Of a stretch of DNA of 64,000 bases, positions 1-64,000 are shown in pieces. The stretch comes from Polytrichum commune (taxonomy: Eukaryota; Streptophyta; Polytrichopsida; Polytrichales; Polytrichaceae). Numbering within the stretch: the stretch's first letter is position 1; each line of letters opens with the position of its first letter. A program made the position numbers and the translations under genes. Location: contig OX485805.1 in assembly GCA_950295325.1 (NCBI GenBank), positions 52,724,758 to 52,788,757 of the forward strand. The letters are read 5' to 3'. The notes beneath the pieces were generated by a model. The model was not told the DNA's origin. It was given only the letters and a program-made list of their open reading frames with translations, and did no database searches.

Positions 1-2971
1 ACGGAGACGTGTTCCTGCTGAAGATGGGATCCCGTAACGTGGTAGTGGTGTCCTCCCCAGAAATCGCCAAGGACGTGCTCTTCACAAAGGGAGTCGAGTT
101 CGGATCCCGCAGCGGAAACATTGTCTGGGACATCTTCAGCGGGCGGGGACAGGACATGGTGTTCGCGGCCTACGGTGATCATTGGCGCAAGATGCGTCGC
201 ATTGCCACCGTGCCATTCTTCACCAACAAGTCAGTCCAGCGGCTGCAAGGCGGATGGGAGGATGAGACTGACCGTGCCATCGAAGATCTCAAACACCGAC
301 CAGAGTCGGCCACCTCCGGGGTGGTGATCCGGAAGAGGCTGCAGCTGCTCATGTACAATGTCATTTACCGGATGATCTTCGACACAAGGTTCAAGAGCGA
401 GGAGGATCCGTTGTTTTTGAAGCTGAGGGCGCTTAACCTGACACGGAGCCGTTTGACGCAGAGCTTCGAGTACAACTTTGGGGTTTTCATCCCCATCCTG
501 CGACCGTTCTTGCGAGGATTTCTGCAACTGTGCCGGGATATCAACCGGGAGAGGCATGCCATCTTCAAGAGCTTTCTCGATGACCACAAGTGAGTGTGTA
601 GGGTTTAGGGTTTAGTGAAGTAGGCCCATTTACCAGGTTTTGTGACATGTCCACGTCACCCCATGTTTCCCTCCCATGCTTCCCTAGATTGTAAATTAAT
701 GATGTGTTGATTGCCATTTCAAGTTGGCAAGCTCTCTAGTGAGTGACGTAGAAGCAAGCCCATGCACTAGGTTTTTTGATCCACTTCATCCCGTGATTTC
801 CTCCCATTTTTCTTCAGGTGGTAAATTGTTCAACGTTGCTTCTTGGTTCATTGGTTTATTTCCACTTCTATGAAAAACAAAAAAAATTAGTATAGAATAT
901 ATAGTCTTAACAATTATGGTTGTAATGCAAAAACCAACCCACACTGAATACTCCCTTAAATAGTTGCTCCAAAATTATGTTTTAAAGACGCTGACCCCTG
1001 CAGACACAACAGATAGTTGCCACCTGAGGATAAGCCTCAAGTGTTCTAATTCTGTCAATATGCTTTTAGTTGCTATTGATTGAAGGTCGTGTCATGTGTG
1101 TACGTAAGCTGATGGGTTTCAAAATTTGGCAGGAGGATTGCGAGTACGAAGGGTCCTGAACTGGTGAAGGAATGTGGTATCGACCATATTCTCGAAGCAA
1201 AAAAGAATGGAGAGATCACTGAGGCTAACATCCTCTACTTGATTGAGAATCTCAATGGTGCAGGTACTGGGGATTTAACTACTTATCTCTTGTGTGTCAT
1301 CCCACCATGGCCCACAGTGCAAAATATGTGTAAAATGGCAATACACTCTAGTTATTATAAATGAAAAGTGCATTATGAGATGAATCAAGAAATATAAAAG
1401 TAACTGCTTTCTAGTCTAGCTAGCACACTTTACCAACAAAAAAAAAATTTTAAAAAATCATCCACTATTCATTCTTTTAAGGTTAGACTTCTGAACTTTG
1501 AACATTTTCATGTAAGAAAGTCAGGCTACAAAATGGCATGAGGCAAGCATAAACCCTTAACTCTAAATGGAATGGAATTCGGAAAGCCGAGCATAAAGTA
1601 TGAAGAAAGACACAGAACATCTGATACCACACTGATCTTTCATATTTAGATCTAAGGGTCTTTCTCCAAAACTATCTCATGATAAACTTTGTATGGATTG
1701 TGGAGATTGTCTAAGTACGTGAATTGAACCAGGACCAGTTTTCCTCTGTACCCTTGAAGTTGAGTCCAAATTTAGGTTTGCAGGACATCATAATGTTTCG
1801 ACAATGGATATTGGTTCCAAAAATCTATGTTGGAAATTGAGAAGTCGAGTATAAAGTGTGAAGAACTCAAACTAATCATCTGATGTGGCAGCCTTTAGAA
1901 TTAAGAGAGGCTCTTTGTCGAAGAGAATTTCAGAATGAACTTTGTGTGGATTTGGAGATTTATACATGGATGGAACCTTGAAGACCAGTTACAGTCTCTG
2001 CGCCCTTGATGTTGAGCCACCATTGGAGAACTCCCAGGTCGACATGAATCATTTTCCTTGAAGGTCGACGAATAAATCCAATTTCGTTCAATTTCAATTC
2101 TTCTTTAAAAAAATCATTTTTGCAGGAATCGAGACCACGTTATGGTCCATAGAGTGGGGGGTGGCGGAACTAGTGAACAACCCCGAGATGCAAACACGCA
2201 TCCGGGACGAGCTCGATGCCGTCCTCGGGCGAGGCACCCTGGTGACAGCCGCCGACACACACAACAACAAGCTCCCGTACTTCACGGCATTTGTGAAGGA
2301 GGTGATGCGCTTCCATATGTCCATCCCGCTCCTCGTCCCCCACATGAACCTCCAGCCCGAGAAGCTCGCAGGCTACGACATCCCCGCGCACAGCCAGGTC
2401 AGTGTCCGGGGACAATAATCGGTCAAAATCCTAGTGTTGCCAAGTCCAACCGGTTACATGTTCCGATCTTTCAGGCTTTATTTATTTTTGGTCGATCGGA
2501 GGCACACTCTGTAGATCCTTCTAAATCAATCGGTAAACTTCCTTGGAAGACTTGAACTTCAACCAGCTATTTCTCAAAACTCAACCGGTCGATCTGTAAT
2601 AACTAGCGGTTGATTCTCCTCGTTCACTGAGCCAGGTATTTGTGAACTCGTGGTGGATCGCCAACAACCCCAAGTACTGGGAGCAGCCCGACAAGTTCAT
2701 GCCCGAGCGCTTCTTGGACGGCCAGCCCGCGGCCAAGATGGAGATCACAGGGAACGACTTCCGCTTCCTCCCCTTCGGCGTCGGCCGACGGTCGTGCCCC
2801 GGGATCGTGATCGCCGTTCCCGTGCTGTTCATCGTGCTGGGGCGCCTCGTCCAATCGCTGGAGCTGCTGCCGCCACCTGGCGTCAAAAAGGTGGACGTCA
2901 GCGGCACCTGCGGCCAATTCAGCAACCGCATTGCCACCCACTCCACCGTCGTCCTTCGCCCAAGGACGTAG
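1..2971 (+). CDS. CYP73A-like cytochrome P450 paralogue, 5' end outside window
   Basis: Exons read as <1-589, 1133-1263, 2126-2397 and 2636-2971, all with GT-AG borders and consistent phase. The product resembles cinnamate 4-hydroxylase, an ER-bound P450 converting trans-cinnamate to p-coumarate. Visible: the segment [11 protein letters not shown] (C helix), [16 protein letters not shown], an I-helix GIETT, the ExxR motif as EVMR, and the heme loop [10 protein letters not shown], ending in PRT and a TAG stop. The membrane anchor and proline hinge are upstream of the window. It is clearly diverged from the neighbouring CYP73A: the I-helix reads NGAGIETT instead of NVAAIETT, and the C-terminus reads [10 protein letters not shown] instead of [10 protein letters not shown], losing the lysine that matches Lys484 of CYP73A1. 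The frame is intact throughout, so it may be functional with altered activity. It has an extra intron (2398-2635) absent from the neighbour. Family call is firm; C4H activity is uncertain. Confidence 0.9.
1575..2025. repeat. Imperfect tandem duplication inside intron 2 of the first P450
   Basis: Two related blocks, about 1575-1775 and 1838-2025, share segments such as cgag(c/t)ataaagt, catctgat, tcttt(c/g)tc, gaactttgt(a/g)tggat, a ggaccagtt-type segment and cccttga(a/t)gttgag in the same order. The period is about 265 bp and the copies are well diverged. It lies wholly within the 862-bp intron (1264-2125). No coding potential was seen. Confidence 0.6.
2400..2629. mobile_element. hAT-like non-autonomous element forming intron 3 of the P450
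   Basis: The 230-bp insert begins CAGTGTCCGGGG and ends TCCTCGTTCACTG, whose complement is CAGTGAACGAGGA, giving short imperfect terminal inverted repeats of the YAGNG type known from hAT transposons. It is flanked by a perfect 8-bp direct repeat AGCCAGGT at 2392-2399 and 2630-2637, the length expected for hAT target duplications. The intron (2398-2635, 238 bp) equals the element plus one duplication. Excision in silico joins codons Ser-Gln-Val-Phe-Val without frame change. Internal segments (ggtcaaaatcctagtgtt, aaccggtt, ctcaaccggtc) recur in copies at 21255-21500, 27560-28137 and about 39.2-39.45 kb. No transposase was seen. Confidence 0.85.
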
Positions 2972-3164
2972 CCAAGCCATGGCCATGGCCATCGCACACT
3001 TAACCAAGGCATGGTTCTAGGGCATGTCAAGAAGATAAAATTTTGAGCCATGATTCCACCGTAATGGATGTACAGTCATATGTATGTAAGTGTAAACTAC
3101 ATCTGGCCGACATTGAGTGTTTCATCTTTAGTCATATGCGTTATCTATACCCTATGACACCAAC

Positions 3165-3294
3165 AAAAGTATCGTGCCGGGGCAGATTGTCTTGGTCCTG
3201 GAGTTGCAAAGGTGGACACCACCATCATGTGTGGCCAACTCAAAAACCACGTTGCCATGTACATTCCGAGGTTGTCCTCTATCCAAGGACATAG
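3165..3294 (+). pseudogene. 3'-terminal relic of another CYP73-like P450
   Basis: Just downstream of the first P450, a stretch resembles the end of its last exon: a tcgtgccgggg remnant of the heme-loop codons, then sequence aligning to the PGVKKVD...CGQ region and to the final residues, with VVLYPRT-TAG in place of VVLRPRT-TAG. Frameshifts and a deletion between the heme loop and the PGV segment break the reading frame. No upstream exons are recognisable. It is best read as the decayed tail of a tandem duplicate. Confidence 0.7.
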
Positions 3295-4146
3295 GTGGTC
3301 ATGATTGCTAAGCAGTGTTATGTTTAAATTCAATTTGAGCAAGATAGCCAAGGTGGCAAATAGAATTTAATCATTGCCAATGAAGAACCAAATGTCGTGT
3401 AAATAGCGATCGTGAGTCACTGTAGCTCAAGTACCAACCACCACTAAGAAACAAAACTAAAACATAGTCAAATCACACATAAACAACACACCTCAACAAA
3501 GAAAGAAGAGAGTCAAACCCTTGCAAGAGTTTTTATCTCTCTTCAAATGCACACAATGAGTCAAGCTATCTCTCACTCCACCACGGGAGAATCCAAGAGT
3601 GTAAGAAAGAAGAGAAAAACTTAAGATTTATTGCAAAAACATGCAATCTTCACCTCACACAAGCTCTCTTCACACACTCACTCACAATATTTGACTTGAC
3701 AAGAATGCCAAGCCAAGAAGGAGGCTCCTCACTTAAGAGCCTTCCTCTCCACATCTAAGATTCATGCATCCAAATCTAAATGGATGAAGCCCAACGGATA
3801 AGGTGCGGCTGTCGACGTCGCATACCGTGACACAAATTTCAACAGATGAAATGTAGGTGTCCAATTAAGAAGTGTGAACACCTAAGGCCCACATTTATCT
3901 TATGGCCTAAACCACAACCACTCTCGTGTGATGACCATATATACCACTTGATGGTGAATTTTTTGGTTTCTAGCAGCCAATTTGGGAGTGTTTTCATTAT
4001 GAATAGTTAGTGTGTGTAAAGTAATTTGAGGCCTGCCAGTGAAAAAGGACTTTTATGATTAAGAAAAGAGATGTAACACAATGCAAAAACATACATCATA
4101 TACATAAGGGGAAGGTAGCGTGTACAAACAAAAATGATACTAGCCA
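3295..4146. other. Intergenic, no gene seen
   Basis: AT-rich DNA downstream of the P450 relic. Only short stop-bounded frames are present; I recognise neither a gene nor a repeat family here. Confidence 0.5.
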
Positions 4147-4405
4147 AATAACTACACTAAATATGATATTTAGTATCATATGGTATTCAATGTCACTATG
4201 GTAATTTTCCAGATGACACTTCTTATAAATAGGTGAACAAAGATTGTTATGGATGATGGATGAGTTCATCCATTGACCAACATCCTGCCTTCTGTTGTGA
4301 GCAACTTGTGATGAAATATTGTCATGGATGATTGAATTTTGGATGAAAAATCACTTGGTAAATAAGTGATAATAATTGCAACACTGTAAATCTTTAATCC
4401 CCCCA
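4147..4405 (+). repeat. Dispersed repeat, copy 1 of a direct pair
   Basis: Starts near actacactaaatatgatattt and ends near aatccccccaaaaa. A second copy at 6225-6460 keeps the same order of blocks: gatatttagt, gtgatgaaat-type, ttgtcatggatg, cacttggtaa, aattgcaacactgt. I estimate 75-80% identity by eye. The start (ACTACACTAAATA) resembles those of other repeats at 53451 and 56104. It overlaps a 182-codon minus-strand frame (4266-4814) that I do not believe, because the equivalent frame is broken in the second copy. Confidence 0.65.
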
Positions 4406-6224
4406 AAAAAACTACACACTGCATTAGTTTGGAAAATATAGACATGTTTTTTTTGGTGAGGATTACATTTATTTGCCTCACACAATTGTCAGAATGTGGT
4501 AACGTTCTCACTTTACATAAGATTATGTAGTGTTGAAAGTTTGTTGTACAATACTTTGTTGGAGGAATGGTTCGCATTATATTCAAAGCCATTCTTAAGT
4601 TATCACAATGAATATGGGTTGACATGAAATATGTATTAACAACTTTGTCTATGTCGTCAACAATTTTTTGGATCTCAATTCCACATAGAAGATGCAAATA
4701 TTTGGAAGTACGTTTGACTAAGGAAAGCTGGGAAATCAAACATAATACGGCCTCCAAAAGCATTGTTTGAATTGAAGAAATTTGCAAAAGATATGAACAA
4801 ATTTCAACGAGCATTTTCTAGAGGCAAGGCGGTTTGAAGAGAAAAGATGTTATGAACATATTTTTGGAGTTTGATTGTGCAAAGAATAACATTCTTTTTA
4901 GAGGTAGTGTTCAACTAATATAAGTTACACAATCAAACATAGTACCACCTCCAACAAGAAAATTGTGATTTGTAGTTGTCTTGCATTTCAACTTTCAACT
5001 GCAGAATTCAACTTTCACATATAAATTTTGAATCGTTTATCCTTGGAAATCGATCTTCTTGTGTAAACAATATCATGGAGAAAGGGTGACCCATAGTTCT
5101 CAATGCTAAAAGAATGTTATGAGCAAGAACTTTGTGCACTCTGGAACTATTATGACATCTACATCATGGATCTCGCCATTCTTGAATTGGCCACATTAAT
5201 CATGCCAGCTTCTTGAGTGCCCTGTAAACTTAATCAACATCTTCTCACACCCTCCTCACACAACTCAAGTGTTCAACCTTAAAATTTACAATCTCATCAG
5301 TGACTGTTGAGCAAATTTGGTTCAGCTATCTCAGCATTGTTGAATCATTATCATAGTGGAACTTACATGCCTCTCTTTGGATATCAAAATGAAAAAAAAT
5401 CCTAGAGATGAAAATTTCAAATAAGCAAGACTCTCTCCATTGACAAGCCTACATATCTTGCAGGTATATTCCATTTACTAACTGTCCACTTGACATTGCA
5501 CAATAATTACAAACAAGGATGAGTTAGTGCAATTGCGAATTATACAGATTATCATTGTAAATTGTAGAATAGGAGTTAAGATGCAAAATCTGTAAGGTTT
5601 ACTTTCTCCTTACGCAATCACATACACTCTGCCAATCACATAAACAATTAATTAACAATTAAACCTAGAATAACTACAATGTTTTGAGCACATAGTTAAA
5701 TCTCATCAGTTGATGTCATGGCCTCCTAGATATCCCATTAAGGTAGGTGGGTCTTACATGGTTACTCTTTCCAACTACACCACTTCTACCAGGATATGAT
5801 ACACGTGATTAGTACGAGATGGTTAACACATCCAAATCGAGGTTGTACACACTTGCCTCATAATTTTTGAAGTTGATACGAATACATCTTTCATTATCAA
5901 AGTGAAAATGCTTGTGCTCATTAAATTGTCATATAAGTCCTCCTCAATTTTATTGACTATTGAACCTAGAATGGTTATCATACTTTGAGCATGTCAACCA
6001 CTCTCTCTTGAACACAAGTCTTTTCATATCCATTCATGTCACCACTCTGAACCACATACCACCCAGACATAGATGCTCAAATAATAGAAAGGAACTGAAT
6101 AAGAGCAATCTACCTTAAGAGTAAGCAACCACATACTGTGGTATCCTTTCCAACCAAAATCTCAAATAGTCCAATAAATTTGTAAGATTTCAGTCTCCTC
6201 CATTATGGATACATGTGGGAACTA
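4406..6224. other. Intergenic between the repeat pair, no gene seen
   Basis: About 1.8 kb of AT-rich sequence between the two copies of the repeat. If the pair marks the ends of one element, this would be its degenerate body, but I see no transposase, reverse transcriptase or gag motif. Confidence 0.4.
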
Positions 6225-6460
6225 CCCTAGATATGATATTTAGTGTCAGATGGTAACTTTTCGGGTGACACTACTTATGAATAAGTCAACAAATACTGTC
6301 ATGGATGATGATGAGTCATCCATTGGCCTGACCCTACCTCCTCTTGTCAGCATCCTGTGACGAAAATATTGCCATGGATGGTTGAAATTTGGATAGAAAT
6401 CCACTTGGTAAGTGATAGTAATTGCAACACTGTTAAACTATAATCCCCCAAAAAGTTCAC
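6225..6460 (+). repeat. Dispersed repeat, copy 2 of a direct pair
   Basis: Direct-orientation partner of 4147-4405 (see there). It runs from taccctagatatgatattt to aatcccccaaaaag, with small indels relative to copy 1. It lies about 0.5 kb downstream of the 3' end of the minus-strand P450 gene. Confidence 0.65.
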
Positions 6461-6970
6461 AAGGAATGATAAACAATGTTGGGTTAACAATTTGCGTTAG
6501 TGCCACTATACCGCGGTTTACAATTTGTATTGAGCAAGACAATTCGAATTGGTGACACTAAATATCAAATTTGGTGTACTTCCGCTTATAATAGCTGCTC
6601 CTATTACTAATTACCTCTGAAACTATGTACTATCCTCTCAACCTCAAATTCCAGTGTTTACACATCGAGGCAACACTTTCCGATGCTGTCAGACTGGATC
6701 CGCCGCACTTTTCAATCTCCTCCAGAATAATTACCCCAATGACTCTCCATCTCAGTTACAGATTCCTAAGCTTTACATTATTTCTAATTCATCGACCTTT
6801 TACGTCCACAGATATCGTTTCTGTCTCAGCAGGAAACTTCCATCAATAAATTCAGACCTCCAACTTCCTGGTCTCCTGACTCGAGAATTCCTGATCTCCG
6901 AATTGTCCCCATATTTGTGCTTATTGACGTGGTCCTCGACTTGTTGAATTTTGTGAAGAGACGAGACGTT

Positions 6971-9900
6971 TTACACCCTGGGTCTGACGACAACTGTGGA
7001 GTGGGTAGCGATGTGAAGACTGAACTGCCCACCTTTCTCTGAAACATCGATTTTCTTCACACCGGGAGGAGGAAGAAGCTCGAAAGATTGGATGAGCCGG
7101 CCGAGGACGATGGATAACAAGGGCATCGCGATGATGATTCCCGGGCACGATCGCCGGCCCGCGCCGAACGGCAGGAACCGGAAGTCGTTACCCGTTGCCT
7201 CGATCTTGCCGTCAAGGAAGCGGTCGGGGTTAAACTTCTCGGGTTCATCCCAGTGCTTGGGGTTGTTGGCGATCCACCACGCGTTCACGAGGATCTTGCT
7301 CTCCGACGGGATGTCGTAGCCGGCGAGCTTCGCCTGGTGGAGGTTCATGTGAGGGACGAGTAGCGGGATGGCCATGTGGAGACGCATCACCTCCTTCACA
7401 AAGGCTGAAAGGTAGGGAAGCTTGTTGTTGCATGTGTCGGGCTCGGTGACGAGGTTACCCTTTCCGAGGACGTCGTCGAGCTCCTTCAAGATGCGGGATT
7501 GCATCTCGGGATTGTTCACGAGCTCCGCCACTCCCCACTCAATCGACCACAAAGTTGTTTCAATTGCTGCAAAACACACAAACAAACCCAGAACGAAAAC
7601 AAAAGCTGATCAGTCCGCTGATGAAAAGATGCACCGGAAGAAGAGATGCACATTGATGACTCTAATATTGGCACCGGCATGAATTTATGATGTCGCTTCA
7701 CCTTTCAAGGTAGTCTAATTTTATGTGTAACTTTGAAAACGGACGTCCAAGAATTAGAGGGGACTTTGAAGACTACTACCTCCGAGGTTGGCAGGAAACG
7801 AGGAGCGAGATTGACAACGAATGACATCTTCATGTTTGGAATATTTACCTGCCACATTGATGTTCTCAATAATGTACAGAACATTGTCCTCGTTGATTTC
7901 CCCTTTCTTCTGAGCATCCAGAATGTGGTCGATGGCACACTTATCAGCATCTGATTGAGCCCCCTTCACACTTAACAATTTCCTGCCAATGTTCAACACC
8001 GATTTGTTAGTGAAATTCACCCATTTAAGCATTGTAACGTCCTACCGAAATTTTCTTGGTGAACTTAGAACAAACAAGAGAAAAAATCATCATCCTCAAT
8101 TACACAATTCAATCGATTGCTAGAAATCAATCAGGTTGAATTGTTACTGATAGGAAACATCATGTGCCTTGAAGACAGAGCTCATGAGTGCCATTTAACA
8201 CAGGGTCGCAAAGATCATATTTTGTGGCAAAATAGTCAATTTCGTGCACACTTGACAAACAATGTGGTTCTTTCCATGGGTACCAGGTGACAAATGTCAA
8301 ATGGGCCATGCCAAAAAGACCGTTCTTCACCTGAGAGGAAAGTCTAAGGATTTTCAAAGGCTCTGCACCATCGATACCTCACCATAGACTACCCTTTACT
8401 ATTGATACGCTTCACCCGAAGTTTCCCGGGAGTGAACCACGCATTCCAGAACATCCACCTCCCTTGCTCCAAAAGCATCATATTGGTTAACAGATTCTCC
8501 ACAGTTCATAACGATGTGGATAATCTTGTACACTAAGGTTTGAATTACTAAGAGGTGGTAGAATAAGCCGTATGGTCCAATAGATTCTTTACAAATATCT
8601 AAATAATGTGCTAAATCTTGTACAACCAGATTGACTTTCCAACAAGATGTAGAAGAGGCCCTAAATTCAAGTGCACACACCTTACTCACTCAGAAAATTT
8701 CATGTGGTCCACCAGATTCTCTGCAAAATTTTAAACTATCTACATACACAATCTTGTACAATCATGTTGAATTGCAAATTCGTGGTGGAAGATTCCTAAA
8801 AAGGTTGAACTAATTGAAATTTTTAGAATGACCCAAGTTAAGTTTCTGCTTACTTGCGCTCCTCGAGGAAGGATTCCTTGAAAAGAGCCAACCTCCGGTC
8901 CTTGATATCCTGACACACCTTCAAGTAGCCCTTGAGGAACGGTCGCAGGATGGGGATAAAGTCACCGTAATTGTACTCGAAACTCTGTGCCAACCGAGAC
9001 CGCTCGCCATTCAACGCCTTCAGCTTCACATACAAAGGGTCATCTTCGCTCTCGAAGCGAGAATCGAACATCATCCGGTACATGATGTTGTACATCATGA
9101 GCTGCAATCCCTTGCGGATCACCACACCGGTGGTGGCTGCCTCGGGCTTAGCCTTGAGGTTCTTGATCACATGGTTAGCTTCGTCTTCCCATGCCACGCG
9201 AGATTGTTGCACCACCTTGCTGGTGAAGAAGGGCACGGTCATAATGCGCCTCATCCGCCGCCAATGCTCCCCGTAGACCGTGAACACCATGTCTTGGCCG
9301 TTCCCTGTGAAAATGTCGAACACCACGTTGCGAGTTCGGGAGCCGAACTCCACTCCCTGTGTGTGAAGAACATCTTTAGCTATGTCGGGGGATGACACCA
9401 CAACCAAGTTGCGTTGCCCCATCCGCAGCATGAACACGTCGCCGTACTTCTGAGACAACTCTGCCAAGTTCCTGTGGTTCAAGTCATCTCCGACCTGGGA
9501 ACGCAAACACCGATTCAAGGTGCCAAGTTAACCCACTTGTCTCACACAAATCAATAAGCTCTTATTCAAAAATAATTCACCTGAAACTACCGAAGGTCCA
9601 AATTAACCCACTTACTGATCCACAACCATGCTCAAACGAGTATCAAGTCATCTCCGACCTGGGAACCCAAACATCGAATCAAGGTGGAAGTTGACCCACT
9701 TCTTTCACTACCATGAGCACTTAATCAAAGAGCATTCACTGGCAACTATCGAAAGTGCAAATTAACCCACTTACTGATTCACAACCGTGAACACTAATAC
9801 TCAAACAGGTTTCGCGGAAAACTATCGAAGTTTCCAAGTTCACCCATACATTTCACAACCATGAGCACTAGTACTCAAACAAGTTCCACCAAAACCAATC

Positions 9901-10589
9901 GACCACCTACGAGGTTCATATTAACCAAACCTTCTGTCTGTGGAGAGTGATCAAACTACAGCGCTATTCAATACGAGGAACGTGATGTTTGGGAAGATGA
10001 CTTCGTTGCAGAGTTGTGGAGATTGAGTTTCTACGAGGTTTGGGTGTTTGGAAGCATTGACTGCAACAGTTCTTGGAACCTTCTGTTTCAACCTCTGTTC
10101 AGATATTATTCCATATTGCGATACCCTGCATGTTTGAACCTAAAGATAGGTAAACAGTGCTGTTGTATGCTCTGCACAGATTTAAGTTTGTGCAGTGCCT
10201 TCGTCTTGTCCTCAAACCAGCCTTACAAACAATGGCTTCATCTTCTCCAACCATTCAGCCATTGTATGAATATTTGATCATTCTCAGTTCTTGGAGTGGA
10301 TCACAGACAGAGACTGTTCAATTGATTTAGGGGCGAGTCAACAGACCTGCAGCCAGTTGCCCACAATTGGCAGCGCAATAGGACCAGGGGGGAGGTTCAA
10401 CTTGGGAGCCTTAAGCTTCATGATGATAATCCCCACAAAGACTGCAACACACAACCCCTGCACCACAGTCGCAAAGGTGAACATTGAGCTCAGATGCGGA
10501 GCCGACGAGTCCACTTCCGCTGCCGCCACCTGCTGAACCAACAACATCCCAGCTCCAGCCACTGACACCATGGCCGCCCTCACCCCCAT
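6971..10589 (-). CDS. C4H: Cinnamate 4-hydroxylase (CYP73A), complete, four exons
   Basis: Exons on the minus strand: 10589-10347, 9494-8854, 7982-7849, 7566-6971 (537 residues if the first ATG is used). The enzyme hydroxylates cinnamate to p-coumarate, the first P450 step of the phenylpropanoid pathway, on the ER membrane with a P450 reductase. Seen: a hydrophobic anchor [20 protein letters not shown], hinge [19 protein letters not shown] across intron 1, [34 protein letters not shown] (I helix), [14 protein letters not shown] (heme loop) and [10 protein letters not shown] with the lysine equivalent to CYP73A1 Lys484. Exon 3 is 134 bp, the size I recall for the middle exon of Arabidopsis C4H. 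Intron 1, after GNWLQ, is additional to that three-exon layout. The first ATG gives about 35 residues of extra hydrophobic N-terminus, as in class II C4H. Starting at Met36 (10484) gives 502 residues, close to class I. I cannot decide between them. Confidence 0.95.
7983..8853 (-). repeat. Intron 2 of CYP73A with imperfect internal repeats
   Basis: 871-bp intron. In its 5' half (minus sense), segments such as aatcttgtaca and (a/t)gtggtcca(a/c)(t/c)agattct recur at about 8568-8628 and 8699-8765, with another aatcttgtac near 8520. This suggests an old, diverged tandem duplication of roughly 130 bp. No TIRs were seen. Confidence 0.45.
9480..9810 (-). repeat. Tandem duplication covering the exon 2 acceptor of CYP73A
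   Basis: caagtcatctccgacctggg occurs at 9480 and again at 9644, a 164-bp period, and similarity continues for most of the unit (ttaacccactt, cactt-actgat-cacaacc). Unit 9480-9643 contains the true exon 2 border. Unit 9644-9807 carries a copy of the acceptor (TTCCCAG) plus the first codons GTC GGA GAT GAC TTG, followed in frame by ATA CTC GTT TGA. Weaker related blocks follow to about 9870. Confidence 0.8.
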
Positions 10590-11196
10590 GGCTGGCCTCC
10601 ACCCACACCACCAATGCAGCTACCCTGCCAAGACGCACACCTCCAAAACTTCGTCCGCCGAACCCCTCCGCCCCAAAGTACTCCGCACCCACCTCCACCC
10701 ACCGATCAATTCCCCGAGACACCCATGGAGCTCAGAAACCCACAAAAACAGAAAACTTTGCTCCAGAAACCCACGACGGACTGTTACGTGCTCCGAATAC
10801 CCACAAAGTCGTCTGCAAGTCGCGGTACGAACAGAGCTTGCATTGAGCTGGGTTGAAGGGAGCTACGACTAACAAAACTTTCAAAATAGATTAGTGGTAA
10901 TGTGAAGCGAACCCCCACCGGGAAAGAAAAACCCACAACGACGCAAGCTCTGATCCGGAAACCCACAATGGAGTGCGTTGTGCTCCGGATACCCACAAAT
11001 TGTGTGCAGATTGTGGAGCAACGATGGCTTGCGTTGAGCTGCGAGGTGCACAGAGAGAGAAAGATGGGATTAGAGGGAATGTGAGGGAAAGGTGATGGTA
11101 TGGCGAATCGCGGAGGAGGCGAGGGAGGAAAGGAGTGAGTCAATTTGGTAAAAGCCTGGTGCGTGGTGGGTGGGAGTGGGTGGGGAAGGATTTATA
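10590..11196 (-). promoter_or_regulatory. Promoter and leader of the CYP73A gene, with tandem duplication
   Basis: On the minus strand a TATAAAT box lies at 11196-11190, about 600 bp upstream of the first ATG, followed by a CACCCACC-rich run (11160-11190). ACC-rich AC elements are known MYB targets in phenylpropanoid genes, but here they are downstream of the TATA, so this is only suggestive. The leader has two copies of a block of about 125 bp (10730-10855 and 10923-11048, period about 191) sharing acccac(g/a)a(c/t)gga, gtgctccg(a/g)atacccacaaa and ttgc(a/g)ttgagctg. The transcription start is not determined. Confidence 0.5.
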
Positions 11197-14100
11197 CGCC
11201 TCGCAGGGCGCAGTGAGCAACTACAGCTGCTGCGCTTTCAGTGTTGGAGCCACCAGCAGCAGCAGCAGGGGCCGGTGCGCCTCCACGGGTGCGCAGTGAC
11301 TTCACGGCATGCCGGGTGGGCCACGTCACCTTGGGCGCGCGGGTTTAGGGTCCTCAGTGTGTGTGTCTCGCAACATGATATAGACCTCAAATCTCCCAAA
11401 ACACAATTGGAATGTTTACGTTGAAAAACGAAAAAAAATTATATTAAAAAGTAAAATCGGTCGTGAGTCATAACTTTTAAATGCACGAAGTAGTCCAAAG
11501 TTGTTGTTATTTGTATATTTATAGGATATATAGTCACATTTTATCCAAGTGATTTCTAAATTTGGGAACATTCTTATGATGGTGATCCCCACTTTGGGTA
11601 TAACAATGAAATGTATCGGTTGGGATAAGCTGCAAAGACAAATGGACGTGTAGGAACCATACAACCTCAAGAAGGGTGAGATTAACCCCTAAATGTCCAA
11701 GAAGTCAAAAAGTGGTTGCAAGAGTTTCTCAAAGATATATTTCTCAAGGCAACCTTTTTCCTTTTCTTGTTTTTTTTCCCCCCTTGCACCTTGACAAAAT
11801 AAAAGTTTTGTATTATCCAGAGCAAACCGATTGAAATTTTGCATTGATGACTCTAAGATATGGGCTTTGACATGGTTGGAACCCTTATTTTTCTCTTTGT
11901 TACATAATTAGCTATTTTGGGAGAGTAACAATGTCAGTGACATTGATATTTTTCTAAATTTTTCCATCAAATTATGTAACTCATATTTTTAGCCAAACAT
12001 ATCACAAATCAAGTGGTTTTGATACATCTTGTAATTTTTATTATTTTCCAAAGGAAAATGCTTGTAAAATGATTTGGTGGAGACTAAGGATAAAGCTCCA
12101 TATTTGAACCGCACAGATGTGATTTAAAATCAACTCTTAAAAACTTTCTCTTAGATGAAAACACGTAATAAAGGTTCTAATTCATGCTTTATAGAATATA
12201 TCATTGACTCAAGCTAAAACCCCAAGCTTTTAGGGGTTAAGCATGCTTGACTAAAGCCAACATTAGGTGCTTTAAAGTGCCAAGAAATTATCTTTGATAG
12301 ACTTGGAGGTTGTTACCCTCCAACGCCTTCCCCACATCATGTCAAATTTGTCAAGGATAGTGTTGTAGATAGAAGCCTTCTCCTCATCCTTTCAGGCTTC
12401 CTCCCACACAATTCCTAATACAATGAAGGAAACCATCTTAACAGTAAATCTGATATTTTTTAAGGCAATTTATTTTCCCTTTAATCCAATTGGATTGCAA
12501 AAAGTTTAATGATTGCATGCACATTGAATCGCCTATGTAAATCTCAAATACGTATGATGTATTGAAAGATCATATGTGTCATATGATTTTTATTTTTATT
12601 TTAAATATTCAGATTTAAAAAGAATGTAAGGTAGCTCGACCTAACAACAATAGTACTGAAGTCAAATCATATGAAAGGGGAATGTACATGTTCCAACTTT
12701 AATAGGTATGTACCTACGTGTTAGAAATCATAAGGCACTCACATGGAGCAAATTATGTGTACCATTTGAAACCATGGGACACTTACATTGAGAATATTAG
12801 GTGTACCAACCTTACACCCGGAGTAGCATCAAAGTAGCAGTTGCTTTGATAAAAATATAAAATTTACAATATTACAAACCAAAAAAAATCAATAGACATA
12901 ATGTAATAATAATGAACCCATCATATGATATTGTAGAAATGAGTACATTCTCTTCCCAGAAAGTTCACTTACAAACTTTTTATTATATGATGGTCAAACT
13001 TGCAAATCAATAGCCTTATCTACTAGCTAGTATCCTACATTAAAATGTACAATAAGCAAAATTTTGGCTTATAAATATTCCAAAATCCCAATCATGAATT
13101 ATGTTTATGGTTAGCATAGTACAGTGAGATAGTTGTTTCCATTGTCATAGTCTTGGTTCTTCTCCTCGTATGTAAATGAAATAATAAAATATTAAAAATT
13201 TGTAAAATTGCATAGATTAAATAAAATATATCATTTTTTACTTGTTTTGACCAATGACCATGTCAATTTCGATATGATAGGGAAATAGATACTTTAGTTT
13301 TTATTAAAAAAGAAAAGAAAAGATGAGTGTAAATAATTCAATGATAAAGATATCATTTGGACAACAAAAATTAGGCTTTGGCATCTTTTAGATTAAGAAA
13401 TGAAACAAGATATTTTGTAGAATATAATATTTATCTATTGAAATATATATATATATACACACACACATTATTCACTCTAGCTATCATGCCAATTTCACTA
13501 TGATCAAAACATTTATGATAATGAAACATGTGCAAAGAAAGATGTAGAAATAATTCATGATAAATAATTCATTTGGTTGAAAAAATTTGAGCATCGTTAG
13601 AATACATGTAGCATTAATACATGCTTCCTTATTGATAAAGATCATGGCTATATATGTTTTTAAAACCAATACTTATAACGTGGCAATTTGAGGGCATTTA
13701 AAATATAGCATGCCAACAAATGGGTAAAACAAATGCAGGTGTGAGGCATGCACAAGGTTATGAATATTGGTAGTAGTTGTTGTTGGTGGTCATTTGAAAA
13801 TCAGGCAAATCCTTAAACTATGACTCATTAGAAGAATTACATGGTTTGAGTTTATGATGTAAGTGTTGTGTCTCATATGACCTTGTTTGATTTGATCAAA
13901 TCACAGGTTGTAGTGTATATAAACATTAAGCAAGTATTGATGGCACTTTATATTGGAGTTGTCTCACCAAGTTTCAACCCCCTGCAATTTGTAATGCATC
14001 ACAATCAATAATGTATGTTGAAGTGGGCTCAAGAATGGTTGATTTGAGTGTTCATTCAAGTGGGGATATGGGGAGGGTTTCGATTATGACATGCTTACGG

Positions 14101-15689
14101 TGTGCATTGAAGTTTATGTGGCCTTAACTACTAGATTGCAGTGTATGTTCTCTATATTTTCATGTGTAGGGATACATAGAATGCAAATAAGTATATTATA
14201 ATGCAACCAACAATTTCCATCAAAATTTTATATATACATTTAATGTGCTATATATTTATGTCTCCTACATTGTTCAAGTAACGCCAGGACTCAAGGGGTC
14301 CACTATTCATTGGAATTCTAAATGACATGCGTGGGTGATTCTAATGATGTAAGACCCATTGTAGCTAGAAAAGTACAGATGAAAATAAATGCATATACAC
14401 TAAAATCTACTAGGTAACCTAGATAATAGACTCGAGTACTTTTGGTAAAACTCTCAATCCAATGTGACCCATGCCTCCACTACATACATAATGTGTAAGT
14501 CATGCAAAAAGGTCTTTATTATGTCACTAGAAGAAAACTTCACCAATACAACCATTTGTTGTGACTTCATCACTGTGACTCAGGGTGAAATAATGCATAA
14601 ATAAATCCTTTTGGTTGTTAGTAGAAAGTATTTGGTTGCGGTTTTTGAACAATTAGGAACCAATTCTCTATGGTTGACAACCAAAATGATTTATTCATGC
14701 CATTTATTGCAATGAATTGCAATGGCCAAGTTGCCGTGGACAGTTCTAATGGGCAAGTTTTCTTCTTGTGCGTATACACCCCACTTTCGCTTTCATGATT
14801 GAGACAATATATTCTTATTTTGTATGTTGAGAAAGTTAGTTATGATTTTCCATTCAACAAGATATAATTCATAATGATATGACAACCCTATAACACATGT
14901 CTATTCTAAACTTAAGGACCCCCTTTAGTACATCTACCTTCAACTTAAAATTTAGGGTGAATTTATATTTGTACCATGTTTGTACACACTAGTGGAAAAC
15001 AACACCTCCCCCTTATGTACACAATGCCTCAATTAAAGCCACTTCTTACACCCATGTTAGTTTGTATATGTGATAAAGAGTGGACCTCCGGGTGATGGGG
15101 TCAATGAAATTAACAAGATTTTTTTTATTTTTTTAAGAACAATATAGTGCATTTAAAACAAGGTCATGTACATAATACCACCCAAATAAAAAACCTTTTA
15201 ATGCATTTGTGTCCCACAAAATATACTAAGTGCATACCTTGAGGGTCATTTAGGGGTTAACAATTCTACACTATATAGTGTGCTTTATAAAGTCATGTTT
15301 CATGTTAATTAGAGTGGCATTCACAATTTGTCGTGTAGAAGGAATTGTTCTATGCCACCTTATTTGGTTAGCTACCCGATGATTGCAAAATCATTTGTGT
15401 GTGTGTTGATGACATTGAATATTGTGGATCACGCTAAATAAGATGTATACCTAGAGGACATGGGAGGACTCACTAGGTAGTATCAATGCATTGCTTGTGT
15501 AACATATGTGTAATTGTTTTGTATATTTATAGTTTCATTCATATTTGAATGAATTTGTAAATTTTCGTCAAACTATTAGACATTACATATGAGATCACAA
15601 AGCTCATTTGACTCTTGATAGGGGGTGCAAGGTAGAATGAAGTTTTGTAGTAGGGGTTTAGTAGTGGAATGAGCAAGGTTGTGGGGTGT
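11197..15689. other. Intergenic, no gene seen
   Basis: After the GC-rich promoter edge (to about 11360) the sequence is AT-rich with stops in all frames. Simple repeats include (TA)n/(CA)n at 13444-13468. No RNA gene, transposase or conserved domain was recognised. Confidence 0.5.
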
Positions 15690-16072
15690 GGTATTAGAAT
15701 TACCCATAAAGTCTCTCAAAGAGGGGCGAAACCGTGGGTTTGATCCTTCTTTGAGAAAAAAAACTTTATATTATTAGCTCATCATGTATCATACTGTAAT
15801 TTGAAAGTTGAGTGATATTTTTGGGACCTCCTCGTTCCGCCTCTCAAGCTTTGAGAGAATTTTAGCATTTAAACTAGGTTATTATTGGTTACGTGCATGG
15901 GACATACTGCCCCTAAATTTAGAATCGACCTAACGAAAGTTGATCCATGACACACATCCTAGTAAAACAAACTAGGAAGCTGGTTTTAATAGCTCAACAC
16001 CAATATTTGGGTATGATAACTTTGAGCATTCAAAAAACTTGGAAAACATTGTGTTAATCCTCATAAACTCAA
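15690..16072 (+). repeat. Dispersed repeat family D, copy 1
   Basis: Shares ordered blocks with 57508-57884 (same strand) and 32930-33240 (opposite strand): gtattagaattacccataaagt, cctcaaaga, ttgggacctcctc, ctcaa(a/g)ctttgagaga, cctagtaa/acgac, ctag(g)aagct/ttgg and a tail with cttgg...tgtgttaatcctcataaactca. The copies are diverged with no obvious TIRs. It may be part of a retroelement LTR or untranslated region; class unresolved. Confidence 0.6.
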
Positions 16073-16738
16073 TGATCGGGAGTAAACCCATCATTTCATC
16101 TCCTTTACTTAGACGGATAACACTCTTTTGGCCAACAAACTTTAGAAGTCGATTAATAAGAGGATCGTTTGTTTTTCCAATTCATTTCAAGGGGGGCACT
16201 TTTCCATCAGAGTCAACTAACCTCACTAAGTTGGTGGCCCGGCTTTGACATGGGATTTGAAAGGCTTTGGTGGGACCAAGAGCCCGGGTGGCTTTCCCCA
16301 TACATTCTTCACCTTTCCCTTGACTAGGGAACCGGATTCAAAGGCTTCGGTAAGATGAGGCGGCTCTAAAGCACATCTCGAGAGCTCGCAAGCCAAAACC
16401 TTCACTCCAACTTCACATCATCCAACCTTTCACACGGTATAAGATACTCACATCTATTCTCAACACTCTCCGGGAGTTGGGTTGGCACGTGAGTGCCGAT
16501 AATGATGTTGTTGGATTAGCTTTTCAAAATGGATATTAATTGCATTGCTCTTAAAACGTTTGAATCATGCCTCAAAATTTTAAGAATCTTGCAAAATATC
16601 TACATCATAGTGGTTTTCCACATATTATTCAAAAATTGGATGATCAATACAAGTATATGGATTTCAAGGATCGTGCTATAATCGTTGTTCCATAACCATC
16701 AAATGGTTGCCATTTTCATATATACATTTTGATAGATA
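16073..16738. other. Intergenic, possible retroelement remnant
   Basis: The segment 16230-16500 is GC-richer than its surroundings (gcccgggtggctttcccc, ctccgggagttgggttggcac) and ends in text typical of plant retroelement leaders (ggcacgtgagtgccgataatgatg). I could not find a partner LTR or a primer-binding site, so the class is open. Confidence 0.3.
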
Positions 16739-16740
16739 TA

Positions 16741-16853
16741 CTCCCTCCGTGCCAAAATGATTGTCCTACCTCCCGGAGTTTTATGTCCCAGACAAACATT
16801 TTGGAATAAAAAAAACTCTAGGGGTAAGGACAATCATTTTGGGATGGAGGGAG
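16741..16853. mobile_element. Stowaway-type MITE (Tc1/mariner)
   Basis: 113-bp element with terminal inverted repeats CTCCCTCCGTGCCAAAATGA and its near-complement at the right end (tcattttgggatggagggag), flanked by TA at 16739-16740 and 16854-16855. CTCCCTCCGT with a TA duplication is the classic signature of plant Stowaway MITEs. Long inner complementarity (attgtcc/ggacaat) supports a foldback structure. It is non-coding. Confidence 0.92.
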
Positions 16854-16855
16854 TA

Positions 16856-17514
16856 ATGGTCAAGAACCATTTGTAATATTGCACAGTCCTTATAACATAA
16901 TCATAATTTGGTGCATGAGGTGACCTTCTAAGATTGGGGACAAGGATGGTGTCACAAGAACATAAGCTTTGTTGTCCTCCATCCTCAACCTAAGCCGTAG
17001 ATCTCCATGATCAGAGGGTCTACAACATATGACGCCCAATGGCTATGTCCAGACCCCGGCAATCCCCTTGGGCCTTGACGGTCACCTAGTCCTTAGTTAT
17101 AGTAGTCATTGAGCAAGAAAAAAATTTAAGAAAAAAAATAAAAATACATGGGGGATTTTTTCACCACCGTTGAGAAATTGTAGATTGCACCAACCGTTTC
17201 TTTTTGTGGTACAATCATACCATCTCCATTCCCGACTAAGAAGAGGGGGTTTTGATCCCATTTCAAGTCCAACCTAGTGGCAAAAGTGCATAAAAAGTGG
17301 CAAAAGATGGGCATTCTTGTTGACGCTTTTGTATTGTTGGCTTTGACGTTGGTCCTTTGGGAACCAAATGAGGAATTCGGAGGCTGATGTGGCAACTACC
17401 AAAAGGAGCGAAAGGGGTACCCGAGGTCACAAATATGGTGCTGCCGACCACAAATAAACAAAACGTAGTTGACTTACCTAGTCCTTCGACTTCTTGCATT
17501 ATGCTCAATATGGT
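16856..17514. other. Intergenic, no gene seen
   Basis: Short open frames on both strands only (up to 89 codons at 17126-17395 minus, without recognisable motifs). Confidence 0.4.
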
Positions 17515-18315
17515 ATGTGGGTGTTATATGGTTCATTGCTCATGTTCTCCAACTTCTACCGTCGTTTAGATCTACACGACATAACTCGTGTTGCATTAGC
17601 AAATCCATAATGAAACATTTGTAAAAAATGGATTGAAAATTAGACCTCCCATGATTTAGTTATGGTTATCGGAAGTGCATGTTTGTTGATTTCTTAACTG
17701 GATACGTAGGTCCTCCCGATTGTGTTCATTGTTGAGTATAGAGTAGTTAGAAATATTTGAGATGTAGTTTAATCTTTAAATTTAAACATGCGTCTTTATG
17801 TTGTTTTCTCTTTGATCCTCACTGATCCACATCCCAATCAAATCTAGGGATCCGATTAAGAAAACCGGCCACTTAAGACCCGTCCACCTTATATGGTGCA
17901 CGGGGAACACATAGACTCATTATTGAATTCCAACCACAGATTCCAACCATTATGTGATAATTTTAAGATCAAATTTGTATCCACATAAGGTGTTTGGGTG
18001 TAATCTGGTTTGTTATTCATGTTCTTCGACTTCTACAAGCTAGTTTTACATAATGAAACTTGTGTTGCCTTAGCAGATCTACGATGAAGGATCACCAAAC
18101 CGGACCTCCTTTGATTAGGTTCATGTTCTTGAAAGTGTGTATTGTTAATTTCTTCACTGAATATACAAATCCTCCCACTTGTGTTCATTAGTGAGTGTCG
18201 CGTAGTAGTAAATACAATTTGAAGACGTAGTCCAATCTTTTTTAAATATGTTTCATTATGGTATTTGTTAGTTGATCCTCATTAAACCGCACACCAATCC
18301 AATATAGGGAGCCCA
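17515..18315 (+). repeat. Diverged tandem duplication, about 480-bp period
   Basis: Block 17515-17850 and block 18000-18315 share an ordered series: catgttct(c/t)c(a/g)acttctac, ct(c/t)gtgttgc(a/c)ttagca, gacctcc, tgttgatttctta/tgttaatttctt, cctcccgattgtgttcatt, gtagt(t/c)(t/c)aatctt and gatcctca. Identity looks like 70-75% by eye. No coding frame spans either copy. Confidence 0.6.
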
Positions 18316-21245
18316 CTGCAAAAAGTAACCGAACGACACCTACATATCTTAAGCCTTAGTAAACATAACTTTATTATATTGTTGCAATTTGTATTTTTTT
18401 TTTGATAGGAAGATGATGTTTGAAATGTATTCTACAACAACTTGAGTAAATCAATGAGCTTAGGACTTGTGCCAATCATCCCACATACAAACTAACGTGA
18501 GTGTAGGAAGGGGTATATTTTGAGGAATTAGCGTGCATAGTATATATAAGGGAGAGGCATTGTTTTTCTTTAGTGTGGACATTTAAGAAGGCTATTAATA
18601 AATTTGAAGTGAAGTTAGATGTAAAGAAGCCCCCCCCCCCCAGGTTTAGAGGAAAAATCAGCATTACATGTGCTAGTTTCATCCAATTTACCTTGTTCAT
18701 CCAAATGACATGTGTTATAGGGTCAGAGTATTATGAACTATATCTTAAGGATGAGAAATTTGTTTCAATGACTTTCTCAGTGAAAAGTGAAAGTGGATTA
18801 TATATGTAATGAAGGCCCATTTATTTCATGATTTATATTTTTTTATATAGGGTAGGCATTTATCAGATTAAGATGAAAAGCTTAATATAAATACATGAGA
18901 CTATTTTCCAGCCTACTGTTAATATGTATACATTTTTTGTCTCTATAAATGTCTCGTATATAGGGGTTTTTAATTTCATACTCACGCACGCATGTCATTT
19001 AGGTTTTTAATGAAGAATCCACTTATGGGTACTTGGATTTTGATATTGTTTGATAGCTTTATGTTTGCTTCATCCCAACCTCATTAAAAATTTTATGATC
19101 TCTAATATGTGAATTAGGGTTTAATGCTATTAAAAGAACAATTGAACTTTACAATATTTCTAACAATTTTCACCTTCAATTTACATGGCTGTTACAAATC
19201 CTTTGCCAATTCAGTGCAGTAGTTGGCCTTTTTATATATGTAAACCCACCACGTTACATGTTTATGAATATAAGATGGCCTTTTAATGTGAAAGTTGAAA
19301 CTTATGTCTAGTTGATGTAACTTTGTGGAAAGATGTGTATATGGAGAGTTTCATGGTATGTATTGAGCTCCACTCCCATGACTTAACCCCCCAATACCCA
19401 AATCTTAAAAATAATCATACTTGGTGAGGTGGCAAAATGTGATGGCAAAGCAATGAAAAGAAATTGATCATGGAATGGTCGATGTGCCTAAATGGTCAAG
19501 AGTTCGGAGACGATCTCAATGACCCTAGAAAATCAAGAGAAGCTTCACTTACAAGATGTTGTGATTGATTCAAGAAAATGAGTAAGATGTGGAAGAGATA
19601 TCATCATTTGAGGAAGTTGGAGGCGTTTCTTGAAGACACCACCTTTATCAAACATGTGTTCACTTGGAGAAATAAAAAAACGGCAACGTCAAACACTTAG
19701 CGAGGTGTTGCTAGTTTAGATAAGTCCCCATTTCAATCTAAATACACAAGCCCTCATTTCTCTTCCCATTGACCATGAACTTTGTGTCAGCCAAGCTCCC
19801 TCCAAAAAACCCCCCAAACGAGCATAGTACCCTATTGGAATGGGAAAAGTTTGAGATTGTAGTGGATATTCTCAAAGAACACTAGTAAATTTAGTTACAT
19901 ACAACCAAGACTAGTGTCTAGGGAGAATTTTGGGCATAATCGGTCAAAGGCTACCTTAGTGGATGGAGTTTTGAATAAGATCTTGTGAGAATGTGCACAG
20001 AAAAAACAATCAAGTTTTCTTGATGTGTAGGCTTCTTTGGATAAAACCACAACATGTAGGAAAGCCATTGAAATTCTTAACCTTTTGAGGCTTGGAAACC
20101 GGTTCATCCAACCCATTGTGTGAACTCACATTGTGAATAGAGGGTTCATGGTTTTTTTCAAAGATGACAAGTTTTAGCTAGGGTCAAGTGGGGGGAGACC
20201 TTAAGTAAGGCACTCATTTTGTTATTCTATTCTACTCATTTTGTGTAGAGAGAACAGAGTGCACAAGCATGAGCATGCATATATAACCAAGTTTTTGGGG
20301 ACATGTCTAAACGTATTTTGGACTACTGCAAGGGGATCTTAAACCTTTGTAACCAAGTGTTAAATGTATTTGAAGGGTAGGTTCCACACACATTTTGGGC
20401 ACAACCATGACTAGACCATGACCATTTTCAGGATGCCCAAATCTATTTTGTGGTTGTCCATGCACATAGGGTTTGGAAAGAGTCAACAAGGCCTCCTCTA
20501 TATCCACATTTTCATAACATTTTAGTTTAGTGGAATCAACTAGCAAATCTAAGACATTATTAGATGCAAACTTCAAATTGGCATTTATTTCACACCATAT
20601 GTTGGATGACCTTGGGGCCAAAAAGAAACGTGCACCAACACAAATTGTTTCATGGATTGTTCTACCATGTAGTTGTGCAATACCAACTTTTTCCACACAC
20701 TCCAACCATTAGTCCCACCCCCTGAAACTTCATAACAAATGTATACCAACACCATTTTCCTAAAAAACATATGTTCTCAATATTGATAAAGTTTTCATTT
20801 CTACATTTTCATCATACATTTATGGCTTCCACAAGAGTTGGTACCACAAAATACATTTTCAAACTATTGCAAAGAAGTGCACTTTACTATAGGTAATACA
20901 ATAATGTGTAGTAAATGACATAATCATATATACATATTGACAATCTATAACAAGAACGGGTGGACACTGAAGCAAGCACCACTCTAAAGTTTTAAAACAG
21001 TCAATTATTGACAACAACATATTGATCGACTACTACTGAACATGGAGACGCACATAAATCATGGGTTTTTAGGCCATGTATTTACGCATGCAATGGGATG
21101 GGACGACATGGGTCTAAATTGATATACTTACATAGCCTAAAAACTCAGTGAATCCATATGCAAATAGTCAACCTGAATGATTAGTACTTTCCTCAAATCG
21201 GTACTAGAAGTGCAAAAATGTCCATGGATCATCACTCAACAAGCA
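18316..21245. other. Intergenic, no convincing gene
   Basis: Mostly AT-rich. Minus-strand frames of 132 codons (20307-20705) and 73 codons (19895-20116) are the longest. They show no domain I recognise, no signal peptide and no matching splice structure, and may be decayed transposon coding sequence. A poly-C run lies at 18630-18640. Confidence 0.4.
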
Positions 21246-21254
21246 CTAAGCATC

Positions 21255-21500
21255 CAATGAAGAGGGGGAACCCACCAACCGCTACTTACAGATGAACCGG
21301 TCGAGTTTGAGAAATAACCGGTTCAAATTCAAGACTCCAGGAAAATCACCAATCCAGTTAGAGGAATTTACAGAAGATTCCTCAAATTAATAAAGAAAAA
21401 GCGAAGAAAAAAATGTGAACACGCAACCGGTTGGTCTTGCAAACACTAGTAAAGCATAGGATCTCGACCAATTTATGCCCAAAAAAATCCCCGGACACTG
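21255..21500 (-). mobile_element. hAT-like element, same family as the P450 intron
   Basis: Read on the minus strand it starts CAGTGTCCGGGGATTTTT and ends near CCCCCTCTTCATTG. It carries the family's internal blocks (ttgggcataa, gatcctatgctttactagtgtt, caaccggttgcgtgttc, aaccggttatttctcaaact, gaccggttcatctgtaa, tagcggttggt). Its 8-bp target duplication is CTAAGCAT at 21246-21253 and, on the other side, C+TAA+GCAT split by a later insertion (21501-21504 and 22361-22367). Length is 246 bp with no coding capacity. Confidence 0.8.
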
Positions 21501-21504
21501 CTAA

Positions 21505-22360
21505 GAGCAAGCCCAGTCGTTCCTGGATCTGCATTTGCATCCGGGAATGAAAAGTGGCCTCCATCCAGAATGCAGATGCAGACCCATGCAAAACTGCCAC
21601 TCATTTTGCATTGCTTTCATCAGAATTTCTTCTAAAATGATTTGTAGTTTTCTGAAGTCATGAACTTCAACCGGTTAGTTCTCAAACTCATATGTGCTTC
21701 ATGCGTAACTAGTATTTTTTTCTTGGTTTACCCTAAACTATAACTGGTTATTTTTGAGCTCCTCCATGCTTCATGCGTAACTATAATTATTTCCTAGGTT
21801 ACCCTAAACCTCAACCGGTTATTTCTCAAGCTCATCCGTAATTTGCACATGAATATAATTATCTCCTGGTTTACCCTAAACCTCAACTGGTTCAACCGGT
21901 TATTTCTCAAGCTCATCTGTAATGTGCACGTGAATATAATTATTTCATGGTCTACCCTAAACCTCAACCGGTTATTTCTCAAACTCATCCGTAATTTGCA
22001 TGTAACTAGAATTATCTTCTGGTTTACCCTAAACCTCAACCGGTTATTTCTCAAACTCCTCCCTAATTTTGCGCGTAACTAGAATTATCTCATGGTTTAC
22101 CCTAAACCTCGTCATTCACTAGGACCCTATCATATTGAGTTGTCTTTAGTTAAAAGCCGCCATGAAGTTGTTTGTCCTTAGCTGATAGTAGGTTCCCTAC
22201 ATATCTCGACGAAATGCAGGGAGTTCTGCACTTCCTGTATTATTTTACATCCAATTTTAGCAAATAGCAGGGTGACTGGGCCAGTATCCTGCATCTTCAA
22301 CCGCATCGCGGATGAAAAAGCGCAAATGCAGATGCAGGTGCAGGGTCATTGGGCTTGCCC
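21505..22360. mobile_element. Harbinger/Tourist-like element nested in the hAT target duplication
   Basis: 856-bp element with ends GAGCAAGCCCAG and CTGGG/TTGGGCTTGCCC in inverted orientation, then further inverted matches (cctggatctgcatttgcatcc against gcgcaaatgcagatgcaggtgcag). It is flanked by a TAA direct repeat at 21502-21504 and 22361-22363, the 3-bp duplication typical of PIF/Harbinger elements. The interior consists largely of the minisatellite at 21663-22110. No transposase was seen, so it is non-autonomous. Confidence 0.75.
21663..22110. repeat. 70-78 bp minisatellite, about six units
   Basis: Units begin near 21666, 21738, 21808, 21880, 21960 and 22035, with consensus order cctcaaccggttatttctc, aa(a/g)ctcatccgtaatttgc, a(c/t)(g/a)taactagaattat and ctcctggtttaccctaaa. 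One unit has a duplicated AACTGGTTC-AACCGGTT. The AACCGGTT palindrome and ttatttctcaaactc are shared with the hAT-like family. Minus-strand repeated open frames here (21794-22054) are by-products of the array, not a gene. Confidence 0.85.
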
Positions 22361-22367
22361 TAAGCAT

Positions 22368-23797
22368 GTTCCTTGCTTTATCAATAATGGCAGTTCAACT
22401 CCAATCCCATCTTTAACATGCAGCTCCATGTTTATTAATAAGTAGTAGTCGGCTGGTGCTTGGTAGCTTATACCAGAAAGCATGGAAGCATTTTTGTTTG
22501 TATTGGACGTGAGCCGTATGTAATTTATGTAAAGCTGCTCATGAGAAAGGCGGAACTGGAACCCCAGACGATCAATGCACAGACTGACAAAAGACACACA
22601 GCTCGATGGCTCACATCTGTTTGGGTGACATGTTTCCCTCTTCACCCCACAGCCTCCGAGTCTACCCATGTGGCAGCATAAGGAGGCCCTCGAAGGCCAT
22701 CATGGCTTTGTGGCTGACGCCTCGAAACTTGTTTGCTTACTTCAATCACACACGAGCTCCCTTTACATGCCAAGTTTTCGGGGAGAGATGGGATTGTTGC
22801 ATAAGGCGAGCGAGTCTTAAATGGTTACTATTTGCTGCTAGCCACTTGCATTCGGATTTGAAACTCGATCGCGATTAAGCTTAGGACGAGATGGGCAGTG
22901 CATCCAGAAGCAAGGCCGTAACTGCTTTCCTCATGATTTCGGGAGCTCATATGTGTTTCTTATGCATTCTCAAAGTGGTGATTCTTGTGTTCACTACATG
23001 ATCGCATCGCCCTTCTCCCCACAATGCAAGAATCATCGTTCGCATGTGTGCATCAAACACGAGAGGTCGAATAGAGACATTTTAGGTTGCATTCATACTC
23101 TGGCAATGTGTTTCTTTAGAGGCAACTATAGTAGTTTGACATGTGTAGTCTCAAGCTCCAACCCATTGCACATGTGGTCCTTCACCTTCCCAGAATGGTG
23201 GGGAGCGGTGGGGCAAGGGTCTTAATGTTCGTGCATGTCTTAATGAATCTAATATTAGATTCTTGAGGATACCATGCTTAGTTGACAAAGAGTCGTTTAC
23301 AATACAAAAGTGGTTGTTGATTGTGGTTGTGATTGACCGCCATAATCAACCGCAACTAATGTAACTCTTTTTCAATCACAATTGTCTTTGTGTGAATTCA
23401 TTGGGTTGTGGTGACCACTAATGGTGGGGCCGGGCTTTTAAATTGTAATCTATCATTGGTTTAGGTCTTGGGCTCAAAAGAAAGGTAATGCGATTATTGT
23501 CCTTGTTGGCTTTGGATTGTAGTGTCAAAGTGGTTGTCTCCTCAACTTTTTGCCCGGACCTTGGCCTTGAAGCTCTCTAGTGATGCCACAAGAACATGAG
23601 TGACCACCCTTGGTTAAATTTAGCCATACGGAGTAGGGGCATTGATGAGACAAGGGGTGGTTGTGGGGGTGATTAGCACGTGTTATACCTTTTCCATGGA
23701 AATAGAACCAAAGAAAGTAACTGACCATCACTACCACAAGGAGAACACCCTGTTATCATTTCTTCTGCTGAAGGTGAGGGCGCTGACTTGACATACT
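22368..23797. other. Intergenic, no gene seen
   Basis: Several open frames of 60-107 codons on both strands without recognisable motifs or splice structure. Composition is mixed. Confidence 0.4.
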
Positions 23798-23821
23798 GGG
23801 GTCACACCAAAAAGCCCAGCC

Positions 23822-23985
23822 AAAAAGCCCAGCCCTACGTATTCTCCGGAAATACAGGGCTGGGATTTTAGATGGCTGGAGCTACTAGTTGCAGGCTACC
23901 CGCCTGCTTCCAGCCACTCCAGTAGCTCCAGCCATCTGAAATCCCAGCCCAGTATTTCCGGAGAATACGTAGGGCTGGGCTTTTT
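23822..23985. repeat. Long near-perfect hairpin, 65-bp arms and 34-nt loop
   Basis: Left arm 23822-23886 and right arm 23921-23985 are complementary at 63 of 65 positions. The loop has its own small stem (GCAGG...CCTGC). Outer flanks also pair weakly (GGGTCACACC at about 23800 with GGTGTGGCCC at about 24014), suggesting a foldback MITE of about 220 bp. A transcript would fold into a long dsRNA-like stem suitable for DCL processing to siRNA or miRNA. No target duplication could be fixed with confidence. Confidence 0.85.
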
Positions 23986-24029
23986 GGTGACTGGAGCTGC
24001 TGAGTATTTCGGTGTGGCCCTGGTATCAA

Positions 24030-27000
24030 GCGAGACGCACTCTTTTTAATGAATTTACTGGGTGTTGGATCCCAGTAAAGTTTTAATTGAGTCGCATGTG
24101 TATAGGATGATGAATTGCAGTCACTCGATGATGTCTACAACATTATTTTGATGCTTGCTTTCTCTGATTCTATTGGCAGACGAAAGAAACAAAGTCTGTG
24201 AATTTAAGTTCCGACACAAACAGATTGAGTTGGTGCTATTTATTGAATCTCCTAGGGGAGAGTAGACGATTTTACAAAAGCTGCAATTTGAAACTAATTG
24301 CAATTTGTGCACAAATTACGAGCACATCATACTTTCCTCCCAGAAATTTGAGACTGTTGAAGTGACTCAGCTTATGGTTATCCTCTTCTAAAAAGCATGA
24401 TGCAAGGACAAGTGATAGTTTTGCAGAAACATATCAGCATCAATTAAGAGACTGCTCTCAATGTGGAAGTATATGACATCTGCCCAGTATGTTCAATTCT
24501 TTGAACTGCTCAAGAAACTTCTCTTTAAATTTGTAGTCTGACCAGATTGAGATCAACTTGTGTTAAATTTCTACCGCATTTTCAGAAGCTTATTCACATT
24601 ATAATTTCTGAAGTTAGAGAGATATTCAGACATTCTGATATTTAGTAAATTGACATCCGAAACAAAAATGAGGAACCTGCACAGTTTCAATTGCATGGTT
24701 CAAAAGAGGCACTCAGGCTCTTCTTTCAGCACCATTAGAGAACATCACAAGAGTGCCTTCAACTTCCAACATTCTTCCGTTCCATACACTAAAATGACAA
24801 GATACAATGCTCAGTTGTGATAAAGAATTTTGTGGCGATAGTGACCCCTCACAGAGAGGTTACATTATGTGTGGTTGAACAACAGCTATGGTACACAAAA
24901 ATTCAAAATTCTCATGTCTTGGGGTCCTTGTACCATGATTCAAGTGAATGGAAAACCGCAACTTCGCCTTGGAATATTGTAGATGTGGTTAAAGTTTACT
25001 ACGGTTCTCAAAGGGCACGGAATAAGTTACTCGACCAATGTCATATTTTCTTTATTTAATCATAGCCCACAAATAGAGTGCATTGCCAATGCAGCACCAC
25101 AGTTCAACACATAAGAAACGGAAACAAAAATTTCCAATGTACCACAATAAAAAGACAAAATGCATATTCTGTGGTTCAAAGCTTACAATAACTGCACTCT
25201 TGACATGGCGTAAACGCAATAGCAGTGACCCTTCTGCAAGAAAACTCACAGCTGAGCCTGGAGAGTAGAGATACAAATTCAGTTGATTGAATTACCAACA
25301 AGCAGGAAGCACATATCAACAATGCACATGATGTTTCGAAAACACAGACCGAGCTTTTGCAATGCCACACAAAATCTAAGCAAAATGACAACATAATTTC
25401 TTCAGACTAGCTAAGACCACATAGTACACTGAAGCTCCTTGTTCAGTGTGCAATCTCATTCATCGTATAAACATCCCTGTAAGTTTTTCTGGAAAAGGTT
25501 CGCAGTACCCTAAAGTTAGGATCAACATCATCCTACCATATATATGTGCTGACCGATGACATCATTTTGTAGGCGACCTTCAGGATTTAACGCACTTTAT
25601 CGACAGAAATTCGGAGCAGAACGAGCCTCCACATTAACGACGCCTTAACACGACGAGATCCGAACCCTAATTGTAACTCTAGCAGGTCTTATACGCAAAT
25701 CCACAGTGGCCTGTTGGAGACCATTTACCTGATCGACTTAAGCAAACATAGTGTTTCTATGTTTATAGTCGCCTTCCCCTGGGATTACAAACATAGCAAC
25801 ATTATGAAAAAAAATGGGTTAACCAAAAAAAATCATGTGTCTTTGCAGTCCTGTCTTGCACCTATCTCGATTGGGGATTATGTGCAATGTGAGCAAGGAA
25901 TCCTAAGATTGAGCACTGAAAGTTAGCACACACAATAAGACTGAAAGTTACCGCACCTTGAAATTCAGCAAGGTAAGATAGAAATGCTTCACTTATCAAT
26001 TCCTACCGACCATTTGGAAATCCATGCAATTCTATCAGCACGCTCATGGGAAGGTGCTAGATTAACTTATCTATCACCTGAAACGCACTGTGTAGTAAAG
26101 TATTCGGGTGTCATTCGGTTACTTTCCTTCATCGGACACCTATATTCGATTGGCGTGATTGGCGTGTGGTGAGGTGAGGATCGAAGAACAAACACCATAA
26201 AAAACACAGGTTTAAAAGAGATTGGACTAGGTCTTCAGATTTTATTAGCTACTCCACGCCCAATGGTGAACACAATTGAGAGAACCTATATATACATATT
26301 CAGGCAAGGAATCAACAAACAAACATTCACTTCCGTTAACCATAGCTACTCCTCTATGATCAGAGAAAGTCCCATTTTGAATTCGATTTTTGCTGATGCT
26401 TCAATGTAGATTTTCTAATTGAACGCGAGTTTTATTGTGTAAATCTAATAGATAGAGATGAGAGAACGTGAAGAACAAACCGAAATAACACCCACACACC
26501 TTAAGTGAATCTGCTCCTTTTTGTATGACACTTTCAGCTACAGAAGAACGGGAATTTCAAAATTCTTGGCAATACTGTACACATTTCAGCTTGAGTTGAA
26601 GATTTCTGAGCTCTGACAAGCTCCGGAAACACGTGAGACAAGTGAAGCAAGCTCGTGAAAGGTGTGCACCCTTTACTTTAGCAGCTACAAGACTCTTCGA
26701 CACTGCGGTGTGGAGGCCATGGCGGTGTGAACGCGTTCAGTTGGACCTTGGTGGGTGCCGGAGCAGCTGCCACCTGGAGACTTCTCAATGGGTGCGTCAA
26801 TCCATGAGCATCTCGCTACCGCCATCCCTATTCTAAGTAACATAACCTGGCCTATTTTGCAAGGGGCTGCCCCGCGTCACTGAGGCGTCCTGAACGCTTC
26901 CCATGTGGTCGGGGCTAGGAAGATCTCAGCCGTTGATTTCGATCTGACATATCTAAAGGCTTTTATATTGTCCCAACTTTTGGTTCCTTTTCCCCTCGGG

Positions 27001-27551
27001 TAGAGCTTGAAAAACTTCATATTGGATGAAATCTCTACTTTCATTCACTCACGAATCTTGGATGAAAATTTTCAAACTAAGTCCTTCATTAAAAGGACTT
27101 GTGGAGGAGATAATGCCAACGGGTTTTTTGGGGGGTGGGGGGGGGGTTTCAAACTCCTACCTCTTCCTTCTTAAAGGTAGAACCAAGGGTACTAGCCATC
27201 AACTTCAAGCCCCTTTTGATGACCAACCTTGAAATGAAATGAATTGAAATTTAACTGGTTGTATGAGAGCATTTGTGTGAGATTTTGAAGGTTCCCTAAG
27301 TTCCCAATGGAGAACTATCAAAATGCACTGATACGATGGACTGAACAATCAACCCCTTCATCTTGCAAACATTGATTTTTCGTCTACCAAAATTTCATCT
27401 GTCGGGGAAAAAAGAATTCATGATTGCCCGAGCAATTTTGTAGACCATAGGATGGGGGTTTGTGAATGGATGGCTTGGATGTGGCCTGCCCACGACCACA
27501 CACCCTCCATTCACAACTCCTTAGTGACATGGGGGGTTGCCCTTTTGTCGA
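24030..27551. other. Intergenic, no gene recognised
   Basis: Frames up to 90 codons only. A G-rich run (ggggggtgggggggggg) is at 27131-27147. The segment 26600-26830 is GC-richer but has no motif I can name. Confidence 0.4.
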
Positions 27552-27559
27552 CCTTTAGG

Positions 27560-28137
27560 CAATGTCTAAGGAGATTTTTGGGCATAAGCGGTCAAAATCC
27601 TAGTGTTACAAGTTGTGATCTTTCAAATTTTCTTTATTAACATGAATTATATAGTAGAGGTGTCTATTCTCGATGAGGACCCCATTGACAAAATCTTGAT
27701 CAGGTTAGGATTGAATTTCAATGAGGTCAAACCCAATAGTGCCATGACATATATATGTCTTGGTTTTAAGTGTTAAAGTGAGAAGGAATGAACGGTTAAA
27801 ATGAGTGGTCATGGCATACTCTAGACATTGGTAATATGTTTGGGCAAACTTTTGGCTTCAAAAATTCACATGTAATTTCAATTTAAGGAATAAAATTATC
27901 AAGGAAATTATAATTCTCATGATTTCTATCTTCCTACACGGGAAAAAAATGCACCACCTTATACTTCCCAAGATCTGATGCGTAATCTCTTAAGTGATAG
28001 GTTATAAACACCTCTACTCTATTCTATAGATTTCTATAAAAGGACTAGTAATTCTCCTCAAGTGTTGAACTTTAAGTGGTTGTTATCAAACTCAACTAGT
28101 TCACCTATAGCTAGTGGCCAGTTCTCCCCATTCATTG
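27560..28137 (+). mobile_element. hAT-like element, longer copy of the P450-intron family
   Basis: Starts CAATGTCTAAGGAGATTTTT followed by gggcataagcggtcaaaatc, and ends gttctccccattcattg, matching both ends of the 2400-2629 and 21255-21500 copies. Flanks CCTTTAGG (27552-27559) and GCTCTAGG (28138-28145) match at 6 of 8 positions, consistent with an aged 8-bp target duplication. The interior (578 bp total) contains AT-rich sequence absent from the short copies. No transposase frame was seen. Confidence 0.7.
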
Positions 28138-28145
28138 GCTCTAGG

Positions 28146-29574
28146 AAACAAAGATAAATTAAGATAGATAGGCAACAATTGATTCTAGGATAGGAGTTGT
28201 TCAAGTCTAAAATGAAACCTTATGATATTTATTATAGCACGCCCTAGCATAATACTTTGAAAATTCATAACTAATTCAAAAATGATAAATTAAACTCAAA
28301 AACATTATGACATGTTTTTGTTCACTTCCTCTACATATGAAATTTTAAAAAAAATCATTCCAAATGGCAATTTACATAAATAACAAAAAATTGCTCAAGA
28401 TGTAGAAGTCTATAATAGGGCATGTTACCTTACCTATTGCTTGCACCTAGTACTTGGATGATAGCTTTGCCAAAGCCACAATAAATATTCCTATTACTAT
28501 GGGCCACAACAATCTCTAAGGCCCATGCTAATTCTCTTAATAAGTAGTGTGGGCCACATTATAATTCAACCCATGCTATATTTTTAGTAGAGAATCAATG
28601 TGGGTCATAATAATTTATTTTCATGAGAATCAATGTGTGTGAATAATTTATTTTGTGCTACTTATGTCCTATAAGTAATATTCTATGTGTTGATCAAAAG
28701 TCTTCATAGAGGCTTGATAGAAGACCTGAGGTCTTCAACCCACATTATTTCCACCTCGACTATAAAAATTATGTGGCCCACCTTAATTACTATATCTCCA
28801 TGGTGATTTTCTACCCACACTAATAGGTTTAATTAATGTACATGTGGCTTAGGGTGGTAAGTGGGATCACCTCTTGAGTACCATACCCCTACCTAAGTCT
28901 CGTACAATGCCTAGAGTCTAGGAGCATAAGCAAATATGGACAATATGTTTGTCCTAGAGAGCAGTAAAATTATGCTTACAAGAGTAGTGTTTGCGCAATT
29001 GACACATGTACATAGCAAAATAAGTTATTTGGAAGTAAGAACAAGTCTAAAATCATATGATGAAATTCATGATTACACAATAATATTTTGGAACCAACGT
29101 GAGGAGAAACACCACTTCACATGCTTATATTTCACAAATTACACAGTGTCCATGCCATATATTAACTATATTATGTACATATGTAACAAAAATGTGTTCA
29201 CATAAGATGCCCACTCCACATCTAATGTTAGTTTGTCATTTCTATAACAGACCCGCCGATGGAATTACATGTATACAATTCCATAATGTTCAAATGCGAA
29301 TACACTATTCATTCAGATTAGGAGTCCTATCACTGTTCAATCAAGAGTGAGATCCACATCTAATTGGCACCGTGAGAGTTTGCTATAGTTGCACAGTTCG
29401 GACAATTTGTTCTCCAGTCATGATTGAGATTAAATATACGTCGATTTCTTGGTCAAATTTAGAGGGATTCATTTCAATCCGATTGCAAGCATCTCTTAGT
29501 TGGATTGATGTCACTGCAAGATCAATGAGCGAATGAGTCTGAAAGGTGAACCGACCTGATAATCTGATTATCAG
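28146..29574. other. Intergenic with MITE-like fragments
   Basis: 28480-28830 is rich in tgtgggccacat/ttaattctc and attcctattactatggg blocks that recur at 33.8-34.1, 34.7-35.05 and 53.45-53.86 kb, pointing to a dispersed non-autonomous family. Element ends could not be set here. No gene was seen. Confidence 0.4.
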
Positions 29575-29983
29575 TCAAAATGAAGGTGGGCACTCTGAGT
29601 GAACCTCATGAGCCTCAGCCATGTCCATGGCCTCAATCTGTGAAAACGACAGACCGGAACCCAATAACACAATAAGTGCAACATTGAGACGTAAGTACTT
29701 ACAGCCTGGGACTGTGGTAGAGATGTTGCTAAAGAACGTTATGAATACATCAACCACAAAAATACCACCCCCATACCACCCAGTAGCCACATTCATGAGT
29801 GCATCAACATTCTGAGGCTTCCGAAGAGTGTTGTCAAGATCGCCTAAGGGTAGGTTTCCGTGTATGTTGTTTGCACACCAGACTTTAGTGGGAATAAGGA
29901 CAATTGTAGATGAAATCCAGTAGGGTAGGGTTCGTAACCACCTTATGTGTTTAGTGGGTGCGTGAAAGTCTAGCGACCCATGG
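29575..29983 (-). other. Unassigned open frame, possible decayed exon
   Basis: An uninterrupted minus-strand frame of about 136 codons ends at 29575. The first ATG is internal (29793), giving only 73 residues. The translation has a hydrophobic stretch (IFVVDVFITFF) and a second one (VALIVLLGSGLSF). I do not recognise a family, and no flanking splice sites are convincing. Part of it (the ALMNVAT-encoding segment) recurs at about 30783-30850. It is possibly a gene fragment or decayed transposon sequence. Confidence 0.25.
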
Positions 29984-31005
29984 TCTCACGGCCTTAATTA
30001 CACATTCTGAAAGACAACCAAAATGTGTTTTTGTTATTTCCAAGAGAACACGTCCACTATTATATAGAATCTAGTGAGGCAGCGACAAACATGGAAACCC
30101 AGGCTTACAACACTGGCTCATTAAACTGTTGCTTTTATGTGTAATTTGAACAGGTGATTGAATAGGTGCCGTCAAAAATCAGAACTATTATTAGTTTTTG
30201 TGTTCACGACTTGTCAGCTGGCATGAGCGCCAAAATTATTCATTCACAGCGACATGGTGATTATCAATCCTTCATTAGTTTTGGCAACTTCCACTCATCT
30301 CATGCAGGCTCGACCAGGAAATTCACTAACAATTTCACAAAATGTGCACACTGTGGTTTGATAATCATAGATCCCACATACAGTAGATAGACTTTGCTTG
30401 CAGCACATGGCAGGGCACAGTTCATGAGAAGCTGTAGATCTTCAATGCAGTTACCCTGCTAGTTCTAAGAAGCGTATATAGGTATTTGATCAGCCGTGAA
30501 ACTGCGTAGTTATATACGAAAGGGATACGAAATTTAGGATGCCTTCTAGGTTTCTCCGTCACAATCCCCGGCGAATTAGGTAGAATGTGGGATCCAACCC
30601 CATTGGAATCTGTCAAATTGGTTAACACTTGGTAGGGTACGGACAGGGTATCAGCAGGAAATCTCTCAGCCGACGAGTTGTGCATCATGTCATGACATGG
30701 CATCAGATGATGTATATATACATATATCTGTATGTCTGTGTGTGCGCTCGCGCATTGACCACAAAATTTAGCATCCAGTACTAGCCACATTCATGAGTGC
30801 ATCATTATTCCAAGGTTCCCAAGAGAATATTGTCATCAAGAGCGAATTACTATACTGGTTCATTGGTATGTACTATAAATTGAACTGGTGCAATAAGATA
30901 GTTAGAGTTGAATTAGAACACATTCACAGCGACGTCAATATGATAATTACAAATCCTTCATACTTGTGACCTAATTCTACTCATCTCTTGCAGGAAATTC
31001 ACTAA
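29788..31005 (+). repeat. Diverged segmental duplication
   Basis: tagccacattcatgagtgca occurs at about 29788 and again at about 30783. In each case it is followed downstream by cattcacagcgac (30240; 30921), atcaatccttcat/acaaatccttcat, ctcatctcatgcagg/ctcatctcttgcagg and gaaattcact. The second unit is shorter, so it has lost sequence. Unit spacing is about 0.68-1.0 kb depending on the block. The sequence between the units includes a 122-codon minus frame (30422-30790) without a recognisable domain. Confidence 0.55.
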
Positions 31006-31405
31006 AATGCTGTACGGGAAACAAAAGTGGGCTCAATTCTTGATGGGTAATGAGTTTTCATTTGGAAAGTACAGTACAGTTGTCGCCATTCTGAATGGCT
31101 TGATTCATTTCAAACTTGGCACTTCAGGTAATCTAAAATGTGTAGTGCCGATTTTCAATCGACTAATGCTAAACTGAATTTCTCCAAATTGGAGCACAGG
31201 CACCCTTACTCAGCAGTCACACAATTTGAAGGTAGTTGTGTCAACAGCACATGAGGATCTGAGCAGCCACTAATTTCTCAGGCAGCTATATAAATGTATG
31301 AATGAATTGATGTCGGTTGCCGATGCAATATTAAGATTGCAATGTTGCATACTCCATCGGTCGGTTCATTCAACGTGTAACTCATGTCTTGTTTGAAATT
31401 TGCTG

Positions 31406-32038
31406 TCATGAACAGAAAATTGGAGACGACATCAGGAACTGGAACTCCCTGAAATCCACCATCTGGTCACCGTCTCGGTCGACACTGCGGATCATGCACC
31501 GACAATCCTCCAGGGTCGTGTGCTTGTCGCCCAGGCTGACCATCACTCGGTGCAGCTCGTCTGCCGAAATGAACCCATTCTGGTCCACATCGAACACGTC
31601 GAACGCAGATCGCAATGCTTGCTTCTCTTCATCATCAACACTGTCTGCAGATAATTCCTCTCCACCAACTTCACTAATTCCTCCGCTACTGCTGCCACTG
31701 AGAGTCCGGGATAATTCTGCCGAATTAGCAGCACTGGTGCTTTTGGTTGTGTTGAATCTGATGAACTCGTCAAGGTCGATAAACCCATCGCCATCCGCAT
31801 CCGCTCTCATCATCATCTCATCGACTTCGGAGTCCTTGAGAACGTTGCGGCCATCATCAAGGCTGCTGAGTACAGCAACAAGCTCGGTTTTGGAGATTTT
31901 GCCATCGCCGTCCCTGTCGAACACCTTGAAGGTTGCGGTTAGCTCTTTCACAAGAGGGGCAGGTATGTCACTCCAGGTCCCCGAATTACGCCTTGACGAC
32001 CTCGAGCTGCTGCTCCGGCTCCTCAACCGCAACTTCAT
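31406..32038 (-). CDS. Calmodulin-like protein, four EF-hands (210 aa)
   Basis: Intronless. A basic, serine/arginine-rich N-terminus (residues 1-20) precedes two EF-hand pairs. Loops: DRDGDGKISKTE (41-52), DADGDGFIDLDE (80-91), DVDQNGFISADE (150-161) and DRDGDQMVDFRE (187-198). All keep acidic residues at positions 1, 3, 5 or their usual substitutes, and Glu at 12; the fourth has Gln for the usual Gly at position 6. The linker between pairs is long (about 58 residues) and Ser/Glu-rich, unlike calmodulin, and the protein is longer than calmodulin (149). Role: calcium sensor binding target proteins when loaded; targets unknown. Resembles plant CML proteins of the CML25/26/27 type, but the exact member cannot be set. 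Paralogue of the gene at 40837. Confidence 0.93.
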   Translation of the reverse strand: MKLRLRSRSSSSRSSRRNSGTWSDIPAPLVKELTATFKVFDRDGDGKISKTELVAVLSSLDDGRNVLKDSEVDEMMMRADADGDGFIDLDEFIRFNTTKSTSAANSAELSRTLSGSSSGGISEVGGEELSADSVDDEEKQALRSAFDVFDVDQNGFISADELHRVMVSLGDKHTTLEDCRCMIRSVDRDGDQMVDFREFQFLMSSPIFCS

Positions 32039-32350
32039 TTTCGAAAGATAATCTATATGTAAAGTTCAACCCTGGAAGTTTCTTTCAACCTCACTTTGAA
32101 AACACACTTTGAGACTCTACTCTGCAGATCACAAAGTCACTTTGAAATACACGTTGAAACTTAGCCCTAGTACAAAACACAAACTCTCTGTGAAAGTTAA
32201 CCCTGCAGGTCACACACTCATTATGAAACACACTTTGGAACTCACAAACCCTAACTTGTGCACATCACAGATACGATAGAGATGCTGATGATTCACTCAA
32301 GCTTCTGCAAATTCTGATCCCACTAGACTCATCCATCCTTCTTATATATA
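32039..32350 (-). promoter_or_regulatory. Leader and TATA box of the first calmodulin-like gene
   Basis: On the minus strand, tgacgtatatataag places a TATATATA box at about 32350-32342, some 300 bp upstream of the ATG, next to a TGACG core (a bZIP-type site; inference). The leader between contains degenerate repeats of cactttgaaa/cacactttg (about 32085-32245). Confidence 0.5.
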
Positions 32351-32731
32351 CGTCACAGACCCGACTGCATCTTGCCGACGGATTGACGCGGCAAAATGAG
32401 GATGGGAAGAGGGCAAGGAAGCTGATGATGCAAGCCAATTGATTACTGCAACTTCCCGACCTTTAACCCTGCCTGCCGATGATCTGGCAGAACTCACCAA
32501 TACCAGTAACTTTCAATGGTTTCATCCCCATCCACCTAAATTAAGTACAGCCAGCTTATTCCTGAGGAGCACTCCTCCCAAATCGCCACCGATCCGACCT
32601 TCGCTCGGAGCTTCGCGTTGACCGTGTGCGACTCAAGCAAATCAACTGGGTGCTGGCTCCCACTTGAGCAAAAACCGGTGCACTTTCGACTCCGAAAATC
32701 ATATAAAATCACTCAGTTCGGCGGACCCACC

Positions 32732-32734
<3 letters not shown>

Positions 32735-32768
<34 letters not shown>
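32735..32768. repeat. (TC)17 microsatellite
   Basis: Pure dinucleotide tract upstream of the first calmodulin-like gene, giving a (GA)n tract on its coding strand. GA tracts can bind plant BPC/GAGA factors, but at about 390 bp upstream of the TATA box a regulatory role is only a possibility. Confidence 0.9.
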
Positions 32769-32771
<3 letters not shown>

Positions 32772-32929
32772 CTCTGCACATAGGAAATGCAAAATCACAT
32801 AGGCACTAGAGCTATTTGTAACTCAAGCAAATGAAATCATGGGTTTAGTCCCAAACCCTCAGTTTATGAGAATTAACACAAAGTCATTCATGTTCTCTTA
32901 ATATTTTAACGTAGCAAAATGCATAAAGA

Positions 32930-33240
32930 GTGGTGTCAGGCTAGTAAAAATTGGCTTTTTAGGTTGTCCTACTAGGATGGGTGGGCCAAGCTAGCCTTGC
33001 ATAAGCCGATCCGGGATTTAGGACAACGAGTCCCATGCGCATACCCTATTTCAAATCCTAAAATTCTCTCAAAGTTTGAGAAGTGGAAAGAGGAGGTCCC
33101 AAAAATTTCACCCAACTTTTTCAAGATCGGTTCCAGATCGTACACGACGAGCTAAGTTTGAGCTTCTAAAGTTTTTTCAAAGAATGATCAAACCTACCGT
33201 GGTTTCATCCCTCTTTGAGAGACATGTTTATGGATTTAAT
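32930..33240 (-). repeat. Dispersed repeat family D, inverted copy
   Basis: In reverse complement this matches 15690-16072 and 57508-57884: ctctcaaag, ttgggacctcctc, ctcaaactttgagagaattt, cctagtaggacaacctaaa and ttgacaccactcttta-like text. No target duplication was seen. Confidence 0.6.
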
Positions 33241-33579
33241 TCTACTATGGGTTGGGGCTACACACCCACCTCTTTGAGTCGGGCCCCACCAATAGCGCCC
33301 CAGGCAAAAACACAATTACTTCAATTATTAGATGTAATTCTTCATTTTTGGGTAATTTTATCTCGTTATTAGCATCAAAAGCCCTATATAAGTTTAGGAG
33401 TACCCAAGCCGAAACTTATGTGGTTAGTTATAATATGACATGCACTAATTCTCTCTTTTGCTTGTCAATTTTAATCCATACATTAACATCGTACACCCCA
33501 TATTCATTTAATGAGACCCACGTGGGAATGATGTAACCACAAAACCATAGGGTCAAACTTTTGTACTACATCCATTACC

Positions 33580-33782
33580 CCAATTAGTGTGTGTTACTAC
33601 TTGGAGTCACGCAATGCTATAACTATTTAATGAGAGAGAACGTAATATTTCACCACGCAAAGTCATTTAATGTTCTATAATGTTTGAACAACTTTGTTGA
33701 ACTGTCGTTAGTAAAAATTGAGCTCCCGAGTAAGATGTTACCGCACCACATAACTCCAAATAATAACACGCACTAATTAATC
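33580..33782. mobile_element. MITE family B, copy 1
   Basis: Terminal inverted repeats start (c)aattagtgtg(t/g)gttac(t)ac and carry the inner gagtcacgcaatgctataac block; the right end (gttaccgcaccacataactcc...cgcactaattaa) is the complement. Related copies are at 38201-38392 and 39232-39418. About 200 bp, non-coding. The TIRs are more diverged than in the 39-kb copy. Confidence 0.6.
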
Positions 33783-35130
33783 AGGAGTAACCATCACTAC
33801 AAGAGCCCCTTTACCTCGGTAATAGTGTTGGGGCCCAGATCAAAGAGGACCGTGGGTGCGTCTACTACATTGTTGTCACCACCTAATTAGTGTGGGCGGA
33901 AAATTCATGTGGGTTGGAAGAGAGCGCGGCCCACATTGGTCTCAAAGTACTTGCCTCGTCTTGAGTTCTCACCCAACTTGCAGACGGAAAAAATCAACAC
34001 TAATTCCTCACACTGGATTACAATTACAGTGGGCCACTTCAAATTAAAATCACCAAAACAAATAGTGTGGGTAACTGAGAATTAGTGTGGCCCACACTAT
34101 TTAGACAAAACACAGTGCCATTACAGTGGGCCCAGAGTAGGTCTACTGGAACTAATAACTAATGCCAGGCCTCGTGAATGGGAATCTTCATTTATGCTGG
34201 TGTCCACTGTCCACTCTCTGACTTGCTTGATTATTGAGTAAAAGCCTGCAAGTGTATACGGCATGTGAACATCTAGGAGGTCGGTAGTCCTAATATCTAG
34301 GAAACCTAAACATTATTTCTCTACACATGTCTACCCTAGTGGAACTAGGCTAATATTATACAGTCATGAATCGTGATGCAATGCGAGGGGGCTTTAGCAA
34401 AAGCAACCGGGCTTTCACTTTTGTGTGTTCGGACTAGGGAACGGGCCTTCCCTTGCTCATTGGGATCCTCTTTGGCCGCCATGTGGCGGCTCACCACACA
34501 CATCCATGGTAGAAAGAATCACGAGCCTAAGTTATAGTCTATAATAATGTTGCAAATTGTGGTGGGGGGGAGACTTGTGATATAGGCTCATGGCCGGCAC
34601 ATGATATGGTTATTCACTTCAATGCCGCAAGGTAGTCTAGTAGCCCAAGATGACGCCAAAGAAGATGACGTACACTAAACGGTCTTGTTAGTGTGGGTGG
34701 GAAATTAGCATGGAAATGATTAGCGTGGGCCACACTAATTTGCTAGTCAAGGTGAATTTCACGTGGGTTCAAGGTTCCCGGGTCTTTTCTTAAGTTTTCA
34801 TGAAGGTTTTCGATCACTCACATTGCATATCAACTATAGGACTGAGGTAGTACACAAATAAAATAATCGCCCACATTGATTTGTTGGGGGAATGGTTGAT
34901 GTGGCGTGCGCTAAATTTTTGCGATGAATTTCATGTGGGGTGGGGAAAAAAATGTGGTCCATGTTGATTCTCGTCATGAGAATTAGCATGGGCTCTAGAA
35001 ATCTATTAATGTGGTCTACATTAATAATATGCTATTTAGTGTAGTTTGTTTTCTACTTGGAAAGATGAACAATGTGTTGAAGTAACCATTGTCATTGGTA
35101 TGTAAGTATACCAACATCAATGGGCTTCAA
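33783..35130. other. Intergenic, MITE-rich
   Basis: Blocks such as ctaattagtgtgggc, cccacactatttagacaaaa, agcgtgggccacactaattt and ctatttagtgtagtttg are scattered here and resemble the ends of the elements at 39232 and 53451. CACTACAAGAGCCCC at 33796 looks like a CACTA-type terminus, but no matching partner end was found. Confidence 0.4.
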
Positions 35131-35131
35131 C

Positions 35132-35385
35132 GGGTGAGTGTTCACAACACCTATCAAGGGGGAGGGTGATCCCGGGGAAGGGAGAGTGAAAATGTCAAAT
35201 TTTATTTCAAAGCCCAAGGATTATTATTTTAAGCTAAATTGACTTCCAAATCGATGTCAAAGACCGGGTCTGAATTAGTTTGTGAACTTGGATTGAAATG
35301 AATCAGCAACAAACCTATAGGGGTCACCTTTTACTATTAGGTACACCTTGGTAGGTGTTAGAAAACCAACATGGGTTTCAACAAT
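35132..35385 (+). repeat. Dispersed repeat family E, copy 1
   Basis: Shares gtg(a)gtgttcacaacacctac/tc, agggg(g)aggg, aaaatgtc/ttgatt, ttgggatgaat/ttgaaatgaatc, a tataggggt/tatagggggt block, cacctt/cacctcggtaggt, agaaac and accaa with 36712-36940. Copy spacing is about 1.58 kb, in direct orientation. Confidence 0.55.
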
Positions 35386-36711
35386 CACCCAATTATCTAT
35401 CTTTGCTGAAATTTTTTGTGTCTTCACATCATCCCAATTGTGAAATAATCTTTTTGAGAAGAGTTGGCATTAAATTGGAGTTATGTGTTTTGGATAAATA
35501 ACAAAAGACTTAAGGTGTTGGTAAATTCCATCAAATCGATTGTTGTGTGCAATAAGGTTGCCTCATGCTAATTTACCAACATTCCACATTACTTCTATTA
35601 TTTACTACTATATATATTTTATATGTATTTGAATCTGATGTGGTTGCTATACATATGGAAAAAAATAAAATAAAATAAAATTGATCTATTCTTGAGATAG
35701 ATGATATGCATGGACAAAGAGGCAACATGTTCACGAAGGCAAGTCATTGCACATATTACTAGTGTATTGGTTTGTGGTTAATTCATCTCAAGACTATTGT
35801 AGTGCATTGTATGTGTAGGTCTATACAATTGATTTCAATATCATATCAACTTCTTTCACAAACTTCTAGACTACATACTATGACAAGGCATATTTCCTTG
35901 GTCAAAATCCAACCAGTATTCACTTACACATAACAGTATTCAATTGTGTGGGTTGGCTCCATGACCCTAGAATATGTCAATTATATTATGTGAGCCCATG
36001 AACAAAGTAAGAATATATGTTTACTATTCATACATTCAGGCTAACACTCGGGAATTTGGGTGGAGTTATACTCCCGGCACTATTCACAAAAATCATTGGT
36101 CATCCCAACACTGTTCACAGGAAACATTGTTCATCCCAATATTATTCACTAAAAATATTATTCATAATAGCACTATCACTACAAATAGTATCCGACACTA
36201 TTCATAATATTCATACTAATCATACTAGCACTATTCATTATTTGCACCGACATTTGTTCCTTCCTATTTTATAAGTTTCTTCCCATGCAGTTCAAGAGGT
36301 AGAAACCCATTGTCCAATGCTAAATATAGAATGAAACACAACCATGCAGTTGAATGATGATATGGGGTATATATATATATATATGTTGGTTAATTGACCA
36401 CCACCTACACAGATTATTAGTCATTATGAAGTCCATGGCAAGAAGTCCATGTCTAAGTTTTTAAAGACACAAGAGTCAAATTTGAGGCAACTCGATCGAT
36501 GGGATCACATTTTGCGCTTCATTGTAATTTGCATGGCGTGGTTGTCTGATCAGAATCATAATACATTCACCTCCCATTACATGATAGGTGTGTTTCAAGT
36601 CAAAACATGATCCAAAATTTCATGAGGTCTTTATAAATTTTAAAGTACATTAGTTTTGAGAAATCGTTGTACTAGCCTTTGAAGTTTGCAGTATGGTTGC
36701 AGTCACGTTTG
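35386..36711. repeat. Intergenic with degenerate ACTATTCA repeats
   Basis: Between the two family E copies. 36078-36243 is built of degenerate cactattca(c/t)/tcatccca units. (AT)n lies at about 36368-36385. No gene was seen. If the family E copies are element ends, this would be the interior, but nothing supports a protein. Confidence 0.45.
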
Positions 36712-36940
36712 TGGGGTGACTCATGTTCACAACACCTACCGAAGGGGAGGGAAAATTGGGGGAAGGAAAGGGTCAAAATGTTGATTATTAGTGTAGAGTA
36801 TGGTGCTGATTTGAAGAAAATATGATATTTAAATCAAGATCAAAGACTTTGGCTTAGTCTAGTGAGCTTAAATTGGGATGAATTAACACTTATAGGGGGT
36901 TAATATCACCTCGGTAAGTATCAAGAAACTATACCAATAT
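36712..36940 (+). repeat. Dispersed repeat family E, copy 2
   Basis: Direct-orientation partner of 35132-35385 (see there). Confidence 0.55.
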
Positions 36941-38200
36941 TGTCCCCCACCAAGCGCTATCTTATCCTAGCTTGCTACTAAAGTCCTACAAAAATGTGGT
37001 TTCGGGGGAGGCCATCTTCATAATGGCTAGTGGTATTTGCAGCGTATATGAAACAGAAGAAAAACTCTGCAACAAAGAGAACCACTTTGGTGGTGGAGGG
37101 AGCCATACCAAAACTAGGAGACTAGTTTAGCAATAACTAGGAGAGCTTCAGAAGGTAGGGAGAACATGGCAATGTTAGGGGCGATGTGGCAATTCCTCAA
37201 CTAAAACGACCCACAAGTAGGAATACATATAAAATTAAAACCAACCATTAAGTACCAAGGCCACAAAATAGCCCGAGCCGAACCGCATTGTGTGTGAACG
37301 GGCCCAACACTACAAGTGGGGCATCTTTAGCATTTAAAACAATGCCCTAAAGTCAGGTGGGGTTGGGCCTTAGCTTGAACCGATTGAGCTACCTGACCTA
37401 TCTTTAGCTAGTTAATAGCTAGCTAGGCTAGCCCATATTTTCCAAGCCTTGATCTTGTTATAGCTGGGCTAGCCCATATTTTCAGGTGTCATTTTCAGCC
37501 ATAACTCTTAGCTATTGGGTTAGCCGCTAGCCCAAAAAGTCTGCGGGCTAGCGGTTGTACAAGGTCTCGAGCATTTCCATGAGATTTAAATCTATCATAA
37601 CATTATTTAGCATTCAACTCTCGTTCAGTGGGCCCTCAAAATATACAGTTGGGTGCTCGAAAAGTTGCGCATGGAGACTCAAAGTTAGGCTAAACTCTTA
37701 ACATCACATTTTTATATTCTAAGGCCCACGTCACTAAGTAATGTTATGGCCATATAATTTTGTGGTATTAAAGTAAAAATATGTGCATTCCATGTTTTTG
37801 GGGCTACAAATGCGTGTGTCAAGAACTTTCCAAGATAAAAGGTTCTCTCATGATATTTGACTTTCACTTTGATATGACCTGCTAATAGTGTCATTTACCA
37901 TAGTCATTTGAAGTCTATGTATAGGTTACACTAATTGCCAAGTGCTTATTAAGTGAATCGAAGTACAAGTGAGTTCAAAAATATATGGGACTGCATCATT
38001 GTGTACATCTTGATTATACATTTAGAAATTATAAAATAACCACTAGTGTAATTTAACATATCACGAGTATTAAAGACAAACATTCAAGAAAGGTCTCCCA
38101 GTGTTTCACATGTGTTGGGCCAACATGAAGTAAACCAATAAATTTGGTAAATATTGTCACTTCACTCCAACTCATTTCTCATTCCTTGAGTACATTGTTT
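36941..38200. other. Intergenic, no gene seen
   Basis: Includes a stretch at 37400-37560 with repeated gctagccc/gggctagc palindromic segments. Otherwise AT-rich without open frames of note. Confidence 0.4.
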
Positions 38201-38392
38201 TTGTCTAATTAGTGTGGTTATCATTCGGAGTTATGTGTTGCTATAATTTTTTACCGACATTATCATTTTACATTAAGTTACACCATATTCTTCAGTGTGC
38301 AAACAAACTGCTTGTGCTATTTGGGTATAAAATAATACTTTTGGTAAAATGTTATAGCAATGCATAACTCCAAATGGTAACCCACACTATTC
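38201..38392. mobile_element. MITE family B, copy 2
   Basis: Left end ttgtctaattagtgtgg(g)tta with tcattcggagtta(t/c)gtgttgctataa; right end ttatagcaatgcataactcc and aaatggtaacccacacta is its complement. The interior catattcttcagtgtgcaaac is shared almost exactly with 39232-39418, and overall similarity to that copy is high. Confidence 0.8.
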
Positions 38393-38898
38393 TTTAAAAT
38401 ATTATAGTAAAATAGTTGCCAATCCAAAACAAGAACTTATTCATCTCAAAAAGTTACTTTTTTTGAAAAAAATTGTCTTGTTGATAGAACAACAGTGAGC
38501 ATAACATTTCTAGTCTATTCATAAGCTTTTAGTATTAACTCTTGGCAAGTACTGCACTAATATGTGACACCATATACCATGAATAATGTACATAATGTAC
38601 CATATGCTATATACCATATAAGAACTACACCATTCACACCTATTACTATGGGCTAAAAGTTAGTGTTGGTAGAAAATAACATGGCCCACAACAATTAATG
38701 TGTTAGGTATATTCTCTAGATTCTTCTAAAACAATTGATTCTCCTAACATAGTATTCGTGAAAATGTCACATTCACATGTGACTTTTTTCAAAGCCGACT
38801 AAGTTTCTAGTCTTGTGGAGTGCACTTCAACTGTGGAGAAATTTGCATTTTGAAACTAACTTTGTATGAGCACCTATGGTACAAGTTCATAGAGTAAA

Positions 38899-39016
38899 GA
38901 AGAAGTCTTTTTATATCATGAATGCTATGTTTTGATTGCTATCAAGATTCAAGATATGAGTCTTTGAAGTAAGAATGAAGTACATAACATTCATGATATG
39001 AAAAAAAAAACTTCTT
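38899..39016. repeat. Inverted repeat, about 30-bp arms
   Basis: aagaagtctttttatatcatgaatgctatgt at the left pairs with acattcatgatatg plus aaaaaaaaaacttctt at the right, leaving a loop of about 55 nt. Probably a small foldback element. Confidence 0.7.
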
Positions 39017-39164
39017 CCCTTGTTATCACTTGCACATGCTACTAGCATTTTGTGAATACATCCGGATGTAGTTGACAAAAGCTGACTCCACAGACCAATT
39101 CAAGCGAACCTGGCATTTGTGACACTTGTGCGTGCCATGTGACATTTTCACAAAATACCATGTT

Positions 39165-39449
39165 TCCTAAAGTCATGAACTTCAACCGGCTATTTCTCAA
39201 ACTCAACCGGTTCATCCTTAACTAGATCGTTTTGTCTAATTAATGTGGGTTACCATTCGAAGTTACGTGTTGCTGTAACTTTTTTACTGACTTTATCAAT
39301 TGAGTTACATCATATTCTTCAGTGTGCAGACTAACTGCTTATGTTATTTGGATATAAAATAATACTCTCAGTTATAGCAATGCGTAACTCCAAGTGGTAA
39401 CCCACACTAATTAGACAACAGTGTGGCGGTCGGTTCTCCCCATATATTG
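39165..39449 (+). mobile_element. hAT-like fragment interrupted by a family B MITE
   Basis: tcatgaacttcaaccggctatttctcaaactcaaccggttcatcc...aactag and then, after the MITE, cggtcggttctcccca...attg reproduce the 3' half and 3' end of the hAT-like family in order. The 5' end (CAGTGTCCGGGG) is not recognisable. The MITE occupies 39232-39418. Confidence 0.65.
39232..39418. mobile_element. MITE family B, copy 3, inserted in a hAT-like copy
   Basis: 187 bp with TIRs ttgtctaattaatgtgggtt and aacccacactaattagacaa, continuing into gaagttacg/cgtaactcc. It splits the hAT-like copy, so it inserted later. Some flanking bases (atcgtt; cagtgtgg) belong to neither and obscure the target duplication. Confidence 0.8.
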
Positions 39450-39984
39450 AAGACAGAAACATACACCGCTTGCTTGTGATGATATCAGAATTGTGTGATC
39501 TGTGATTCCGATATAGGCTTGACTTTGGAGATTAGATAAATGTCCTATATTTAGAAAAAGCTCAACAATCCAAACCCGGTGCACTAGAATACAATTTTAT
39601 TGACAATTCGACTTTCACACTGCAAACCGGCTAACATACGTCTCTCATCACTCCCTCTGCCGATTGGGCTAGTCAGCAATTAATAATCTTGGGTTCTGCT
39701 GGGAAGCATCCTCCCCTGTGTCTCCCTTGCCGCATCGACGCGGTCGGTATGAATCTTCTCGCACACATGTTCATGCTCTGGAAGGATTCGGTGGATTAAG
39801 CACGCACACTCATTGCGTATTGGAGTGGCCAAACTCCACAATTAGGTCACAGTATTACGCTAGTCACAAGGTTGTGATAAGAAGCCTTCAATCTTTGCAA
39901 GTTTCCTCATCCTGAAGTGGGGATCACGTGAAGTATATTTGTGTGCATCTTTAGCGACCGAGTGGAAGAGTACTGTGAGTTAGG

Positions 39985-40836
39985 TGGTCTTTGCCTGAGC
40001 AACCAACCAGCTGAGTGGGATCAGATACATCATCTAGTGTAGATTTTGTGAGTTTGGGTTTCGAAACCCAAATTTGAAGCTCAGCTGCACTCCTCCCATG
40101 AATGGTAGAGTGCTTTAACACATGAGAATGCAACGTTCGATTTTTGTCGTTCATTTTAAAGACTTGTATAAGATTATAAAGCTGGCACCTTCGATTGATT
40201 GGGGTTTTGGTGGTGGTTTTTAAGTTTCAAGTTTGTTAGTATCTTTACATCTGTTGTGGGCTCGAGAGAAGTCGAAGTGAGTGTGCCAGATTTGTGGTGA
40301 GTTGAAGAGTGTGGGTGATTGATTGCCTGAGCAACCTGAGTGGATCAGATGCTTCGGGGTAGATATGTGACGTTGATTCAGGTTTAAAACCTAAAATCAG
40401 AATCAGGCTTCAAAGCTGTGGTAGACTCCTAGAAGCTTTCCACAACCTGAGAGGGAAAAAAACGCTTGACAGGTTCGTTCTGACCTTCATCGTGCAATCA
40501 TCGATCTCAGACCCTGTCTTCGATTGGGGTTTAGGGTTGATCCTCAGTTTTAAGTGTGTTGTTGGTTCAATGTTAGAATCAGAGTGCCGAATTTGAGGTC
40601 ACAAGAGCATCTTAGATTTGTAGACATTAGAGCTCTGTTAAACTCCTGGTACCTGAATTTCTACAAACCGAGAGGAAACACGTTTGACAGATATTTATTT
40701 ATTTATTTGACCTTTCATCATTCATTCATCGATCTCAACTGAACCCTGTGTTTGGGTTGATCTTCAGTTTCAAAGGTTGTAACTATTGTCCAATCCGAGA
40801 ATATACACAGTCAGACTGCCGAAATTTGAGGTCACA
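39985..40836 (+). repeat. Triplicated leader upstream of the second calmodulin-like gene
   Basis: Three successive units share cctgagcaacc...gagtgg(g)atcagat (first two units), cttcgattgggg, gttgatc(c/t)tcagttt and, at their ends, gtgcc(a/g)gatttg(t)gg (about 40282), gtgccgaatttgaggtcacaa (about 40584) and ctgccgaaatttgaggtcac (about 40818). Spacing is about 303 and 233 bp. The last copy runs directly into the start codon (gaggtcacaATGG); the middle one reads gaggtcacaAGAG. This implies the leader expanded by tandem duplication. Confidence 0.7.
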
Positions 40837-41460
40837 ATGGCGTTGGATTCCGAGAATCAACATGCTCGTGCGGTGGTTAAGAAGCTCACCAGTTACACCG
40901 ATCAGATCACTACCCGCCCCGGCCTCCCCGCTCACCTTGTGAGGGAGCTGAGCGAGACGTTCAAGATCATCGATGTGAACGGTGATGGCAAAATCTCGAA
41001 GGAGGATCTGGGGATAGTCGCTCGGTCTCTCGGGGACACGGTGGAAGACGCCGACCTGGAGAAGTTGGTGGCCGAGGTGGACGCAGATGGCGATGGGTCC
41101 ATCAACTTGCAAGAATTCATTGATCTCAACACGCGAGCCGTCGATGGCGAATCAAACCATGTTGACAAGTTTGGAGAAGATTCCGAGTCTGCAGAAGACG
41201 CATCCGGTAATTACTTTGGAAAGTTTGGTGTGGACCGTGAATCCCTACTGTCTGCGTTCAATGTGTTCGACGCAAACGGCGATGGGTTCATCTCCGCAGA
41301 TGAGCTTCACAGAGTACTCGTGGGGTTTGGTGACAAGAAAGTGTCCCTGGAGGATTGCTGCGCGATGATCGAGTGCGTCGACGAAGATGGCGATCAGAAG
41401 GTCAATTTCAAGGAGTTTCAGTCTCTCATGATGGGTAGCTGCCAAGATTCCGAAACTTGA
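40837..41460 (+). CDS. Calmodulin-like protein, four EF-hands (207 aa)
   Basis: Intronless; the start is the first in-frame ATG (cacaATGGcg, good plant context). Loops: DVNGDGKISKED (46-57), DADGDGSINLQE (82-93), DANGDGFISADE (145-156) and DEDGDQKVNFKE (182-193). The first has Asp rather than Glu at position 12, which in other EF-hands weakens calcium relative to magnesium; the fourth has Gln at position 6, as in the paralogue. The linker between EF pairs is about 51 residues, acidic, with a repeated DKFGEDSES/GKFGVDRES motif. There is no signal peptide and no terminal prenylation or palmitoylation motif. Shares FISADELHRV and a similar helix after EF3 with the gene at 31406. Likely calcium sensor in cytosol or nucleus; target unknown. 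Confidence 0.93.
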   Translation: MALDSENQHARAVVKKLTSYTDQITTRPGLPAHLVRELSETFKIIDVNGDGKISKEDLGIVARSLGDTVEDADLEKLVAEVDADGDGSINLQEFIDLNTRAVDGESNHVDKFGEDSESAEDASGNYFGKFGVDRESLLSAFNVFDANGDGFISADELHRVLVGFGDKKVSLEDCCAMIECVDEDGDQKVNFKEFQSLMMGSCQDSET

Positions 41461-43446
41461 ACAATTGTTGTCTGCGTCACTGTTGATATCATATCATACC
41501 CTGTGATACCCTGACCACATACCCTGCTGGATAGATACTGGGTTTCAACTAATTATATCTGGGTGTGGATCCCTACTAACCCGCCCACAGTGATGAAGAA
41601 TCATGAAAGGCATCATAAATTTCGTCCAGAATTACGCCGTTCCGCGGCGCTGGAGTCTGAATTGCATACATACACTAATTCTTAGAACTAGCAGGGTAAG
41701 TGCTGCATTCAAGGAGTTTTAAAGTTCTGCATACAGACTGCTGTCTCCTGAACAGTGCATTGCCACCCCTCATGCCCTGATCACACAACATTATCGTCCG
41801 ATTCCAGCCATGAAAATGCGGCATTGTGTTTGAGAAATAGATGTTGGTCCACCATTTTTCACACTATTATAGCCAGAGATATCAACATATGGTGCCAATA
41901 GTGGTTGGTGTGATTAGCACCTCAAAGTAAAGGCAATCTAATGCTTTTCAAGCAAACTAAGTTATGAATATTTAGAGCATTCTTAGTGAATTGGCTAGAG
42001 ACCACCACCTGCACATATGTCAAGAAATATTCATTACATGTGACCTTGCAATTTTGAGCTTTGAATCTGATTTTTGAACATTCAATGTGTAATTGTTGGA
42101 TGTTACTAAACGAGGTGTGGTTTGCCAACATTTTTCACATGACATCCGGAATCGAACTCTTTGTCAATATACTCTCTACATCCATCAATATTGCCCCACA
42201 CTAATTTATTGACATTCCACACTATTTTGATTATTTGTGATCAACAATTACAAAAACATTACAAAATTGTGCTTTTACTATAATTGCTATACAGATGAAT
42301 TAACAATGGTCATGAGTTTTGTGTTATGGTTGGGTACCACGGTGATTTGCATGGGTGAAGAGGCAACCTATTAGTGAAGGCAACCTAATTGCACATATCA
42401 ATGTAGATGACATTACACTTTTCCTGTAAATGACATTTTGAATACTTGGCTTTCAAAGTAGTCTAATCAAGTAGGTAGCTCAAAACACTGAACAGATGGG
42501 TGCCTGCCACCACCCATATGAAATGTCCATATTGCAACCATCATCAAATTCAATTGCAAGGCTTCTTTGTTGACTGCCTATATATATACATAGGCATATT
42601 TGGTAGTGTGGCACAATGATGAGGTGATCAAGTATGATCAGTGTGACCAACAACTGTCAGCAACTTCACATATTTTTGAGTGGAACCTCCTTGGAACCTG
42701 GCTATAAATTCTAATGGTGCAATTGTGAGTAAAGGGTACACAGCTGCAGAAGGTTTGCAAACCTACACTAAATATGACTGCCATGTTGATTAGAGTGGCC
42801 TCCATGACTTTGTTATGTGGCAGCAATTTTCCCAAGCCTCCTTTGGTTGCCACAGTCCAGTGATTGCAAGATCATTTACATGGATTGATGATGAATATCG
42901 TGGGCCACACAACATCAGATGTTTAGTGTACTTATTTGGACATGGGGTAGTTGGAAAATGCTGTTCATACATGACTTGTTGGGATCTTCTTGGCATGGGA
43001 TTGGAGGTTTCATGGTGCAGGTACTTATTGATGCTTTCATGATATACCACTCTTTCTATCCTTCCAATACAATCCTACTTTTCATGATTCATACTGCACT
43101 CGCCATGATATCATGTAAGGCACATATTTCATGCCTGCAAATTTTCTTACATCAAGTGCTTAGAGTATTAACATCACCTAACAACGTCATAGAGATTATT
43201 GCACAAACTAAAAGTAGTGAAATCTGATCAACAAAGTGAAGGTTGCTTCCTGTTTGCTGAACTGAACCGGACTTATTGTCCTTACTATCACTTTCTATCT
43301 ACATAAGACGTATAGTATTTTGAAAGGAAGGCATTGAGCCCTATGATGATACATGGCTCCACTGCGTACAGTATAGAGCACTTGGGCTCATATTTTTGTT
43401 GGTGAATATACATCGATGTTTCTGTTTTCTTTTCTTTATTATTATT
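41461..43446. other. Intergenic, no gene seen
   Basis: Contains the 3' region of the second calmodulin-like gene (to roughly 41.8 kb) and the 3' flank of the lyase gene. Open frames up to 102 codons (42919-43227) lack motifs. Confidence 0.45.
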
Positions 43447-46400
43447 TTAAGTTAATGCCACACCTTCAGAGTGATCAGGACAAGGTGCTTCAAGCCGCAA
43501 GTAATCATACATGACACCAGTGAAAGGCCCTATAGCCTTCCGTTGTCTGAGAAAGACAGTGTTGTGCCCAACGTGGAAGAGCTTAGGATCGATGTTCATA
43601 ACCCAGAACCTATAGATGCCTCGAATTCCATGACGAGCAATTGAATTGTCTTTGCCATACTGCATTGTGTCAAATACTGGCTTTCGAGCGTCGGGGTTAT
43701 TTACAAACAGCTGCATACATAACAGTTGAAAGTTACAATTTCTCACCCCACACCTTTTATAAATCCCACAGAAATGTAGGGCTATTTAACCCTTAAAGGA
43801 TTGGGTATGTATTTATATAGGATACATGACAATCTTTACAAAACCCCCATACACTATTCAAAGAATATTATATTCGGTCTATGATAATGAATCCATATTT
43901 AGCACAACCTATTAAAATGAGGTCAAAATCAAGCCATATGTGACAACGGTGATTAGACATACATGATATGTATTTAGATCTATGTCATTTTTTTGAGCTC
44001 TAATCTCCCTGTCTTTCATTTTAAATATATGTATGCTCTTATTTAAATAACGCATATGATAAGTGCGATAATTTTAGATAGAGTTATTTTCGGAAATTTT
44101 GGGCTAACAAAATAAAGAAGTAAATTTGAATTCCTCCATATGACACCTCAAGGCCTGGAATGGGCCTCTCAGACCTTTAAGAGTTAAGTAGTCTTTGAGG
44201 GAAGTTGGGAAATACATAAGGATAGACACCTTACCTGTATGGCTGCTGTACTTGAAGAAGCTGTTGCAATAAGCAATTTGTAAAACCCCTGCGTGCTAAC
44301 TTCAGGAAGCTCAAACTGCACCTGCCATGTTGTAGGTGTATACGAACCATCTGGCATTATCCTGCAATCTCCCCCCCCACACACACACACACACACCTTT
44401 GTTTATGGTGCTTGTCCTGATTTTTCTCAAATTTTGTCGAGCTCAAGAGCAATTGTCGGGCTAAAGTGGATACCATAGCTATAAATTATCAGTTGTGAGC
44501 CTCGTAAGTTTCCAACAAAATAAAGCTCAAGAAATAGTCCAATTTTGACACCCCTCATCTGCCAAATTGTGAGTTTCATCATTTATCTAATTCTATGCTA
44601 CTAACTGAGCACAACCTATCACTTGTCAAATCAGAGTTCAAAACCTTAGCATTTCTGCTTCAAGAGATACACCTTGAGATAAAGAGTCCATATCCGAGAT
44701 TGGTAGTCCAAAGCTTCATGTTTCATGTTCTAACTGAATCTTTAAACTAATGAATGTCAACAATTATGGATAGAGAAGAAAAGCTTTTGTCCTACCGATT
44801 AAGGTGTGCGAAGAACCAGTCAGTCTGCCAGTTGCTTGTGCCAACTGTGTACACCAAGTCCTCATTAGGATAAAGCTCTGTGTACCGTTCCCATAATCCA
44901 TACTGCCTCCATCTGCCACATAAAACCTTGAATTAACCTTTAATTCACATACAGATCCGGCCACTTCCTTTACACGCAGCAGAAAAATCCCTGAATTTTG
45001 TTATATGAGCATGCCCATCGTCAGAGAGTTCAGAGATCTTGAAGTAATTTGGTAGCTTGATTACTTATTGTTACCTACAATAGTGCCGAGGATTCTAGGA
45101 TTTGTGCACCTAACATCCATGGCACAGAGGTCACCTGAATGCATATGGAGCTCACTGAACTCAGTGAATTTTAAAGTTACGACAGCCAAAAGTACAACTT
45201 TCAGGGGATGCACTCTTTATTAGGAATAAATCCAATGCGCCCTTCAAACTATTACCCTTGTATACAAAAAAAAAAAACATTGTAAGAAAAACAAGAATAT
45301 GGATACAAACGTAGAGATTACAGATAGCCTCGAATACATGTACTAGCCCAAAACATATGCATCTAATCATTATTAAAATCCTAATTTGGCATTTCCCGCC
45401 CAGATAATGAGCCTAATGTAGTTTTAAAGATAGAAGGACCACAAAATAACCGGAAGTATACATACAAAAAGACTCCAACAATATCCCTCCTATGTGTAAG
45501 AAGTAAGGGACCTATCCGATTAATACCCCTTTTGGGCACCCAAGTGGGCAGGTACTGCAGATGTTTGACTATCTCATGCAAAGATGGAACTATGTGCAAA
45601 GTTGCATAATCATTGCTTCAACCTCATCACAATCAAAGCCTAAGGTTACTAATGTTACCTACTTCTGGGAGCTGTTCAAGTAAAGCCTGTTGACATATTT
45701 TGGATTCGGATCAGGAACATAGAACCCTGTTGCTGTGCGATCAGGAAAGCCAATGTCCCAGACTGTAGGGCCAAAACGTGGAGCTCTGTATGTTATCTCA
45801 CCAATATGTATACGTACACCTGCCACAAATTAATGAGTTATTGAGCTCATCGACCATGCAAACCCAAAAGCAAAATGCCAGAGCAAATCCTCAAATAGGT
45901 TTAGGGTTCAGGACTTAGGGTTTAGGGTAACATAACACGAAATACAGAGTTGCTTGAGGGATTTGGTAGTAATTTTACGCCACAAAGGTTTCAACCATAT
46001 TAAATAGAGAAGCCTAGGAAGTTGAACCTGATTCAACTCTAACGTTTTCAAAGACAAACCTGGCTGGATGTGAATGGGGCCATTCTCATATTTGTAATCC
46101 CCAACTACACCAGGGACCCATCCGTAAAGGTCATATACACCAGCTTGGATATGCTTTATTGAGAAGCATCCATCACCATCAGCTTCAGTCCAGAATTGGT
46201 AGCCCTGTTGGTAGAAAAGGAGGATGGAAAATCAGCCGTAATTTTTTGTGTCATACCTTTATGGTGCTATCTGGTTTGACATAAATATATTATTTCTTGG
46301 AATAAGTTTCACACGTGTCATATGCCCATTGATTAGGATCCCATTGAATCTTATGTGGAATTGAAGCCACCCTTTGGTAATAACTTTACAGGTAATCAAG

Positions 46401-49400
46401 CCATTCCATAACAGTGTGAATGCTCTTTTGAAGACTGCTTCAACATCGTGCCAGAGACCATCACTCATATCAAAACAATGCTATGAATGTGCAGTCTATG
46501 ATTCGAAATATTTACCTTACTATCCTTTTGCCAAGAACCTGCATCCCCAGGAGTCGCTAAACCCACAAAGGCATGAGCACCTCCCCAAACATAGGGTGGC
46601 ATAAACCTGACAACAATAAAAATCTGGATTTTAACACATGCATTCCAATTTAAACAACATGGGATGCATGTTAGATTCTTGAAGCAATCATATAGGATAT
46701 TCTACCAATTTGTTTTTTCTGGAAGGCTATGTCCACCTACTGATCACAAACCAAAAGGCGGCCTGAAAATATGCCACGTTCTTGAGCTTTTGCATAGTCA
46801 GGTGACGCAGGCCAAGAGTACGGCCATGACCTCATCTCAACTTCTACCTGCATTTCAATCAAAAAAATAAACCTCACAATTGGCTGAAGAATTGATGCAA
46901 TGAACGCAAAATGAATTTGAAATGAATGTTCTGGATTAATTGACTAGTCCATATTATTAGTTGGCTGTTGATTGCATTACTAATAATATGGAATTTGTGT
47001 ACAATCACTTGGAGATCCAATACACTTGTCCAATGCATATGGCATTATAACTCTGACTCTCCACCACAGAATACTTATCCTCCTATTCAGTGGATTTTTG
47101 CTTACTTGTGCTTTAGCATTCTCCCAGAGCGAGAAGTAAGGTGCACCATGCAGTGCAGCATTAAGGTAGATGAAAATTGGCCCAAAGACCTTCTGCCAAG
47201 CTTCCCCTTCCTCAAAGCTAGGGCAAAGTTCGAGTCCAGCATAATGTGCACTATGAAATACCTGACAGATCATGATTGCAAACCACCAATCAACACAGAA
47301 AATTATGATAAATTACCTCAGAGCCATTCAGGAAAAGGTTGAGAAAAGAGGCCAAGACAATCTGAGTCATAAATGGTGAGTCTCTCTACATGCTGTTGGG
47401 TGAAAATACATTCATTAAAAAGACCACAAAGCTTGACCTTGCAGCTTAAATCGATGGACAGATAATTAGGTCTCACATAGAAATGGATCCTATTTCCACC
47501 TCCTTGTAGGTGATATCTTAGGAGGTGATAGCATGTACTCAAACAAAGAACAGAAGGAAATGTTGGTTTGAATAATAAGTAAAACTTACAGAGAGACACG
47601 TGGGGCCCACATGGGAAGTTAAATTCTGCTTGGTGGGGCCTCCATTTCGAAATTCATCGCTAGGTGTTATTATCCAGAAACCAACCATTGGGTTGCCACT
47701 GATCCAACCGTGCACTCTATGGTCCCAGTTTTCTTTTGAATACTGATACTTGTCATCCACCTGCCAATCCAAGAAACCCTTGATTCAGGAAATGTCATGT
47801 TCTGGCCAATCTACTTAACTGGTTTCATATGTCATGAATTTGTGGTAGCCAGTGACTACGCCTGAGGCAGTATGTGATGTGAGAGCAACTCCTATGGTCA
47901 CTGTAAACTGATTCTCTCAAAAATTGGCTTTGAAAGTATAATTGGGCCATGGTTTTTGAAGTACTATCAGGCCAATGACACATGCTCATCTCACACAGAA
48001 AGTCCATTTATCTTATAAATCTTCATTGGCCATAAATTATTGAGAGACACACGACCCTCTAAAGCCCTTTAACGCTCAATTCTTAAGGGTGGGAAGGGGT
48101 TACAGTGTTGCCCTCTCTCAGTAATTGGTGAGCAAGAAATGTTCAGAAAACGTATGGGTGGAATGAAGATGCGATCTTGCTCCAGACAAACAGAGAAAGG
48201 GGGTTATTGAGAGAATCATTTTCCAGTGACCATAGGAGTTGATCTGAGAAACCTAAAGGAAGACATTTATTCAGAAATAGTGTAATACGATTGTTCTACT
48301 CGACTATCAGTCTGGTCATTCAGATATTGCGGAGCCCTTTTACTCTGACATTAATGATGTGCACAACACCATGTAAGTTACTGAGGCGACTAAATAGGAA
48401 GATTTCCAAGCATAGGATATGTGAAATCCATAGAACTTACCTCGTCTCGGAGACAGGGTTCAACTGGATTTGTAAGTATGTGTGCTTCTGGATAGGCTAG
48501 TTGCTGACTCCTGTCTGGATTGAGATCCTCAGGGGCTGGCATTAACCTCTGCCTGTCATCTGCTATGGCCATGAACCGGAACCTGAAAAAGTACATAAAA
48601 AAACTTACAAATTGGATCAGTTGTTTGCACAAGCCCCCATTACCATCCTACTCATGTGCGCCCTTTTACACAATAAGTATATCAAATCAATGGTTGTGAG
48701 AGTTTCAAGTGTTATGGTCTCCCAGTTTTGTATTAAACCCACCTCTTTTATGCGGGCTTCATGCAAAATCAGGTAGACCATAAAACATTATCCATTGCAT
48801 GCCATGTAGGAATCCATGTAGGGTTTACATCCATTCAAACTTCCTTGGTCCCTTAAGCCCTCAAGCTCTAGTGTGAGGTGCAGTGGGATGGTCTTGGCAT
48901 TTTCCACCAATGTGAGATTTAGATGTCAATGGTCAAGGGCCCTCAAACTCTAGGGTAAAGTGCCCCCTAGTGAGGCAAGAAAATATGCAGAATGGATGAT
49001 CATCAAGTTAAGGCCCACTACATGCTGACACCTGGCAATCTGAGCTGACACCTCATCCAATATCCATGGGCACTTCATTGCATCAAATAGACATGAGAAG
49101 GATGTCCAAACCTATCTTTACTGAGCTTAAACACGATACGGGTTTGATTGAGGCTGAAGGCTGGCCAGCCATTCGGTCGCTCATAAATGCTGTAAGTGTA
49201 AAAGCCTGAACACCCTTGCATCAACGCAAATCTGAGAAACCAGCAGACATCAACTTTTGTGTGAACCAAACAACTTAATTAATGTTTGAACTGGACCAAA
49301 GGTCCTGAAAAATCTTAATTGGTTGTAAACTTAGAACTATGCATTTGCTTTCTAATCAAATGCAACTGCAATTAAGACTCAAGTACGTGCCATTGACAGC

Positions 49401-51177
49401 TTCCACAGACAAGCTGTAAGACCCAATATATAACTAACAATTAATAATTGCACTCACCGCTTATCAATGTTGAGAGGGATGCCTGCCCCAGTGCTGGGAT
49501 CATAGGGTCGATAAAATGAGACCTCCACTCTGTATTGATCCTTGTGCACTACAGTGTAGATAGTTCCAGAGATCCTAGAATCATCAATACCATGGGAATT
49601 TTCAGAATACAACATAAACTCAAGTGATGCATACTTAGATTCTCCTGAGCGCTAAATACTTAGGAACCAACCTGAACTCTTTACAACACGTAGCCTCCCA
49701 AGGTGCATACCAGTGTTCACCTCTGAGGACATTAATGTCTTCTTAGAGAGTGCCAAAGCGTTGGGTATATACCTATTAAATTAATCGATTTCCAGACAAT
49801 TTCTAATGAACTGGTTAAGGAAAAAATTACATCACCACAATCCCTCCCAAAATGTTTTACATTCTTTGTCACCCCTTTGTCAATGAATGCACGGAGGAAT
49901 TTACACGTCAAAGATGTCCTTTCCACCAGGTTTACTCCAGTTCAAGTCCCAATACCTGCAACCCAAGTCCCTTACAGCATGAGCATTGTCCATTCCACAA
50001 TGAATATTATTAGGTGCATCAGAGGTCTAAAATGTTTTAGAACCTACATGGGTTAGGCTACTACTTTTGGGCAGGGAAAACATGTCACAAAAATTGGTAC
50101 AAATCAGCAAATTACTAGGAACAGGAGGTACAGGATAGAAGCATGAATTCTGAAAAGGAACATGGTTACATAACTTTGAGTTAACCTACAGCAAGAACAG
50201 TATGGAATACTTGAATCCTCAATTGGGTTCCTGCCAATGGTTTGAATATTTTCAGGAAGGCAAGACATCACAATACAAAATGACAAGATTATTGTCACAA
50301 GGAAGTGACAATGTTCAAAGCATCGCTGAATGAATTTAGAGATAGTAGATACCCTCTGTTGGTTTCCTTGTTGCGATACTCAAGAAGATTGTCAATGCCA
50401 CCATACTTAACGCTAGTTACAATTCCTCCTGGTTTAGTGATGGTGACTTGCACTATCCCATTGTCCAACACAACCTGCCAACATCCCTCTTAAAAATCTC
50501 AGTAAGCTACTTACACTCACATGCTCATTTAAACTCATTGAATAGTTGAATTCATATGTGAGGAGAACCACAAAAACAATTGATCTCAGAATTTGCACAA
50601 TTTGGCATAAGCAATATACAATAGAGTTATCCCTTCCTCAGTGGGAGGTAGTTCCTTCCCGGGAGTTAGTTGTTTTGCACACAACACCTGCCATGTTCGG
50701 TAAGTTTTTCGGTGCATGCTGGGAGGTAGTGTGGAAGTTTGAACACAGAACATTCTACATTGGTTCATTGAGGGCCAAACTCATTTTGGCATGTCAAGAG
50801 GTGCTAAAATGAGTTTGGTCCTAAATGAACCGAAATAGGTTGCTCTTTGTTAAAATTCAAACACTACCTTCAAGCATGTCCCACAAATCGTTAATATTGT
50901 ATGCAAAACAACCAATAGAAAATCATAGGCAACCAACTCCCAACAGAAAATTCCCTTGATTTAAAGAATACCCTTTATGATATTGAAACTTGATCAAAAG
51001 TGTACAACAATTTGTATAACTCATGGGATATAAAACTAGCTGGATTTTTGGAGGGGAGTATGGTGAAGTCCTGATGATCATTACGTAATGAGGCTGCTCA
51101 ATAAGGACAACATCACCACGAGGAGGTTGTGTCACCGAACTCTCAGCAGGATCAAGATGGTGTATGATACGATCCAT
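43447..51177 (-). CDS. Rhamnogalacturonate lyase, polysaccharide lyase family 4
   Basis: Fifteen coding exons on the minus strand: 51177-51085, 50474-50353, 49955-49905, 49574-49458, 49231-49112, 48582-48441, 47760-47590, 47261-47106, 46847-46741, 46606-46516, 46204-46060, 45819-45663, 44912-44796, 44361-44235, 43710-43447. All borders are GT-AG and phases join to 659 residues. The enzyme cleaves rhamnogalacturonan I of pectin by beta-elimination, normally in the wall. Seen: VVLDNGIVQVTITKPGGIVT, YWDLNWSKPGG, PLNIDKRFALMQG, FMAIADDRQR, VHGWISGNPMVGFWIITPS, LTSHVGP, PGDAGSWQ, QFWTEADGDG, ADGDGCFSIKHIQAG, GWVPGVVGDYKY, PTVWDIGFPDRTATGFYVPD, QYGLWERY, DNSIARHGIRGIYR and GVMYDYLRLE, i.e. catalytic, FnIII-like and C-terminal carbohydrate-binding-like domains in family order and length. 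No signal peptide is visible at the chosen ATG. The frame stays open upstream of it to an acceptor-like site, so an upstream exon may exist. Confidence 0.94.
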
Positions 51178-51629
51178 CGCCTTTTGAATCCCTGCAAACA
51201 GTGTTCCAACATTATACCTTTTCCAGCCACAACAACTTGACATTTTATTAACGTGAATTTGATTCTCTTCAGTACTATTTGCACGATAAGTTGGTGTGAA
51301 CTGATTTGAAATGGTGATAGCATCTTGGCACACAGAGCTTTAGAAAGGCAAAAAATTGGGACACTTATGGCACACAATTTGCACAAGTCAGAAAGGCTGC
51401 ATATGAAATTAAAACCTTTGCAGTGCCAGGATCTGTGCTGTGAACCAATCAAACAACCAATTCTTTCAGAAAAGTGTGAAGCAACATCTTTTTCTTCATG
51501 GACTTCTTGGTGGACCATGTCAACTTCAAGTCAAATGTTAAGTGTCTGAAGAAGTCAAAACCTGACCTATATTGATGGAGCGCTGCCAACAACTAATTGA
51601 TCACGCCATTGCAACTCGAATGGAAGCTA

Positions 51630-52510
51630 GGCAAGTTGGTGTTAAATCTCTTTCAACATGGATAGCTAAACCCTAAACCCATGTTGAATGAGATTTAACA
51701 CCTACTTGTACCACCAGATTCAACAAGGATTTCCTATCCCTGACATAATTTGCATGCTTAAGCATCCCTATTATTTGAAGAAGAAAAATGTCGCACCTAA
51801 CCCACATCACTCTATTTGTCTCAACAGCGACAACATAAGATTTAATACTAGAGTACTGTTCTTGTCCGACTCGTTGCTACTAATTAGCACTATCGAGTAT
51901 ATTAAACTATCACGTTTATTGAGTGCCAAGAGCAAGTCGGTGTCAAATCTCTTTCCAACATGGATTGATAAGACCTAAACCCTAAATCCATGTTGAAAGA
52001 GATTCAACACCTACTTGATCCACCAGATTAAACAGGACATTCCTATCCCTGACATAATTTAAATACTTAACCCAATTATCTGAAGAAGAGGAAGTATGTC
52101 GCACCTAACCCTATATCACTCCATTTGTCTCAACAGCGACCACATAATAACCAATTATTAGAGTACTGTTCTTGTCCGACTCGTTGCTACTAATTAGCAC
52201 TATCGAGTATATTAAACTATCACGTTTATTGAGTGCCAAGAGCAAGTTGGTGTCAAATCTCTTTCAACATAGATTGATAAGACCTAAACCCTAAATCCAT
52301 GTTGAAAGAGATTCAACACCTATTTGATCCACCAGATTAAACAGGACATTCCTATCCCTGACATAATTTAAATACTTAACCCAATTATCTGAAGAAGAGG
52401 AAATATGTCGCACCTAACCTATATCACTCCATTTGTCTCAACAGCGACCACATAATAACTAATTATTAGAGTACTGTTCTTGTACGACTCATTGCTAGTA
52501 CTAATGAACA
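51630..52510. repeat. Tandem array, about 309-bp period, roughly 2.8 copies
   Basis: Units start at about 51681, 51992 and 52299 (catgttgaa(a/t)gagatt(c/t)aacac), preceded by a partial one from 51630. Each contains tatccctgacataattt, tcgcacctaaccc, tctcaacagcgac, gagtactgttcttgt, attgagtgccaagagcaagt and taaaccctaaa. Units 2 and 3 are nearly identical and unit 1 is more diverged, pointing to stepwise expansion. It lies about 450 bp upstream of the chosen lyase start, in its promoter or a 5' intron. Confidence 0.9.
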
Positions 52511-52814
52511 CTATTGACTTTACTGTTCCTTAAGACCTCAGAGAGCCAGTGCCCCTTAAATTAAACTTATGCAAATTGAACCTCCATTAGGAAGTGATGA
52601 GGCGTCATGGCGGGCCACATTTCTGGCATGGCCACATTTCTGGCCATGTCTGCATGTCAAGGGTGAGAGTATACATGTTTCGAATTTGGAATATATGAAA
52701 CAGATTTAAAGAGATGATTGTGTATGAGGAAAACACTAATTCAAAGGTCTCTCGTACAGTAAGTACCTCGCTTGATCATTGTTGCCAGTATCTTTCTTCC
52801 TGTGAATATGGCTT

Positions 52815-53360
52815 AACCCACAACCTCCTGGATCCTGATAAGGCGCTTGAAGGTCTTCAAGTACTGGATTCGCACCGAAAAACGACCTCTACTCCTTATT
52901 GCTAAAGTTGGAGCTAGCCAGCCATCGTGCACAGGTGAATTGCTCCGAAGTAAAACCATTCCCGGAATTTGCAGTCCACCACTTGGGCTGTCATCAAACT
53001 GCCCAAATTTGCACAGATATCCTTCAAACTTGAATTTCGGGGGACTACAGAATCTAAGACGCCACACCTTAACGCTCCAATTGTACTCTGAGAAACCGAG
53101 ATTTGAGAACCCAAGAAGCTACACAACAAATTTTGCGAGAACGAATGATTCCCGGCACGTCCCGAACTCCATACTCTCCTTCAATAATTCCCAAAAGTTT
53201 CTGCACAGATTACCGAATACAAGGCTGCGCCTGTCAGTTTCATACATAATTGATACTGCCCATGAATGCCTGAATGCCACATGTCGTGAATTTTGTTGGC
53301 TAAGAGAATTCACAAATCCGATGTGGCACCTTAGAATTATTTATTTTGTCACATGAGTGT
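52815..53360. other. GC-richer block open on both strands
   Basis: A 169-codon plus frame (52847-53356) overlaps minus frames of 84, 71 and 64 codons. None shows a family motif. Because it lies upstream of the minus-strand lyase, it could hold a 5' exon of that gene or a transposon remnant. There is no donor/acceptor pair I can connect with confidence, and no signal peptide-like start on the minus strand is compelling. Confidence 0.25.
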
Positions 53361-53450
53361 ATGGACTCGCAACCGACCGTAATCTACGGGAACTTCAAAG
53401 CCCACAAACTTTTTCACCAGAGCTTCCTTTAGAGCTCGGGATTGTGGACC

Positions 53451-53858
53451 AAAAAACTACACTAAATAGTCCTATTACTGTGTAAATAGTCCTATTACTG
53501 TGGAAATAATTAGCGTGGGCTACATTAATTTTCTAGTAAAAGTGGAATTAAAGTGGGTTGAAGATCCCAAATCTTTCCTTGTGTCTTCATGAAGACTTCT
53601 AACCAACACATTGAATACTAATTATAAGAAGAAGAAAAATATCACATAATAAAATAATCACCACATCGATCTTTTAAACAAATAATTATTGTGATCCACA
53701 ATGATTTTCTACGAATACAACTTAGGATGATTTGAAAATGAGTAATTGATGTTGGATTATTATTGTGGCCCACACTGATTCTCATTATGACAATTAATGT
53801 GGACTCTAGAAAAATATTGTCAACCCATAGTAATAGGACCTATGTAGTGTAGTTTTTG
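53451..53858. mobile_element. Non-autonomous TIR element
   Basis: Left end aaaaaactacactaaatag with tcctattactgtg; right end catagtaataggacctatgt then agtgtagttttt is its complement (about 30 bp with small gaps). Interior blocks (aattagcgtgggctacatta, ttcatgaagacttct) recur near 34.7 kb. The left TIR contains a short duplication (atagtcctattactgtg twice). 408 bp, no coding capacity; the target duplication is unclear. Confidence 0.7.
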
Positions 53859-56100
53859 AGCACACATGGTGGGTTTTTCTTGAAGGGTCTCAAAGCTTGC
53901 AAAATTTGCAGAGGAAGTGACTTCAATTTGAATGCAACAAATTAAAAACTCATATTCAAATTTTTAAAACTAAAAATAAACCTTAAAAACTATGAAGAAG
54001 CAAAAGACACGTAGAAAATTTATACGGTAAAGGCAACCTCAAAGATTGCTCGACCCAAAAAGTAGGCGATAATTGCAAATAATGGAAGTGATGCTAAAAG
54101 CATGTGATTGAGGAGATGCACAAGCCAACGTCTGATGCAAGAAATCTCTAGTGCAAGCTGGAGTATTTCTTAGATCTTGAAAAGTTGAGTCAAATGTTCT
54201 AAGTCATGGAAACTTGCCTTGTTGTAACCTCTGATGTGGGGGTTATTTCGTTTTCCACATCTAATTATGGGCATTGGATCGTATAACATTACTCAAGGGT
54301 AGTATCATGTGTATGTGGGGCCATTGTATCAAACCACAAAGTTTGAGAATAAAGCCTTCGGATTCCGGCATTTCTTCTTTCTCATACCCAATATGGGGCC
54401 ATGCCCTAGTGTTGTCCATCAGTTGCATCTCGAATAAGTAAAAAGTGGGGGAGGATTGGCAGTAAATGATAGCGTGGACTTGCTGGATGAAGCAAACATC
54501 TTTTTGGCCGAGGCAGTCGTGGGGGGATGTATTTTTGTTTGTAGCCTATTGTGGCAGGAATATAAGTGTCGAGAGTTTGAAGTTTCTGAGATTAGAAGAC
54601 GGTAGTACCAAGCCAAGGTGCCAATGGTGTCGCAGTATGCACAAGGTACAACAGTGATTATATTTAAGTTTGTGTCAATTGCCAAGGCTGCAATTTGTAT
54701 TCTTTACTGTGGATATGTAGTTGTGGGTATGAGTCATTTGTTTTTCTTTGTGTGAAAGTGAATACCTAGAGACAATATTGGCTTGAGGACAAATTTTTCA
54801 TGTTCAAATTTGGTGGCTCTGCAAATTTTGGTGTTTTGGTAGTTTGTGACACACCATCAAATCTCCAACTTGCAGTAAGGTTTTGCACAATTGGTGTGAT
54901 GCATTCTTATGATGCAACTTTGTCATGCATTTTCAATCTTTTCTTCATGAAGGTTGCAAGCAAACTAGGAGACCGAGAAAGATCAAGTGTCATTTGGTTT
55001 CTAGTGCTACCCAATTTGTTGCTCAAACTATAACTTCATTCTTTTGCAAGCATGGTAGCATGAGTACGTATGAGAGAACTAATTGGATGTAAGCAGTGTA
55101 TTGAGAGGTTTTGTTCAATCGGTCACATGATATGAGGACGACTACATCCAAATCACAACATAGTTTGAGCTTCAAAAGAGCTTTGAAGTAACTTGGAGTT
55201 AAGGAAGTTCTCAGTGCATCTCTAAGTTCTATGGTAGAGTTCGCAAGATCCCCACACCTGCTGCATCAAAGTCACACATGGAAAATGGCTAAATAGTAGT
55301 TTTACAATGCTCAATTGATGTTGCAATGTTGTGGTGAATGGAGAGGCAAAAATATTTTTTTCTTTTTTTTAGCAAAGTGAGTACCAAGCATGGTTATTTT
55401 GAGGAGATTTTTTGAGTTATAAATGTTTATTTTTTGTTGAAATAAAGTATGCTTCTTTATGTGTATGTTGACGTGTCTTTATTTGGGTGGTGCTCGCCCG
55501 AGGACTTCTTAATTAATAGGACTCCCAATATACGATAGTTAGTATGAATGGCATTGCTTTGCCATTGCCACTTGTGATAGAAGAAGGTTGAAAGGAGATT
55601 GGCCCCACTGCTAAATGGAGCCTAGGTCATACCAAAGACCTTGTGGAAGGTTCAACTTAGGGTTTACATCAATGGTGGCCCAAATCCACTACCCAAATCC
55701 TACTTACCTACTTGTTGGCAACCTGATGGGAAACCGGACAAAAGAACTGGGACGGTTGGTGGGTGTCACCCTAACCCATTCATTGCAAGTGAACACATGT
55801 CATTCTCCGAGTAATGTGATGTCGATAAGGAAGTGTCTCATTTACAAGTGTTGTTTCAAGTCTCATAATTAAAGTTGAAATCTAGAATGTATAAAAAAAT
55901 GAAAATGTTATATTATATTTAAGTGATTATAAAGGCTCTTCCAAAAAAATACTATTGAATATGGTTATTAACAACACAAGTTACTATAGATCCCAATGAA
56001 CATAGTACCAAGTTATGACATTGGGTGGGTTGTTTGAGAGTACATAATAGTAGATCTTGTGGCTTTTGGAGAGCTTAATCATGAAAATCATTGAGTTTTT
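53859..56100. other. Intergenic, no gene seen
   Basis: AT-rich. Open frames of 60-88 codons only, none with recognisable motifs. Confidence 0.4.
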
Positions 56101-56103
56101 TGA

Positions 56104-57060
56104 ACATGCATAACACTACACCATACATAGTATTTAGTGTCACATGGCATGTATTAGTGCCACCTACCCTATTATGAGATGTATGTTAAGCTCCACCACC
56201 AACCAACAACTTGACAATTAGTGTAACCTCATGACACTTGGTGTTATAGTGTGCTTACTAATATCTTGGCATTAGTATACTCAATAATATGATGAGGTCT
56301 ATGCCTAGCTTACACAATGGTCAACAAGTTGACTACAAGTGTAAACACATGACACTTGGCATTAGTATGCTCAATAACATCTTCCTTTGTATGTTAAATT
56401 ATAAACACATGACACTTGACATTACACCCTAACCTCCGTAATATCACCCTCCTCAACATGACTCCTTCTCTTATATCCCAAACCCTAAGGAACAAATGTT
56501 CTTAGTTAGAATCTCCCTCCTTGTTATCATATTTCCCTCCCATATATTATGGGTTTTGACATTGAAGTAATCCACTAAAGAATTTGAACCACATACTTGC
56601 ACGCATCATGTTGTCATCAATGTAATATTAACTTCATGTTATTCCACAATATCACATGCTACATTGATTCCCTATTATCATGCATCCATGTAAACACTGC
56701 ATACCTCCTTAATATCACATGCACTTTGGTTGCCATGGACATGATATTAGGGAGTTTAGAGTGTAGTATGCTCAATAATAACCTCATGTATAGCTAAACT
56801 TTGAACACACGACACTTGGAACTAGTATGTTCAATAATATCTTCCTCTGGATCCTAAATTACAAACACATGACACTTGTTGGATTAGTATGCTCAATAAA
56901 AAACATCTTCTAGTTGCATACTATATTTAAAACATGATGACACTTGCTATTAGTATGCTCAATATAATCTTCCTTTTGCATACTTAATTATGAACACAAA
57001 CAATTGACATTAGTATGCTCAATAATATCATCCTCTGACATACTAAAACGTAAAATTATC
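56104..57060. repeat. Degenerate tandem repeat, units of about 75-100 bp
   Basis: Opens with cactacaccatacatagtatttagtgtcac. From about 56190 the block (a)cacatgacacttgg(c/t)attagtatgctcaataatatc recurs at least eight times with a variable spacer (cttcct(c/t)tg...taaattataaa). The opening resembles the starts of the repeats at 4147 and 6225. No protein is encoded. Confidence 0.75.
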
Positions 57061-57507
57061 AGCTTGACAACACACATATTGTAAACAAATCATTACATGC
57101 ACTTCAAAAAGTTACTTACAATATAATGTTATGTTGACAATGAGCAAAAAATACACTATTAGACACCTAGACACCTAGTTTAGACCGTTCACCAATAGTG
57201 TTTATGACACTAAATTCCATAAAGGTGTAGATCCTAGAGAAATTACCTTATGGCAATGGTTGGGTTGTTTGCCCATGGAGCTCTAAGAGCATGTACACAC
57301 ATTGCACTCCAAACGCTAACACAAAAGGGTACTAAATCGGGTAAGATTATTTTAGGGGGAAGTAGTCTTGTTACATGTCCCACACATTCACTCTATAGGA
57401 GCTTCATAAATTATGGGTCCTTCTCATGACCAAAACTAATATCTTACAATACATATGGCTTTACATAAAAATAGTTAAAGCTAAGATTGTATTTGGTCAA
57501 AGATTGC
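57061..57507. other. Intergenic, no gene seen
   Basis: Short AT-rich stretch between the tandem array and the next dispersed repeat; nothing recognised. Confidence 0.4.
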
Positions 57508-57884
57508 GAGGTATTAGAGTTATCCATAAAGTCCCTCAAAGATGGACAAATTGTGGGGTTGATCCTTTTTTGAACAACTTTCTATGAGGCGCTCGCTAGC
57601 TCATTGTGTTTTGGAGCCTACCTTGAAAATTGGGTGCAAATGATTGGGACCTCCTCTTCCCACTTCTCAAACTTTGAGAGAGTTTTAAAATCTAAAACAT
57701 GGTATGCACATTACACCTGTTGTCTTAAATCTTGGATTGGCCTATGCAAAGCTAGCTTGCCCACCCATCCTAGTACGACAAGCTAGAAAGTTGGGTTTAA
57801 ATAATTGTTTGACACCACTCCCTATGGATGATAATTTAGACATTAAGAAAACTTGGGTGACTTTGTGTTGATTCTCATAAACTC
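57508..57884 (+). repeat. Dispersed repeat family D, copy 3
   Basis: Same-strand counterpart of 15690-16072: gtattagagttatccataaagt, ttgggacctcctc, tctcaaactttgagagagttt, cccatcctagtac(g)acaa, and a tail ttgtgttgattctcataaactca. Similar in length (377 against 383 bp). Confidence 0.6.
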
Positions 57885-58517
57885 ATGTTTTCATCCATGG
57901 GTTCGACTCCCAAGTGTCCGTTCGAATTCTTGGACATGTTACACCAACTGCATACATGTTACAAACTCTAGATGATACGAATTGCATGTGGCATTCTTAG
58001 GCTAGAGCAAATGTTACGGTTCAAACATGAAACTTTCCATGGCAAACTTTATTACAAAACTCCTAGATGAGAGCATGGTGTCCATGGAGGTAGTGGTGTT
58101 AGTGGTGTACATGAAGCATTTGATTGCCTATAGGTCTATCAAGTGTAGCTAGGCACATTGGGACCAACAAAGATTGGAGAAGGTGTAGGTTGCCATCGAG
58201 CTAGCCATGAAGGACTTTGATAGGTGTTAGTACCCACAAATCTTGCAACACAAGTGAGGTTGGCACCCACTATACCAACGTTTCATTTTGAATCCCCTTT
58301 GCACTTTTAATTTTTTAATTTTTTAATTTTTTAGCACATCAAAATTAAAGGCCCTCCTCTTGCAAGCCACCATCATGGAGTGGTTGGTTGTACCACATAT
58401 TGTTCTAGTCCCCATAGAGTGTGTTGCTTCTTTGATGTTACTTGAAATTCTCGTGCAAGACACCTCTTGTGTCTCACATCCCTCGCGAGGCTTCAGTGAT
58501 GAGAGGTGTCACGTTGG
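57885..58517. other. Intergenic, no gene seen
   Basis: Contains a ttttaattttttaatttttta run at 58306-58332. No gene or TIR was recognised. Confidence 0.4.
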
Positions 58518-59754
58518 TTAGGGCCACTTCACACACGAGACTGAGAGCCCGTGACCAGTACACTTCGAGCACTCTCATTGGTGGAAAAGGCGGAGCCAGT
58601 CCAAGTTCGCTTCACGCTGCGCTTGAGGGACCAACGGAGTATGTGAATGCAAGATGGATGTAAAGTCTACATGGATTCCTACATGGCATCAAATGTATCA
58701 TGTTTCATGGTCACTTGGACTATTTTCAAAAACCACCTCTTGGAGGTAGGCTTGACACAAAACCATGAGACAATGGCACTCTAAATGCTCACAACCGTTG
58801 ATTTATTCTATTTAATCATGTGTGAAGACCCACATGAATAGAAATTCATTGAAATAGCATTTGGTTGAGGGTCAGGTCTCATATGGCTTCACACTACACT
58901 TGAGGGCCCATGACCACACTACATGATTTTGGAGGTGTCTTTGGACGGCCCCTGGACACTTTCTTCTGGGCTCTCACAATTTCATGGTCACGGCTCTTGG
59001 CTCGTGTGTGAAGTGGTCCTTAGCAACACCATGGGAGCCCACATGGAGCATGTTCTTTGTCTTGGCACCATGCTCCCAAATACTTGGAGGATGAGGGTTA
59101 CATCATATATGCCGCATCAAGACCGTGGCTCTTCCACGATGAGTGGGTACTCCAAGTCAATACAACTTGGATAGATCTACTCAATACAAAGCCACAGTGG
59201 TGGGCCAAATTGAGATGTTGGTGCCATAACGTGTAGACAAGGCCATTCATCAATATGGTGAGGGAGGACAGAGAGAATTTGTGGGGGCTTACACTTCAAG
59301 CACTCTCATTGGTGGAAAAGACGGAGCCGGTCCAAGTTTACTTCACACTACGCTTGAGGGACCAACGGAGTATGTGAATGCAAGATGCATGTAAAGTCTA
59401 CATGGATTTCTACATGGCATTGAATGGATCATGTTTCATAGTTACTGGGATTAATTTCAAAAACCACCTCTTGGAGATAGGTCGAACACAAAACCGAGAA
59501 ACCATGGCACTCCGAACGCTCACAACCGTTGATTTATTCTATTTTAACATATGTGAGGACACAAATGAATTAAAAATTCATTGAAATAGCATTTGGTTTA
59601 GGGCCTGGTCACATATTACTTCACACTACACTTGAGGGCCCGTCACCACAATACATGATTTTGGAGGTGTGTTGGGACGGCCTTTGGACGGTTTCTTTTG
59701 GGCTCTCACAATTTCATGGTCACGGCTCTTGGCTCGCGTGCGAAGTGGCCCTAA
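58518..59754. mobile_element. TIR element with internal direct duplication
   Basis: Left terminus TTAGGGCCACTTCACACACG with gagac...agagcccgtgacca; right terminus gtcacggctcttggctcgcg then TGCGAAGTGGCCCTAA is its complement. A second right-type terminus lies at about 58983-59022 (gtgtgaagtggtccttag). Two direct copies of about 465 bp (58560-59022 and 59291-59754) start (t/a)cacttc(g/a)agcactctcatt and match closely throughout. This reads as an element whose 3' part was duplicated, or two nested copies. No transposase was seen. Confidence 0.75.
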
Positions 59755-60110
59755 GTGGGCTGCCATTTAACAGCACAAATCGCGGGCCCGGCGGCCCAGC
59801 CCGCTCCAATCGAGCGGCGAACGCATTGGGACTCGGGAACCACAGTGCGTACCAGAATCACGGGGCCAGCCCAGCCCCCTTCTTAGCTTGGAAGAGAAAT
59901 CACGGTGAGTAGATACCGGGTCGGGCGACCCGGTCCCTCCAACGGTCGCATTTCGAACGCTTCCCCGCCATTGCGAGGGCGTCGATGCTCTCACGGACTC
60001 TTCCTCCGACGCATCCCTCGCCATCTCCCGCATCCTCATGCCTGCACCGCATAGCGGCGGCCCCGCGCATCATCACCACGATGCGCGCGTCCGTCTCCTC
60101 ATCATTTTGA
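59755..60110. promoter_or_regulatory. GC-rich, CpG-dense island upstream of the last gene
   Basis: An abrupt change from AT-rich DNA to CpG-dense sequence (cgcgggcccggcggcccagc; cgcatagcggcggccccgcg). A 90-codon minus frame (59767-60039) and plus frames are open here, probably because of composition. Given the plus-strand gene downstream, it is most simply its promoter or first-exon region, or a bidirectional promoter. No TATA box was identified. Confidence 0.4.
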
Positions 60111-60539
60111 GCTATCTAACTACTTTCTCGGTGCACTGTAGGCCAATTTAGACCCTCGTAGGGTTTCATGTAACTTACGGACCGTTTGTTGTGTCCTTTA
60201 GGAATTTAATTTGTCATAGCTGCAAGTAAGTCTCGCCAGAAGGTCTCAATCGATCCTTATGTATTGCAGGCCGAAGGAATGCCTCGTTAAAGCTCTATAG
60301 GTTTCTATGCATATTAATAGTTGCTGCTGTTGCGTACTCTCGTTTACAGAGCTTTGTTGCAGCATTAGAGTAGATTGAATTGCAACATTAGATATATCAA
60401 TAATCGGTAGGCTTAGGGTTTAGGCTCGAGTTAAGTTTCCCCTTTTCAAGTGTTTTGGCCTGAAGCGTTTCTTACAAGTCTCAGTATCCATAGATTGATG
60501 AACTACGAAGGCCTCAATCCATCTGTTGCCCATGTAGTT

Positions 60540-60733
60540 CGCATTTCTTAGCTGGAGAGAGTGTGAGTTTATCTGAATTCGCAATTGCCAATCCTTCGAC
60601 CGCTCGTCTATTGTTGTGTCCGACAATTGTCAACAGACCAGGGATTCATTTGGATCATACGAAATGGGAGGCGTGCAAGGTATATCGTCTTCTGGACTTG
60701 CCAGTGACGAATCTGCGCAATGCACTGAAGAAG
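60540..60733 (+). other. Candidate 5' leader exon of the downstream gene
   Basis: Ends at a strong donor (ctgaagaag|gtacgtt at 60733/60734). Two frames are open across it (58 codons from 60563, 40 codons from 60616), but neither joins in phase to the ATG at 61540 through an acceptor I can defend. It is therefore more likely a non-coding leader exon, if it is an exon at all. Confidence 0.3.
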
Positions 60734-61222
60734 GTACGTTGCATTTTTATTCATTCATTTCGCTTGAGGAAGTGGGGAATCGTGATCTCGGACACTCACA
60801 TATGCTTATGCTGCTGCTGGTTCTTCCTCCTCCTTTTCTCTTCCATGTACACAACCAAATTGTGTGGTTCCAATACTGACATTTTTCTGGTTGATCCGGA
60901 TACGTGATGGAACTTAGTAGTCAAATGTTCTCACAGCGATGTGCTCATACAAGAATGCCTTTTACTTTGTCTCTCTGACGAGAACAATTAGGTTTTAGTG
61001 GCATCTTGGCATTGTAAAGTGCCACGCTTTGATCCGTCATGATTGTGTCATGAAGGAAAATATGATCATGATTGTGTCCCACAAAATGGTGGAACTCACA
61101 CCTAGTTTGGTGAGGTAGCCCTAAATCATTCTGCCACTTTGAAATGAGCACCTTCGTTGCTCATTGGGACCTTCTTAGCTTATGCTTCTGCACTGTCTCG
61201 TAACAGAGCACATGCAGGCACC

Positions 61223-61362
61223 TGAGTGCTACAAGAAGCCTTAAGAACCACCATATAACTTTCATTCTCCGCCCCTTCTTCCCATCCTTGAGTGCTACAA
61301 GAAGCCTTAAGAACCACCATATAACTTTCATCCTCCGCCCCTTCTTCCCATCCTTGAGTGCT
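61223..61362. repeat. 66-bp tandem duplication
   Basis: tgagtgctacaagaagcctt starts at 61223 and again at 61289, and a third tgagtgct begins at 61355. The first two units are nearly identical over 66 bp (one t/c change seen in ttcat(t/c)ctccgcc). On the minus strand the unit is exactly 22 codons. Confidence 0.9.
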
Positions 61363-61539
61363 TCCATCAGTGCAACAAGGCACTAGCTGGTAGTTTCCCT
61401 GTTTCCAATGCTGCTGACTATGCTTCAACATGAGAAGCACATGAAGCCTGAATTGTTTCGACTGTTTGGTATGTAAAGGGGCAGGGAGGCAACGGTGGTG
61501 ACTGGCACGCAAAAGGACAGGTAAGCAAGGAAGGAAACC

Positions 61540-63824
61540 ATGGCGTCTGTACAGAGCCTGATGACCAAATGCGACCCAAGAATGGAGAAGGAAAATATGG
61601 TGCCACGGGTTCAGAGGTCTGAACCAGGATCTGCAGGGTACTCCACTGGGCGAGCTAGAGGGTTGACAAGTAGCGAACACAGGTCAAGCACGGTTCTCAA
61701 GGAGTCGCCGTTGCAAAATGTGGTAGGTTTCTGCTGGAAATGTCCAATTGTGAAACTTAGTTGGAACCCATTGTCTTGATTGAATATGATGATGACGTAA
61801 GGCTTTGAGGCACCTTGCAATGCTTTGGGTTCAGCACATCACAATTTAAGCACAACTGGCGTGACTTATTTGCTTTATGCACCTGCTTCTGAGCTTGTTC
61901 TAATTTTCCACCTGCAGGCTCCTGCACCTGTGAACCCAAGCAAGGCAAACCTAGGATCTGTCGAGAAGGATCGACTTGAACGACTAATGGAAAAAATAGG
62001 GCAGCTGAAAAATGCCAGTGCTCCAAAGCAACAATCTCAGAGAACACCATCTACAAATGATCCTCATCCATATGGGGAATCAAATCCTCGAGGCTCAACA
62101 CCAACTGGAACTGAAAGTAAAGGTCAAATCTATAGGGATGTGAAGGTATCAAATTCAGGAGGCTATGTGAAAGAAAGTTCCAAAATTGAAAATCAAAGAC
62201 GCATCCGGGAGATCAATGCAAAGATTGGTTCTATGTCTGCGCTTGAGCCCGCAATGGAACAGGTACCTGAGGAGAGTGCCAGGACAATTTCACCTTCCAC
62301 ACCAGCGAAGTCCATTGGCAACGAGAAGAGCTCTTCAGTCCGGACTCGAGCATCAGCAGCATCCACATTCTCCCGAAGTAGCAATGGAACACCTTACAAG
62401 AAAAAGCTCTCCGCTTTAGAAGGGGTTGACAATACAAGTATGCACATGACTCTTGTTTCCACCATGTAGTAGCTGTTGTGCCTATGGGGTTCATATTGCT
62501 CTTCTGTTCGTGAAAGCCGGTTCAATAAGAACTAGTCTCTAAAAATTAGTGGTGGTGTTTTTCTCAAGTGATGTTTGAACTCCATGTATTCTGTGTATAA
62601 TCTATTTTGATTTCCTCAAGGCTGACACATTTTTGACAGGTCAAACACTCCAAACCAAGGTAGAGGGAGCTGTGGAAAGCACACACGAGAAGCATCATAG
62701 TAGTAGTTATCAGGTTATTGAAAAAGAAGTAGCCAAAGATGTAAAAGGGGTTTTGGAGCAAGGGCTGGATCTTCACGGGAGGAACCTGAGGCTATTATCC
62801 AGCGAAACCACACATACAACTAATCATGCACATGGAGAGGAAAAGGGCAGTCATGAACATCTCGTTGAACACCTTGCACTACCGAGTAGCGGCCTTCTAG
62901 CTGGCATTGAAAAACCAAGCAACATCATCAAGCGTGCAAAATGCTCAAGATATGGTAATTGTAAATTCTTGCTTCTGAGAGATTTGGTGACAAAACATCT
63001 TGCCTGCTTACACTGTTGCTCATACTTTTTTGAGGGAGGTGCTTCCAGTTGGGAAGTTATGCATGTTACTCCTAATCCTCAATCAGCCTAGTTTTGACTC
63101 TAGACTTCATTGATATGCATCTGCAGGGCCAGCATTAAGGGTAAGGAGAGATGACCCCAGATTTCCTAACTCAAAGGATGATCATAGCCCAGGTTCAGAA
63201 ACTTCAGCTGATAATGGTCAACAGAGTCCGGAGGTATTGCTTACCTCTAAACATGATGACAATAGTGGCAGAAGCAATATCGCTTCAAAGGCAGAAATGG
63301 AAGTCATCAATACTGGCCATCAGCAAAGAAAAGATAATGAAATCCAACATGGACAGGATTACCTTTTAGATCTGAGAAAGCGAAAAGCTGACACAGATCC
63401 TTCTACAACAGATACTTCTCTTCTTTTGTCAGGAGTAACTGGTGACAAACAGATCTCTGGAACTATGGCCATGGAAACACAGAAGGATGGCCTTCCTAGA
63501 GGTGGAAATACCCTTGATCACGAGGTATATGGAGGCATCTCATGGAGAGAGAGCCGGACTGAGATGACTGCATTGGAGCAGAGTGGAGAGAGCCTTACTG
63601 CAGAGTTTGTTGATAGACCTCTTACAGGGTCATCAACCAAAGGTACTCCAGGAACTGAAAGAGAGCCATGGGCGTGGAAAAGAGATGCACGAGCTCATAC
63701 TTCACCCACTTTACCTGAGCACTCAAAATCAGGGAAAGGCATGAATGGCATACCACCACGTTATGTACATCCAGTAAGACTCCTCAGAACTCCTCAGCAT
63801 GGAAATAACTTAACTAGACATTAA
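61540..63824 (+). CDS. Unknown protein, disordered, N-terminal KEN motif
   Basis: Exons 61540-61722, 61918-62437, 62640-62954 and 63127-63824 join in phase through GT-AG borders to a 571-residue product ending TAA. I do not recognise the family. The protein is rich in Ser, Thr, Lys, Glu and Gly, and looks mostly disordered. A KEN tripeptide at residues 17-19 (MEKENMVPR) is a possible APC/C degron. A short predicted coiled coil, VEKDRLERLMEKIGQLKN, begins at about residue 75, and a charged helix ENQRRIREINAKIG follows. No membrane segment or signal peptide. A good donor (catcca|gtaaga at 63773/63774) lies before the stop, so the last exon may end there and the gene continue; the acceptor ttttcag at 63849 would add about 17 residues to a TAG. 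The ATG choice rests on frame continuity and accATGG context. Confidence 0.6.
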
Positions 63825-64000
63825 TGAGTGATGGGCTTGGACTTTTCAGTACCAAATGATTTGCAAATGGACTTTCTTGATTGCAGTGAACCTGTATAAT
63901 CAGTAGATTTTTGTTGGGACCTATGAGAATGGGATAGAGAGGTAGATGCTTGTGAGAGGAGGCACAGTTATGTAACAATTTCATCTATCTGCGGTTTGAT

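Follow-up and report, generated by a model that had tools for sequence, protein, structure and literature searches.

We report that the third intron of a CYP73A gene, here called gene A, is very probably a spliceosomal intron born in one step from a transposable element (TE). As read from the sequence, a non-autonomous hAT-like MITE would have inserted into a single CYP73A exon at AGCCAG/GT, presumably moved by a hAT transposase, and the insertion would have duplicated 8 bp, AGCCAGGT, on both sides of the element. The left copy of this target-site duplication (TSD), joined to the CAGTG terminus of the transposon, would then form a strong donor, CAG/GTCAGTG, and the right copy, ...CACTGAGCCAG/GT, would form the acceptor, such that removal of the element together with one duplication would leave the coding sequence unchanged. 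This is the reading that a preliminary description of the region had offered and it is supported by a repeat family with 8-bp TSDs, by family termini that match the edges of the AGCCAGGT duplication and by four CYP73 genes that lack the intron. The features discussed are collected in Table 1, where the window is the whole 64-kb stretch of DNA that was analysed.

Table 1. Positions of the genes, the intron and the repeat copies in the 64-kb window.
Feature	Position	Strand	Basis or remark
CYP73A gene A, exon (in-frame part within the window; exon start upstream of the window)	3..589	+	Open frame, 97% self match; upstream part in L075
Gene A intron 1, same place as intron of paralogue B	590..1132	+	GT...AG junctions
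Gene A exon 2	1133..1263	+	Frame continuity
Gene A intron 2, same place as intron of paralogue B	1264..2125	+	Junctions, paralogue comparison
Gene A exon 3, ending ...AGC CAG	2126..2397	+	Frame
Left target-site copy, AGCCAGGT	2392..2399	+	Perfect repeat; its GT is the predicted donor
Intron 3, probably TE-born: GT (left copy) + element + AGCCAG (right copy)	2398..2635	+	No counterpart in the four other CYP73 genes found
hAT-like MITE, 230 bp, CAGTG...CACTG	2400..2629	+	Family alignment, genome copies; CAGT is donor +3 to +6
TTGAT as candidate branch point; its A (2613) lies 22 nt upstream of the acceptor	2610..2614	+	Suggested by sequence
Right target-site copy, AGCCAGGT	2630..2637	+	Perfect repeat; its CAG is the predicted acceptor
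Gene A exon 4 with PERF and heme-binding motif, stop 2969-2971	2636..2971	+	Frame, motifs
Paralogous CYP73A gene B, of which three exons were used; further 5' exon(s) beyond 9497	6971..9497	-	Homologous last exon 6971-7566 uninterrupted
Copy B of the MITE family	21260..21500	-	71% over 182 bp, first 13 bases identical
Copy D of the MITE family, both ends and a nested insert	27560..28137	+	Target duplication 6/8
Fragment of a further copy (C)	39163..39225	+	nhmmer E 2.8e-11

Sequence and P450 motifs place gene A, as a predicted member, in CYP73A, the cinnamate 4-hydroxylase (C4H) family. Its four exons, when joined, give a single open frame whose product carries the PF00067 domain (1.6e-92) with the P450 signature motifs. 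The closest solved structure is that of the sorghum C4H, 6vby_A (E 1.8e-183, the next best being 3.8e-48), to which 262 of 432 aligned residues are identical, and the spliced product aligns both to this protein and to the paralogue B with no gap at the third junction. Base composition changes at intron 3, which has a GC content of 0.44 as against 0.61 and 0.64 in the adjoining exons.

The geometry of intron 3 is exact. The two copies of the perfect 8-bp direct repeat AGCCAGGT stand 238 bp apart, with no extra matching base beyond the 8 bp on either side, and enclose an insert that begins with CAGTG and ends with CACTG; the intron, at 238 nt, is the length of the element plus one duplication (230 + 8). 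The inverted arms of the element are imperfect, matching at 78% over 18 nt with one base of each duplication included. On all these points the preliminary description was accurate to the base, namely in its coordinates, in the perfect duplication bounding a 230-bp insert with CAGTG-type inverted ends, in the length relation and in its observation that the duplicated octamer contains CAG/GT. The window holds 109 CAGTG...CACTG pairs with a spacing of 60-3000 bp, amongst which 0.002 perfect flanking 8-bp repeats are expected and one, that of the intron 3 element, is observed; no second of these 109 pairs in the 64-kb window has a flanking 8-bp repeat, even when one mismatch is allowed. This count, together with the existence of an element family, rules out a chance origin of the duplication. 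The identity of the two TSD copies was not taken as a measure of age, since coding or splice constraint acts on the majority of their 16 bases.

The insert belongs to a family of short elements, present in many copies, that have terminal inverted repeats and 8-bp target duplications. In the 408 Mb of genome searched, of which seven contigs hold 406 Mb, the exact 18-base 5' end of the element occurs at 573 places, against none for a reversed-pattern control, and the relatives of the element number hundreds or more. Besides the intron 3 element itself, 39 copies match with E below 1e-30; these are the best matches to that element and not a random sample of the family. Their consensus is 226 bp long, CAGTGTCCGGGGAGA...TTCATTG (abbreviated CAGTGTCCGGGG...TTCATTG), with the ends CAGTG...CATTG. 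An 8-bp TSD matching at 7/8 or better flanks 16 of the 27 copies that align end to end, and one at 6/8 or better flanks 21 of them (18 and 24, respectively, amongst all 39 copies), whilst swapped flanks give such matches in just 1 and 10 of 1482 pairs. Because the TSD matches lie so far above this control, the element has the boundaries of a genuine hAT-like MITE family, and the termini that other copies set independently fall exactly on the inner sides of the AGCCAGGT duplication.

The window itself holds two further copies, B and D, and a fragment, C. The 5' ends of the intron 3 element, copy B and copy D fall together on the inner side of the duplication, and so do their 3' ends. Copy B scores 79.7 bits as compared with 35.6 for the best of 500 shuffled elements. 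No clear target duplication was found around it (3/8 at the expected place, 5/8 with a one-base shift), a result that adds nothing to the family reading and is compatible with an old copy.

Elements of the hAT superfamily typically carry short ends, CA(R)TG or CA(R)NG, and CACTA elements have the ends CACTA/G and a 3-bp duplication. CACTA was rejected, since neither the strand order nor the 8-bp duplication fits. Duplications of 8 bp are described for Ac/Ds (PMC3260210), and by duplication length and terminal motif the MITE studied here appears hAT-like; we keep to this wording because no transposase is tied to the family. Domains of hAT dimerisation are abundant in the genome (150 matches scored from 1060 candidates), although amongst the matches listed for contig C1 none of 27 hAT domains lies within 10 kb of any of 100 exact 5' ends of the MITE, the nearest being 11 kb away. 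The earlier assignment to hAT thus holds for the 8-bp TSD and the CAGTG ends, and the search near the ends on C1 found no transposase linked to the family. It is this distance that speaks for a MITE from another superfamily with 8-bp duplications, such as P or Merlin, a reading which would leave all else unchanged. The CA(G/A)TG ends in combination with 8-bp duplications, which fit hAT, and the abundance of hAT dimerisation domains make that origin unlikely.

The hAT-like element appears to contribute directly to the splice signals. The GT of the left AGCCAGGT copy is followed by the transposon end, whose CAGT fills positions +3 to +6 of the donor, and this donor pairs with U1 at -9.9 kcal/mol, more strongly than any of the other five donors compared in genes A and B (-8.3, -7.6, -7.1, -6.9 and -4.5 kcal/mol). 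The acceptor context, ...CACTGAGCCAG/GT, comes from the right copy, and the pyrimidine-rich stretch that follows TTGAT comes from the 3' end of the element. We place no weight on TTGAT as a branch point because 38 of the 39 other copies have a yUnAy somewhere nearby; at the TTGAT columns themselves none of the 39 does. The right AGCCAGGT copy also contains a second AG (GAG), 4 nt upstream of the acceptor, and its use would shift the frame. The CAG is probably preferred over this upstream AG as the acceptor. Taken together, the frame, the quality of the splice sites and the integrity of the exons suggest that intron 3 is spliced at the predicted sites.

How long it may have been spliced can be judged from the element. 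Retention of intron 3 leads to an in-frame stop at 2416-2418, before the heme cysteine, and an unspliced gene A would therefore be null. If the gene were unspliced, an intact exon would be compatible with a recent insertion only, which is contradicted by the divergence of the element, unless its source copy was already divergent. The intron 3 element lies 15.7% off the consensus, further than 37 of the 39 other copies, and differs from it by 5 indels. Such divergence beside two intact exons argues for long-standing splicing. Eighteen of its 32 differences are common to at most one of 20 other copies and nine to at least three of them, and part of the divergence may on this ground be older than the insertion. 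In a simulation of neutral substitution at 15%, exon 4 stayed free of stops in 25% of runs, and for this reason it is indels that have to carry the argument from integrity; at the rate seen in the element, they would be expected to make an intact exon 4 frame much rarer.

The same evidence bears on the possibility that the insertion is real and that splicing is absent or inefficient, gene A being disrupted or conditionally functional. The acceptors are in tandem (AG/CCAG), and gene A has changed faster than its paralogue B, with 50 as against 15 lineage-specific residues before intron 3. This faster change is not, however, concentrated after the insertion, where the counts are 9 and 5 and the ratio does not differ (Fisher P 0.33). 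Exon 4 is in frame and retains its conserved motifs, with a dN/dS of about 0.11 against the paralogue, a value to be read with dS saturated, and none of the five other donors is as strong as that of intron 3. An unspliced or poorly spliced gene A is, on balance, very unlikely.

When the genome was searched with the gene A protein, five CYP73 genes of at least 60% identity were found, namely A, B, E, F and G; the next matches are other P450s at 44% identity or less. Genes A and B are those of the window, E and F lie some 51-60 kb upstream on the same contig, and G lies 31 Mb away. Introns 1 and 2 of gene A are matched in paralogue B, and intron 3 is unmatched: just one of the five genes, gene A, has an intron at the codon of the third junction. 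The codon run that it splits had been described as continuous in the last exon of gene B (6971-7566), which we confirm and extend to E, F and G, where the last exon is likewise unbroken; no intron at the same codon was found in B, E, F or G, and the sorghum protein alignment is continuous across it. A maximum-likelihood protein tree of six sequences, built on two conserved protein blocks with sorghum as the outgroup, places A as sister to E+F (support 99), with B and G outside (B+G, support 78). Because four other CYP73 genes without intron 3 surround A in the tree, the intron was gained and not lost; it is a gain in gene A and a single gain explains the pattern by parsimony.

The target itself adds a detail that the preliminary description could not have seen. 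At the insertion codons gene A reads AGC CAG GTA; the other genes read AGC AAG ATC (B and G), AGC CGG ATC (F) and AGC CGC ATC (E). The preliminary description held that splicing restores the ancestral frame exactly, and this stands as far as the frame is concerned; the AGGT, however, was not ancestral, as the four other CYP73 genes lack it. The AGGT target arose newly in the lineage of gene A, before the insertion, because both duplication copies in A read CAGGT.

Could an old intron have stood at the same codon, with the MITE landing in it or replacing most of it, and with the AGCCAGGT repeat as a coincidence or as splice-site similarity? MITEs are common in plant introns, and a copy of the present family sits at a native splice site elsewhere in the genome (L011, see below). 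We regard such an intron as extremely unlikely, since the element and one duplication make up intron 3 exactly and nothing of an older intron is left in it, the four CYP73 genes surrounding A in the tree lack it, and the 8-bp repeat stops where the termini of the family lie. The intron might also have been gained when an AGGT-bearing piece of exon was duplicated in tandem, a route described for AGGT repeats (PMC3443670), or through filler from double-strand-break repair with short repeats at its edges. Both mechanisms can likewise leave short direct repeats, but their probability is negligible, as the insert is a repeat dispersed in many copies, which has termini of its own and makes 8-bp duplications at other places.

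We searched the family for further introns of the same origin. The candidate places with an AGGT flank numbered 21 for the 5' end amongst the matches listed (two of which are the same site), nine in reverse orientation and seven with a mutated terminus. With the 39 best-matching copies included, the element and one duplication were removed in silico at 76 distinct loci, 52 of them aligned end to end; these 76 loci sample only a little of the family and were picked by similarity to the intron 3 element or for well-kept ends. At the gene A site a sense frame of 223 codons runs across the excision junction, a length of 200 being reached at none of the 75 other loci, and in a swapped-flank control (n=2841) frames of at least 100 codons arose in 284 cases, of at least 150 in 18 and of at least 200 in none.

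Only two of the 76 loci, gene A and L011, have crossing sense frames of at least 150 codons. The frame at L011 (181 codons) ends 2 codons past the site, and its TSD, AGGTAGGT, lies exactly at the end of a malectin-like receptor exon (PF12819, 3.6e-16). As the TSD sits exactly at the exon end, the insertion apparently lengthened an existing intron harmlessly; we read L011 as such a lengthened intron with a duplicated donor and reject it as an intron gain. Nine other loci have crossing frames of 100-128 codons and look like background, since swapped flanks give at least 100 codons in 284 of 2841 cases. Crossing frames of 100-135 codons, as at L015, L008, L049 and L037, are what swapped flanks give. 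No Pfam match was found in the seven crossing peptides tested (five sense, two antisense).

Amongst the reverse-orientation AGGT sites, four of nine align end to end and the longest sense frame is 96 codons; one of the seven mutated-terminus sites aligns end to end, at 65 codons, and none of them has a long frame. L060, L062 and L124 have perfect AGGT duplications, but their crossing sense frames span 49, 15 and 65 codons and their flanks have no coding frame. L059, like L013, L018, L035, L063 and L069, was set aside as a pattern match without an alignable element. A second TE-born intron was thus not found amongst the testable copies of the family, in both orientations and with mutated termini included, and the genome-wide check that had been proposed for further introns with AGGT-containing duplications yields no second case amongst the 76 testable loci. 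Further old cases may exist in the remainder of the family, because the tested loci are few and mostly have well-kept ends or are close to the intron 3 element.

A wider proposition would be that the MITE family is a low-rate introner, such that insertions into exons at AG/GT survive by being spliced and several introns with decayed ends are further products. We consider this improbable. If it were true, a low-rate introner family would be the first in a land plant, and the terminus would turn any ...AGGT target into a good donor (GTCAGT).

The closest precedent for intron 3 is the maize Ds element. Wessler in 1991 and Dennis in 1988 reportedly described maize Ds1 spliced as an intron, and Giroux in 1994 is said to have described the same for maize Ds elements. 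The likeness extends to a hAT-type element with an 8-bp duplication that lies in a plant exon and is removed by splicing. The maize cases are mutant alleles whose splicing is often imprecise or alternative and uses sites inside Ds, whereas intron 3 is apparently old and settled and has precise geometry in an intact gene of a probable moss. Iwamoto in 1998 reportedly found intron gain by a transposon in the catalase genes of rice (Oryza), which would likewise be a naturally occurring intron of transposon origin in an enzyme gene of a plant, though of another element family and in another gene than intron 3. The preliminary description had called a hAT case in a land plant notable; this is a fair judgement, yet a claim to be the first of its kind does not hold, given the plant Ds and rice cases cited earlier. 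In the open-access literature, we found neither a hAT introner with TSD-borne splice sites nor a hAT intron gain in land plants, and amongst the matches listed there no land-plant introner is the subject of a title.

Insertion of a transposon at AGGT proto-splice sites is a published model of intron gain (PMC3443670), with which intron 3 shares the duplicated AGGT, the left copy as donor, the right copy as acceptor and the unchanged coding sequence. In the present case the terminus of the transposon also completes the donor (GT + CAGT), a feature not met in the model's description as far as consulted, and this may explain how such introns could function from the start. The same review of 2012 counts 35 unambiguous intron gains by transposon insertion in all species (PMC3443670). 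Introners are non-autonomous DNA transposons with TIRs and TSDs that act as introns, and a 2022 survey reports none of them in land plants (PMC9860276). In some introner families both splice sites derive wholly or partly from the TSD, as in intron 3, but introners have many intronic copies per family (PMC9860276), whereas in the high-copy family of intron 3 only one copy was found as a probable new intron. Clear births of single introns can seldom be traced to their source, target, polarity and family at once; for this one, a single genome holds related copies of the element, the duplication that it made and four paralogues without the interruption, and set beside these systems intron 3 is an unusually complete example of a known mechanism.

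A member of the high-copy, hAT-like MITE family that most likely supplies intron 3 of CYP73A gene A also lies elsewhere on the same contig (C3:35377619), where its perfect duplication, AGGTAGGT, is positioned exactly at the end of a malectin-like exon; because of this placement, we consider that the insertion has probably duplicated the 5' splice site and lengthened the intron.

Adjoining MITE copy B is a minisatellite (window 21663-22110; 6.1 copies of a 72-bp unit) whose unit includes the internal MITE segment CAACCGGTTATTTCTCAAACTC, and which is apparently a tandem array expanded from a fragment of the element. On contig C4 (7465676-7466604), five 5' ends of the family are spaced by exactly 228 bp, each flanked by the same AGGC, and here the family seems to have turned into a head-to-tail satellite. 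MITE copy D (window 27560-28137) contains a nested insert with the ends TAGAGGTGT and ACACCTCTA, from which it looks like another MITE, and a further inverted-repeat element, with arms of 49 nt that are 86% complementary, lies beside or inside MITE copy C (window 39232-39418). On contig C6, between 37176305 and 37328814, five identical matches (AGATCAATGTCCGGGGA) occur at intervals of approximately 35-41 kb, a pattern that suggests large tandem segmental duplications.

Coordinates of other features in the window
Feature	Window position	Description
Calmodulin-like protein with four EF-hands	31406-32065	uninterrupted open frame
Calmodulin-like protein with four EF-hands	40783-41460	uninterrupted open frame
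Polysaccharide lyase family 4 CBM-like domain III, fragment	43447-43785	PF14683 match, 1.1e-12
Tandem repeat, 309-bp unit	51631-52497	2.8 copies, 90%

All but one of the five CYP73 genes detected in the genome sit inside some 70 kb of contig C3 (52664720-52734200). Genes A, E and F group together in a clade of their own, where branches are longer than that of gene B, and altered substrate use might be sought among them. Within gene B, a tandem duplication (window 9479-9786; 1.9 copies of a 159-bp unit) repeats an exon's acceptor region together with its opening codons, through which the gene may have gained a second, possibly competing acceptor.
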